Shown here: positions 1 to 48,266 of the stretch, in pieces | How positions within the stretch are numbered: the first letter of the stretch is position 1 | Layout of the letters: the number at the start of each line of letters is the position of its first letter | DNA from: an uncultured Desulfobulbaceae bacterium | GTDB taxonomy: Bacteria; Desulfobacterota; Desulfobulbia; Desulfobulbales; CALZHT01 | DNA: 48,266 nucleotides | Assembly (NCBI GenBank): GCA_945787445.1 | Contig: CALZHT010000080.1 | Span: 1 to 48,266 of the forward strand | Reading direction: 5' to 3' | The notes under the pieces: generated by a model | The model's input: the letters and a program-made list of their open reading frames with translations, nothing else | The model's database searches: none | What the model was told of the DNA's origin: nothing | Translations under genes and position numbers: made by a program

Positions 1-111
1 TATTCCCAGGCATTCCCATCAATTCCCGCCGTTTTTTCTTTTTCTGAGTTTATATGTCAAACAACATCAAACAACAGAGTGATTTACTGGAAGGGGTATG
101 CTATCTTTTGG

Positions 112-152
112 AGAAAACAAAAAAAGGGGTTGCCGTGAATGGACAACCCCTT
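112..152 (-). terminator. Rho-independent terminator of tRNA-Cys
   Basis: A 9-bp perfect stem (124-132 with 144-152, loop of 11) is followed on the minus strand by a run of T residues (complement of the A-run before position 124). It lies just beyond the 3' end of the minus-strand tRNA-Cys, so it most likely ends that transcript. Confidence 0.8.
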
Positions 153-160
153 GTAATTTC

Positions 161-236
161 TGGAGGCGGCGACCGGATTTGAACCGGTGAATAACGGTTT
201 TGCAGACCGCTGCCTTAGCCGCTTGGCTACGCCGCC
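161..236 (-). tRNA. tRNA-Cys (GCA)
   Basis: Read on the minus strand this folds as a complete tRNA. The acceptor arms GGCGGCG/CGCCGCC are paired, the anticodon loop CTGCAAA gives anticodon GCA (plus-strand tgc at 201-203), the T-loop is GTTCAAATC, the discriminator base is U73, and the CCA end is encoded (161-163). U73 together with GCA is the classical cysteine identity set. A sigma70-like promoter lies upstream and a terminator downstream, so it appears to be a single-gene transcript. Confidence 0.95.
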
Positions 237-255
237 CTTTATTGAGAAAGCGACC

Positions 256-284
256 ATCTTAAACACAGTTGGTCTTTTTGACAA
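256..284 (-). promoter_or_regulatory. Sigma70-like promoter for tRNA-Cys
   Basis: On the minus strand TTGTCA (279-284) and TAAGAT (256-261) are separated by exactly 17 bases. The -10 box is about 20 bases from the tRNA 5' end, as expected for a stable-RNA promoter. Confidence 0.6.
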
Positions 285-414
285 CAAAAAAGATAAAGAA
301 TTTCTAGGCCGCTATTCCCTTGTGGAACGGGATATCGCGGATAGAGGATACAGCGGTTGAAAGTTCAGGAAAGGAAATACTATTAATATCCCCACAAGTA
401 ATGAGATATAGAAA

Positions 415-1146
415 ATGACAACCATTGAAACGCTCATAAATACCAATAGAGAAAAACTGGAGAACCTTGAGAAGCGACTCGGATTTACTTTTAACGATAA
501 GCACATCGCCATTTCGTCACTTATCCATCGCTCCTTTTCAGCGGAACAGAGCAAATCATTTATCCATGACAACGAAAAACTGGAATTTCTCGGTGATGCG
601 GTTGTTGACCTGGTGGTGGGGCATGAGCTGTATAATCGCTACCCGGAGATGCGGGAGGGAGAGTTATCCAGGCTGCGGGCCGCGTTGGTTAATGAAGCCC
701 ATCTGGCAACAATGGCCTGCACCCTGGAACTGGGCGATTTTCTCTTCCTGGGCAAAGGCGAAGATGGCTCTGGAGGCAGGGAAAAACCATCCATCCTCTC
801 CGCCGCTTTTGAGGCGGTGGTGGGAGCAATGTATCTTGACGGTGGTTTTGAGGCGGCGAGGGTTTTTCTCCAACGTGAATTTCAGGACTGGCTGCAAAGC
901 ACTCCAGAGAAAATGCTGCTGTCTGATTACAAGAGCAGATTGCAGGAGATCCTGCAGGAGCGTTATAACGAGACACCGGAATATATTCTTGAAAAGGAAG
1001 AGGGGCCTGACCATGATAAACTCTTTACTGTTTCGGTGCGGTTCCGGGGAGTTGATCTTGCCACCGCCATTGCCAGAAGTAAGAAAGAAGCCGAGCAAAG
1101 GGCGGCAGCTTCGGCCCTGCAGGAGTTTGAACACCAGGAGCTATAA
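415..1146 (+). CDS. rnc: Ribonuclease III
   Basis: Double-strand-specific endoribonuclease that matures rRNA precursors and processes structured mRNAs in the cytoplasm. The 243-residue length is normal. The N-terminal endonuclease domain carries the family signature NEKLEFLGDAV at about 53-63, and a double-stranded-RNA-binding domain fills about 165-240, ending in the typical Ala/Lys-rich helix (KKEAEQRAAASAL). Glu54, Asp61 and Glu135 align by eye with E. coli Glu38, Asp45 and Glu117. The residue matching E. coli Asp114 appears to be Ala132 (PSILSAAFEAVVGA), which is odd because it is a metal ligand in the textbook enzymes. A radical SAM gene follows after a very short gap, an arrangement also seen near rnc in other bacteria. 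The 178 bases between the tRNA and this gene hold the divergent tRNA promoter; I see no clear promoter for rnc itself. Confidence 0.95.
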   Translation: MTTIETLINTNREKLENLEKRLGFTFNDKHIAISSLIHRSFSAEQSKSFIHDNEKLEFLGDAVVDLVVGHELYNRYPEMREGELSRLRAALVNEAHLATMACTLELGDFLFLGKGEDGSGGREKPSILSAAFEAVVGAMYLDGGFEAARVFLQREFQDWLQSTPEKMLLSDYKSRLQEILQERYNETPEYILEKEEGPDHDKLFTVSVRFRGVDLATAIARSKKEAEQRAAASALQEFEHQEL

Positions 1147-1161
1147 CCATTTCTGTTGCAC

Positions 1162-2277
1162 ATGAATACCTTGATCCAAAACCGCAAACCTAGGGGCGAG
1201 CAGTATGCTCCTTACATTATCCCCTTCTTCATTCCGCACCGCGGCTGCCCCCATCGCTGTATTTTTTGCAACCAGCAAAAAATTACCGGAGAGCCAGAGG
1301 ACGATTCATACGGGATCAGCCCGGCTAGTGTTTCCCAGGAGATACACAAACGATTGTCTCTCATGCGGCAGGACCGAAAAGTTAAGGTTCAGGTCGCCTT
1401 TTACGGCGGCAGTTTTACCGGAATTGCTCTCGAACTGCAGGACAGGCTGCTTGGCGCGGTACAGCCTTTTATCAAGGCTGGGCTGGTAGATGCCATCCGG
1501 ATTTCCACCCGGCCGGATTATATTGATCCAAATATTGCCTCTTTTTTAAAAGATCACCATGTGGATACCGTGGAACTGGGCGTGCAGTCCATGTCGCCCG
1601 AGGTCCTCATGGCGAGCGGCCGCGGCCATTCTGCGGAAGATACGGAAAAGGCCATTGCCTTTTTAAGGCAAGCCGGGGTGCGGATAGGTGCCCAGTTGAT
1701 GATAGGACTGCCGGGTGATAGTTCAGCCCGCCTGTTTGCCGGGATAAAGCGACTTATAATCATGGCCCCGGATTTTGTCAGGATTTATCCTGTGCTGGTC
1801 ATCAAAAATAGCGGATTGGCAGATCTTTTCAGGCAAGGCAGATACCAGCCGCTTTCCCTGACCAAAGCGGTTGCCCTCACGGCAAAAATGAAAAAATTGT
1901 TTGACAGACATGATATCCGGGTGGTCCGCATGGGTCTGCAGCCCACGGAATCCCTGGCTGAAAATGTAGTGGCCGGACCATACCATCCTTCCTTCGGAGA
2001 GTTGGTTCTTTCCCGCACGCTTTTTAATAAAGTGCGCCGCACCTTGGCGGAAAGAAAAAGAGATGCTCTTTGCAGGATTGGTCCTACGAGACTTTCCATT
2101 GCCGCTGCAGACCAATCGCTTTTCCGGGGGCCAGGCAACTGCCATGTACAGCGTTTACAATCTCTTGGTTTGCTCCATGGGGTGGAGGTTGTATTCGATC
2201 CTCTTCAGGAGCGCCAGACGGCGTTGATTTCACAAAATATTTACCACAGAGGACACAGAGAGCACAGAGAAAAATGA
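1162..2277 (+). CDS. Elp3-like radical SAM protein
   Basis: Radical SAM enzyme of the Elp3/HemN-like group. The cluster motif CPHRCIFC lies in the first 40 residues, and three Cys in CxxxCxxC bind the [4Fe-4S] cluster that cleaves S-adenosylmethionine. Further family marks are FYGGSFTG (SAM-binding region), ISTRPDYI and ELGVQSM. The substrate is unknown. The first ATG is 1162; an in-frame TTG at 1156 would add two residues, and the nearest Shine-Dalgarno-like AGGAG (1136-1140) lies inside the end of rnc and is rather far from either. Probably co-transcribed with rnc. The last dozen or so residues ([12 protein letters not shown]) are encoded by a dispersed CCACAGAGGACACAGAG repeat, so the native C-terminus may have been replaced when the repeat arrived. 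Confidence 0.85.
2243..2270 (+). repeat. CCACAGAGGACACAGAG dispersed repeat, copy 1
   Basis: First of five copies of the same purine-rich repeat in this window (others at 2865-2892, 3089-3116, 5541-5567 and 5601-5620). It lies immediately upstream of the GxxExxY start codon and inside the 3' end of the radical SAM gene. Together with the opposite-facing copy at 2865-2892 it brackets the GxxExxY gene as an inverted pair. Confidence 0.85.
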
Positions 2278-2724
2278 AGAAGGATCCTTTTACAGGAAAA
2301 GTGATTGGATGTGCCATAGAGGTCCATCGTGTTTTGGGTCCTGGCTTGCTCGAATCAACATATCAGCAGTGCCTTGCTCGTGAATTTCATTTAGCAGGAA
2401 TCGCCTTTAAGCTGGAGCATCCATTACCAGTTGAGTACAAGGGAGTCAGGCTTGATTGCGGATACCGCATAGATATCCTGGTAGAAAATCGGCTCATCAT
2501 TGAACTTAAGGCGGTTGATGAGATCAAAGGCATTCATAAAGCACAATTGCTGACATATATGAAATTATCCGGAATGGATAAAAGGCATTCATAAAGCACA
2601 ATTGCTGACATATATGAAATTATCCGGAATGGATACCGGTCTGCTGATCAATTTCAATGTTGAAAGACTCAAGGACGGAATTGAAGATTCCCCGCGGCAA
2701 GCCGAGGGGAATCTCCGTATGTAA
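2274..2724 (+). pseudogene. GxxExxY protein, frameshifted by a 55-bp tandem duplication
   Basis: The ATG at 2274 opens a protein with the family motif GPGLLESTY (Gly24, Glu27, Tyr30) and a PD-(D/E)xK-nuclease-like pattern RIDILV...IIELKAV, as in the GxxExxY family (function unknown). The frame stops at 2592-2594 because a 55-bp segment is repeated head to tail. With one copy removed the frame runs on through [14 protein letters not shown], the usual family C-terminus, to TAA at 2722-2724. The product as it stands is a 106-residue truncation with the tail KRHS. The gene sits between inverted copies of the CCACAGAGGACACAGAG repeat. The duplication is perfect, so it is either recent or an assembly artefact. 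Confidence 0.85.
2526..2635. repeat. Perfect 55-bp tandem duplication
   Basis: Bases 2526-2580 and 2581-2635 are identical by direct reading. Since 55 is not a multiple of three, the second copy shifts the frame of the GxxExxY gene and creates a stop ten bases into it. Confidence 0.97.
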
Positions 2725-3013
2725 GGTGTTTTTAACTTTTTTACATTCGCTCGTTTACCCTGCAGCCGCTTGCGCACGAGAAGCGTAACCTGCGGGGAAT
2801 GCGCCCGAAGGAAGTGCCCTAGGGGTGCACTTCGCTTTGCATGTTCAAAGGTTTAAGATATAATTCTCTGTGTCCTCTGTGCTCTCTGTGGTTTGTCTAT
2901 GAAACTGACCAGTATATGTCACCGAACTTATGAAATTGAGTACTTAGTGAACACGATCAGCGAACGTATTCCCTGCAGGTTACGCAAAAAGATTGCGTAC
3001 GCAAGTAGCTGCG
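2686..3013. repeat. Cluster of palindromic and inverted repeats
   Basis: This stretch between the GxxExxY gene and the Gate-domain gene has no convincing gene. It holds a short palindrome with 8-bp arms (2686-2693 / 2706-2713) at the end of the GxxExxY frame, and a larger imperfect inverted pair. Bases 2783-2800 match the complement of 2968-2985 at 17 of 18 positions, and bases 2761-2777 resemble the complement of 2997-3013. They look like REP-type or miniature elements. The remaining bases to 3214 carry another CCACAGAG repeat. Confidence 0.65.
2865..2892 (-). repeat. CCACAGAGGACACAGAG dispersed repeat, copy 2 (inverted)
   Basis: Reverse-complement copy of the repeat at 2243-2270. The two face each other and enclose the GxxExxY gene plus the palindrome cluster. 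Confidence 0.85.
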
Positions 3014-3088
3014 GGGAGCTTCAACCCGTAACAAGTCCTCTTTCACACAAAGGTCTCAGAGGTAACTGTTAAAAAGAATATGGTTTTA

Positions 3089-3116
3089 CTCTCTGTGTTC
3101 TCTGTGTCCTCTGTGG
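3089..3116 (-). repeat. CCACAGAGGACACAGAG dispersed repeat, copy 3 (inverted)
   Basis: Second reverse-complement copy downstream of the GxxExxY region, close to the 3' end of the minus-strand Gate-domain gene. Confidence 0.85.
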
Positions 3117-3214
3117 TGAAAAATATTTTTACGAATCCGTCGACTCTCATACGAAATAATATACAGTTGCAACTACAATTACGCTGCCTATTCTGAAAAG
3201 CTGGTTGTAAAAGA

Positions 3215-4057
3215 TCAGCGGAAGCCCCGGATCGGTGAAGAAAGGATGTTGCCGACCAGAAGGGCCAGAACGATTTCCCGGTTTCCCAGGGTGCCGGCAT
3301 CGAGAAGGGCGCCGGCTGCTGCCAGGCCGGCGGTGAATTCCGCTGCAACATGAAAGACAATTATGCTGAAAGTCTGGGGATGGAGCCATGAAAGGACGGA
3401 GACATGGTCGGCAATATATTGCTCCAGTAACCTGAAGTAGCCGAGTTTGTTGAAAAGGTAGAATGCAATATAGATGGGCACGGTGTAGAGCAGGATGTTC
3501 CTGATTCTTTTTTTGAACCTCTGCCAGGCCTTGGGTATTGCATCCCCTATCCCGGTCACCTGATTCTCTTCCAGTTTGCAGTCCACACAGATTTCCGCCG
3601 GCCGCGGCAAAATAATCCTGCTGAGCAGGAGTACACAAAGGGTCCTCAGGAAGGCGGCGCCGAATGTGAGCCCCACATAGATGAAGGCCGCGCTTTTAAT
3701 GAGCGGGATAGTTATGAAAAACATGGTGGGCAGGTGGAGGAAATAGGTGGGCAGGCTGTTGAACAGATTGGCGAATATCAGTTCCAGCTTGTTCATTTTC
3801 CCCTGGTCATATGCCTCCGCCAACATGGTGTTTGCGGCAATACCGGAAAAAAAGGCCATGGAAAAGCTGGCCCCGCAGATATCCGAGAGGTTGCCAAGCC
3901 GGATGAGGGGCGAAGAGAGCTTGGCAACCCTGTGGGTCCAGTTGAGGGACTCGATGATATTGGCGACCATGAGGCCCAGGGAGACAAAAAAGACAAGGCG
4001 CAGCAGCGGCCATCCCAGCCCGGACCAAAGTGTGGCCATTATTTCGGCAAATTCCAT
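3215..4057 (-). CDS. Nucleoside-recognition (Gate) domain membrane protein, C-terminus probably frameshifted
   Basis: Integral membrane protein of the Gate / nucleoside-recognition / spore-maturation-like family, with about seven hydrophobic segments from residue 15 on. Characteristic stretches are ASFSMAFFSGIAANTMLAE, FNSLPTYFLHLPTMFF and the closing GNILSSP. No substrate can be assigned. The 280-residue frame ends abruptly after GNILSSPIRGFR, whereas relatives I recall continue with one more membrane helix. Such a helix (FYNQLFRIGSVIVVATVYYFV) is present just downstream in another frame and ends at 3147, so a small deletion with frameshift near 3215-3225 is likely. The first ATG at 4057 is adopted; I see no strong Shine-Dalgarno there. 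Confidence 0.8.
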   Translation of the reverse strand: MEFAEIMATLWSGLGWPLLRLVFFVSLGLMVANIIESLNWTHRVAKLSSPLIRLGNLSDICGASFSMAFFSGIAANTMLAEAYDQGKMNKLELIFANLFNSLPTYFLHLPTMFFITIPLIKSAAFIYVGLTFGAAFLRTLCVLLLSRIILPRPAEICVDCKLEENQVTGIGDAIPKAWQRFKKRIRNILLYTVPIYIAFYLFNKLGYFRLLEQYIADHVSVLSWLHPQTFSIIVFHVAAEFTAGLAAAGALLDAGTLGNREIVLALLVGNILSSPIRGFR

Positions 4058-4080
4058 TAAGAGCCTTATGATGTTTATAC

Positions 4081-4120
4081 GAAGTGCCTAAAGTGCCTAA
4101 AGTTTGAAGTGCCTAAAGTT
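4081..4120. repeat. Three-copy cluster of GTGCCTAAAGTT repeat
   Basis: Three adjacent copies of the motif GTGCCTAAAG lie between the kinase gene stop (4130) and the start of the Gate-domain gene (4057). The same motif recurs at 5499-5513, 5644-5658, 9077-9090 and 9116-9129, always at gene boundaries. Confidence 0.9.
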
Positions 4121-4129
4121 GATCAATTT

Positions 4130-5482
4130 CTATTTGGCTGTGCAGACTGCACGCAGGTAGTTGTAACAACTGAAATCCTGCCAGGCCACAAACCCCATGT
4201 CCATGCTCACATACCAGGCAGCAACATAGGAGCGGCGGTCTGCGCTCCACAGCCATTTTTTGCTGGAGTCAAATATCGGATCTATACAGTAATCGCCAAT
4301 ATCCATTTTTACCGTTAAAAGAGAGGTGAGCTCGTTGACCGTGGGAAGGCGCCAGTTTTGCCGTCCGGCAAAGCTATCGTTATTCAACCTGTCGATATAG
4401 TGGTGGGCTTGCTCCCAGGTCACATGATATGGAGTTCCTGCCTGCTGCCAGATAAGCTTGGTGGTATGGTCTACAACAATGCCGCCTTCCCGTGTTTCAA
4501 AGTCGTTCGTAAACCTGGCCAGGGGCCGCCAGAGATTGTCGAGACCGAAGTAATTTCTTGCTTTGCTAGGCTTTATTTTTGCGGCCTCACTGCGGAGAAT
4601 ATTCCTCTCGTCGGGGTCGCCGGTGGTCTCATTTTCCGGCGGCACATAAAAACGGCAGACGTTTTCTTTCTTTTCGTGCCACCGTTTTTCCAGCTCCATC
4701 AACTTATGAAGCATGTCCCCTGCACTCTGGAATCGTTCTGCAGGATTTTTTGCCACAGCAACACGCAGAAAATCATCCCATTCTTCGTCAAGGATAGTAA
4801 TGCTTTTATTCCCTCCTGCTGCATGATGGTCCGGGAGTTCGCCGGTAAGCATACGATAGAGCATAACTCCGGTTGAATAAAGATCAGCCCGTTCATCTAC
4901 GTCATCAGGATTTTGTTCTTGCTCAGGGGCGGCATAAAATGGTGAGCCCACCTTGAGGTTCCCAGGCCCCGGGAAGGGGTCGCCGTGCAGTTTTGACATG
5001 CCGAAATCAGCAATCTTCACGGTGTCCTGATCTGTGATCAGAATATTGTATGGTTTGATATCCCGGTGGATGATCCCTGCCTGATGCAGACAGGCTAAAC
5101 CCTCAAGGACCTGCCGGCCATAATGGAAGACCTTTTCCACTTCCAGCACTCTGGATCTCTCCTCAACCCTGAATGTTTCACCGATGAAGAGGCCGAGATT
5201 GTTGCAATAGAATTCCATGATAAAAAACGGTTTTCCGTCATGCTCGTCAACATCCCAGACATCGGCAATATTGGGATGGTGCAGCCCTGTCATGGTAACG
5301 GCCTCGGAGATGAACAGGTGTTTGAGCTCCTCTTCTCCCATAATATCGACGAGGAGAGAAGGCGGGGTCATGAGTTTGAGGGCGACAACTTTATCAGTAA
5401 CCGGCATCTCTACCTTATACACAGTGGCCATGCCGCCTTTGCCAAGCAAGCCCTGAATTCTGTATCTGCCGATGTATCTCAT
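4130..5482 (-). CDS. Ser/Thr protein kinase with C-terminal DUF1566 domain
   Basis: Hanks-type kinase domain at about residues 5-275: Gly-rich loop GKGGMATVYK (14-23), ATP-anchoring Lys36, helix-C Glu60, catalytic loop HRDIKPYN with Asp141 and Asn146, DFG Asp159, and APEQ. All residues needed for phosphotransfer are visible. A linker leads to a C-terminal DUF1566 (Lcl-type) domain at about 335-450 with VDHTTKLIWQQ and NWRLPTVNELTSLL. No transmembrane helix is visible between them, unlike PknB-type receptors, so the protein is probably cytoplasmic. DUF1566 is more often found in exported or lipid-anchored proteins, and the fusion is unusual. A repeat-rich intergenic region separates it from the phosphoesterase upstream, so it is probably its own unit. 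Targets are unknown. Confidence 0.92.
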   Translation of the reverse strand: MRYIGRYRIQGLLGKGGMATVYKVEMPVTDKVVALKLMTPPSLLVDIMGEEELKHLFISEAVTMTGLHHPNIADVWDVDEHDGKPFFIMEFYCNNLGLFIGETFRVEERSRVLEVEKVFHYGRQVLEGLACLHQAGIIHRDIKPYNILITDQDTVKIADFGMSKLHGDPFPGPGNLKVGSPFYAAPEQEQNPDDVDERADLYSTGVMLYRMLTGELPDHHAAGGNKSITILDEEWDDFLRVAVAKNPAERFQSAGDMLHKLMELEKRWHEKKENVCRFYVPPENETTGDPDERNILRSEAAKIKPSKARNYFGLDNLWRPLARFTNDFETREGGIVVDHTTKLIWQQAGTPYHVTWEQAHHYIDRLNNDSFAGRQNWRLPTVNELTSLLTVKMDIGDYCIDPIFDSSKKWLWSADRRSYVAAWYVSMDMGFVAWQDFSCYNYLRAVCTAK

Positions 5483-5498
5483 TGTTTTAATTCGGTAT

Positions 5499-5658
5499 AA
5501 GTGCCTAAAGTTTGAAAGACTTCCAAAAAGTTTTGATTCACCACAGAGGACACAGAGTTCACAGAGATAAATGTTTAAAAAAATAAGATCTTACTCAGTG
5601 CTCTCTGTGTCCTCTGTGGTAAAAATATTTTAGTCGGTACCATAAACTTTAGGCACTT
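5499..5658. repeat. Nested inverted repeats of two families
   Basis: The gap between kinase and phosphoesterase genes is almost entirely repeat. An outer inverted pair AAGTGCCTAAAGTTT (5499-5513) and its complement (5644-5658) encloses an inner inverted pair of the CCACAGAGGACACAGAG family (5541-5567 and 5601-5620). The transcript could form a long cruciform or hairpin. No gene lies inside. Confidence 0.85.
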
Positions 5659-5664
5659 TCTTCC

Positions 5665-6390
5665 CTAATACAGCCGGGTTGCGTTGAAGGAGGGAAAACC
5701 CAGATCAAGTATCCGGTTGGCTGTTACTTCAATATCATAGGGGATGTATCGTATTTCAATCCGGTCTTCATCCTTATGCCAGATGACATACTTGGCATTG
5801 TTGTTGCCGTCCCGGGGCTGACCGACGCTGCCGACATTGATAATATAACGTTTGTCGGACGACAGCGTTGCATTGCCTTTTTCCAGTTTTGTTTGGGTGC
5901 CGGAGTCGCCATTGAACTCAAAGAGGGATAGATTATGGGTATGGCCGATGAAACATAGTCGTTCCTTGAAAGAGAGGAAAATTTCTTTAAGCCATGTTGA
6001 AGTTGGATTGAACATATATATGGTTTCCGAATCAGGCGGCGAGCCATGCACGAACCGGGCATCCTCTTCGATGAGGTGTGACGGCAGGAGTTTGCAGTAA
6101 TCGGCAGTTTCTTCCGAAATAAGGCTCTCGGTGATCTGCAGCGACTTTTGGGTTTTTTTATTCATCCGGTTGGCATACAGCGAGCTTGCCAGGGCCAGTT
6201 CATGATTGCCCTTGACGGAAATGATGCTGCGCTCCTGCACCAGCCGGACCACGCGTTCCGGTTCAGGTCCATAGCCGATATTGTCCCCAAGGCTGATTAT
6301 CTTATCAACGTCTGATCCATCGATATCCTTGAGTACTTCCTGAAAGGCCTCCAGGTTACTGTGGATGTCCGAAATAACGGCAATTTTCAT
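5665..6390 (-). CDS. Calcineurin-like metallophosphoesterase (YfcE/MJ0936 type)
   Basis: A 241-residue cytoplasmic phosphoesterase with the full dinuclear-metal signature: DIHSN (Asp8, His10), GDNIGYGP (Asp36, Asn37), GNHE (61-64), and the later VHGSP and GHTH motifs. This is the YfcE/MJ0936-like group, which hydrolyses phosphodiesters or small phosphorylated compounds; the real substrate cannot be read from sequence. Its ATG overlaps the stop codon of the P-type ATPase gene by four bases (ATGA at 6387-6390), so the two are translationally coupled. A link to ion or stress physiology is only inferred from that coupling. Confidence 0.9.
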   Translation of the reverse strand: MKIAVISDIHSNLEAFQEVLKDIDGSDVDKIISLGDNIGYGPEPERVVRLVQERSIISVKGNHELALASSLYANRMNKKTQKSLQITESLISEETADYCKLLPSHLIEEDARFVHGSPPDSETIYMFNPTSTWLKEIFLSFKERLCFIGHTHNLSLFEFNGDSGTQTKLEKGNATLSSDKRYIINVGSVGQPRDGNNNAKYVIWHKDEDRIEIRYIPYDIEVTANRILDLGFPSFNATRLY

Positions 6391-9050
6391 GGAGTGTTAT
6401 CCAATGTTTCGATAAACGTGGTTTTGCCGAAAATCAACCGGGCAACAAAGTTCTGATAGAACAGGTAGGAGCCGAAAAAGATAATACCAGCCGCCATGAG
6501 TACGGTTATTTCGCTTATGTGCAATGGCGTTATCTTGAAATAGACATGGAGAGGGGTATACATAAGCATGATCTGCAGGAAAATGAAAAGTGCGGTGGAA
6601 AACCATATCCATTTGTTGGTAAAGAGCTTCACTCTATATCCCCGTCTGATGATAAAAATGAGTAATCCTTCGTAGAATACCACGAAATTAAAAACCATGG
6701 TTTGGCCCAGGATTATATCCTGTTCGTTGCTGGATCTGCCACCATGCAGGCCAAACAGAATAAGTGCTATGATGGTGGCTACGACTCCCAAAGCCCCTAA
6801 AAGCATAAGTTGAGGAAGAGGCAGGATGCCTTCTTCGGGAGGTCTTGGTTTCCTGGTCATGATATGGGTGTCGTATGGGTCCACACTGTATGCCAGGGCA
6901 GGGGCGCCGTCGGTCACCATGTTGATCCATAAAAGCAGGATGGCGGTGAGTGGCAGATTGAACCCGAGAATGATGGCAAAAAAGACGATGAGCACCTCAC
7001 CAAGGTTTCCTGAAAGCAGCAGCATGATTGATTTCTGGATATTATCGTAGAGGCCGCGTCCTTCTTCGATGGCATTGACTATATGGGTGAAGCTGTCATC
7101 AAGGAGGACAAAGTCCGCTGCTTCTTTGGCAACGTCGGTGCCGCTGCCCACTGCAATGCCGATATTGGCTTTTTTCAGTGCAGGGGCGTCGTTAACGCCG
7201 TCGCCGGTCATGGCAACTGTATGGCCGGATTTCTGCAAGGCGCTCACGATGCGCTGTTTGTGGGCCGGAACAACCCGGGCAAAGATATTGGTGTTTTCCC
7301 GGAGGGCCACGGTCAGCTGATCATCGGTCATCGTATCCAGCTCGCTGCCGGAAAGGATATTTCCTTGAATATCTATTTCATTGGCAATGGCTTTGGCGGT
7401 TGCTTTGTAATCCCCGGTGATCATAATGGTTCTGATGCCGGCCTGCTTGGTTGTTTTGATTGCTTCAATCACATCGGTTCTGGGCGGATCGATCATGGCC
7501 TGCAGTCCAACGAAAATAAGGTCCTCCTCAACAAACTCCGTCGGATCTTTCAGGTCTTTGTAGGCAAAGGCCAGTACCCGCATGGCCTGGGAACCATAGT
7601 GATCGTTGCGGTCGACTATTTTTTGCCGTATCTCATCGGTAAGCGCAATGATCGTGTTGTCTGCCAGGGCAAATTTGGCCTGCATGAGTACCTGATCCGG
7701 TGCACCTTTGGTATACATCCTGTAATCATCCGTGTTTTGCACCAGAACGCTCATCAACTTGCGCTCGGAGTCAAAGGGAATTTCATCCATCCGGTCGAAA
7801 TGGCCGTCAACGCCGGCTTTCTTGGCGCTTACCAGCAAGGAGGCTTCGGTGGGATCGCCGGTAATATCCCAAACCTCACTCTTTTGAGTTAAAGAGGCAT
7901 TATTGCATGCCAGACCGATTTGAAAGAGGAGGGGATCAATGGGATGGTTGAGCGTCCCTTCAGGAGTGTACCCACTGCCGGTTAATCCTGTTTCACCATT
8001 CAAGGTCCATGCCTTGCGCACCGTCATCTGGTTTTCGGTGAGGGTGCCGGTCTTGTCGGTACAGATAACATTGCAACTGCCAAGGGTTTCCACCGAAGCG
8101 AGCTTTCGCACCAGGGCTTTCTTGTTGAGCAACCTTTTCACTCCCACACTGAGGGCGATGGTCACTACAGCGGGCAGAGCTGTGGGTACTGCAGCCACCG
8201 CCAGACTGATAGCAAAAAACGAAAAGGTAATAAAGGTCTGAGCCGAAACGCCGTTGGCAAGGTATTCCTTGCCAAAGGAAAGCAGAAAAACGATGATGCA
8301 GATTGCTATAATCACAAAGCCAAGTTTTTTGCCGAAAGTGTTCAGCCTCCTCTGCAAGGGGGTCATCTCTTCCTCTGTTTCTTTGAGGAGCTGCGTAATT
8401 TTGCCTATTTCGGTGTGCATGCCCGTAGCCGTAACCACCGCCTTGGCTGTGCCGTTCACCACCGAGGTGGAGGCAAAGAGCATGTTGTTCTGGTCGCCTA
8501 TCTGTACATTGTTAGTGATAATTTCGGAATGTTTTTCAACCGGTACACTTTCACCGGTGAGTGGTGCCTCTTCTACTATCAGCCTGACGCCATGGAGTAT
8601 GCGGCTGTCAGCCGGAACTTTATCCCCGGGTTCCAGAGTGATTACATCACCGGGGACAAGATACTTGGCATCGAGTTTAGTAAGATTGCCGTCCCGCAGG
8701 ACCGTGGCATGGGTGGCGCTTATCTTTTTTAGTGCTTCAAGGGATTTATGGGCGCCCAGTTCCTGAAAAAAACCGATAATGGCATTGGCAAGCAGGATGA
8801 TGAGGATGATGGCGGAATCAAGGTACTCACCGATAACAATGGAAATGGCTACGGCAAAAAGCAGTATATAGATGATGAAACTTTTGAACTGGCTCAAGAA
8901 AATGAGAAACGGATTGAAGCTTGTCCTGGTTTCAAGGGCGTTCAAGCCGTAACGGTCACATCGTTTTTCCACTTCGCCGCTGGAGAGGCCGGAATCGGAA
9001 GACGCGAGTTGGGCAAGGGTCTCTGCGGTTGATTTATTGTAAAACGGCAT
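6387..9050 (-). CDS. P2-type cation-transporting ATPase
   Basis: An 887-residue P-type ATPase in the inner membrane, with domain order like Ca2+/SERCA-type P2 pumps: N-terminal cytoplasmic region, two helices (55-100), actuator loop with LTGES (164-168), two helices (243-303), phosphorylation motif DKTGTLT with Asp332, MITGDY (543-548), the hinge GDGVNDAP (616-623), and six C-terminal helices. TM5 Asn682/Glu685 and TM6 Asn710/Asp714 match SERCA ion ligands. The TM4 motif is PTALP (289-293), so Thr290 replaces the Glu of the usual PEGLP. This makes the transported ion uncertain. The gene leads an operon with the phosphoesterase. Inverted GTGCCTAAAGTT repeats lie upstream at 9077-9129. Confidence 0.93.
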   Translation of the reverse strand: MPFYNKSTAETLAQLASSDSGLSSGEVEKRCDRYGLNALETRTSFNPFLIFLSQFKSFIIYILLFAVAISIVIGEYLDSAIILIILLANAIIGFFQELGAHKSLEALKKISATHATVLRDGNLTKLDAKYLVPGDVITLEPGDKVPADSRILHGVRLIVEEAPLTGESVPVEKHSEIITNNVQIGDQNNMLFASTSVVNGTAKAVVTATGMHTEIGKITQLLKETEEEMTPLQRRLNTFGKKLGFVIIAICIIVFLLSFGKEYLANGVSAQTFITFSFFAISLAVAAVPTALPAVVTIALSVGVKRLLNKKALVRKLASVETLGSCNVICTDKTGTLTENQMTVRKAWTLNGETGLTGSGYTPEGTLNHPIDPLLFQIGLACNNASLTQKSEVWDITGDPTEASLLVSAKKAGVDGHFDRMDEIPFDSERKLMSVLVQNTDDYRMYTKGAPDQVLMQAKFALADNTIIALTDEIRQKIVDRNDHYGSQAMRVLAFAYKDLKDPTEFVEEDLIFVGLQAMIDPPRTDVIEAIKTTKQAGIRTIMITGDYKATAKAIANEIDIQGNILSGSELDTMTDDQLTVALRENTNIFARVVPAHKQRIVSALQKSGHTVAMTGDGVNDAPALKKANIGIAVGSGTDVAKEAADFVLLDDSFTHIVNAIEEGRGLYDNIQKSIMLLLSGNLGEVLIVFFAIILGFNLPLTAILLLWINMVTDGAPALAYSVDPYDTHIMTRKPRPPEEGILPLPQLMLLGALGVVATIIALILFGLHGGRSSNEQDIILGQTMVFNFVVFYEGLLIFIIRRGYRVKLFTNKWIWFSTALFIFLQIMLMYTPLHVYFKITPLHISEITVLMAAGIIFFGSYLFYQNFVARLIFGKTTFIETLDNTP

Positions 9051-9076
9051 TTTGTTCTCTGTAAGTTCTGCGCAGA

Positions 9077-9129
9077 GTGCCTAAAGTTAATGTGCTGATT
9101 TTATCGGATATTCCTTTAACTTTAGGCAC
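9077..9129. repeat. Inverted GTGCCTAAAGTTAA pair
   Basis: Perfect 14-bp inverted arms (9077-9090 and 9116-9129) separated by 25 bases, in the gap between the carboxypeptidase stop and the ATPase start. The pair may act as a hairpin terminator for the minus-strand carboxypeptidase or be a relic of a small mobile repeat. Confidence 0.85.
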
Positions 9130-9179
9130 TTAACTCGGTATCAAACTATTTTCTCAAGGGTTCCTCTATCTCCTCAATA

Positions 9180-10670
9180 TTACGTCATGGGATCAGGAAG
9201 TCTGAATTTCTGTCTGAGATAGTCCAGAAAATATTGTGGATTGAGCCCTTCTCCTGTCACTTTTTGCAACAGCTCAGCAGGCTGATAAACGCTGCCGTGC
9301 CGGTAGATGTTTTCTGTAAGCCATGTCCTGATTTTTTCAAGCGTTCCTCCGGCGATAATCGCTTCATAGTCCTGGTGGAGCTGGGTGAATTTGTGCCAGA
9401 ACTGGGCTGCGGCCATGTTGCCGATGGTGTAGGTGGGAAAATACCCAAGGCTGCCGTGGGCCCAGTGGATATCCTGCAAAACGCCATTGGCATCGGAGTC
9501 AACCTCCACATCAAGGTATTCTTTGTATTTTTGGTTCCAGACCACTGGCAGATCTTTGACCGGCAAAGAACCTTCCATGAGACCCTTTTCTATTTCAAAG
9601 CGGATCAGAACATGGAGGTTGTAGCTCACTTCATCCGCCTCGACCCGGATCAAACCGGGCTTAATAACATTAATCCCTTTGACGAATTCCTCTATCGACA
9701 GATTATCAAACAGACCGGGGAAATGCTCTTTGAGATTCGGATATAAATTTTGCCAAAAAGGTAGACTCCTGCCGATAATGTTTTCCCAGAGGCGGGATTG
9801 GGATTCATGAATTCCCAGGGAAACGCCGTTGTCAAGAGCGGTATGGTTGAGATCACTGGAAATGCCTTGTTCATAAAGGGCATGGCCGCCTTCGTGCAGG
9901 GCGCTAAAAATAAATTCCAGACTTCTGGGATTATACCGGTTGGTAACGCGGCGATCGTTATGCCCCATGGTAGTTGTAAAGGGATGGGCCGAAACATCCT
10001 GGCGGCCGCGGGTAAAGTCAAAACCGATTTTTTGCAAGGCCTGTTCGGCAAACTCGGTTTGGCGACGGCGCTCGAGATCTTTGGATATGTTGATTTCCTG
10101 CTGGGGCATCTGTTTTGCCCGATGTACCATCTCTGTAAGGGGATCTTTGATTTCTTCAAAAAGGGAGGCAACCTGGGTTGTGGTCAGACCTTCTTCGTAA
10201 AGGTCCAGGAGAGCGTCGTAAGGTTCGTTGGTATACCCGAGATATTCCGCCTGCTCGCGGCACATGGAGACAATTTTTTCGAGCAGGGGACTGAACATCT
10301 TGAAGTCCGAACGTTTGCGGGCTTCCACCCATACGTTCAATGCCTGGGAAGTAAGCCTGCTGAAATCGGCCACAAACTGTTCAGGCAGTTTGGTGCTCTG
10401 GTCATAGCTTCTGCGCATGACCCTGATCAGGGCCCTGTCAGTTTCGGAAAGGTGGGCGATCTGTTTTTCCGCTTCCAAAAGCAGGTCGCCCAGTTCAATG
10501 GATACTTCCTTCCGATGGATAATTGTGCTCAAGGTGGCCAACTGGCCGGCCCTATCCTGCGCGGCGTTGGTTGGAATCTGTACTTCCTGGTCCCATTGCA
10601 GCAGAGCCATTATGTGGTGTAGATCCGTGAGTTCGGAGGACCGCTTTTTGAGATCCTTTATTATTTCCAT
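9180..10670 (-). CDS. Carboxypeptidase Taq (M32 family) metallopeptidase
   Basis: A 496-residue zinc metallocarboxypeptidase of family M32, which releases C-terminal residues from peptides in the cytoplasm. The zinc site HEGGH (His259, Glu260, His263) is followed by HESQSRLWEN (288-297), whose Glu is the third ligand. Length and the N-terminal LLQWDQEV motif (24-31) fit the family. A good Shine-Dalgarno (AAGGAAAA) precedes the ATG at 10670. It appears to be a single-gene unit with inverted repeats downstream. Confidence 0.95.
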   Translation of the reverse strand: MEIIKDLKKRSSELTDLHHIMALLQWDQEVQIPTNAAQDRAGQLATLSTIIHRKEVSIELGDLLLEAEKQIAHLSETDRALIRVMRRSYDQSTKLPEQFVADFSRLTSQALNVWVEARKRSDFKMFSPLLEKIVSMCREQAEYLGYTNEPYDALLDLYEEGLTTTQVASLFEEIKDPLTEMVHRAKQMPQQEINISKDLERRRQTEFAEQALQKIGFDFTRGRQDVSAHPFTTTMGHNDRRVTNRYNPRSLEFIFSALHEGGHALYEQGISSDLNHTALDNGVSLGIHESQSRLWENIIGRSLPFWQNLYPNLKEHFPGLFDNLSIEEFVKGINVIKPGLIRVEADEVSYNLHVLIRFEIEKGLMEGSLPVKDLPVVWNQKYKEYLDVEVDSDANGVLQDIHWAHGSLGYFPTYTIGNMAAAQFWHKFTQLHQDYEAIIAGGTLEKIRTWLTENIYRHGSVYQPAELLQKVTGEGLNPQYFLDYLRQKFRLPDPMT

Positions 10671-10987
10671 AAACTGTTTTCCTTAATAAACTCATAATTC
10701 GGTTGTTCTAATCTATTTTGCCAAAATCCCATGGTGAGAGAAAAATCAAGTGAAACTATCCGCAATCCTGCTGGAACAGGATATCTATTAGCTCCCCAAA
10801 GTTAAGTATAATGCACCCCGCTTTAGGCGTTCACACTACTATATATGAAAAACTGTGTAAGCAAAAGTTTTCATTACTGAAAAATAGGGTGCCGGGAGAC
10901 AAATCAATTTCTTGTATCTGAGTATGGAGTAATTGGAAGGACTAAGAGAAGAAAAATTCTAGCGAGGCCGTGGGGAACTTCAATTAG
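10671..10987. other. Intergenic region, no gene seen
   Basis: 317 bases between the carboxypeptidase start and the GGDEF gene stop. AT-rich, with no plausible coding frame and no RNA gene recognised. It should contain the carboxypeptidase promoter, but no clear -35/-10 pair stands out. Confidence 0.5.
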
Positions 10988-11977
10988 CTAAGTGCATTTA
11001 GAGGCCACTTTGATGCAGTCCCTGCCCTGATCCTTTGCCTGATAGAGGGCGTCGTCAGCTAATTTGATGAGGCGACTGCAATCGGATCCTTTTTGCGGGA
11101 CCAAGGTTGCAACGCCCATGCTGATGGTCAGCAGCTTGCCGATTTTGGAGTTTTCATGCTTAATATTACATTTTGCTATGGCGTCTTGCATATTTTGGGC
11201 AACGGTCGTAGCCCCGGGCAAGTCGGTGTTCGGGAGAACAGCAGCGAATTCTTCTCCACCATACCGGGCCACGAAGTCAACCGACCTCTTGATCGTGTCA
11301 GCCAGGGTCTTGGCCACCATCTTGAGGCAGTCATCGCCGCCTTGGTGCCCGTAATAGTCGTTGTAGAGCTTGAAGAAATCAATATCAATCATTATCAGAG
11401 AGATTGCTTCCTGGCAACGCATGGCGCGTTTCCATTCTTTTTCAAGCGTGTCGTCAAAATAACGCCGATTGCTGACTTCAGTGAGGCCATCGAGGTAGGA
11501 ATATCTTTGTAGAGTCCTGTTGGCCTCTTCAAGCTGATGGGTGACCTCCAGCAGCTCCTTTTCTCTTGCCTTACGGCTATCCATTTCATGTTTCAGCTTG
11601 AGGACAGATCGGACTCGGGCAAGAAGCTCCTGTTTTTTAACGGGTTTGACAATATAGTCAACCGCGCCTCCGGCAAAGGCCAGTTGAAGAACTTCTGATT
11701 CGTCCTTAGCCGTCACCATGATGATGGGGATGTCTTTCAGGTTTGCATGGTCTTTTATATGTCTGCAGGCCTCAATGCCGTCAATGACCGGCATGACGAT
11801 GTCCATAAGGATCAGGTCAATCTGAGGAGGTTTGGGTTTATTATCTATTATCCCGAGAATCTCATAGGTTTCTTGCGCTGAACTGGCATACAGAAGGTCT
11901 GTATATCCTGCCTTTTTGAGCGTCGTGCCAAGCAGAACCTGGATGACTTTTGAATCATCAACAATTAGAATGCTCAC
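10988..11977 (-). CDS. Response regulator with diguanylate cyclase (REC-GGDEF) domain
   Basis: A 329-residue PleD-like protein that should make cyclic di-GMP when phosphorylated. The receiver domain (1-125) has acidic residues Asp7/Asp8, phospho-acceptor Asp59 in LILMDIVMP, and Lys111. A short coiled-coil linker (about 130-160) leads to a GGDEF domain with the active motif GGEEF (240-244). An RxxD product-inhibition site (Arg231-Asp234) lies five residues ahead. The start is GTG at 11977, with AGGA a few bases upstream. No histidine kinase gene is adjacent, so its signal input is unknown; surface attachment or extracellular electron transfer would be natural outputs but are inference only. 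Confidence 0.94.
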   Translation of the reverse strand: MSILIVDDSKVIQVLLGTTLKKAGYTDLLYASSAQETYEILGIIDNKPKPPQIDLILMDIVMPVIDGIEACRHIKDHANLKDIPIIMVTAKDESEVLQLAFAGGAVDYIVKPVKKQELLARVRSVLKLKHEMDSRKAREKELLEVTHQLEEANRTLQRYSYLDGLTEVSNRRYFDDTLEKEWKRAMRCQEAISLIMIDIDFFKLYNDYYGHQGGDDCLKMVAKTLADTIKRSVDFVARYGGEEFAAVLPNTDLPGATTVAQNMQDAIAKCNIKHENSKIGKLLTISMGVATLVPQKGSDCSRLIKLADDALYQAKDQGRDCIKVASKCT

Positions 11978-12282
11978 GTAAATTCCTAGAAAGTATTACT
12001 CTGCGTGCTTGAAGATTAAATACCCTGGGCAGCGATACTATTTTGTGCTGCTTGGATGGGGTTTCAAATTAATAGAAAAAGATTAATATCTTTTTTGCTA
12101 GATAAACAAATGGGTAAAGAACAACGTTACCCTCTTTGAACAATAGTCAAGTATCAACTACTAATGTAGCAGCCTTTAGGAAACTTTGTCAAATAAGAAC
12201 GTAAGTATTATTAAGACGTTGCTTCTAAAAATAAAAAAAAACGGGAAAGAGTATCTTTGAAAATCTGCAAAGAGAGTCATAT
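11978..12282. other. Intergenic region with AT-rich inverted repeat
   Basis: 305 bases between divergent genes (GGDEF minus, Nudix plus), so it should contain both promoters. The only structure I see is a perfect 8-bp inverted repeat of AAAAAGAT type with a 4-base spacer (12076-12095). No gene recognised. Confidence 0.5.
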
Positions 12283-12771
12283 ATGATCTATAGACCCATA
12301 ATCGGCACCCTGGGATATATACTTTCCAAGGACCGGACAAAAACCCTGCTTATCCACCGGAATAGCAGGAAAGATGATATTCATCTCAATAAATACAACG
12401 GCCTTGGCGGCAAAATGCATCAGGATGAAGACGTGGTTTCCTGTTTGCGAAGGGAAATCAGGGAAGAAGCAGGGATTGAATGCGAAGAGATACTGTTGCG
12501 CGGCACTATCAATTGGACTGGTTTCGGCCCCAACAGTGAGGACTGGCTCGGCTTCATTTTCCGGATTGATACGTTCAGCGGCACACCATTTGCGAAAAGC
12601 AGTGAAGGCGATTTGTCCTGGCACCCGGTTTCCCAACTGGATGTGCTACCCATGTGGGAGGGTGATAAATTCTTTCTGCACCTGGTCTTTGACGATGACC
12701 GGCGCATCTTTTACGGCCATATGCCGTATAAGGATGGCCATCCGGTGTCCTGGAATTATGTGCGTATATGA
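12283..12771 (+). CDS. Nudix hydrolase (MutT-like)
   Basis: A 162-residue Nudix enzyme that hydrolyses a nucleoside diphosphate linked to another group, possibly an oxidised nucleotide such as 8-oxo-dGTP. The Nudix box G-x5-E-x7-REUxEExGU is complete from Gly43 to Ile65 (Glu49, Arg57, Glu58, Glu61, Glu62). The N-terminal strand RPIIGTLGYILS and the Trp-rich C-terminal half resemble 8-oxo-dGTP diphosphatases. The ATG at 12283 follows an AGAGAG ribosome-binding site. It is convergent with the efflux operon downstream. Confidence 0.9.
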   Translation: MIYRPIIGTLGYILSKDRTKTLLIHRNSRKDDIHLNKYNGLGGKMHQDEDVVSCLRREIREEAGIECEEILLRGTINWTGFGPNSEDWLGFIFRIDTFSGTPFAKSSEGDLSWHPVSQLDVLPMWEGDKFFLHLVFDDDRRIFYGHMPYKDGHPVSWNYVRI

Positions 12772-12834
12772 ACGGATACTCCATGAGCGAACGAAACCGA
12801 TAATTGGGTTAAACAACTAAGGCTAGAGCTTCCT

Positions 12835-12917
12835 CCCACCCTGTAAGCGATCACTGGGTGGGGCAGATGCGCGAAAGAGGCCTGTTCGCTATACATCGGT
12901 ATGGGAATAGGCCGATG
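12835..12917. terminator. Hairpins between convergent genes
   Basis: Two stems lie between the Nudix gene and the convergent ABC permease gene: a 7-bp GC-rich stem (12835-12841 / 12856-12862) and a 6-bp stem (12894-12899 / 12912-12917). Neither has a strong T-run, so terminator function is only suggested by position. Confidence 0.35.
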
Positions 12918-12960
12918 ACAAAGCAGATGCCGTGCCCTGTGTTCGCTTGGAGATCTGAAG

Positions 12961-14229
12961 TTATTCATGGCGCAGGGCCTGAATGGGATCCAGGTGGGCG
13001 GCCCGGGAGGCAGGATAAAGTCCAAAAATAATACCCACCGCCAGGCTGATGCCGATGGAAAGAACGAGGCTCATTGTTGTTACTACGGTCGGTAAGCCGG
13101 CGAAAAGGGTTATCAGCCAGGGAATGAAAAGCCCCATGGCAATGCCGATCAGCCCCCCGCAACTGGAGAGCACCGCGGTTTCGATGAGAAACTGGGTAAT
13201 AATCTGTCTGCGCTTGGCGCCAATGGCCCGGCGAATGCCGATTTCTCTGGTCCGTTCCGTTACCGAGGCAAGCATTATGTTCATTATGCCTATGCCGCCA
13301 ACCAACAAGCTGATGGCTGCGATGGAGCCCAGGACAATATTAAAGGTGCGTTTGGTCGCTTCTGCCTGTCTGAGCAAGGCAAGGGGCACTTCCACACGGT
13401 AATCGGCATTTTTGTGGAAATGGCCCAGCATTGTGGAAATGCCACGAGCAACTGCTTCGACCTCATTGATATCACGGACCTGGATAATGACTTGGTGCAG
13501 TTCCACCTTTTCTCGCAGGCGCGATCCGGCAGTGCGCTTGACAACCACATCACCGAAATGTTCCCGCATGGATGTGATGGGAATGTAACCATCCATCTCC
13601 TGGTCCAGGGGTTTTATCGTTTTGCCGGTGCTTGCGAGGTTTCTGACAATACCGGCCACTACATAATAACTGCCGCCGATTCGTACTTTTTGCCCAATGG
13701 TTTTTCCAGCAGCAAGAATTTTTTTGGCAGCGCTTTCAGACAGTACCACAACATTGGCTTTTTTTATCATATCCCTCGATAGCAAAGGCCGACCGGCAAC
13801 CATGGGTCGCCGGACCAGTTCAAACCAGGCCGGCGTTGTTCCTACAACCCGAAGCTCCTGGCTGCGTTTACCGACCCTGCCTTCTTTGCGGATGATTTTT
13901 ACCGGCACGGTACGATCAACGCTGGCAAAAGTATCTCCAATAGTGTGTTCATCTTCATAGAGCAACCCGTAAATGCTTAGGAAAGTCCGGCCTTTTGCCT
14001 TGTTCTCTTCATTAATCGGCTTCGCAGAATGTATTATTATATTATTGCTGCCAAGGAGTCGTATCTGTTCTAAAGCTTCCTGATTGGCCCCTTCTCCCAC
14101 CGCCAGCATGGCGATTACGCTGCCCACCCCGAATACCATGCCCAACATGGTAAGCAGTGAGCGCAGGCCGTGGAGAACAAGGTTTTTTAGGCCGAGCTTA
14201 ACTTCCTGGAATAGGTGAGGGTACATCAT
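12961..14229 (-). CDS. MacB-like ABC transporter permease (FtsX domain)
   Basis: A 422-residue MacB/FtsX-type permease. An N-terminal helix (about 22-45) with the family start RSLLTMLGMVFGVGSVIAM is followed by a large periplasmic MacB-PCD domain (45-290). Three C-terminal helices then follow, with the EIGIRRAIGAKR loop (346-360 region) that couples to the ATPase. The ATPase is encoded separately just upstream with a 5-base gap, and the adaptor and TolC genes come before it. Together they should form a tripartite ATP-driven efflux or outer-membrane export pump. The substrate (macrolide, peptide, lipoprotein or siderophore) cannot be told from sequence. Confidence 0.92.
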   Translation of the reverse strand: MMYPHLFQEVKLGLKNLVLHGLRSLLTMLGMVFGVGSVIAMLAVGEGANQEALEQIRLLGSNNIIIHSAKPINEENKAKGRTFLSIYGLLYEDEHTIGDTFASVDRTVPVKIIRKEGRVGKRSQELRVVGTTPAWFELVRRPMVAGRPLLSRDMIKKANVVVLSESAAKKILAAGKTIGQKVRIGGSYYVVAGIVRNLASTGKTIKPLDQEMDGYIPITSMREHFGDVVVKRTAGSRLREKVELHQVIIQVRDINEVEAVARGISTMLGHFHKNADYRVEVPLALLRQAEATKRTFNIVLGSIAAISLLVGGIGIMNIMLASVTERTREIGIRRAIGAKRRQIITQFLIETAVLSSCGGLIGIAMGLFIPWLITLFAGLPTVVTTMSLVLSIGISLAVGIIFGLYPASRAAHLDPIQALRHE

Positions 14230-14234
14230 AGCAA

Positions 14235-14948
14235 TTACGCTTCGATATGGTCGATTCTGCCGTCCCGCATAAGGAGCCTTTTTTCTGCAAAGGCGGCAAG
14301 ATGATGTTCGTGGGTGACCATGATGATGGTTTTGCCGCTCTTGTGCAGGTCAACAAGGAGCTGCATAATCTGAGCACTGGTTGTGGAGTCAAGGTTACCG
14401 GTGGGTTCGTCAGCAAGGAGGACTTCAGGATTGTTGGCCAGCGCCCTGGCAAAGGCGACGCGCTGCTGCTGGCCGCCGGACAGCTCCATGGGGCGATGGT
14501 GGAAGCGGTCACCAAGTCCGACCATTTCCGCAAGATCGGCGGCCCGACCGGCAGTGGTTTTCGGGTCCCAGTTGAGATAAAACAATGGCAGCTCAATGTT
14601 CTCTTTGACGGTGAGCTGCGGGATGAGATTGAAGCTTTGGAAGATGAATCCCAGTTTTCTGAGTCTGAGTTCACTTAAGCCATTGTCATCCAGAAGGTTT
14701 ACATCCTGATCCTCAAAAAAGTATTTCCCGGCTGTGGGTTGGTCCAGGCAGCCGAGCAGATTAAGCATGGTGGATTTTCCGGAGCCGCTGGGCCCCATTA
14801 TCGCCCAGAAGCTGCCATATCCAATGGTAGTGGTTACCCCGGCCAGAGCACGGACGTCCTCGTTGCCCACATGGTAGACCTTTTCGACACTTTCCAGCCT
14901 GATGATCGTGCCGGTTTTGCTGTTCGTCGTTTGCTGTCTTGAGTTCAT
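14235..14948 (-). CDS. MacB/LolD-like ABC transporter ATP-binding protein
   Basis: A 237-residue ABC ATPase that powers the neighbouring FtsX permease. Walker [10 protein letters not shown] (52-60), Q-loop in [13 protein letters not shown], signature LSGGQQQR, Walker B VLLADEP with the MacB/LolD hallmark TGNLDS, and an H-loop His in VTHEHH are all present. The first ATG at 14948 gives a slightly long N-terminus before the conserved [12 protein letters not shown]; a later start cannot be excluded. Confidence 0.94.
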
Positions 14949-14986
14949 AACAGTATTTCTAGAGTCATCGACTTTCCGGATGGGAA

Positions 14987-16495
14987 TTAATTAAGCGAAG
15001 AACCCGCATCTAGAGGGGGGGTGAGGAGGATTTCCTCCCCGGGTTCGAGCCCCTCGGTAATTCGTATCATAAGATTGTTGTCCAGATCTGTTTTTACGTT
15101 TCTGGGAATTGCATCCGATCCCTGTCGTACAAAAACGGTTGGCTGCCCTTTTACCAGAGTTACAGCCTGGACCGGGATATAAATCGCCTCCTTAAAGCGG
15201 GTGATAATGATTTCCGCGCGGCAGCTCATGCCGGTTCGCAAATTTGCGCCATTGCCCTCCAAATGAACCACGGTATTGTATAGTTTCAGATCAGGATTGA
15301 ACCACAAGGAGGTGGCATCCGGAAGGGGAGATATGGAAGCGACCGTGCCGTCAAACGATTTTCCAGGAACCGCGTCCACTGTGACTTCCACCGGCAAACC
15401 CACTCGTACCTTGTCCAGATTCGACTCGTGGATTTTAACCTCCGCCAATACCGAAGCGGTTTTCGGCAGATAAATGAGTTCCTGGCGTTCGCCGACTTCC
15501 TGGCCTGCCGCAAGAGGGTCGGCATTGCCCCTCCAACTGCCCTGGGCAGTAGTTGCATAGATAACCAAGCCTTCGGATGGCGCATATATCTTTGTTTTTG
15601 TTATTTGATCATTGATTTTTTGCAGCTGTTTTTTTTCGCGTTCAAACACTGATTTTTTGGCCAAAAGGTCGGCATCGGCCTGCACCTGGTCAGCCGCCAC
15701 CTTTATTTTGGTGCGTTCCAGGGCCATTTCAGCTTGTTTTGCTTCACTCTTCAGTTCAGCGAGTTTTCGTGCGTAGGTGAAATTTTTAAGAAGGCTGAGA
15801 TTTTCTTCCGCAAGCTGCAAATCCAGTTCAGATCTTTTGGTGGCAAGTTCATCCGCCAGGAGTTCGGTCTGGGAAATGAATTTTTCTTTAAAAAGAACCT
15901 TTGACCATTTGAGCTTATCATTGGCGCGCTGCAATTCTTCCCGCGCCACCGTTATTTTGGATTCCGCCTCATTGAGCTCCTTTGGGAAATCGCCTTCCAC
16001 ATATTTTTTCAGATCCTGCTTTGCAAAAATAAGCGTGAGTTCAGCCTTTTCATTGTCCTCCAGCCCTTTGTTCTTTACTATTTCCACATTTTCACGGGCA
16101 TGGATGTATGCAGCTTCCGTGTTCTGTAGCTTAATTTGCTGATCTACCGCCTGGTTTTCCAAACGGCTTGCATCAAGTTCCAGTAGAAGGTCTCCTTTTT
16201 TCACATTTTCACCTTCTTTGATAAGCCAGAGAATGCTTGTCCTTCCTTCCACCTCGCTTTTGATAACTTCCTGGTCCCGTGCCTTGATGGTACCCGATTC
16301 GATAACGCTTATGGTGAGAGGTCCCTTTGCTACAGTGAAGGTTGGTCCTCCGCCGATGTCTGCATCACTGTCGGGCGATGTGTTCGTGTCACTTGCTATG
16401 AACCATATAATTAGAAGGATAAGTATACCCCCAATCCATAACACTCTCGGACGGAGGCGGAATAGATCCTCCTTACTGTTCTTGTCTTCGTTCAT
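14987..16495 (-). CDS. MacA/HlyD-like periplasmic adaptor (membrane fusion protein)
   Basis: Membrane-fusion protein linking the inner-membrane ABC pump to TolC. From the chosen ATG at 16495 (502 residues) it has one N-terminal transmembrane helix (VLWIGGILILLIIWFIA). A biotinyl-lipoyl half and a long alpha-hairpin coiled coil rich in Glu/Lys/Leu (about 110-270) follow, then the returning lipoyl and beta-barrel domains and a C-terminal membrane-proximal domain. The open frame extends further upstream, but that extension lies inside the TolC gene in another frame and is not protein-like. The ATG overlaps the end of the TolC gene by 23 bases, indicating coupling. Confidence 0.9.
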   Translation of the reverse strand: MNEDKNSKEDLFRLRPRVLWIGGILILLIIWFIASDTNTSPDSDADIGGGPTFTVAKGPLTISVIESGTIKARDQEVIKSEVEGRTSILWLIKEGENVKKGDLLLELDASRLENQAVDQQIKLQNTEAAYIHARENVEIVKNKGLEDNEKAELTLIFAKQDLKKYVEGDFPKELNEAESKITVAREELQRANDKLKWSKVLFKEKFISQTELLADELATKRSELDLQLAEENLSLLKNFTYARKLAELKSEAKQAEMALERTKIKVAADQVQADADLLAKKSVFEREKKQLQKINDQITKTKIYAPSEGLVIYATTAQGSWRGNADPLAAGQEVGERQELIYLPKTASVLAEVKIHESNLDKVRVGLPVEVTVDAVPGKSFDGTVASISPLPDATSLWFNPDLKLYNTVVHLEGNGANLRTGMSCRAEIIITRFKEAIYIPVQAVTLVKGQPTVFVRQGSDAIPRNVKTDLDNNLMIRITEGLEPGEEILLTPPLDAGSSLN

Positions 16496-18311
16496 CAAAT
16501 TGAAACTCCTGATAAAGGCCTTTGTTGTCCACTTGGAGGATTCCAAGGTCCTGCTGTAGTTCAAGTTCGCTGATTCTATAATTTGTCCGGGAGGCAGAGA
16601 GACTGTTTTTCGCCTGCACCAAGGCCTCTTGCGCCTCAAGCAGGTCCCGGATATGCACGCGTCCTGCCTTGAGATGCAGGTTCGTGCTGTCAACCCTGCG
16701 TTGGGCCACTTTAACGGACTGGGCCTGGATATGGATTTGCTCCCGCAGTATTAAAAGATTGCGGATATGGTTGCGAACATCTACTTTAATCTGATCTTCA
16801 AGTTCCTGCATAGTACGCACTGTGTCTTCAAGATTGATCAGGCTGGTCCGCAGGATGTTGCGTTCCGCTGTTTTATCAAAGGGAAAGTCAAGTGAGAGGA
16901 GGGCTCCATAATTGCCCCTTTCCGGACGCAGGCGGCCGGTGGGTTCACCTGCCGAGGCGATCGATCGTCTTTCCCCGAAATTAGCCGTGCCCGTAAGACT
17001 TGCCTCAGGCAGCAGTCCATCCGCCGCAATAATCACCGCGCGTTGCCTGTCATACACCCTGCCTTGGGATATACGAAGATCAAGACGATTGTGCAGGGCA
17101 AGTTCGATTGCCTGCTTTTCATCAAGTGATATTTCCGGAACCACTAAATGTTCTTGCGAGTAATCAGTCTCATCCTCTAAAGAACTTGGGCTGTCCGGCG
17201 TATCATTTTGCGGGAACGATTCATCAAACATGCCAATAATTTTATTAAGTTCATCATAGTCGAGTTCAATGGCGGCATCAGGTGGCAGGCCGAGATCCAA
17301 TTTGAAGAAATCGAGGCTGCGGTTATACGATTGCTTGGCTGAAAAAAACCTGTTTTTGGCACGCAGCGAGTCCTGGATGGCTTGGTCTAGCTGGATTTCC
17401 GGAAGACGCCCCGCATCGGCCAGCCGACGCACCCTGAGAGCTGATTCAGTAAGGTTTCGGTAATTTTCCAGGCCGTTGGCAACTTCCTCCAGCTGCTGGA
17501 GGACAGTGAGATACTGTCTGGTTACTTGGATGGAATATGTTTTTTTGAAACGTTCGAAGCGGTACATTGCATAGACCACTTCACGATCCGCCTGGGTCAT
17601 GGGTTCAGTCACAACCGTTCGCCCGGCCCCGCGCAGCAAGGGCATTGAAATGCTTGCATCAGCAAAGATACCGAAGGAAGAAGCCTTATCAAGGGTAAGG
17701 AGTTTGACCAGGTCGATGCCCAACAGGGTGGTGATTTCAAGACCGCTTTTGAAACGTTTGCTCCAAGAGAGGGAGCCTGTATTTTCAACACCGCTTATGG
17801 TCGGGTCGCTTCCCAGATCTGTGCTTATCAAGGTATCCCATAAGCCGGTCAAGGTATGGCGGAATTCCTGTCTTTCAAGATCAAGATCAAGGGCGGCAAC
17901 GAAAATGTCCTCTTTCAGAGTTTGGTATTGGCGGCTGTTGCGTGCCCCGATCTGTAATGCCTGGATTAAGCTCAGTGTGATTGGGGTTGTGTCCTCCCCG
18001 GGAGGTTCCGTTTCACTTTCTCTTTCTGTTTCCTTGGCAGAAAATAGCCATTTTTCAGGGGACTTGAGGAAATTACTGTTAATCGAACTTCTGTCGCTGT
18101 ATGGGAGGTCTTGCAGTTCAAACAAGCGCCGACGGAAGGTATCGGATGGCGATGCAATGGAAATGGCATTGGTTTTGCCAAGGTATTGCTGTTGCGCTTG
18201 GAATATGATATCCTGGGCCGCCCGATCGGCCTGTTGAATTGATTTTCCTGGAGAAGCACATCCTGAAAATGAGAGAAGAAAAAGGATAAGCAGGAGATGG
18301 ATCCTATTCAT
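16473..18311 (-). CDS. TolC-family outer-membrane efflux lipoprotein
   Basis: A 612-residue outer-membrane channel of the TolC/OEP family and the first gene of the efflux operon. A lipoprotein signal peptide ends in LSFSGC (Cys18), so it is probably lipid-anchored. Two OEP repeats with long amphipathic helices follow (about 200-345 and 410-600). It is longer than typical TolC (about 450-500) because of an extra N-terminal segment and an acidic linker around 365-400 (DSPSSLEDETDYSQ). GGAG precedes the ATG on the minus strand. Gene order tolC-macA-macB(ATPase)-macB(permease) fits a self-contained tripartite exporter. Confidence 0.92.
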   Translation of the reverse strand: MNRIHLLLILFLLSFSGCASPGKSIQQADRAAQDIIFQAQQQYLGKTNAISIASPSDTFRRRLFELQDLPYSDRSSINSNFLKSPEKWLFSAKETERESETEPPGEDTTPITLSLIQALQIGARNSRQYQTLKEDIFVAALDLDLERQEFRHTLTGLWDTLISTDLGSDPTISGVENTGSLSWSKRFKSGLEITTLLGIDLVKLLTLDKASSFGIFADASISMPLLRGAGRTVVTEPMTQADREVVYAMYRFERFKKTYSIQVTRQYLTVLQQLEEVANGLENYRNLTESALRVRRLADAGRLPEIQLDQAIQDSLRAKNRFFSAKQSYNRSLDFFKLDLGLPPDAAIELDYDELNKIIGMFDESFPQNDTPDSPSSLEDETDYSQEHLVVPEISLDEKQAIELALHNRLDLRISQGRVYDRQRAVIIAADGLLPEASLTGTANFGERRSIASAGEPTGRLRPERGNYGALLSLDFPFDKTAERNILRTSLINLEDTVRTMQELEDQIKVDVRNHIRNLLILREQIHIQAQSVKVAQRRVDSTNLHLKAGRVHIRDLLEAQEALVQAKNSLSASRTNYRISELELQQDLGILQVDNKGLYQEFQFDERRQEQ

Positions 18312-18515
18312 GTTTCTCCGAATAAAAATTTCATTCCGGTTCTGATTTTATTTTGAGCGCCCTACGCGTCAATTCATTTAGGGAATAACAATACTCAAAA
18401 GGATATGGTGGTCAAAGCAAAATAAAGAGATCCATTTTAGTTGCAAAAAATATTTTTGTCCTTTTGAGTGTTGCCATTACAATAATCATTTTAAAAAAAT
18501 ATGGAATAATCAATT
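18312..18515. promoter_or_regulatory. Divergent promoter region (efflux operon / TraB gene)
   Basis: 204 AT-rich bases separate the minus-strand efflux operon from the plus-strand TraB gene and must hold both promoters. No -35/-10 pair with good spacing stands out to me. Confidence 0.35.
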
Positions 18516-19675
18516 ATGATAGAAGCGCAAGCTTGCGACACAGAAAATACCTACCCGTCTGACGTTCACTTTTGCACCCTCGGTGATCGCCAGATCATCC
18601 TTGTCGGCACCGCCCATATTTCTCGAAAATCCGCTGACCTTGTCCGGGAAGTCATTTCCAGGGAGAGGCCTGATCACGTCTGTGTGGAACTCGATGAAAA
18701 GAGGTATGAAAAGAGATAATATACCGCAAGCAATTGAGCACCTTGCTTGCCAACCTGGTTCTTGCTTCCTATCAGAAAAAACTGGGTGATCAGCTGGGAG
18801 TAATGCCGGGTACCGAATTGCTGGTGGCCACTCAAGTGGCGAAAGAATACAACATACCTATTGCCCTCTGTGACCGTGATGTCAGAGTAACCATGCGCAG
18901 GGCCTGGAAATCCACTTCCTTTTTCAAGAAAGGCTATCTCCTGGCAAGTTTGTTTGCCAGCATGTTTGAAGGGATGGAGATCACTGAAGAAAAACTCACC
19001 GAACTCAGGGAGACCGATGTCCTTTCTGAATTAATGAATGAACTGGGCCAGGCCATGCCGGAGATGAAAAGGGTGCTCATCGATGAGCGTGACACCTTTC
19101 TGGCGGAAAAGACCAAAGAGACTACGGGCAGAAAAATAGTGGCGGTGGTCGGCGCCGGCCATGTTGAGGGGATTAAGAAGGCGCTCTATGAAGACAGGAA
19201 AGACCTGATGGAGGAAATCAACACCGTGCCGCCTGTATCGCCCATCTGGAAAATAATAGGCTGGGCAATTCCTGCCTGTATTTTAGGGGCTCTTGGCTTT
19301 ATCGCCTGGAAGAAAGGCGGAGCCGTGGCCGGTGAAAACCTGTTGTATTGGGTTCTTGCCAACGGCATTCCCACCTCCATCGGCGCCATTCTTGCCTTTG
19401 CCCACCCGCTCACCGTGATCAGCGCCTTTGTGGCCGCCCCGGTTACCAGCCTGACTCCGGTAATCGGAGCGGGCTATGTCACTGCCTTTGTGCAGGCCAT
19501 GGTGCAGCCACCGGTGGTGATGGAATTTGAGACAGTATTGGAAGATATTGCTTCGGTGCGAGGTTGGTGGCGCAATAAACTGTTGCGGATATTTCTTGTT
19601 TTTCTGCTCCCCGGCTTCGGGAGCATGATCGGCACTTATGTGGGAGGCTACGAAATTTTTTCCAATCTTTTCTAG
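18516..19675 (+). pseudogene. TraB/PrgY-family membrane protein, split by frameshift
   Basis: The N-terminal piece (18516-18719) carries the family opening IILVGTAHIS and HVCVELDEKRYE, then runs into a stop. The rest continues in another frame, KQLSTLLANLVLASYQKK... MPGTELL... VAVVGAGHVEGI, followed by three to four C-terminal membrane helices (from about 19245) to 19675. Relatives I recall have about a dozen more residues between RYE and the RKQ-type stretch, so a small deletion plus frameshift around 18705-18730 is the simplest reading. A start at TTG 18734 could give a 313-residue C-terminal product. TraB-type proteins are predicted membrane peptidase-like proteins of unclear role in bacteria. 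Confidence 0.85.
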
Positions 19676-19689
19676 GAAAAAGATGGTGA

Positions 19690-20031
19690 ATGGTAATGGC
19701 TGAGAAAAATAAAGCTGCAGGAAAAAAACTGACTGGGAAACAGGCCCGCTATCTGCGGGGTCTGGGACATCACCTGACCCCGGTTGTGCTGATCGGCAAG
19801 GAAGGCCTTTCCGACAATCTAATGAAGTCGGTTAATGATACACTTGGGCCCAGAGAACTTATCAAGGTGAAACTCTTGGAAAGCTGCCCGATAGAAAGGC
19901 ATGAAGCGGCATCAGCACTCGCGCAGAAGGCTAAAGCCGCATTAGTTCAAGTTCTTGGGAAAACAATATTGCTTTATAGGGAAAACAAGGAACTGAAGCC
20001 GGATAAGAAAATTTCTCTGCCGGGAAAATGA
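19690..20031 (+). CDS. YhbY-family RNA-binding protein (CRM domain)
   Basis: A small (113 residue) protein with a single CRM/YhbY domain: LTGKQARYLRGLGHHLTPVVLIGKEGLS, then ELIKVKLLESCP and a GKTILLYRENKE end. YhbY proteins bind pre-50S ribosomal particles and are thought to assist ribosome assembly. Two starts, ATG 19690 and ATG 19696, are only two codons apart. The stop overlaps the next gene by four bases (ATGA), so the two are co-translated. Confidence 0.9.
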   Translation: MVMAEKNKAAGKKLTGKQARYLRGLGHHLTPVVLIGKEGLSDNLMKSVNDTLGPRELIKVKLLESCPIERHEAASALAQKAKAALVQVLGKTILLYRENKELKPDKKISLPGK

Positions 20032-20909
20032 TTGCCAATCAAACCGAAATACTAAAAGACCTTCTGCAACAGCCTGGACTGCTTGTCATGCCCTGCTGTT
20101 TTGATGCGCTTTCCGCAAAACTCATCGAGCAGGCCGGTTTTCCGCTTACTTTTATGAGTGGTTTTGCAGTCTCCGCCGCCAGGCTCGGTTTGCCGGATAC
20201 CGGCCTGATTTCCTTCGGGGAAATGATCGACCAGGGCCGGAATATCACCAGCGCCGTTTCCATCCCGGTTATCGGTGATGGTGATACGGGTTACGGCAAC
20301 GCACTTAATGTGAAGCGGACGGTGAGGGAATATGCCAAGGCAGGTTTTGCCTGCATTATGATTGAGGACCAAGTGGCGCCCAAGCGTTGCGGTCATACCA
20401 AAGGGAAGCAGGTTGTCGGCAGAAATGATGCACTGAACAGAATCCGCGCTGCGGTGGACGCAAGGGAAGAAGGGGCTGACATTCTGATAATGGCCAGAAC
20501 CGATGCGCGGCAAGAATATGGCCTGGAAGAGGCTTTGTGGCGAATCCAAGCCTTCTGGGACTACGGGGTGGATGTTACCTTTCTGGAGGCACCTGAGTCG
20601 GAAGAAGAAATGCGCACCTATTGCCGGCGTGTCCCGGGCCCTAAAATGGCGAATATGCTCGAACAAGGAAAAACCCCATTTCTTCCGCCCGAACAGTTGG
20701 AGGAAATGGGGTTTGCAATTGCGGCCTACCCTTTAACCATGTTAAGTGCGGCTGCCAAGGCCATGATCGCTGCCCTGGACAGTCTTAAGGCAGGAAAACA
20801 TCCTGCTGAATTGTTACTGGACCTTGCCGTTCTTAAAGAAATTATCGGGTTCAACGAGTATTATGCTGAAGAGAAGCAATACTCTGAAACCGACTTTTCA
20901 GGCAGTTAG
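20028..20909 (+). CDS. Isocitrate lyase/PEP mutase-family enzyme
   Basis: A 293-residue TIM-barrel enzyme of the isocitrate lyase/phosphoenolpyruvate mutase superfamily, which breaks or makes C-C or C-P bonds next to a carboxylate. Visible are the Mg-binding segment GDGDTGYGN (83-91), the Glu113-Asp114 pair, and the catalytic loop KRCGH (119-123), whose Cys marks lyases such as 2-methylisocitrate lyase rather than mutases. The ARTDAR segment also fits. The substrate could be 2-methylisocitrate, oxaloacetate or a related acid; no propionate-pathway genes are nearby. It is coupled to the YhbY gene by a 4-base overlap. Confidence 0.88.
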   Translation: MIANQTEILKDLLQQPGLLVMPCCFDALSAKLIEQAGFPLTFMSGFAVSAARLGLPDTGLISFGEMIDQGRNITSAVSIPVIGDGDTGYGNALNVKRTVREYAKAGFACIMIEDQVAPKRCGHTKGKQVVGRNDALNRIRAAVDAREEGADILIMARTDARQEYGLEEALWRIQAFWDYGVDVTFLEAPESEEEMRTYCRRVPGPKMANMLEQGKTPFLPPEQLEEMGFAIAAYPLTMLSAAAKAMIAALDSLKAGKHPAELLLDLAVLKEIIGFNEYYAEEKQYSETDFSGS

Positions 20910-20958
20910 TTTGTTCCCACCCGAAAAATCGTAGATTTTGCGGATGCTGAAACAAGTT

Positions 20959-21033
20959 GTTTCCAATTCGGAAACTGGCAATTTCGCAGATCGATGCAGA
21001 GATTCGGCAAAAAGGGCGTTTCCGGTTGGAAAC
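20959..21033. repeat. Two GTTTCC...GGAAAC hairpins
   Basis: Two short palindromes with the same arms, GTTTCC/GGAAAC (20959-20975 and 21018-21033), lie between the convergent lyase and ankyrin genes. They may serve as weak bidirectional terminators; neither has a clear T-run. Confidence 0.5.
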
Positions 21034-21674
21034 TAGTTTGCCCCGGCATTGCTCAGCAGATCAGCAATCTCGGGATTGGCCGCCTTGTCCAAGGCGGATT
21101 CGCCTTTGCTCGTCTGGGCATTGACAGCGGCGTTGTTCTGTAAAAGCTGGGTGACGATATCGGTGTAGCCGCGCATGGACGCATAAATAAGGGAGGTGAA
21201 GCCGTTATTGTCAGCCAGGTTAACATCAGCACCTTTTGTGATGAGCAGTGCGGCGGCTTCCGGTTTCTGGTCGTTGATGGCCACCATAAGAGCGGTTCTG
21301 CCCTGGTTGTCCTGGGCGTTCATGTCAGCGTTATTGTCTGTGAGAACGTTTATAATGTCGGCAGGAGCAGCCGGCAATATCGCGTAGGTCAGAGCAGTGC
21401 GGCCATCATTGTCCATGGCCTTAAGGTCTGCACCTCTTTGTACAAGAAGCTGGACAGTGGTCAGGTGGCCCAGGCCGGCTGCCCACATGAGGGGAGTGGT
21501 GCCGCTTCTGTCAGCGGAATTGATGTCAAGACCTTCAGTTAGATATTGGGCAACAAGTTCGTCGTTGCCCATGCTTGAAGCCTTGCAGAGCTTATTGATA
21601 TCCGCGTTGGTTGTCTGCGGTATTAGATAGACAAAGCACGCAATAAACAGAATACAAAGCGCTGTTTTTTTCAT
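21033..21674 (-). CDS. Secreted ankyrin-repeat protein (paralogue A)
   Basis: A 213-residue protein with a Sec signal peptide (cleavage likely after TTNA, residue 24) and five to six ankyrin repeats (for example GTTPLMWAAGLGHLTTVQLL, GRTALMVAIN, GFTSLIYASMRGYTDIVTQLL). It should be periplasmic or extracellular and act through protein-protein contacts. A near-identical paralogue (about 86% by hand alignment, same length) lies at 30575-31216. The pair brackets the giant cytochrome gene, both on the opposite strand. A strong Shine-Dalgarno (GGGAGGAG) precedes the ATG. Partnership with the cytochrome is inferred from position only. Confidence 0.92.
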   Translation of the reverse strand: MKKTALCILFIACFVYLIPQTTNADINKLCKASSMGNDELVAQYLTEGLDINSADRSGTTPLMWAAGLGHLTTVQLLVQRGADLKAMDNDGRTALTYAILPAAPADIINVLTDNNADMNAQDNQGRTALMVAINDQKPEAAALLITKGADVNLADNNGFTSLIYASMRGYTDIVTQLLQNNAAVNAQTSKGESALDKAANPEIADLLSNAGAN

Positions 21675-22307
21675 AACATTCTCCTCCCATTTGTTTACGT
21701 AACCACAAAAAGCATATCACCATCAATGGTAACTCTATATATCCAATCTGCCTTTGCGCAATGATTATTGTCAATTATTGAATACATTTATTTACAATAT
21801 AATTATAAATAATAATTTTAACCTTAAACGTTTTTCGAGGAAAAATCAAAACAAAATTGTTATTCGCCTTCTAAAACCAAGTGCGGACATGTATTCCTAT
21901 ATCCTTTTTATGGAGTACTTCAAGGTGTATCCCTCGCAACCCGTCCAGGTAAAGCGGTGATCCCTTTCCAGTGTCACCGTAAGGAGTTTCAAAAAATGTT
22001 CACTGCATGTCCCCCGGTCTACTTTTGACCATCATCCTCTCAAAAGCAAAAGAATAAGTATAAGAAATTTTTCTTTTCCTTTCACGGAATAGTGTCCTTA
22101 CAGTTTCTAAGTAATATTGTAAATCATAATGTAAATTATATTTAACATTTCTATTGTCAAATTAATGCACATATGGTATTCTGATTCTAACTATAATCTG
22201 GGTAAATTGTAGTTTTTTTAAGTGTTTTTAGTAACTTAAATAGTAATGCTTATAAAGCGCCTTAGGTTACGTTTTTAGGGCAGAAAAACAAAAAAAGGGG
22301 AAGGAAA
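21675..22307. promoter_or_regulatory. Long AT-rich upstream region of the giant cytochrome gene
   Basis: 633 bases between divergent genes with very low GC, and no convincing gene. A short stem CGGTGA/TCACCG sits at about 21955-21979. I looked for a cyclic-di-GMP (GEMM) riboswitch, which often precedes multihaem cytochrome genes in delta-proteobacteria, and did not recognise one. The cytochrome Shine-Dalgarno GGGGAAGG is at 22297-22304. Confidence 0.5.
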
Positions 22308-25300
22308 ATGGAAAAGTCTGGTTATATAACACTCAAATGGCGTCCGTATTCTGGATTATTCATCTTCTTACTGTTCATATCACTTGGATTTTTTCTACAA
22401 CTCTCCTCTCCTCAAACCGCTCATGCCCGGGCAGTGGAATGTGCTGCTTGCCACAGCTCAGGTGTCGGCTCCTCTCCCCATACCGTCCAGCATAATAATA
22501 CAATCGTTCCAGGTTCGGTATGCGGCCAGTGCCATGATGCCAATGTCCGCATTGAACATACGGACAACCGGGCAATTGATTGTGAACTCTGTCATACCCC
22601 TGACGGTCCCCTTTTCAATGCCCGTTATGATGCCGCAATTACCCAGGGAATGGGATCAGGCGGCACCAGCGTTGATTGTTGGCAGTGCCACGACTTTTTC
22701 AACCATCTCCCCCAGCACGACAATGTTTCCGCAACCCCTGCCCAATGTTCTTCATGCCATACAGCAAATATAACCGATACTCATAACAATAATTGCACCC
22801 TTTGCCATGAAAGCGCCAATACCATTGTTTCAGGCATTATTCAGCAAGGCAGAAGTGACGGCGGTAATCAGGCTGTAACCTGTGCCGGCTGCCATACAAG
22901 TGGCGGCGCCGCTAGCCATGGCGCAACCTGTGATACGGCCGGAGCGGCTCATGAAGCTTTGATCACCTCTGTTAATTGCTCAGGTTGCCACAATTCTGTT
23001 AATTTTGAGGCTCTGTGCAACACCCATCGCAGCGATTGTACAGTGTGCCATTTAAGCACTGAACAGCGCGTGGTTGATACGATCACCGCAGGCAGGGCAG
23101 GCACCCCGGTTTCTTGTGAGAACTGTCATGATATGCATAATGCCACAGCGGACCATAATATGCTGTCCACCTCGGTCAACTGTTCAACCTGTCATGCCAC
23201 GGGTGATTTTAATGCGATCTTGACCACCCACCGGTATGACTGTGCGCTATGCCATACCAGCACAAGAACGGACGTGGTCAACACCATCAATACTGGCAAG
23301 GGAGCTGCCGGCATCCCGGTGAACTGTGAAAACTGCCACACCGCCCATGACGGTCCGACCGCGCATAATAATCTCTCTACCTCGGTGAACTGTTCAACCT
23401 GTCATACCACCGGTGACTTCAACGCGATCTTGACTACCCACCAGGCAGATTGTACCGTATGCCATACCAGCACCCGTCAGGCGGTGATCGATACGATCAA
23501 TAGCGGTATTGCCGGCACTGCAGTGAACTGTGAAAACTGCCATACTGCCCATGACGGTCCGACAGACCATAACATGCTGTCCACTTCTACGAACTGCTCG
23601 ACTTGCCATGTCAGCGGCACATTCAACGATATCTCCAGCCTGCACCGAGCTGACTGTACCCTCTGCCATACCAGTACGCGTCAGGCAGTTATCGATGCCA
23701 TTGATGCGGGCAGGGCGGGCACTGCGGTAAATTGTGAGAACTGCCATGTCGGCCATGCTGATCCGGCAGGTGATCATAATAATGTGTCCGCCGCGGTGAA
23801 CTGTTCAACCTGTCATACCACCGGGGACTTTAATGCAATCCTGACCACCCACCGGTCCGATTGTGCATTGTGCCACAGCAGCACCAGACAGGCGGTCATT
23901 GATACAATCAACACAGGTCAAGGCGCCGGCGGTGTTCCGGTAAACTGTGAAAACTGCCACACCGCCCATGAAGGTGAAACAGACCACGATATGCTGTCCA
24001 CCTCGGTGAACTGCTCGACCTGTCATACCACCGGGGACTTTAATGCAATCCTGACCACCCATCAGGCCGACTGCACCTTGTGTCATACCAATACACGCCA
24101 GGCGGTCATCGAAACCATCAACGACGGCAAGGCCGGTACCCCGGTGAATTGCGAAAATTGCCACGCTCCCCATGACGGGCCGGCAATCCATGAAAATTTG
24201 AGCACATCCGCCAACTGCTCGAGCTGTCATTTCACCAATACGTTCGATATGATACTCGGCACTCATATGTCGGATTGTACCCTGTGTCATAGCAGCACCA
24301 GGCCGGAAGTTGTTCAGGCGATCAACGATGGCAGGGCCGGCACCGCAGTTAACTGCGAAAGCTGCCATCTCGGCCATGCTGCCGACCACGATATGCTGTC
24401 CACCTCGGCAAACTGCTCAACCTGTCATACCAGTACTTCATTTGACGATATTTATACGGTGCACCGGACTGACTGCGCAACGTGTCACAGCAGCACCGTT
24501 CCACGGATCAGTGATACAATCGCTGCCGGAATGGCCGGCACTGCGGTAAATTGCGAGAACTGTCATGATTCACACGACGGTCCGACAGATCACAACAGCC
24601 TGAGCACGTCCGTAAACTGCTCAACCTGTCACGCTACCGCTGATTTCAATGCGATCCTGACCACCCATCAGGCCGACTGTACCTTGTGCCACAGCAGCAC
24701 CCGCCAGGCGGTAATCGACACCATTGATGCCGGCAGGGCAGGGACGTCGGTAAACTGCGAGAACTGCCATACAGCCCATGACGGCGCCACGGATCATGAT
24801 ATGGTGAGCACATCTGCGAACTGTTCGACCTGCCATGTCAGCGGTACCTTTGATGAAATTCTCACTACCCATCTGTTGGATTGTACAGTGTGCCACACCA
24901 GCACCCGCCAGGTGGTAATCGATACCATCGATGCCGGCAGGGTAGGTACGCCAGTAAACTGTGAGAACTGCCATACCACCCATGACGGCACTGCGGATCA
25001 TGATATGTTGAGCGCATCTGCAAACTGCTCGACCTGTCATGTCACCGGTACCTTTGACGAAATACTTACCACCCATCAGGCCGACTGCACGCTCTGCCAT
25101 ACCAGTACAAGACAGGCGGTGATCGATACGATCGATGCCGGCAAGGCCGGTACGCCGGTGAACTGTGAGGGCTGCCATAGTACGCATGATGAAATCGCAG
25201 CCCATAATAACCTGTCCACCACAACGCCATGTTTAGGCTGCCATTTCACCGGTTCGTTCTCCTTCATTAAGTCTGTGCATCTCAATGACTGTGCGAAGTG

Positions 25301-28300
25301 CCACGTGCCGACGTCAACGGATTCGTTGCTTGTCACCAATACCCTTGCCACCATTGACCTTGGCAAAACCAACGGAGATAACCAGCCGGTGAACTGCCGC
25401 GATTGCCATGGCGGCGGTCATGAAAACGATCACGATAATCTTGAGACCTCGGTGAATTGTTCCGAGTGCCATGTCAGCACCAACTTTTCAGAGATCCTCA
25501 CCCTGCATGTGAATGATTGTCAGATCTGCCATAGCAGCCCGAGATCGGAAGTGCAGGATGCAATCGGTAATGGCGCCGGTCTCGCCGGTGTGATGCAGAA
25601 TTGCGAGAACTGCCATGTTCCCCACGGCACCGACCACGATATGCTGTCCACCTCACCGAATTGCTCAACTTGCCATGTCAGCGGAACTATTGATGATATC
25701 TATGCACTGCATCTCAATGACTGTGGGACCTGTCACAGCAGCCCGAGGACGGATGTTGATCAGACCATCAGCAATGGTATGGCCGGCACCCCGGTGAACT
25801 GTGAGAACTGCCATAGCGGCCATGGTCCGACTGATCACGATAATCTGCGCACATCAACGAACTGTTCGAGTTGTCACACCAGCGGTACATTTGATGCAAT
25901 CTTGACGACCCATCTGAGTGATTGTGCGACCTGCCATAACAGTACGAGATCTGATGTCATGGCCACTATCGATCTTGGTAAGTCTGCCGGCGGCAACCTG
26001 CCGGTGGATTGTGAGAACTGCCATACCGGTCATGTTGATCCGGCAGGTGATCACAATATGTTGACCACCTCGATAAACTGTTCAAATTGCCATGTCAGCG
26101 ATTCGTTCAATGAGATTCTGAGCCTGCATATTTCAGACTGTGCGCTTTGCCACTCCAGCCCCAGGCCTGAAGTTGCCCAGGCCATCAGCAACGGCAGGGC
26201 CGGCACTCCGGTGAACTGCGAGAACTGTCATGTTGGTCATGCCGCCGATCATGATATGTTGAGCAATTCTCCCAATTGTTCGCCGTGCCATACCGCTGGC
26301 CTGTTTGACGATATCTATGCAACCCATCAAAACAACTGTGCACTATGCCACAGCAGCACAGCAACAGAAATTGTCCAGACTATCGCAGACGGCATGGGCG
26401 GGACCGCGGTGAATTGCGAGAATTGCCATGGCGTATTAAGTATAGTGCATGATGGTCCGGCTCTTCATAATAACCTGAATGGTGCGCAAACATGTTCTGT
26501 CTGCCATACGGATTTTATTAACGGTACGACTTTTGATTATATTCATTCAACCCATCCACCATTACCGACCTTGGGTGGCACTCCGGTAGAAAGATGCGCA
26601 ACATGCCACAACAGCACGCGTCCGGAAGTTATCAATGCCATTGCTCAAGCACGAGGTCCAGCAGGTATTCCGGTCGATTGTGAGTCTTGCCATGTGAGCC
26701 AGCATATTGAGATTTCCAATCCGAGCCGATTGCATATAGGTACTATCTGGGTGAACACCGGTTCGAGTTGCGGATTGTGCCATATCGAGCAAAACAGAAC
26801 GCACACCGACATGAGTACATCATCCAATTGCTCTGCATGTCATACGAGCACCAACCAGGATGAAATCAACACCTTACACCATAATGACTGCCTGCTCTGT
26901 CATATGAGTGCACGGACTGACGTCCTCTCTGCTATCTCAACCGGTATTGCAGGCACGCCGGTGAATTGTGAGAATTGCCATGGCGGCCATGCCGATCCGG
27001 TTAGCGACCACGACATGCTGAGTACATCCGGCAACTGTTCGAGCTGCCATACGTCAGGCACATTTGATGAAATCCAGACTACGCACCAAAGCAACTGTGC
27101 ATTATGTCATAGCAGCACCAGACAGGCGGTTATTGATACAATTGCTGCCGGCATTAGCGACACTGCGGTGGATTGTAACGGCTGCCATGCGCCGCATAGC
27201 TTTGATACCCACCAGATCAGTGAAAACACAGGTTGCGACTCCTGTCATACCGTTTTAAATGGCACCCTGGCTTCTATTGAGACCATCCATGATGTGCCCA
27301 CTAACGGTACCGGTTCCTGCGCAACCTGTCATAGCAGCACACGACCTGATGTTACGGCAGCCATTGCTGCCGGACAGCCGGTGGATTGTTCCGCCTGCCA
27401 TGTCGGTCATGAAGGCCCGACAGATCATAACAAATTGAGTACTTCAACAAATTGCTCAGGCTGTCATAGCAGTGGTGAATTCAATGCCATCTATGCATTG
27501 CATCTCAACAACTGCGCGACTTGTCATGGCAGTATAAGAACAAATGTGATAAACACCATCAGTGCCGGGTCTGGTCCTGCCGGCGTGCCGGTAAATTGTG
27601 ATAATTGTCATGCCGGTCATACAGACCCAGCAGGTGATCATAATGCCCTGAATACATCATCCAACTGTTCGAGCTGTCACAGCAGTGGCGATTTCAATGC
27701 CATCTATGGTTTGCATCTCAGCAACTGTGCGACCTGCCACAGCAGCACGCGGACGGATGTAATCAACACTATTAATGCCGGTTCCGGCGGTATTGCGGTA
27801 AATTGTGAGAATTGTCATACCGGTCATACCGACCCGGCAGGTGATCATAATAGTTTGAGTACCTCATCGAACTGTTCAAGCTGTCATAGCAGCAGTAATT
27901 TCAATGCCATCTCCAGTCTGCATAGATCAGACTGTGGTTTATGTCATTCCAGCACCCGCCAGGCAGTGATCGACACTATCGCAGCCGGAAGCTCCGGCAC
28001 AGCGGTGGATTGCGAGGATTGCCATACAGGGCATGACGGAGCGGCAGACCATGATAGGCTGAGCACCACAACCCCGTGCTCGGATTGCCATGCAGGTAGT
28101 AATTTTGATGCCATCCTGACTATGCATGTGAATAGCTGTTCCACTTGTCACAGCAGTTCGCGTCAGGAAGTCATTGACACGATCAGTGCAGGCATGGGTG
28201 GAATAGCGGTGAATTGTCAGAGTTGTCACGGCGCCGGCTCGGAAGAGGCCCATCACGGCGGCAGTGAGGCACGATCAGGTAATTGTACCTGGTGCCATAA

Positions 28301-30068
28301 CGATCCACGGTCGGTATGGAGCTCCGCAACACCGGGAGACAACGGCAGCAATGAACCACTACCGACTCAGTTGGCCTGTGCCGAATGTCATGTGCGGGTT
28401 TCCGGGCCAAGCGGCAACCATACCATTGAAATCGAACGTATCGATTATTACGGCGACTACAGCCGAGCGCCGAACCGGAGCGTGGTGCATTCCCTGAGCG
28501 GCATGGCCATCGATTATATCTATAACTACGGCATGTGCTTTGACTGTCATAACGGCAGCGATGCTGCCGCTGTCCCGCCGTTCCATGCCAAACCGTCTTT
28601 CCCGGCCAATCACCAAACTTGGGGTTGTGTTGACGCACGATATGCACCGGGCCGCGGTACCTTTAACCACTTCTGGAGCGAGTTCAATGCCGACCAGGAT
28701 TCCGGGCCGGACAGCGAAAGTTACCGATCCTGCGAAAACGAGAGTAGACAATATCGCGATCCTGAACCAGGCTATGGATATATGATAAATATCCCCTGTA
28801 TTGCTGAGAACGGCTGCAGTGGCAGCAGCACCATCGCAGTGCCTGTTCTTGCCGCCATGCCGGAGCCTGCCGGCGGCGGTGAACCGCCTCCACCACCACC
28901 AAGCGGCGGTGGCTGTGACGTCGATCCAAACGGCACCTATGTTGAGGCCGAAGACTACAATGTATTCGGCACCAACTTTACCGAGCAATCCGGTGACGGC
29001 AACGGCGGCATGTATCTCTATGCCACTGCCAACAGTACCTCTTCACCATCGGGCTCACCGGTAGAATATGACCTGAACTTCACCGAGACCGGCACCTATT
29101 ACATCTGGTTCCGCGGCAAGGACAATGGCAGTACCGGCGACAATTCCCTCTGGTATGGTATTGACGGTTCCATGGTCGGGAACGCCACAACACCGGCATC
29201 CAACAGTAACTGGAACTGGACAAGTATGCCTCATAATACCGGTCCGAATCCAACCAGAATAATCGTTAACAGCACCGGCACCCATACCATTACCATATGG
29301 GCGCGGGAGAATGGTTTCCGGTTCGATGGCTTCTATCTCACCAACTCCAGCGGTTCCGTGTCCGGCAGCATTCCTTCAGGAGCATCTGTAGTTGATCCCA
29401 CCAACTGTGGCGGTTCCTCAACCGGCGGTTCCACATTTTCTGATTACCAACCAGACTGGAGTTCCGGCTCCATCAATGATGATTGGAATATCATTCGAGA
29501 TGGTTCTGATGCCTGGAGGATCAGCACAAGCCGTCTCTATTTTGGCGAGGGTTCTAGTGATTACGGCGACCCGCCCAGGATCTCATTGAGTTCGTCTGCA
29601 TTTGATCCATTCTCTGAGAACTATGATATCGTAGTTAATGCACGCATTTATGATGACGACGTCTGGGTTACTTACTTCTACATTGATGAAAACCTTACCC
29701 AGGGCTATGCTCTGATTCTTTCGGAAACCAAGAACAGCGGCATCTATGAATGCAACGACACCGGCAATGGCAGAATCGACCTCAATAGTCCATACAGCCA
29801 GGATTGCACACAACGGATATCGTTTACCCGACCTGCAGATAGAGGTGGCTCCGGTTCCGACTATACGGTCAACATCTCGGTGAGAACCGTTGGCGGCGAT
29901 GTGCAGATAACCGCGGGTTATGTCCAATCAGGCGGGAACAGCGACACCAATAATACTTACACCGATACTTCGCCGGTGCAGACTTACGGAACCATAGGCT
30001 TTGCCACCGGTTCCATGAATAGCGGTAACCAGAGCTATATGACGAACCTGGATGTGACCTTTCCTTAG
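22308..30068 (+). CDS. Giant secreted multihaem c-type cytochrome, 86 CxxCH motifs
   Basis: A 2586-residue protein. The Sec signal peptide (hydrophobic 18-31, cleavage near AHA at 40) is followed from Cys45 to about residue 2080 by 86 CxxCH haem-attachment motifs by hand count, one per about 24 residues. Six irregular haems come first. Then 25 tandem units of about 67 residues, mostly CENCH-CSTCH-CTLCH, each end in a helix-like STRQAVIDTI stretch. Four more irregular haems follow. Each unit also has about three non-motif His (TAH, TDH, TTH), as needed for bis-histidine ligation. After the last haem come a six-proline linker (about 2195), a CBM/GH115-C-like beta-sandwich (VEAEDYNVF to FDGFYLTNSSG) and a LamG/concanavalin-like domain to the end. 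Likely an extracellular electron conduit with surface- or polysaccharide-binding modules. GGGGAAGG precedes the ATG; a terminator follows. No porin or maturation genes are nearby. Confidence 0.93.
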   Translation: MEKSGYITLKWRPYSGLFIFLLFISLGFFLQLSSPQTAHARAVECAACHSSGVGSSPHTVQHNNTIVPGSVCGQCHDANVRIEHTDNRAIDCELCHTPDGPLFNARYDAAITQGMGSGGTSVDCWQCHDFFNHLPQHDNVSATPAQCSSCHTANITDTHNNNCTLCHESANTIVSGIIQQGRSDGGNQAVTCAGCHTSGGAASHGATCDTAGAAHEALITSVNCSGCHNSVNFEALCNTHRSDCTVCHLSTEQRVVDTITAGRAGTPVSCENCHDMHNATADHNMLSTSVNCSTCHATGDFNAILTTHRYDCALCHTSTRTDVVNTINTGKGAAGIPVNCENCHTAHDGPTAHNNLSTSVNCSTCHTTGDFNAILTTHQADCTVCHTSTRQAVIDTINSGIAGTAVNCENCHTAHDGPTDHNMLSTSTNCSTCHVSGTFNDISSLHRADCTLCHTSTRQAVIDAIDAGRAGTAVNCENCHVGHADPAGDHNNVSAAVNCSTCHTTGDFNAILTTHRSDCALCHSSTRQAVIDTINTGQGAGGVPVNCENCHTAHEGETDHDMLSTSVNCSTCHTTGDFNAILTTHQADCTLCHTNTRQAVIETINDGKAGTPVNCENCHAPHDGPAIHENLSTSANCSSCHFTNTFDMILGTHMSDCTLCHSSTRPEVVQAINDGRAGTAVNCESCHLGHAADHDMLSTSANCSTCHTSTSFDDIYTVHRTDCATCHSSTVPRISDTIAAGMAGTAVNCENCHDSHDGPTDHNSLSTSVNCSTCHATADFNAILTTHQADCTLCHSSTRQAVIDTIDAGRAGTSVNCENCHTAHDGATDHDMVSTSANCSTCHVSGTFDEILTTHLLDCTVCHTSTRQVVIDTIDAGRVGTPVNCENCHTTHDGTADHDMLSASANCSTCHVTGTFDEILTTHQADCTLCHTSTRQAVIDTIDAGKAGTPVNCEGCHSTHDEIAAHNNLSTTTPCLGCHFTGSFSFIKSVHLNDCAKCHVPTSTDSLLVTNTLATIDLGKTNGDNQPVNCRDCHGGGHENDHDNLETSVNCSECHVSTNFSEILTLHVNDCQICHSSPRSEVQDAIGNGAGLAGVMQNCENCHVPHGTDHDMLSTSPNCSTCHVSGTIDDIYALHLNDCGTCHSSPRTDVDQTISNGMAGTPVNCENCHSGHGPTDHDNLRTSTNCSSCHTSGTFDAILTTHLSDCATCHNSTRSDVMATIDLGKSAGGNLPVDCENCHTGHVDPAGDHNMLTTSINCSNCHVSDSFNEILSLHISDCALCHSSPRPEVAQAISNGRAGTPVNCENCHVGHAADHDMLSNSPNCSPCHTAGLFDDIYATHQNNCALCHSSTATEIVQTIADGMGGTAVNCENCHGVLSIVHDGPALHNNLNGAQTCSVCHTDFINGTTFDYIHSTHPPLPTLGGTPVERCATCHNSTRPEVINAIAQARGPAGIPVDCESCHVSQHIEISNPSRLHIGTIWVNTGSSCGLCHIEQNRTHTDMSTSSNCSACHTSTNQDEINTLHHNDCLLCHMSARTDVLSAISTGIAGTPVNCENCHGGHADPVSDHDMLSTSGNCSSCHTSGTFDEIQTTHQSNCALCHSSTRQAVIDTIAAGISDTAVDCNGCHAPHSFDTHQISENTGCDSCHTVLNGTLASIETIHDVPTNGTGSCATCHSSTRPDVTAAIAAGQPVDCSACHVGHEGPTDHNKLSTSTNCSGCHSSGEFNAIYALHLNNCATCHGSIRTNVINTISAGSGPAGVPVNCDNCHAGHTDPAGDHNALNTSSNCSSCHSSGDFNAIYGLHLSNCATCHSSTRTDVINTINAGSGGIAVNCENCHTGHTDPAGDHNSLSTSSNCSSCHSSSNFNAISSLHRSDCGLCHSSTRQAVIDTIAAGSSGTAVDCEDCHTGHDGAADHDRLSTTTPCSDCHAGSNFDAILTMHVNSCSTCHSSSRQEVIDTISAGMGGIAVNCQSCHGAGSEEAHHGGSEARSGNCTWCHNDPRSVWSSATPGDNGSNEPLPTQLACAECHVRVSGPSGNHTIEIERIDYYGDYSRAPNRSVVHSLSGMAIDYIYNYGMCFDCHNGSDAAAVPPFHAKPSFPANHQTWGCVDARYAPGRGTFNHFWSEFNADQDSGPDSESYRSCENESRQYRDPEPGYGYMINIPCIAENGCSGSSTIAVPVLAAMPEPAGGGEPPPPPPSGGGCDVDPNGTYVEAEDYNVFGTNFTEQSGDGNGGMYLYATANSTSSPSGSPVEYDLNFTETGTYYIWFRGKDNGSTGDNSLWYGIDGSMVGNATTPASNSNWNWTSMPHNTGPNPTRIIVNSTGTHTITIWARENGFRFDGFYLTNSSGSVSGSIPSGASVVDPTNCGGSSTGGSTFSDYQPDWSSGSINDDWNIIRDGSDAWRISTSRLYFGEGSSDYGDPPRISLSSSAFDPFSENYDIVVNARIYDDDVWVTYFYIDENLTQGYALILSETKNSGIYECNDTGNGRIDLNSPYSQDCTQRISFTRPADRGGSGSDYTVNISVRTVGGDVQITAGYVQSGGNSDTNNTYTDTSPVQTYGTIGFATGSMNSGNQSYMTNLDVTFP
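22881..28212 (+). repeat. Tandem ~200-bp triheme-encoding repeats (25 units)
   Basis: Coding tandem repeats inside the cytochrome gene with a period of about 200-210 bp. 24 units encode three haems each and one (around 26,680-26,910) encodes four. Some units share identical stretches of 40 or more bases (for instance around 23,810 and 24,018), suggesting recent duplication or gene conversion. Confidence 0.9.
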
Positions 30069-30097
30069 CATCAGGTAACTTTTAAAATATAAACATA

Positions 30098-30128
30098 AAA
30101 GGGCGGCCTCTGTGCCGTCCTTTTTTTT
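30098..30128 (+). terminator. Rho-independent terminator of the cytochrome gene
   Basis: A 7-bp GC-rich stem GGGCGGC/GCCGTCC (one G-U pair) with a 6-base loop is followed by eight T residues, 30-60 bases after the stop codon. Confidence 0.88.
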
Positions 30129-30423
30129 ATGAAACTATGCTGGTTTTGTTCCTCAGCTGAGACATGCCCGGAATTTCAATAAATTTTTCAAGGGATTTAA
30201 CTAATTGGAAGGCTGTATAATGTAAATAAAGAATTTGCTCCTGATCCATCTATAATGATTCAATGGCTGTGCCTCTTTTCTCTTCCCGTAATGCTTGTCT
30301 CTGGTTTGACAAGATCCTATAATTACAATCTGCAGTATTGCTCAGCCGGAATCAGCCTTTCGGATGCTGCCCGATCAAGAATGATTTATTGAAGGTAAAG
30401 GTGCTGCTTAATTTATCCGCGCA
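30129..30423. other. Intergenic, no gene seen
   Basis: About 295 bases between the two terminators of the convergent cytochrome and ankyrin genes. No coding frame or RNA feature recognised. Confidence 0.45.
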
Positions 30424-30468
30424 AAGAAAAACCCCGTTTCCTTCACCTATTTTGGTAAAGGAAACGGG
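30424..30468 (-). terminator. Rho-independent terminator of ankyrin paralogue B
   Basis: A long stem CCCGTTTCCTT/AAGGAAACGGG (30433-30443 with 30458-30468) is followed on the minus strand by a T-run. It lies about 105 bases beyond the stop of the minus-strand ankyrin gene. Confidence 0.85.
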
Positions 30469-30574
30469 ATAATAATGTGCATCTGTCCTTCGATCGTGTT
30501 ACGTTCTGCTACCACCGTATTTGAACGATGCCCTAGGTAACAGTCTCAAAGCAGGATTTATGCCTTTCAGGCAA

Positions 30575-31216
30575 TCAGTTGGCCCCGGCGTTCCGCAGCA
30601 GATCAGCGGTTTCGGGGTTAGCGGCCTTGTCCAATGCGGATTTGCCGTTACTTGTCTGGGAATTGACATCAGCGTTGTTCTGCAGAAGCTGGGTGACAAT
30701 ATCGGTATAACCCCGCATGGATGCATGGATAAGGGAAGTGGAGCCGTTGTTGTCAGCCAGATTGACATCAGCACCTATGGTGATAAGCAGTGCAGCGGCT
30801 TCCGGTTTCATGTCGTTGATGGCCACCATAAGAGCGGTTCTGCCCTGGTTGTCCTGGGCGTCGATTTCAGCGTTATTATCAATGAGAACGTTTATGATAT
30901 CGGTAGTGTTAACCGGCATCACTGCGTAGGTCAGAGCAGTGCGGCCGTCATTGTCAATTGCATTAAGGTCTGCTCCGCGCTGCACTAGAAGCTGGACAGT
31001 GGTCAGGTGGCCTTGGCCGGCAGCCCACATAAGGGGAGTAGTGCCGCTTCTATCAGCGGAATTGATGTCAAGGCCTTCAGTGAGATACTGAGCAACAAGT
31101 TCGTCGTTGCCCATGCTTGCAGCTTTGCAGAGCTTGTTGATCTCCGCGTTGCCTGTCTGAGGCATCAGATAGACAAAACACGCCAAAAACAGAATGGATA
31201 GTGCTACCTTTTTCAT
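30575..31216 (-). CDS. Secreted ankyrin-repeat protein (paralogue B)
   Basis: Same length (213 residues) and architecture as the protein at 21033-21674: a Sec signal peptide (likely cleavage after TGNA) followed by ankyrin repeats. I count about 30 differences between the two; the N-terminal repeats are nearly invariant, and most changes fall in the third repeat (PVNTT versus PAAPA) and at the C-terminal end. A strong Shine-Dalgarno (AGAGGAG) and a clear terminator mark it as a single-gene unit. It and its twin flank the 7.8-kb cytochrome gene in the same orientation, opposite to that gene. Confidence 0.92.
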   Translation of the reverse strand: MKKVALSILFLACFVYLMPQTGNAEINKLCKAASMGNDELVAQYLTEGLDINSADRSGTTPLMWAAGQGHLTTVQLLVQRGADLNAIDNDGRTALTYAVMPVNTTDIINVLIDNNAEIDAQDNQGRTALMVAINDMKPEAAALLITIGADVNLADNNGSTSLIHASMRGYTDIVTQLLQNNADVNSQTSNGKSALDKAANPETADLLRNAGAN

Positions 31217-31525
31217 GAGATTCTCCTCTTGCTTACTTAGTCAAATCAAAATTGCATGAAGTCGTTGTCAATTAAACTCTATGCAGCAATTTAATATAAA
31301 CTTTTTGGGTGAAATTTTAAAACAAAAAAAATACGGATTTTTTGGGGATATGTTTTAAGATAAAACGTATTATATCAATAAGTTATATGAAATAAGTTTG
31401 GCAAGAGAAATTCATAACATTACTGAATATTCATACAACCGCCGTTGTTGCTCCGCAAAAAAGCCCTGTAATAAAAAGTTCCTTTTGCAGCGTGCACGGC
31501 GCACCTGCACTGCAATGGCAAATAA
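31217..31525. other. AT-rich intergenic region, no gene seen
   Basis: 309 bases upstream of ankyrin paralogue B and downstream of the sulfite reductase gene. The left half is very AT-rich and should hold the ankyrin promoter. No gene or structured RNA recognised. Confidence 0.45.
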
Positions 31526-32182
31526 TCAAAGGGATAAAGCGCTTTTCATAGCATCGATACCGGTCCTTTCAATAAACCGTGCGGTTCTTTCCCGCTTCTT
31601 GCCATTGTCCCGGTAGTATTCCAGGCAGCGTTTGACCAGGTCTATTACTTCCTCTTTACTGAGCTTTTCAGCCAGGATGTCTCCGATCCTTGGTTTCCCG
31701 CCGGAATTACCGCCAAAGGCCATGATCCAGCCCTTTTTCTTGCCGATCACGCCCACATCACGGAGATAGCTTTCTCCGCAACAAAAAGGACAGCCGGACA
31801 CTCCCATCTTTACCTTGGCAGGAAGCTCCATTTCATTGAAAAATTTCTCAAGTTCCATGCCCAGCCCCAAGGAATCCTGCATGCCGTAGCGGCATACCGC
31901 AGTTCCAGGGCAGGCCTGCACATAATGGACGCACAATTCAACGGCCCTGCCCACGTCCATTTTCAGATCATGCCAGATCGGGTCTACATCTTCAGGTTTA
32001 ATGCCGACCAGCGCCAACCTGTGGCCCGATGTTATTTTCATTATGGGGATGTTGTACTTCCGCACCACCTTGGTTATTGATTCGAAAACTTCCGGTGAGA
32101 CCAGACCGACCGGGGTACGAGGTACTATGGCGTATGTTTTTTTGTCGCGCTGGAGAATGGCTCCCCTTGGTTCGTCTGACAT
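31526..32182 (-). CDS. Assimilatory-type (low-molecular-weight) siroheme sulfite reductase
   Basis: A 218-residue single-subunit sulfite/nitrite reductase-like protein: an N-terminal ferredoxin-like half (PRTPVGLVSPEVFESI) and a siroheme/[4Fe-4S] half. The cluster Cys pattern is Cys91-x5-Cys97 (ACPGTAVCRYG) and Cys131-x3-Cys135 (GCPFCC). Size and motifs match the small assimilatory-type sulfite reductase known from Desulfovibrio-like sulfate reducers, which reduces sulfite to sulfide by six electrons. GGAG lies upstream of the ATG. A stand-alone gene; electron donor unknown. It is one of the best clues to the host lineage. Confidence 0.88.
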   Translation of the reverse strand: MSDEPRGAILQRDKKTYAIVPRTPVGLVSPEVFESITKVVRKYNIPIMKITSGHRLALVGIKPEDVDPIWHDLKMDVGRAVELCVHYVQACPGTAVCRYGMQDSLGLGMELEKFFNEMELPAKVKMGVSGCPFCCGESYLRDVGVIGKKKGWIMAFGGNSGGKPRIGDILAEKLSKEEVIDLVKRCLEYYRDNGKKRERTARFIERTGIDAMKSALSL

Positions 32183-32486
32183 GGCAACTCTCCTCTATAT
32201 AATTGTTAATGTTTGTGCGTTGTCTGATGCAGATTGAGTATTCTGATTCTCTCCTGCGGATTCCGCCATAGTCAAGGAAATTGCAATATGGATTTTCAGT
32301 GTAACGGTAATTGAGACATTTTTATTGTTCTCAAAAATTGGTTTGATTTGTTACTATTGAGAATTCGCGAAAAATGAGAAAAGTGGACCCCTTAAAATTG
32401 AAAAAAAGATTGAAGTAAATTGTAGGAGAAGCTTTTTGTTCCCTTTAAGTCCTTGATGGATAAAAACTAAAAAAATCAACCTGTAT
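32183..32486. other. Intergenic region between divergent genes
   Basis: 304 bases between the sulfite reductase and cmoA starts, so it must contain both promoters. AT-rich near cmoA. Nothing else recognised. Confidence 0.45.
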
Positions 32487-33209
32487 ATGGCGAAAGACGA
32501 ACTATTCAAAAATTCCGAACAAAATGGCATTTTCCAGTTCAACGAACGGGTGGCCGAAGTGTTTGACGATATGCTGCTGCGTTCTGTCCCGGGCTATTCT
32601 CAGGTAGTCTCCATGACCGGTCAGATCCTCAACCGTTATCTCAAAGATAAGGATCGGGTATACGATCTGGGGTGCTCCACCGGCGCTACTCTGATTGAGC
32701 TGGCAAGGCATCTGGATGGTTTGGAGCTTCTCTTTGTCGGCATAGACAATTCCACTGCCATGATTGAAAAAGCAAGACGTAAAGCGGATATGTACGGCAA
32801 GCAGGATAAAATCACATTTATTGAGGAGGATATAATGGAGGCCGACCTCGAGGGCGCTGGGGCTGTAATTCTCAACTACACCCTCCAGTTTGTTGAACCA
32901 GCCCTGAGACAGGATTTCCTGCGAAAGATTCACAGCTCGATAAGGCCGGGCGGAGTTCTTGTTGTCAGCGAGAAAGTAATCTTGCAGGACCTGGAACTTA
33001 ATAACTGTTTTGTTGATTTTTATTATGATTTCAAGCGTGGCCAAGGGTATTCCGAGATCGAAATTGCCCGTAAAAAGGAAGCCCTTGAGGATGTGCTCAA
33101 GCCCTTTACCATTGAAAGAAATCGTGAACTTCTCCACATGGCCGGCTTTACAAGGGTCGAGACCTTCAGCCAGTGGTTTAATTTTGTTTCCTATATGGCA
33201 GTCAAATAG
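32487..33209 (+). CDS. cmoA: Carboxy-S-adenosyl-L-methionine synthase
   Basis: CmoA makes carboxy-SAM from SAM and prephenate for the cmo5U34 wobble modification of tRNA. The 240-residue length and full-length match are typical: N-terminal DELFKNSEQNGIFQFNERVA, SAM-binding VYDLGCSTGATL, VGIDNSTAMIEKAR, and ILNYTLQFV, which is diagnostic of CmoA. It is followed after 17 bases by cmoB, its pathway partner. No good Shine-Dalgarno precedes the ATG. Confidence 0.95.
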   Translation: MAKDELFKNSEQNGIFQFNERVAEVFDDMLLRSVPGYSQVVSMTGQILNRYLKDKDRVYDLGCSTGATLIELARHLDGLELLFVGIDNSTAMIEKARRKADMYGKQDKITFIEEDIMEADLEGAGAVILNYTLQFVEPALRQDFLRKIHSSIRPGGVLVVSEKVILQDLELNNCFVDFYYDFKRGQGYSEIEIARKKEALEDVLKPFTIERNRELLHMAGFTRVETFSQWFNFVSYMAVK

Positions 33210-33226
33210 TATTTTTCTGATTTCCC

Positions 33227-34195
33227 ATGAACGTACCGGACTATCTCACTGCTCTACCAACACCCCATAAAAAAGAAATCCACAGACTGAGAGAACAGCA
33301 TGAAGAGTGGCTCGCCAAGCCCAAGAAGGGGATAGTGCGTTTTCGTAAACTGTACGAATCGGTCAAGCATCTGCGTGCAAGATATGTGGACGTATCCGGG
33401 AATGTTGTGCGGTTCGGCCGGGAAGATGAGCTTGGTACACAGGATAGGCAGAAGGTCTATGAGGTGCTGCGTTCTTTTATGCCCTGGCGTAAAGGGCCCT
33501 TCAAGATTTTTGGCATTGGAATCGATGCGGAGTGGCGGAGCGAACGGAAATGGAACAGGGTACTGCCAATTCTACCCGACCTGCGCGGCAAGGTGGTTGC
33601 AGACATCGGTTGCAACAACGGTTATTACATGTTCCGCATGGCACATTATAAACCCCGCATAGTTGTGGGTTTTGAGCCCTATCTCCAGCATTATTTCGCC
33701 TTCAAAACCCTAAACAGCCTTGCTGGATTTGACAATCTGTTCATTGAATTGCTGGGAGTTGAGGATGTGGGGCTTTATCAAGGGAGTTTTGACGTGGTTT
33801 TCCTCATGGGCATTCTCTATCACCGTATCTCCCCAATCGAGGCGCTCAGAGATGTGCGCGCGGCAATGAAGCCTGGAGGGATGCTCATTGTCGAATCCCA
33901 GGGAATTCCAGGCGATGAACCGGTGGCGTTGTTTCCGGAAGAACGCTACGCTAAAGTGCCTGGTACCTATTTCGTGCCCACGGGAGCGTGCCTGCGCAAT
34001 TGGCTCCTGCGGGCAGGATTTTCTAAAGTTGAGATATTTGACAGCCATCCCATGAGCAACCAGGAGCAGCGCCGCACCCCATGGATGGACTTTGAGTCCT
34101 ATGCGGATTTTATCGATCCAGATGATCCCGCCAGAACCGTGGAAGGATACCCGGCTCCCATCCGGGTGTTTCTCAAGGGCATGAATCCAGGGTAA
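33227..34195 (+). CDS. cmoB: tRNA U34 carboxymethyltransferase
   Basis: CmoB transfers the carboxymethyl group of carboxy-SAM to 5-hydroxyuridine-34 of tRNA. The protein is 322 residues, with GKVVADIGCNNGYYMFRM (SAM site), VVGFEPYLQHYFAF, VFLMGILYHRISP and the conserved C-terminal NQEQRRTPWMDFESY. It forms an operon with cmoA. Its last 168 coding bases plus 20 bases after the stop are repeated at 37596-37783 with 5 mismatches; the copy here keeps the gene intact. Confidence 0.95.
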   Translation: MNVPDYLTALPTPHKKEIHRLREQHEEWLAKPKKGIVRFRKLYESVKHLRARYVDVSGNVVRFGREDELGTQDRQKVYEVLRSFMPWRKGPFKIFGIGIDAEWRSERKWNRVLPILPDLRGKVVADIGCNNGYYMFRMAHYKPRIVVGFEPYLQHYFAFKTLNSLAGFDNLFIELLGVEDVGLYQGSFDVVFLMGILYHRISPIEALRDVRAAMKPGGMLIVESQGIPGDEPVALFPEERYAKVPGTYFVPTGACLRNWLLRAGFSKVEIFDSHPMSNQEQRRTPWMDFESYADFIDPDDPARTVEGYPAPIRVFLKGMNPG

Positions 34196-34215
34196 TTGAG
34201 AATCAATTCTGATTT
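34028..34215 (+). repeat. 188-bp direct repeat, left copy (cmoB 3' end)
   Basis: Aligns without gaps to 37596-37783 (offset 3568) with 5 mismatches by eye (183/188 identical). It includes the cmoB stop codon and 20 downstream bases. The two copies bracket the AT-rich two-gene segment, like attachment-site duplications left by integration into a gene's 3' end, though much longer than usual att cores. Confidence 0.9.
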
Positions 34216-34476
34216 CTGATACCTCGTGGTGATCATTGGGCGTACCATTTTTTAAACTGAATAACAGGAAACGCTCTCCTAAAGAATGGGGCGCACCAGT
34301 ATGAAGTGATTTACATTTCTTAGGAATGATATCTTTTAAAAGTTTCCAACTTCCCTGGAAAACTTATGCAGCTTGTTATAGAATAAAAGGTAATTGTGCC
34401 ACTATACGATTTTCACTTATTTATTCTGCAAATTTTTGTTTCCCCTGAAAAAATAAAATAATGGCAGAGGAAAAAT

Positions 34477-35904
34477 ATGGGCATTAATTGTAAGTATCAT
34501 CCAACCCAACAGGCACATTTTGAATGCTCGCGTTGTCAGACCTCTTATTGCCCTCATTGTGTTTCAAAACGTGAGGCGCAAAAATTAGGTATGACAAAAA
34601 AGGAAAAATTTTATTTCTGCCCAAAATGTAATTTCCCAGCAACGCCTCTAGAAGTTGGCACTATAGTGACACCATTCTGGAAAAGGCTTCCGTTGTTTTT
34701 TACCTATCCATTTAAGAAACAGCCTCTATTTTTTATTGTAGCTCTTGCCTTGATCGGGATTGTTTTTCCTAACTCCATGATAATTAATTTCTTTTTGTGG
34801 GCAGCCCTGATCAAATACTCTTATGCGGTTCTTATCAATACAAGTCTCGGTAACCAGGAGCCTCCAAAGTTTTCCCTTGAATTGATTACAGACAAGTTCT
34901 CTCAAGTTTTTAAGCAGATTCTGTTTTTCGGTATAATCGGCGCATCATTATTCTTTGTCTTTGGTTTTTGGGGGCCTCTGGGGGGAATATTGTTCCTTAT
35001 TCTCATAGTAATATTCGCCCCTGCATTGATGATGTTGTTGGTTACTAACGACAGCATTGTCAGCGCTTTGAACCCAAAAAATTATATTGCGCTTGTCGGC
35101 AAGATCGGCGGCAGGTATTTTCAGATGCATCTTTTTCTGCTCCTGCTCTCAGGGGCGCCGATGGTGTTAGCCAGCCTGGCCCAGTACTTCCTGGCCGGTT
35201 TCATCCTTAAGTTTGTCTACCAGTTGGCCGAGAACTATTACACTATCCTAACATATAATCTCATGGGGTATGTGCTCCTGCAGTATCATGAACAAATCGG
35301 TTATGATGTAGATTACTGTGATTTTAAGGAACAGACAGCCTTAAAACAAAAAATAGAAGAAAATCCATATGAAAACTTGATTAATGAAGTGAATATCTAT
35401 GTGGTTGAAGGAAGAATTGATGAAGCTGTCAAGCTGATTGCCGAAGAAACCCAAGGAAAAATTACCGACGAAAATCTATCAAGAAAATATTACAATCTAC
35501 TAAAAGAGGGCAAAAGGCCGGCGGAGTTGGTTACGCATGGGAAGAACTATCTCGAACTTTTGAACAAGGGGTCTAACAAAATAGAGGCATGTAAAATATA
35601 TAAGGAATGTCTTTCCCACGATCCTCTATTTGAACCAAATAATCAGACGCTATATAAAATTGCCGGTTGGCTCATACAACTGGGGGAAAATAAGCACGGT
35701 GTAAATGCCTTTATCAGGTTCATTAAATCGAATCCCAAGCATGATTTAATACCAGATGCTTACTACCAAGTCGCTAAAACTCTCCATGAAAAATTGAATA
35801 ACACTTCAAAAGCTAAAGAATTATTAAAAGGGCTTCAACGGAATTTTCCGCAACATGAACTGGCACTGGATGCGCACAGTTATCTGAAACAAATTTCTTC
35901 CTAA
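34477..35904 (+). CDS. Zinc-ribbon membrane protein with TPR-like C-terminus
   Basis: A 475-residue protein of unassigned function. The N-terminus has a B-box-like zinc ribbon (CKYHP, CSRCQTSYCPHC, then CPKC; residues 5-50). The middle has about five hydrophobic helices (75-270) similar in feel to DUF4013-type domains, and the C-terminal third (300-475) is helical with TPR-like periodicity. AGAGGAAAA precedes the ATG. Base composition is clearly more AT-rich than cmoA/cmoB. It converges on the rhomboid gene with only 17 bases between stops, and both lie inside the cmoB direct repeats, suggesting joint acquisition. A membrane scaffold or sensor is a guess only. Confidence 0.85.
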   Translation: MGINCKYHPTQQAHFECSRCQTSYCPHCVSKREAQKLGMTKKEKFYFCPKCNFPATPLEVGTIVTPFWKRLPLFFTYPFKKQPLFFIVALALIGIVFPNSMIINFFLWAALIKYSYAVLINTSLGNQEPPKFSLELITDKFSQVFKQILFFGIIGASLFFVFGFWGPLGGILFLILIVIFAPALMMLLVTNDSIVSALNPKNYIALVGKIGGRYFQMHLFLLLLSGAPMVLASLAQYFLAGFILKFVYQLAENYYTILTYNLMGYVLLQYHEQIGYDVDYCDFKEQTALKQKIEENPYENLINEVNIYVVEGRIDEAVKLIAEETQGKITDENLSRKYYNLLKEGKRPAELVTHGKNYLELLNKGSNKIEACKIYKECLSHDPLFEPNNQTLYKIAGWLIQLGENKHGVNAFIRFIKSNPKHDLIPDAYYQVAKTLHEKLNNTSKAKELLKGLQRNFPQHELALDAHSYLKQISS

Positions 35905-35921
35905 ACAGGTCTATCCTTTTT

Positions 35922-37388
35922 TCAAGCACGACGTAAAAGATCATTGAGGATTTTTGTCTCGAGTGATTCCGGGTACTTCTTTTGAAGAACCTGCAAGCAT
36001 TTTTGGGCTCTGTCAGACAAGTTTTTCTTAAGATAGGCCTTTGCCAGACTCAGAAGACAGTTAGGCATTTTGGGGTAATCAACAGATTGCTTTATGAGAA
36101 ATGTAATAATTGTTACTGCCTCCTTGATATTCCCATGGTCAGCAAAGAGAATACCTAATCGGCTATAAAGTTCCTTTGGCAAGAGCGGCGTGCTAAGTCG
36201 GCTGTATTCGCTGTATGTTTTGAGCAGAATATCGTACGAATCCTTTTCCTGGCTGAGGCGTGTCAACAGGTCCGCAGCATTATTCTGGAATTCTTCGCTT
36301 TGGGGTTTGTTTTTGTAAATGGTAAAAAGATGTTTTCGAACTTCGAGATTGGAAGGTTCAATGCGCAGTATTTCCAACATGCTCTGCCGAGCGTCTTCAT
36401 AATTGAGGTCGCCCAATTGTCGGATCCCTTTTTCCATAAGAGAGGAAATTTCATGAGTTCGTTCTTCTGCAAATTTTTCCTCCTCGACCGGTCCCTGAAC
36501 TTTTAAATGTATAAATCCGAGCAGAGCACCACTTATCAATCCGCCAATATGGCCTACAAAGGCTACATTGCTGGGACCTCCGAAAAACAATTGAAAAAGC
36601 TCATTGCCAAGCCAAAAAGGGAGTAAAGCAATTGCTCTTATCCTTGCATAATTGAAATAAAAGCCAAGCGAATAAAATATTTTTACTCGACCTTTACCAA
36701 AAATAACAGTAAACGCGCCCATTAAGCCGGCAATAGCCCCTGAAGCTCCTACAAGGGGAACTGTGCTGTCATGATAAATTACAGAAAAAAAGAAGCATGA
36801 AAAAATACCAGTGGCGAGATATCCCAGGATATAAGACAACCTATGACAGCTTAATTCAAGTATCGAACCTACCAGCCAAAGAAAAATCATATTGCCGACA
36901 AGATGCATCAGGCTGCCGTGAAGAAACATATATGTGAAACAGGTTTTTAAACTAAAATAGGCCGGCCGGTGACCATAATTGAGGTAAATAATTTTAGATA
37001 GCTTATCAGCCAATAGCCGCCTGCTATCTTTCCATTTTGTATAAATTTGTTCATGTGGAGTGATGATTTCATCGTTGTGCAATTTCTTGATAAATGCACC
37101 ATCGCCTTCAATCGCACTCAAAAGATATCCTTCAGGAAATTTCTTTCGATTTTTTGTGAAGGCGGATAAGTCTTCGGTTCTGTTTTCATGAGCGAGGAAT
37201 TGTGCATAGCGCTCCCCCTCAATTCTGGCAAGACCTGACTGCACATAGTATTCAGCGGCCTGGTCATAGTGTGTGTGCTCATTAGTTTGTATAAAGAAAA
37301 AAACAAAGCAATTTATCAAAATTAACGCGATGGTAATGAAAGGAGGGTTTTGCCATGTAGTCTTTTCAGTAAGAGGGATTATGAGCAT
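35922..37388 (-). CDS. Rhomboid-family intramembrane serine protease with C-terminal TPR
   Basis: A 488-residue protein. The rhomboid core spans about 145-295: HGSLMHLVGN (His157, His162, Asn166), catalytic Ser217 in GASGAIAG, and the partner His280 in VGHIGGLISG, so the Ser-His dyad is intact. An extra N-terminal helix (18-34) is separated from the core by a roughly 110-residue soluble insertion, and the C-terminal 190 residues are TPR-like helices. It should cleave membrane proteins within or near the bilayer. The TPR tail resembles that of its convergent neighbour, hinting that they share a partner. AT-rich, inside the cmoB repeats. Confidence 0.92.
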   Translation of the reverse strand: MLIIPLTEKTTWQNPPFITIALILINCFVFFFIQTNEHTHYDQAAEYYVQSGLARIEGERYAQFLAHENRTEDLSAFTKNRKKFPEGYLLSAIEGDGAFIKKLHNDEIITPHEQIYTKWKDSRRLLADKLSKIIYLNYGHRPAYFSLKTCFTYMFLHGSLMHLVGNMIFLWLVGSILELSCHRLSYILGYLATGIFSCFFFSVIYHDSTVPLVGASGAIAGLMGAFTVIFGKGRVKIFYSLGFYFNYARIRAIALLPFWLGNELFQLFFGGPSNVAFVGHIGGLISGALLGFIHLKVQGPVEEEKFAEERTHEISSLMEKGIRQLGDLNYEDARQSMLEILRIEPSNLEVRKHLFTIYKNKPQSEEFQNNAADLLTRLSQEKDSYDILLKTYSEYSRLSTPLLPKELYSRLGILFADHGNIKEAVTIITFLIKQSVDYPKMPNCLLSLAKAYLKKNLSDRAQKCLQVLQKKYPESLETKILNDLLRRA

Positions 37389-37595
37389 TTACTATTAAGG
37401 GATGTTGAGTTTTGGCTGGTTTTGGTTTGCGTAAATTATTGAAAGAAATTGCTAAGGGAAATGCAATTTTTTGGTAATCGCTTCACTGCAATGCGGTAGC
37501 AGAAATTTCTGCTATTACTAATGTACTACATTTAAAAGTATGGAAAAATTTCCTAGTGATGTCAAGAGGATTGAATAGTTTGCTGATTTTCTGAG
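37389..37595. other. AT-rich intergenic end of the cmoB-flanked cassette
   Basis: 207 bases between the rhomboid start and the cmoB fragment. They should carry the rhomboid promoter and the right junction of the cassette. No gene or integrase recognised. Confidence 0.45.
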
Positions 37596-37763
37596 GTGGA
37601 GATCTTTGACAGCCATCCCATGAGCAACCAGGAGCAGCGCCGCACCCCATGGATGGACTTTGAGTCCTATGCAGAATTTATCGATCCGGATGATCCCGCC
37701 AGAACCGTGGAAGGATACCCGGCTCCCATCCGGGTGTTTCTCAAGGGCATGAATCCAGGGTAA
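37596..37763 (+). pseudogene. cmoB 3'-end fragment
   Basis: A start-less fragment encoding the last 55 residues of CmoB (from VEIFDSHPMSNQEQ to the stop), in frame and free of internal stops. Differences from the intact gene are few (for example ESYAEF versus ESYADF) and look like homologous divergence rather than random decay. The similarity continues 20 bases past the stop to 37783. Confidence 0.9.
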
Positions 37764-37783
37764 TTGAGAATCAATTCTGATTT
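37596..37783 (+). repeat. 188-bp direct repeat, right copy
   Basis: Right-hand partner of 34028-34215. Both ends of the match are sharp: sequence before 37596 and after 37783 is unrelated to the cmoB neighbourhood. Confidence 0.9.
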
Positions 37784-37804
37784 ACGTGTTGAAGCGGGAG
37801 AGGG

Positions 37805-38188
37805 CTACTTTTTTGATGATATCGTAACTCTTTCTGTAATCTTCCGATGATAATTTTCATGTGCCTCCAGATTGATGGGGCGCTGGCGCATGGTGCTCAA
37901 CTTGATGAGGAGGAATTCAAGCTTCTTGAGCTGCTTGATGCGGGTGTGTTCATCCTCGGTTTTGGCGATCAAGTCTTCTAATTTCTGGATTTCCTTCTTG
38001 GCCTCTATTTCCGGAGGCAGAAATCCGGCATTCTTCAGAATTTTATAGGCCATGCGCAGATCTTCCGGGACCAGTCGGTCATCTTCCAATGGCAAAGGCT
38101 TATTTTTCCACTCTTCTGTGTTCAGAGTGCCGTTCTGGATGGCCTCTGCTATCTTCCGTTCAGCGATTACCTGCAGTGCATTGATCAT
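37805..38188 (-). CDS. DUF1992 (DnaJ-C28-like) protein
   Basis: A 127-residue cytoplasmic protein matching the DUF1992 family: N-terminal VIAERKIAEAIQNG, the conserved GTLNTEEWKNKPLPLEDD, then LRMAYKILKNAGFLPPE and a helical coiled tail. The family is conserved but has no established biochemical role. It is last in a minus-strand group with the lipoprotein (25-base gap) and acyltransferase genes. Confidence 0.88.
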   Translation of the reverse strand: MINALQVIAERKIAEAIQNGTLNTEEWKNKPLPLEDDRLVPEDLRMAYKILKNAGFLPPEIEAKKEIQKLEDLIAKTEDEHTRIKQLKKLEFLLIKLSTMRQRPINLEAHENYHRKITERVTISSKK

Positions 38189-38213
38189 AATATGACATTA
38201 AAATAGGTTTGCG

Positions 38214-38456
38214 TTATTTGCCAGCAACGGCGTCACCAATTTCTTCCAATCGATCTTCGCCCGCCGCGGCCGCATCTCTTGCCTTCTGGAGCGGCGTTTT
38301 GATCTTTTTGCTCACAGTCCTGGCAGTATCATCGGTTACTTGGTCCACTTTTTTCTCCACTTTTTCCAGTTGTTCAGACACTTTATTGTCTTTGCAGGAA
38401 GTGAGCAGGGAAAAGCTCAACAGGAAGACTAAAACAATAGAAAGGATTTTTTGCAT
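38214..38456 (-). CDS. Small lipoprotein
   Basis: An 80-residue protein with a lipoprotein signal peptide (lipobox LLTSC, Cys20) followed by a short charged, helical, probably coiled-coil segment (KVSEQLEKVEKKVDQVTDD). Lpp-like in size but not recognised as a known family. It lies between the acyltransferase and DUF1992 genes with short gaps. Confidence 0.8.
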   Translation of the reverse strand: MQKILSIVLVFLLSFSLLTSCKDNKVSEQLEKVEKKVDQVTDDTARTVSKKIKTPLQKARDAAAAGEDRLEEIGDAVAGK

Positions 38457-38482
38457 GGTTCAAGGCCCCTTTTAGGTTCGGA

Positions 38483-39415
38483 TTACTGTGTTTTTTGTTC
38501 AACCTGCCCTAAGTCAGGCTTGGTCTTCCACCGTTGGTGCATCCAGGCCCACTGCGTAGGAAATCTCCGGATGATCTGTTCATAGGTATCGGAACATTTC
38601 TGAGTGTTGGTTACGATATCGTTTTCTCCATTGTCCGTTTTGACCAGAGCAAGAGGCTTGCCGCATTCAATGTGATAGGTGAAATCATCGCGCATCCACA
38701 TGAATATAGGGATAATCGGGATATTAAATTTCCGGGCCAGCACGGCGGGACCGGTGGGTGTATAGGTCGGTTTGCCATAAAAGTTTACAAAATCTCCCTG
38801 CACCCGTGTATCCTGATCAATCAGCATGCCGATGGCTGCTCCCTCCTTGAGGCTGCGAATAATCTCCCTGGTGCCTTTGCCTCTTGGTATATTAGTATAG
38901 CCTGCACAATTCCTTGTTTCCACTACTATTTTATCAAGGCGTGGATCATATAATGTTGTGCCCACCACCTTTAACGGGATGCCGTGTCGCACTAACCAGG
39001 CCCCTAAAAGTTCCCAATTACCGAAATGACCGGTGATCATAATAGTGCCCCTGCCACTTGCCATGGCTTTATTAATATGCTCCATACCTTCACTGGTAAT
39101 GAGATGGTCAAGACCCTTGTTGAGCAGTTTCGGCATCTGGATGAGATCGACAATTGTGGTGATGAAATGGAGAAAGACCTGTTTGGCCATGGCCTGTATC
39201 TCTTTTTCGCTTTTTTCTTCGCCATATGCCACGGTTAAGTGCCGCACGGTACGGCGGCGCTCGCGGCCTAGGATTTGGAAGAGAAGACGGCCAACCAGTC
39301 TCATCATGAAAATCGCCGGTTTCCTTGGCAAGAGGCGTAAAATCTTGATGAAGGAAAGAACAGTATAATAGAAGAGCGTATCTCTGATTCTTTTATGAAG
39401 GGGTCTGGTTTCCAT
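38483..39415 (-). CDS. LpxL/HtrB-family lipid A acyltransferase
   Basis: A 310-residue inner-membrane lysophospholipid-acyltransferase-fold enzyme that should add a secondary acyl chain to lipid A. It has an N-terminal hydrophobic anchor region (15-48), the catalytic HFGNWE motif (His130, Glu135), RGKGTREIIRSL, and GMLIDQDTRVQGDFVNFYGKP with the family's Asp-Gln pattern. It is the first gene of a three-gene minus-strand unit, divergent from the ketosynthase cluster. Confidence 0.9.
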   Translation of the reverse strand: METRPLHKRIRDTLFYYTVLSFIKILRLLPRKPAIFMMRLVGRLLFQILGRERRRTVRHLTVAYGEEKSEKEIQAMAKQVFLHFITTIVDLIQMPKLLNKGLDHLITSEGMEHINKAMASGRGTIMITGHFGNWELLGAWLVRHGIPLKVVGTTLYDPRLDKIVVETRNCAGYTNIPRGKGTREIIRSLKEGAAIGMLIDQDTRVQGDFVNFYGKPTYTPTGPAVLARKFNIPIIPIFMWMRDDFTYHIECGKPLALVKTDNGENDIVTNTQKCSDTYEQIIRRFPTQWAWMHQRWKTKPDLGQVEQKTQ

Positions 39416-39659
39416 ACAAAAAACTACTAATAGAATAGTTTTGCAAAGTCATTAGGAAGAGAACTGCTAACTATATGCTGAACAGCTGTCACCTGTCAAG
39501 AGATGAAGAATCGGTTTGCGTTTGCAAGGCCAATTTTCTTGACCAGCCTTGGACATAATGCTATTTTAAAGTTTCTACCAAGATATTTTTTATGTTTCGT
39601 ATCCCTTGTAATTGACAGATTGTCCGGATCAGGCAGCCTAAGAATCTCCGCAGCATTTC

Positions 39660-39947
39660 ATGAGGCACAACGTTTCATCTTTGAAAAAGTCAACCGCTAC
39701 CTTTGTTTATATCGGGATTTTGATAATCTTTGTTGTTTCTTTCCTTGAGAGTTGCGCTGCACCCAACCTTAATCTTTCCCTTAAGGCTCCATTGGAATTT
39801 TCTGAAAGTGTCAGCAATCCGACCGTACCCTTGGTAGTGGGAATGGACAACTTTGTCGACCTCAGGCCGCAGGCAAGGGGGAGTGATAATCAGAAGTGGA
39901 AAGGACGTAATCCGGGAATGGAAACTATCCTTAGACAGTACTTGTAA
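39660..39947 (+). CDS. Putative lipoprotein, possibly truncated
   Basis: A 95-residue protein with an N-terminal hydrophobic segment and a lipobox-like FLESC (Cys32). Not recognised beyond that. It ends at a TAA directly followed, in the same frame, by the ketosynthase-like gene, and no Shine-Dalgarno is obvious before the ATG. The segment VDLRPQARGSDNQKWKG looks like the middle of a longer lipoprotein, so a deletion that removed its C-terminus is possible. Confidence 0.5.
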   Translation: MRHNVSSLKKSTATFVYIGILIIFVVSFLESCAAPNLNLSLKAPLEFSESVSNPTVPLVVGMDNFVDLRPQARGSDNQKWKGRNPGMETILRQYL

Positions 39948-40484
39948 GTGTCTATTATGCATGACAATACTTACCTGCAGTCTGATATCATTGGCGATGC
40001 TATCCTGGCTATTCTGGGAACTGTACCTAAAAGATGGGGGAGGATGGACCAGGCGAGCAGGCTTGCCGTGGTGGAGGTGGGCCGCTCCCTTAGAGTCGCA
40101 GGCTTGATAAACCACGTACGGTGCAAGATCGATGATGATAAGATAATAGGGCTTATCGGTGGGACCAGGCGCGGTTCCCTGGCCACTGACCTTGCCTATG
40201 GTGAAACGTATGCCCAGGGACTGGATATGGCGAGTCCTGTTTTTTTCAGTTATACTCTGGCAAACATCGCTCTTGCTGAAGCGGCCAGCCACTATGGCCT
40301 TACCGGCCCAGTATATTCGGTATATCATGAAAATCCTTTTGAAGAAGCTGCAGCAGAGGCAAAACGTTGGCTGGCCGGCGATTCCCAGCTTTATGCCATG
40401 CTGGCAGGGGAACTGGACTTTGTACCCACGAATGTTGCCGGTGGTCCGGTTGTTTCCGCCTTTTTTGAGGTTGTAAAGCAATGA
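39948..40484 (+). CDS. Short beta-ketoacyl synthase-like protein (no nucleophile)
   Basis: A 178-residue protein resembling the N-terminal half of ketosynthases, as seen in small chain-length-factor-like proteins of aryl-polyene-type clusters: WGRMDQASRLAVVEVGRSL, IIGLIGGTRRGSLATD, and SPVFFSYTLANIALAEAAS. No Cys sits at the active-site position (SVYHENP region), so it is probably a non-catalytic partner. The start may be GTG 39948 or ATG 39957. It belongs to the acyl-lipid cluster that follows. Confidence 0.7.
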   Translation: MSIMHDNTYLQSDIIGDAILAILGTVPKRWGRMDQASRLAVVEVGRSLRVAGLINHVRCKIDDDKIIGLIGGTRRGSLATDLAYGETYAQGLDMASPVFFSYTLANIALAEAASHYGLTGPVYSVYHENPFEEAAAEAKRWLAGDSQLYAMLAGELDFVPTNVAGGPVVSAFFEVVKQ

Positions 40485-40738
40485 ATTGCCCCGCGGTCCC
40501 ATAGCAGCAGTATATACACCTCCCTCCTACAAGCTGGGGAGGGGGGTGATCCTTAAATAGAGAAGAGAAAGATTTCGTTACGAAAAAGCCTTAACATCTG
40601 GGGGACTGGTTCGATGCAGAAACCACGGTCTTGGCAATCAGAATGGACCAAAAAACCGGTGTCCAGTCAGGCAAATTCCTCACAAACAGTATATTGTCCA
40701 GGACAGGTTTTGATGAGTACCTGTAAAGAAGGTTTCAT
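40485..40738 (+). other. Intergenic region with hairpin and a possible gene remnant
   Basis: A stem CCTCCC/GGGAGG (40519-40524 / 40537-40542) lacks a T-run. At about 40596-40712 a start-less frame (LGDWFDAETTVLAIRMDQK... ending in GFDEYL) looks protein-like but is not recognised; it may be a remnant of a deleted gene. The next gene's ribosome-binding site GAAGG is at about 40730. Confidence 0.35.
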
Positions 40739-42016
40739 ATGCCGAAAATTACCTTGATTTATCCAAAATGGCCCAAAATTCCCGAACAGACGGAGTTTCA
40801 TTTGCCGCCGCACGGGCCTGTATGTATGGCTGCAGCTTTTCCCGCGGAATACGACATTTGCTTTATCGATGAGAACGTTGATCCAATTGATTTTAATGGG
40901 GATACCGATCTTGTGGCTATTTCCATGATGCTCACCTGCCAGATTCCAAGGGGGCTTGAGATAGCTAAAAATTACCGGAACAAGGGGATAAAAGTTATTG
41001 CCGGCGGCATTGCCGTGATGCTCCATGCCGATGAGGTGGCAGCCCAGATGGACGCAATTTTTCTCGGAGAGGTCGAAGGAGGGCGTCTTGTCGAGGTGCT
41101 GAAGGATTGGCAGAAAAAACAGCTTAAGCCATGTTATGATTTCCTGCATGATTTTCCACCAATAGGGAGCGTGGGCCCGGCGCGCCGAGATATTCTCAAC
41201 CGCGAGCGCTATGTATACCGCGGGGTTCAAATGGTGGATTTGGTCCATGCCTCCCGGGGCTGTCGATTTAACTGTTTCCCCTGCGCCACCGCCTATCTCG
41301 GCGGCAGGATATTTCGTCCGCGGCCCATTGACCGGGTGGTTGAAGAAATCGCCGGTATTGACAACAATCGCCTCTTCCTGGTGGATAACTCCCTGGCCCA
41401 GGATCGGCAATGGGTGCTTGAGCTGTTCAAGAGCCTGAAACCGCTCAAGAAAAAATGGATAAGCCATCCCATTCTTGATGAGGAGGATGTGGTGGCAAAG
41501 GCTGCTGAAGCGGGTTGTTGGTATGTGTATCAGGCTGTGTTTGATACCTCGGACGTTATCCGTAACCGGGTAAAAAGACTCAAAGACCACGGCATCGGGG
41601 TTGAGGCCGCTGTATTGCTGGGGCCGGATAACCAGGATGGTGATTACATCAAGCGCCTCGTTGATTTTCTCCTTGAAATAGATGTGGACATGGCGGAGTT
41701 TTCCATACTCACCCCATTTCCGCATACCCCTGTCACCGTCCAGTATGAAAAGGAAGGGCGGATCCTTCATAAGGACTGGAGCCGTTACACAACGGCCGAG
41801 GTCTGTTTCAAACCGCAAAAAATGACGCCCGACAAGCTGCAGGAGATGTACCATTACGCCTGGGAAACTTTTTATAAAGACACCTCCCAGTCCCTGCGCA
41901 TGGCCCGTTTGTTTCATGCTGTTGTAAAAAAGGAAATCGCGGACAACACCTATAAAGCTTCACCGCGGCTTGCCGAGCGGCGCCGTGATTGGCAGTTGGG
42001 CCAGAGAGTCGGCTGA
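40739..42016 (+). CDS. Radical SAM enzyme with B12-binding-like N-terminus (first)
   Basis: A 425-residue enzyme. The N-terminal Rossmann-like domain (1-125) matches B12-binding radical SAM proteins, although no classical DxHxxG cobalamin-His motif is visible. The radical SAM barrel follows with CRFNCFPC (Cys175, Cys179, Cys182). Later segments such as EFSILTPFPHTPVTVQYEKEG are typical of the group. Such enzymes methylate, cyclise or rearrange unactivated carbons, here probably in an acyl-chain product. A second radical SAM gene follows with a 1-base overlap (TGATG). Ribosome-binding site GAAGG. Confidence 0.88.
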   Translation: MPKITLIYPKWPKIPEQTEFHLPPHGPVCMAAAFPAEYDICFIDENVDPIDFNGDTDLVAISMMLTCQIPRGLEIAKNYRNKGIKVIAGGIAVMLHADEVAAQMDAIFLGEVEGGRLVEVLKDWQKKQLKPCYDFLHDFPPIGSVGPARRDILNRERYVYRGVQMVDLVHASRGCRFNCFPCATAYLGGRIFRPRPIDRVVEEIAGIDNNRLFLVDNSLAQDRQWVLELFKSLKPLKKKWISHPILDEEDVVAKAAEAGCWYVYQAVFDTSDVIRNRVKRLKDHGIGVEAAVLLGPDNQDGDYIKRLVDFLLEIDVDMAEFSILTPFPHTPVTVQYEKEGRILHKDWSRYTTAEVCFKPQKMTPDKLQEMYHYAWETFYKDTSQSLRMARLFHAVVKKEIADNTYKASPRLAERRRDWQLGQRVG

Positions 42017-43356
42017 TGGGAATTGATTGCCTTCTCATCTCAACCAACCAGGTAGTAACCCCCTACCCGGTCTACCCCCTGGGCATTGCCCACCTGGCAG
42101 GCGCCATGGAAGAGGCCGGTCATAAGACAGTTCATTATGATATCCTGGCAAATGGTGGAATAGAGGGGCTAAAGAGTGTATTAACCTCTTCTCATCCCAT
42201 GCTGGTCGGCCTGTCCATCCGCAATCTTGATACAGTGGACAGCACGTCCAAGGAAACCTATATTTCCGAGGTTATTGATATTATGACCTTGGTCCGTCAT
42301 TATAGTTCAGCCCCTGTTGTGCTGGGCGGCCCGGCTTTTTCCATCCTGCCTGACGAACTACTCTCACTTCTCGACGCCGATTATGGCATCGTGGGAGAAG
42401 GTGAGCTTCTTTTGCCCTGGCTTGCCGGGTGCATTGAGTCCGGAGATCCACCTGCAAAGAAGATTTTCAGGTCGAATCCAGCTAAAAACCCCTGGTCGCC
42501 GGTACAATATGACCGGAAAATCGCAGATTATTACCTTGCATGGGGCGGCATGCTCAATGTGCAGACCAAGCGCGGCTGCCCATATACTTGCGGCTACTGT
42601 TCGTATCCATCCCTTGAAGGACGACGGTATAGATTTCAGGATCCTGAAGCTGTGGCACATAATGTCATGCGGGCAGTGAGGGATTTTGGCGCCGATTATA
42701 TCTTTTTTACCGATTCGGTGTTCAATGATCCCAAAGGCCATTATTTAAAGGTTGCCGAGGCGCTTATCCGTGCCGGCAACACGACGCCTTGGTGCGCTTT
42801 TTTCAGACCGCAAGGATTTGAAAAGGATACGCTCATGCTCCTTAAACGATCAGGGTTGAGTGCCATGGAACTGGGGACGGACGCCGGTTGCGACCAAACA
42901 CTTGCCGGCCTTCATAAAGGTTTTGCCTTTGATGATGTGAAGCATGCCAATGATCTGGCCCATTCCTTGGCAATACCTTGCGCCCACTTCATCATCTTTG
43001 GCGGGCCTGATGAAGATAGGGGCACCTTGGCGGAAGGGATTCAAAATCTTGAGAGCCTTAACGGATCCGTGGCCTTTGCCTTTGCCGGCATACGGATATT
43101 GCCTGGTACTGCCATATTTGAAAGGGCTATTGCTGAAGGAATTATAACCAGGGACCAGCCCATGCGAGAACCGGTATATTATTTTTCCCCTAAGATAGAG
43201 GAACAAGAGCTTAACAAACAATTGCGCAAGGCATGGGCCGGACGTTTCGACAGGATATTCCCTGCCTCGGTGATGGAGGACAGAATAAAGCACTTACATA
43301 ATCACGGCCATGTAGGACCAATGTGGGACTTTTTGGTCCGTAAAAGGAGAAAATGA
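42016..43356 (+). CDS. Radical SAM enzyme with B12-binding-like N-terminus (second)
   Basis: A 446-residue enzyme from ATG 42016; a longer frame begins at 41989, but the TGATG overlap with the upstream stop makes 42016 the natural start. The B12-binding-like domain (1-150: YPLGIAHLAGAMEEAGH, VVLGGPAFS, YGIVGEGE) is followed by the radical SAM motif CPYTCGYC (Cys188, Cys192, Cys195). It is not a simple duplicate of the first enzyme, so two different radical steps are likely. Coupled to the glycosyltransferase gene by an ATGA overlap. Confidence 0.88.
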   Translation: MGIDCLLISTNQVVTPYPVYPLGIAHLAGAMEEAGHKTVHYDILANGGIEGLKSVLTSSHPMLVGLSIRNLDTVDSTSKETYISEVIDIMTLVRHYSSAPVVLGGPAFSILPDELLSLLDADYGIVGEGELLLPWLAGCIESGDPPAKKIFRSNPAKNPWSPVQYDRKIADYYLAWGGMLNVQTKRGCPYTCGYCSYPSLEGRRYRFQDPEAVAHNVMRAVRDFGADYIFFTDSVFNDPKGHYLKVAEALIRAGNTTPWCAFFRPQGFEKDTLMLLKRSGLSAMELGTDAGCDQTLAGLHKGFAFDDVKHANDLAHSLAIPCAHFIIFGGPDEDRGTLAEGIQNLESLNGSVAFAFAGIRILPGTAIFERAIAEGIITRDQPMREPVYYFSPKIEEQELNKQLRKAWAGRFDRIFPASVMEDRIKHLHNHGHVGPMWDFLVRKRRK

Positions 43357-44555
43357 CCAGTAGCCACCTCTCCAAAATAGTACTCGTTATCCCGGTGTAT
43401 AACCACGCCGCTACCCTCAGGGAGGTGACCAAGAAGGCTCTGGCTGCCGGATGGCCGGTGCTTGTGGTTGACGACGGTAGTACCGACGCTGGTGCTCATG
43501 CTGTTGAGGATTTGTCTTGTCAAGTCCTGCGGCTCGATAAGAATAGGGGTAAAGGCGGTGCAATTCTTGCCGGTGCACAAAAAGCGATTGCAGATGGCTT
43601 GGACGCCATTATCACCCTGGACGCAGACGGCCAGCACGATCCTGCCGAGGTTGTTTTGCTTGTGGAAGAGGCACGACGCCAATGGCCTGCTATCGTGATC
43701 GGCGCAAGAAAAATGGACAAAACGACTGCGCCGCGCGCAAGCTTGTTTGGCAGGGTGTTTTCAAATTTTTGGGTAAGGCTGGAGTGCGGCCGAGACCTTC
43801 CTGATACCCAGAGCGGCTTCAGGCTTTATCCAATTTCTTTGCTTCTCAGACTACCCATACGCTCAAGGCGTTATGATTTTGAAGTGGAGGTGCTTACCAG
43901 GGCAGCATGGGCTGGTATACCGGTCAGATCCGTGCCGGTATCGGTCCATTACCCCAAGGGAGACGACAGGGTCAGCCATTTTCATCAGATTAAGGATAAT
44001 TTTCGTCTCACCATACTCCATACCAGGCTGGTATTGCGGGCGCTCACCCCGTGGCCCCATCGGCGCCTGATGCGCCAGGAGATCTCCGAAAATGGCTGGA
44101 AAAAAGAGAAACTGTCGCTGTTCCACCCAGTCCGTCTTCTGAAAAGGATCTGCCTGGAGCATAATTCCGCGTTCCAGCTTGCAATCGCGGTCTGGATGGG
44201 GGTCTTTCTCGGGGCCCTGCCTCTTCTAGCCATACACACTGTGACTATCGTTTATGTGGCCCACAAGCTACATCTGAATAAAGTGGCAGCCGTGGCGGCG
44301 AGCCAATTCTGCATGCCGCCCCTAATTCCTGTGATTTGCATGCAGGCCGGGTACTTCATGAGAAACGGCCGCTTTTTATGGGATATTTCCTGGGAAACCA
44401 TGGTGGTCCAGGTTCATCTCAGATTGTGGGAGTGGTTTCTTGGTTCCTTGTTTGTGGGTCCAATTTTAGGCATACTCCTGGGAACAATAACATATTTCGG
44501 CGTCGTAAAGGTCAGGGCAGTGGCGTCAAGCTATGAGGCAGCGGGCAACGAGTGA
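43353..44555 (+). CDS. Glycosyltransferase family 2 fused to DUF2062
   Basis: A 400-residue membrane protein. The N-terminal GT2 domain (8-235) has VVDDGSTD and TLDADGQHDP (DxD region), resembling dolichyl-phosphate-mannose-synthase-like enzymes. The C-terminal DUF2062 domain (about 255-395) has several hydrophobic helices. It probably transfers a sugar from a nucleotide donor to a lipid carrier or to the cluster's lipid product. Such fusions occur in aryl-polyene-like and O-antigen-modification loci. Its start overlaps the radical SAM stop and its stop overlaps the next start (GTGA). Confidence 0.9.
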   Translation: MTSSHLSKIVLVIPVYNHAATLREVTKKALAAGWPVLVVDDGSTDAGAHAVEDLSCQVLRLDKNRGKGGAILAGAQKAIADGLDAIITLDADGQHDPAEVVLLVEEARRQWPAIVIGARKMDKTTAPRASLFGRVFSNFWVRLECGRDLPDTQSGFRLYPISLLLRLPIRSRRYDFEVEVLTRAAWAGIPVRSVPVSVHYPKGDDRVSHFHQIKDNFRLTILHTRLVLRALTPWPHRRLMRQEISENGWKKEKLSLFHPVRLLKRICLEHNSAFQLAIAVWMGVFLGALPLLAIHTVTIVYVAHKLHLNKVAAVAASQFCMPPLIPVICMQAGYFMRNGRFLWDISWETMVVQVHLRLWEWFLGSLFVGPILGILLGTITYFGVVKVRAVASSYEAAGNE

Positions 44556-45448
44556 TTTTCAATGAGCGCACCCTGTTAAAGAGACTTGAGGCCCTCGGAC
44601 ATGGAGTTTTTTATGTCACTCTCTATCTTTTTGGCCATTTCGGCGCATATGTCCTTTTAGTACCTGTGATTTTCACCTATGTGCTTTTCAGCAGGCACAT
44701 TCACCAGCTTACCATACCCTATCGAAGCAGGAGGTTTACGGGCCGTGGATGGTTGCAAAGCATTTGCGACACCTTCCATATTGTGCATTCTTTCGGCAGG
44801 GTTCTGGTTGACCGTGGTTGGCTTGGCATTAAGAAGGGTTCGCGATTATATGGAAACCTTGTCGGCAAAGAAGAGCTTCTTGATGCTGTAGGGCAGGGTA
44901 AGGGACTTGTTCTGCTAACCGCCCATGTCGGGAACTGGCAGACTGCCTTTTCTCATATTACCGAACTCGGAGTACCGGTCAATTCTCTGATGCAGTATGA
45001 GCAGGAAGCGGTTGCCAAACATTATTTTGATCTGCGCAATGAACCGTGTCCCTTTACTATCATTCGAAGCGATGGTTTTCTTGGTGGAATGGTTGAAGCT
45101 ACCACCGCGCTCCAAAATGGGGAAGTAGTAACAATAATGGGAGACCGCTACACCAAAGGGCCCCATGCTTCGGTTACCTTTCTCGGTTCTCAGGTGCGGT
45201 TGCCTTCTGCTGCGTATAGCCTGGCAGCTGCAACCGGTTCTCCGGTTGCCATCCTTCTTGCCGTGAAAACGAGCAGAAAAAATTATGTTCTCCGGGTATG
45301 GGACATCTTTTCGCCCCAGCATGGAGAACGAGCCGGAAGAAGGAACGAACTTGGGCAGTGGGCCGGTCGTTTTGCCCGGGCCCTTGAAGAATATGTCCGC
45401 CAATATCCTTATCAGTGGTATAATTTTTACGATTTTTGGAAGCAGTAA
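44552..45448 (+). CDS. LpxL-like lysophospholipid acyltransferase
   Basis: A 298-residue LPLAT-fold acyltransferase starting at GTG 44552, overlapping the upstream stop. An N-terminal hydrophobic segment (20-48) precedes the active-site region AHVGNWQ (His125), where the acidic residue of the usual HxxxxE/D motif is Gln130, and MGDRYTKGPHASVTFLG. It could load the cluster's polyketide or fatty chain onto a glycerol or sugar head group. It is distinct from the LpxL homologue at 38483-39415. Confidence 0.87.
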   Translation: MIFNERTLLKRLEALGHGVFYVTLYLFGHFGAYVLLVPVIFTYVLFSRHIHQLTIPYRSRRFTGRGWLQSICDTFHIVHSFGRVLVDRGWLGIKKGSRLYGNLVGKEELLDAVGQGKGLVLLTAHVGNWQTAFSHITELGVPVNSLMQYEQEAVAKHYFDLRNEPCPFTIIRSDGFLGGMVEATTALQNGEVVTIMGDRYTKGPHASVTFLGSQVRLPSAAYSLAAATGSPVAILLAVKTSRKNYVLRVWDIFSPQHGERAGRRNELGQWAGRFARALEEYVRQYPYQWYNFYDFWKQ

Positions 45449-45657
45449 ATGGCATAAATTTGTACAATGCCGTGACCTGTCCGTAGCCGCTATCGTATAA
45501 AGGTATGGAATCTGGTACATTTTGCCCAATATTGTAATACGCTGTGTTTACGTTAACTGTAATAAATTTTGTCAGGTGTCATGGTTCTGTTGGCGATTTT
45601 TACAAGGACATCAGAAATTGGTATTTTTTTCAAGTTCAGTAATGGGGTAATTGTGAC
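45449..45657 (+). other. Intergenic gap before the ACP gene
   Basis: 209 bases, AT-rich, with no gene. It may contain a second promoter for the ACP-ketosynthase part of the cluster; I see no confident -35/-10 pair. Confidence 0.35.
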
Positions 45658-45915
45658 ATGGAGTTGAAACAACAACTTAAGGAAATAGTCGTTCGCGATC
45701 TGAAACTACAGGATATGAAGCCGGAAGACATTGACGAAGATGCCCCCTTATTCGAAGAAGGACTAGGGCTGGATTCCCTTGATGCCGTGGAGATGGTTGT
45801 CCTGGTCCAGAAGCATTTCGGCGTGCAAATTGAAGATATGGAAGAGGGAAAGGAAGCCTTCCGTTCGATCAATGCCCTTGCCCGGTTTATTGAAAATCGA
45901 AAAGCGGAGAAGTAA
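45658..45915 (+). CDS. Acyl carrier protein
   Basis: An 85-residue acidic four-helix carrier protein. The phosphopantetheine attachment Ser40 lies in the canonical GLDSLDAVEM. It would hold the growing acyl chain for the ketosynthase encoded next. It is more divergent than a housekeeping AcpP (which would sit near fabD/fabF), so it is probably dedicated to this cluster. Confidence 0.93.
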   Translation: MELKQQLKEIVVRDLKLQDMKPEDIDEDAPLFEEGLGLDSLDAVEMVVLVQKHFGVQIEDMEEGKEAFRSINALARFIENRKAEK

Positions 45916-45994
45916 GTACCCTTTTCTTAGCATACTTCGTGGTGAGAATTAAAATCACAATATTTGCAAATACACCAACCAAAGAAACATTCTC

Positions 45995-47260
45995 ATGAGC
46001 ACCTCCCCTACGAGCGAAAAAAAAGCAAAACAGTCTGTTGCCATCACCGGGATGGGCTGTATGTGTGCTGCCGGCCGAGATGTTTCCGAGGTTTGGGAAA
46101 GCTTAATAAAAGTTAGGGTGAACTGTGTACAGCCGCCGGCCTGGCTTTTTCGCACTGTTCTATCATATCCGGTTTTTGCCGGTCCTGAGCAATGCATAAC
46201 AGAAAAAGCGCGTGATTTACTCAAGGTTGCTGCTCCTGATTTTTCGCAAGAATCGGTGAGTCGCACCATCCTTCTTGCCGTAAGTGCTGTAACAGAGGCC
46301 CTGGCCCAGGCAGGTCTTAATCCTGAAACTCTCAGACAGAAGAAGGTCGGTATCGCCCTTGGCACCACTGTGGGGTGTACCTTTCATAATGAGGAGTATT
46401 ACAAGGCCTGGCGAGAAGGTCTTTCACCTGATCTTGAACCGGTCCGCTATTTTTTAAATGGCAATGTAGCGGCAGCCCTCCATAAAATCCTTGGGACACA
46501 AGGTCCGACGGCGGTAGTCACCAATGCCTGCGCTTCCGGTACAGATGCCATCGGATTGGCACGGGACTGGATCGCCGGCGGCCAATGCGACTTTGCCATA
46601 GCAGGCGGCGCCGACGAACTTTCCAGGGTAGCCTACAATGGATTTGTCAGTCTCATGTTGTCCGACACCGAGCCTTGCCGGCCGTTCAATGCGGACCGCC
46701 AGGGTCTCAATTTGGGTGAAGGAGCAGGAATTATGGTCTTGGAGCCCCTGGAAAAAGCAGAAGAACGGGGGGCAGGTTGCCTTGGTTGGGTAAGGGGGTA
46801 TGGTTCCGCCTCAGATGGTTACCATCCAACTGCGCCTCATCCAGAAGGACGCGGCTTGAAAAACGCCTTTAAAACTGCCATGCTCGATGCGGTCATTGAT
46901 CCGAATGATATTGCCTTAATAAATGCCCACGGCACCGGCACCCAGGCAAACGATGTGGCGGAAACCTCGGCTTTGGCAGCTTTTTTTTCAGGCCCTGAAA
47001 CTGTACCGATTGTCTCAACAAAAGGGATTACCGGCCATACCCTGGGTGCTGCCGGCGGCGTAGAGGCCGTGTTTACTCTTCTTGCCCTGCGTGCAGGGCT
47101 TACTCCTGGGACGGTGGGCTGTATAAATCCTGATCCTTCCTTTCTATTAAGACCTCTTATTCAGGGTGAATCAAAAGAGTTACATCGTAATATCGGTATT
47201 TCCCAATCCCTTGCCTTTGGCGGCGGCAATGGAGTACTTGTCCTGGAGGCGGCCCCATGA
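45995..47260 (+). CDS. FabF-type beta-ketoacyl-ACP synthase
   Basis: A 421-residue condensing enzyme with an intact Cys-His-His triad: Cys179 in TNACASGTD, His312 in NAHGTGTQ and His348 in KGITGHTLGAAGG. The C-terminal GISQSLAFGGGNGVLVLE fits the FabF/KAS II fold. It elongates an ACP-bound chain by decarboxylative condensation. It follows the dedicated ACP gene by 79 bases. Its TGA stop is in the same frame as the damaged ketosynthase-like sequence that follows, and ATGA at 47257-47260 looks like the original coupled start of that next gene. Confidence 0.92.
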   Translation: MSTSPTSEKKAKQSVAITGMGCMCAAGRDVSEVWESLIKVRVNCVQPPAWLFRTVLSYPVFAGPEQCITEKARDLLKVAAPDFSQESVSRTILLAVSAVTEALAQAGLNPETLRQKKVGIALGTTVGCTFHNEEYYKAWREGLSPDLEPVRYFLNGNVAAALHKILGTQGPTAVVTNACASGTDAIGLARDWIAGGQCDFAIAGGADELSRVAYNGFVSLMLSDTEPCRPFNADRQGLNLGEGAGIMVLEPLEKAEERGAGCLGWVRGYGSASDGYHPTAPHPEGRGLKNAFKTAMLDAVIDPNDIALINAHGTGTQANDVAETSALAAFFSGPETVPIVSTKGITGHTLGAAGGVEAVFTLLALRAGLTPGTVGCINPDPSFLLRPLIQGESKELHRNIGISQSLAFGGGNGVLVLEAAP

Positions 47261-47980
47261 CGGAACGAGTATTCATTTGCCGTTGTAAATGCACATGAAG
47301 CCATTGAAGAAGCGCCGGCAAGAACACTTGAGCCTAAGGAAATCGGTATATACATTGGCACAGCCTACGGTCCCCTTGAAACCAATTTCTGCTCCCTCGG
47401 CTCTCTTATTGTTGACGGGGAAGGGCAGATATCACCAACTCTTTTTTCCCATTCAGTGTATAATTCTGCGGGCGGTTATATTGCGAGACTGCTCAATATC
47501 CACGGTCCTGCCTTGACTCTTACCACCTACACCTGGCCTTTCCTGACCGCCCTTAATCAGGCCAGGCTTGCTCTTGTTTGCCGGCGCATTCAACGAGCGG
47601 TGGTTGTTGGGGTGGAAACCTACAGCGCCTTATTGGAGGATGCCTACCGGAGACTCCTGAACAAAGATGAAGTGCCCTGGAAACCGGGGTCCGTGGCCTG
47701 GGTATTGGATCAGGGAAATCAAGCCTCCAAAGGTGGCCTTCTTCTTGGAGAAATTATGATACAGGAAGAGGTTTGCGAACCCGACGCCCTTCTCTCCCGG
47801 ATCGGAGAGTGTTGGCATGGTGAAGGGCTTGTTTCCAGTGAGACCAATCATCCAATGGCATACGCATTTGCCTTGACAGATGCTTTGTCCGTTGCTGCAC
47901 AGGCCAAGGGAAATGCTATACAATACGTAATCAAGTCCGGTTTTGGTAAAGCGCAATTGGAAGTTGCATCACAAATATGA
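47257..47980 (+). pseudogene. Second ketosynthase-like protein, N-terminus deleted or frameshifted
   Basis: ATG 47257 overlaps the upstream stop but runs only 13 codons before TGA. A different frame, open from 47261 to 47980, encodes a recognisable ketosynthase-like body: EIGIYIGTAYGPLETNFCS, SHSVYNSAGGYIARLL, GPALTLTTYTWPFLTALNQAR. About 80 N-terminal residues of a normal ketosynthase fold are missing, so a deletion with frameshift near 47260-47300 is likely. The nucleophile Cys is replaced (TYTWPF), as in chain-length-factor partners. A GTG at 47456 could start a 174-residue remnant, which is unlikely to be functional alone. Confidence 0.7.
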
Positions 47981-47993
47981 TGAGGATGTGGAA

Positions 47994-48266
47994 ATGAAAA
48001 AAATCGTTTCATATTATCGTGTTGTTCTGGCAGTGATCACCGCGGTGTTGGTACTCGCTCATACTTCGTCCTGGGCCACGGAAGAAAAAAAGGCGACCGG
48101 TACAGAAAAGGCGGCAATTAAGACTGAAAACGGTTCACTTCGGGCAATGGCTGGAAAAGAATATTTTCTGTCCTGTAATCTCCATGCCGACCCGGGTTTA
48201 AAAAAGGTTTCTTCTGTGAATTATCAGCTGCGCGGGGGACTGGTTCCGTGGGGAACCCCGGTTAAG
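47994..48266 (+). CDS. Secreted hypothetical protein (runs off the window)
   Basis: Starts at ATG 47994 after a GAGGATG-type ribosome-binding site. A clear Sec signal peptide (MKKIVSYY..., hydrophobic 9-22, likely cleavage at SSWA) is followed by a Lys/Glu/Thr-rich stretch and the beginning of a domain (KEYFLSCNLHADPG...). At least 91 residues are present; the 3' end is outside the window. Not recognised. Its place directly behind the ketosynthase genes suggests it belongs to the same cluster. Confidence 0.7.
   Translation, partial: MKKIVSYYRVVLAVITAVLVLAHTSSWATEEKKATGTEKAAIKTENGSLRAMAGKEYFLSCNLHADPGLKKVSSVNYQLRGGLVPWGTPVK

Follow-up and report, generated by a model that had tools for sequence, protein, structure and literature searches.

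The window analysed here, a stretch of 48,266 nucleotides from an uncultured Desulfobulbaceae bacterium, encodes a giant multihaem cytochrome of 2586 amino acids with 86 CxxCH motifs (22308..30068, + strand). We regard it as probable that this protein is secreted and attached to the cell surface, where its single chain would act in extracellular electron transfer as a conduit or capacitor. We infer a chain of about 27 cytochrome c7-like triheme modules, each with three CxxCH motifs and three further histidines, in which 86 bis-His haems would be strung along one polypeptide. Haem attachment would take place in the periplasm and rely on the cytochrome c maturation system, and export would probably follow the type II secretion system (T2SS). 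The C-terminal cap and beta-sandwich domains would probably anchor the chain to extracellular polysaccharide or the cell surface, and the chain would link the outer membrane to an external acceptor or partner by carrying or storing electrons.

The cytochrome gene and its repeat tract

A scripted count placed 86 CxxCH motifs in the 7761-nt frame, the first starting at residue 45 and the last at residue 2077, in exact agreement with the original prediction of 86 motifs between residues 45 and about 2080. The mean gap between adjacent motifs was 23.9 residues, which likewise matches the predicted one haem per about 24 residues. The sole stop codon is the terminal one. Every CH dipeptide falls within a CxxCH motif, and neither CxxC without a following H nor CX3-4CH variants were found in the protein. 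Shuffled versions of the protein (n = 2000) contained on average 0.88 motifs and at most 5. The predicted mass is ~267 kDa for the apoprotein and ~320 kDa with haem. With motifs far beyond chance and an export signal, the product is by its sequence a multihaem c-type cytochrome. Its genome encodes cytochrome assembly proteins, and a genome-wide search for CxxCH pairs gave 221 matches compared with 2 in the reversed control.

Expression signals were read directly from the sequence. A ribosome-binding site, GGGGAAGG, lies just 5' of the ATG (22297..22304, +), and residues 1-40 form a Sec signal peptide, MEKSGYITLKWRPYSGLFIFLLFISLGFFLQLSSPQTAHA, with a putative cleavage position (22308..22427, +). 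An intrinsic terminator-like hairpin with a T run follows downstream (30097..30124, +); overall site counts in the hairpin scan were close to chance, and this hairpin is set apart by its place 29 nt after the stop. Promoter-like matches upstream of the gene were no more frequent than expected by chance. Riboswitches upstream of cytochrome genes are known in Geobacter, and a search upstream of this gene found none. The gene looks monocistronic because the flanking genes both lie on the opposite strand.

We then considered whether the tract might have been expanded in assembly, or might be a decaying or non-functional array. The draft assembly consists of 227 contigs, and two paralogs in the same genome, on contigs C56 and C95, both stop at contig ends. 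The C95 paralog corresponds to the N-terminal portion of the gene, and the contig ends inside this copy (G000:C95, L044 11058-13188); its frame is broken, either by an 83-nt deletion or by an assembly error. Against such a reading, the gene lies 18-22 kb away from either contig end, and its repeat units are only 60-80% identical at the DNA level. Exact internal repeats were found at five positions at a length of 40 nt and at none at 50 nt, which is below what should mislead an assembler using ordinary short reads.

Comparison with the paralogs also revealed selection on the coding sequence. Within the first 722 residues, the C95 paralog is 82-89% identical in parts, and the C56 paralog is 81% identical over residues 1007-1308; dN/dS values were 0.138, 0.126 and 0.159. 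All 122 aligned haem-motif cysteines and histidines were kept, as were 42 of 42 aligned further histidines, and about one quarter of the aligned haem-motif codons carried a synonymous change. The cytochrome gene is real and under purifying selection. Because the units have diverged, exact repeats stay below 50 nt and dN/dS lies at 0.13-0.16, an assembly expansion of the repeat tract was rejected, and we give practically no credence to either an expanded or a decaying array. The original prediction of a real gene is thus borne out by the uninterrupted frame, the signal peptide, the ribosome-binding site, the terminator and the selection.

Triheme modules and family membership

The haem tract (residues 45-2081; 22440..28550, +) comprises 26 triheme modules and two four-haem segments. 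One of these segments is irregular, covers haems 61-64 (26679..26966, +) and has a counterpart in the C56 paralog; the second consists of haems 83-86. The main module is ~68 amino acids long with periodic CxxCH spacing, mostly 22-20-26. Its further histidines follow a 2-1-0 order after the three motifs, mostly at offsets 7 and 13 and then 16, and the 26 triheme modules obey this order with few exceptions. Before residue 2085 there are 89 non-proximal histidines for 86 motifs, and therefore a second histidine is possible for every haem. Methionine has no fixed place in the module alignment, and three non-proximal histidines per module would suffice for bis-His ligation. The longest gap between consecutive motifs is 35 residues through haem 85 and 53 residues between the last two.

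Read in a shifted register, the module has two histidines before one motif, one histidine 4 residues before the next, and a third motif without a further histidine. This appears to match the ligand order of triheme cytochromes c7, for which PpcA served as the reference. The 2-1-0 order was also present in Deltaproteobacteria bacterium RIFOXYD12_FULL_50_9, in a protein with 46 motifs, and in 36-, 54-, 59- and 79-motif proteins from other families of the order.

Profile searches pointed to the same kinship. The whole protein scored 293.1 bits against Pfam Cytochrom_c3_2 (cut-off 25) and 216.9 bits against Cytochrome_C7 (cut-off 24.8), the latter over 14 matched stretches. A module profile searched against the PDB retrieved MtrC, MtrF, OmcA and c7 sequences at E values of 5e-6 to 7e-3, with c7 at 0.007, and no OmcS, OmcZ or OmcE chain was among the best 60 of 106 matches. 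The Geobacter-type nanowire_3heme model of NCBIfam (TIGR04257) gave 18.1 bits for the whole protein against a cut-off of 40, with weak matches in 3 of 25 modules. Scores also stayed below the cut-off for the OmcA/MtrC decahaem model (TIGR03507; 19.9 against 209.3 bits) and for the DmsE/MtrA decahaem model (TIGR03508; 180.5 against 192.2 bits, across 10 stretches). An AlphaFold2 model of four modules from a seven-row alignment reached pLDDT 52.1 and pTM 0.25, which is too poor for haem spacing, and a Foldseek search with this low-confidence model returned no match.

Relatives, C-terminal domains and module number

Relatives were sought across 258 genomes of the order, which are the same 258 genomes that make up the class. 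The family is patchy, with a match at E 1e-10 or better in 17 of the 258. A scan of genome contigs yielded a single named relative, MGTA01000246.1. The relatives include a 79-motif protein in genome G035 and, in a sister family, a protein with at least 252 motifs in G020, a genome from this order that is 97% complete. In G020, one frame (C173:3-25424, minus strand; L032+L033) encodes at least 8474 amino acids with at least 252 CxxCH motifs and runs off the contig end. Another (C176; L034) is open at both ends and encodes 5696 amino acids with 173 motifs, and a complete frame (C22:8630-22045; L035+L036) encodes 4471 amino acids with 110 motifs and is followed by a second giant cytochrome with at least 66. 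The C173 and C176 paralogs share 70% amino-acid identity over 4967 codons, with 465 of 465 haem-motif residues kept, and neither contains an exact 40-nt repeat. The sister family is sparser, at ~33 amino acids per haem.

Between the C56 paralog and the window protein, modules could be paired individually. Modules 1-3 of C56 match window modules 15-17 at 80-91%, modules 6-7 match window modules 20-21, and modules 16-18 match window modules 24, 25 and 27, while the modules in between differ in number (2 against 8). Gain and loss of modules thus take place in the middle, and the ends stay the same.

Behind the tract, a C-terminal cap holds the last four haems and a conserved FHAKP...APGRGTFN stretch (28215..28877, +) and is common to relatives of several genera. 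It is followed by a GH115_C-like beta-sandwich (PF17829; 28905..29408, +), which scored 26.6 bits as an isolated domain against a cut-off of 24.1, and by a second haem-free region without a family match (29418..30065, +) that is probably all-beta, judging from the strands of a low-confidence model. The AlphaFold2 model of the C-terminus, at pLDDT 40.5, is too poor for structural measurement, and the profile of the GH115_C-like domain matched nothing in the PDB. The same domain stands behind the cap in the C56 paralog and in the G010 and G045 relatives; in G001 and G035 its place is taken by stretches that look IPT/TIG-like by eye. By sequence comparison, the haem-free domains behind the cap appear to be exchangeable between relatives. 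We noticed neither a membrane anchor nor a sorting signal in the window protein, and Pfam found in it none of the S-layer, peptidase M6-like or pectin-lyase-type domains of ANME MHC-A/B/C.

Adhesion-type C-terminal domains, together with a module number that varies freely among relatives, would also suit a mainly non-respiratory role, either as a haem or iron store or as an adhesin in which the haem modules act as a spacer. However, the strict conservation of the further histidine positions would be unneeded for storage or spacing, and we consider such a role unlikely compared with electron transfer.

Genomic setting, localisation and known systems

In the window, the neighbours of the cytochrome gene encode a MacAB-TolC type exporter, a CRS1_YhbY protein, a PEP-mutase-like protein and methyltransferases; no electron-transfer, porin or secretion gene adjoins it. 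The gene is flanked by two exported ankyrin-repeat proteins that are 86% identical to each other (upstream, 21033..21674, -; downstream, 30575..31216, -), whose link to the cytochrome is uncertain. An ankyrin gene also lies directly downstream of a 64-motif relative (G020 C133). Also among the neighbours, 31526-32182 encodes a short NIR_SIR protein (218 aa) with both nitrite/sulfite reductase domains. Elsewhere in the window, two frames are without a Pfam match (39690-40502 and 40667-41917), the second overlapping an opposite-strand 425-aa frame at 40739-42016. In another part of the same genome, two 508-aa frames with 11 CxxCH motifs each lie near a molybdopterin oxidoreductase gene (L110 1197-2723 and 10888-12414).

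The loci of relatives offered more information on export. In G045 and G035, from two genera of a single family of the order, the orthologous cytochrome genes have a GspD secretin on one side and a CarboxypepD_reg/beta-helix protein on the other (L085, L040), and genes of the T2SS K, pseudopilin and PilN/PilO types are located upstream in these loci; G045 carries two cytochromes in tandem (54 + 36 motifs) and G035 a single one of 79. The CarboxypepD_reg neighbour is retained in G001. While gspD adjoins the cytochrome gene in these two relatives and not in the window, the window's genome holds a 57% identical secretin in a like-ordered T2SS cluster on contig C5, and CarboxypepD_reg/beta-helix homologues on contig C56, ~9-18 kb from the paralog there. 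The T2SS neighbourhood of relatives is the main support for secretion, and export is probably by this system.

A signal peptide by itself places the protein no further than the periplasm, where the chain could act as an electron capacitor inside the outer membrane that buffers electrons once external acceptors are exhausted. This location retains some weight because proteins of the GSU1996 type, which share the triheme-repeat architecture, are periplasmic and seen as electron capacitors (PMC10138318), and it would agree with the lack of an adjoining porin or secretion gene in the window. The surface-type C-terminal beta domains, GH115_C-like and others, and the T2SS neighbourhood in relatives argue against it, and we judge the periplasmic reading improbable, though not negligible, beside that of a secreted, surface-attached chain.

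The original prediction also proposed a continuous haem wire in a single chain rather than one made by polymerisation. The three haems and three further histidines per module, the spacing of at most 35 residues to haem 85 and the Pfam c7 homology lend this indirect support. Single-chain triheme-repeat wires are already known. GSU1996 has 12 haems in a single chain of repeated triheme c7-like domains; its solved structure shows a linear haem chain in which haem edges lie 3-5 angstrom apart. GSU2210 carries 27 haems (PMC10138318). Both resemble the window protein in joining many haems in one polypeptide; they differ in carrying 12 or 27 haems instead of 86, in being periplasmic and in having no described surface domains, and GSU1996 has one His-Met haem per domain where the window protein has three further histidines per module. 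The OmcS, OmcZ and OmcE filaments of Geobacter similarly direct haem chains outward, but have 4-8 haems per subunit and are built by polymerisation.

As predicted, the protein is among the very largest multihaem cytochromes, but it sets no record. A Methanoperedens Mn-2 protein with 113 haems was the largest reported in 2020 (PMC7327174), and no published count above 113 was found in the open-licence literature. Proteins with 86 haems are described from ANME-2c ERB4 (PMC9012536) and from Desulfuromonas acetexigens, where expression occurs with an electrode or iron oxide as acceptor (PMC12133095). The D. acetexigens protein, compared by description only, has an equal motif number and comes from what was formerly the same class. 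The ANME giants are likewise very large and single-chain, and several are joined to surface or adhesion domains; unlike the window protein they are archaeal, with S-layer or pectin-lyase domains where it has the cap and the GH115_C-like domain. Since the GSU1996 and GSU2210 wires and the 86- and 113-haem proteins are published, the window protein is, as far as its sequence tells, a large new variant of an already known single-chain multihaem type and not a new kind.

Taken together, these comparisons allow the tentative proposal, which may well prove wrong, that this Desulfobacterota lineage makes single-polypeptide wires of tunable length, in which the start and the cap stay fixed and triheme modules are added or lost in between (the compact family shows 36, 46, 54, 59, 79 and 86 motifs, the sister family at least 252). 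Each would be covalent and non-polymerised and could extend outward from the cell by tens of nanometres. Haems in OmcS or GSU1996 stack ~0.7-1 nm apart; if those of the window protein were stacked in one line at this distance, the chain could span 60-90 nm, and it could equally fold back. The dispute over how bacteria transport electrons beyond the outer membrane is one among polymerised filaments, pili and loose cytochromes. With haem number set by module number, the ends conserved and the length varying among relatives, natural variants would offer a direct test of length against conductance. If confirmed, the 252-motif relative would have more than double the highest haem count that we found published for a single polypeptide, and would pose the problem of how a cell can load one chain with that much haem.
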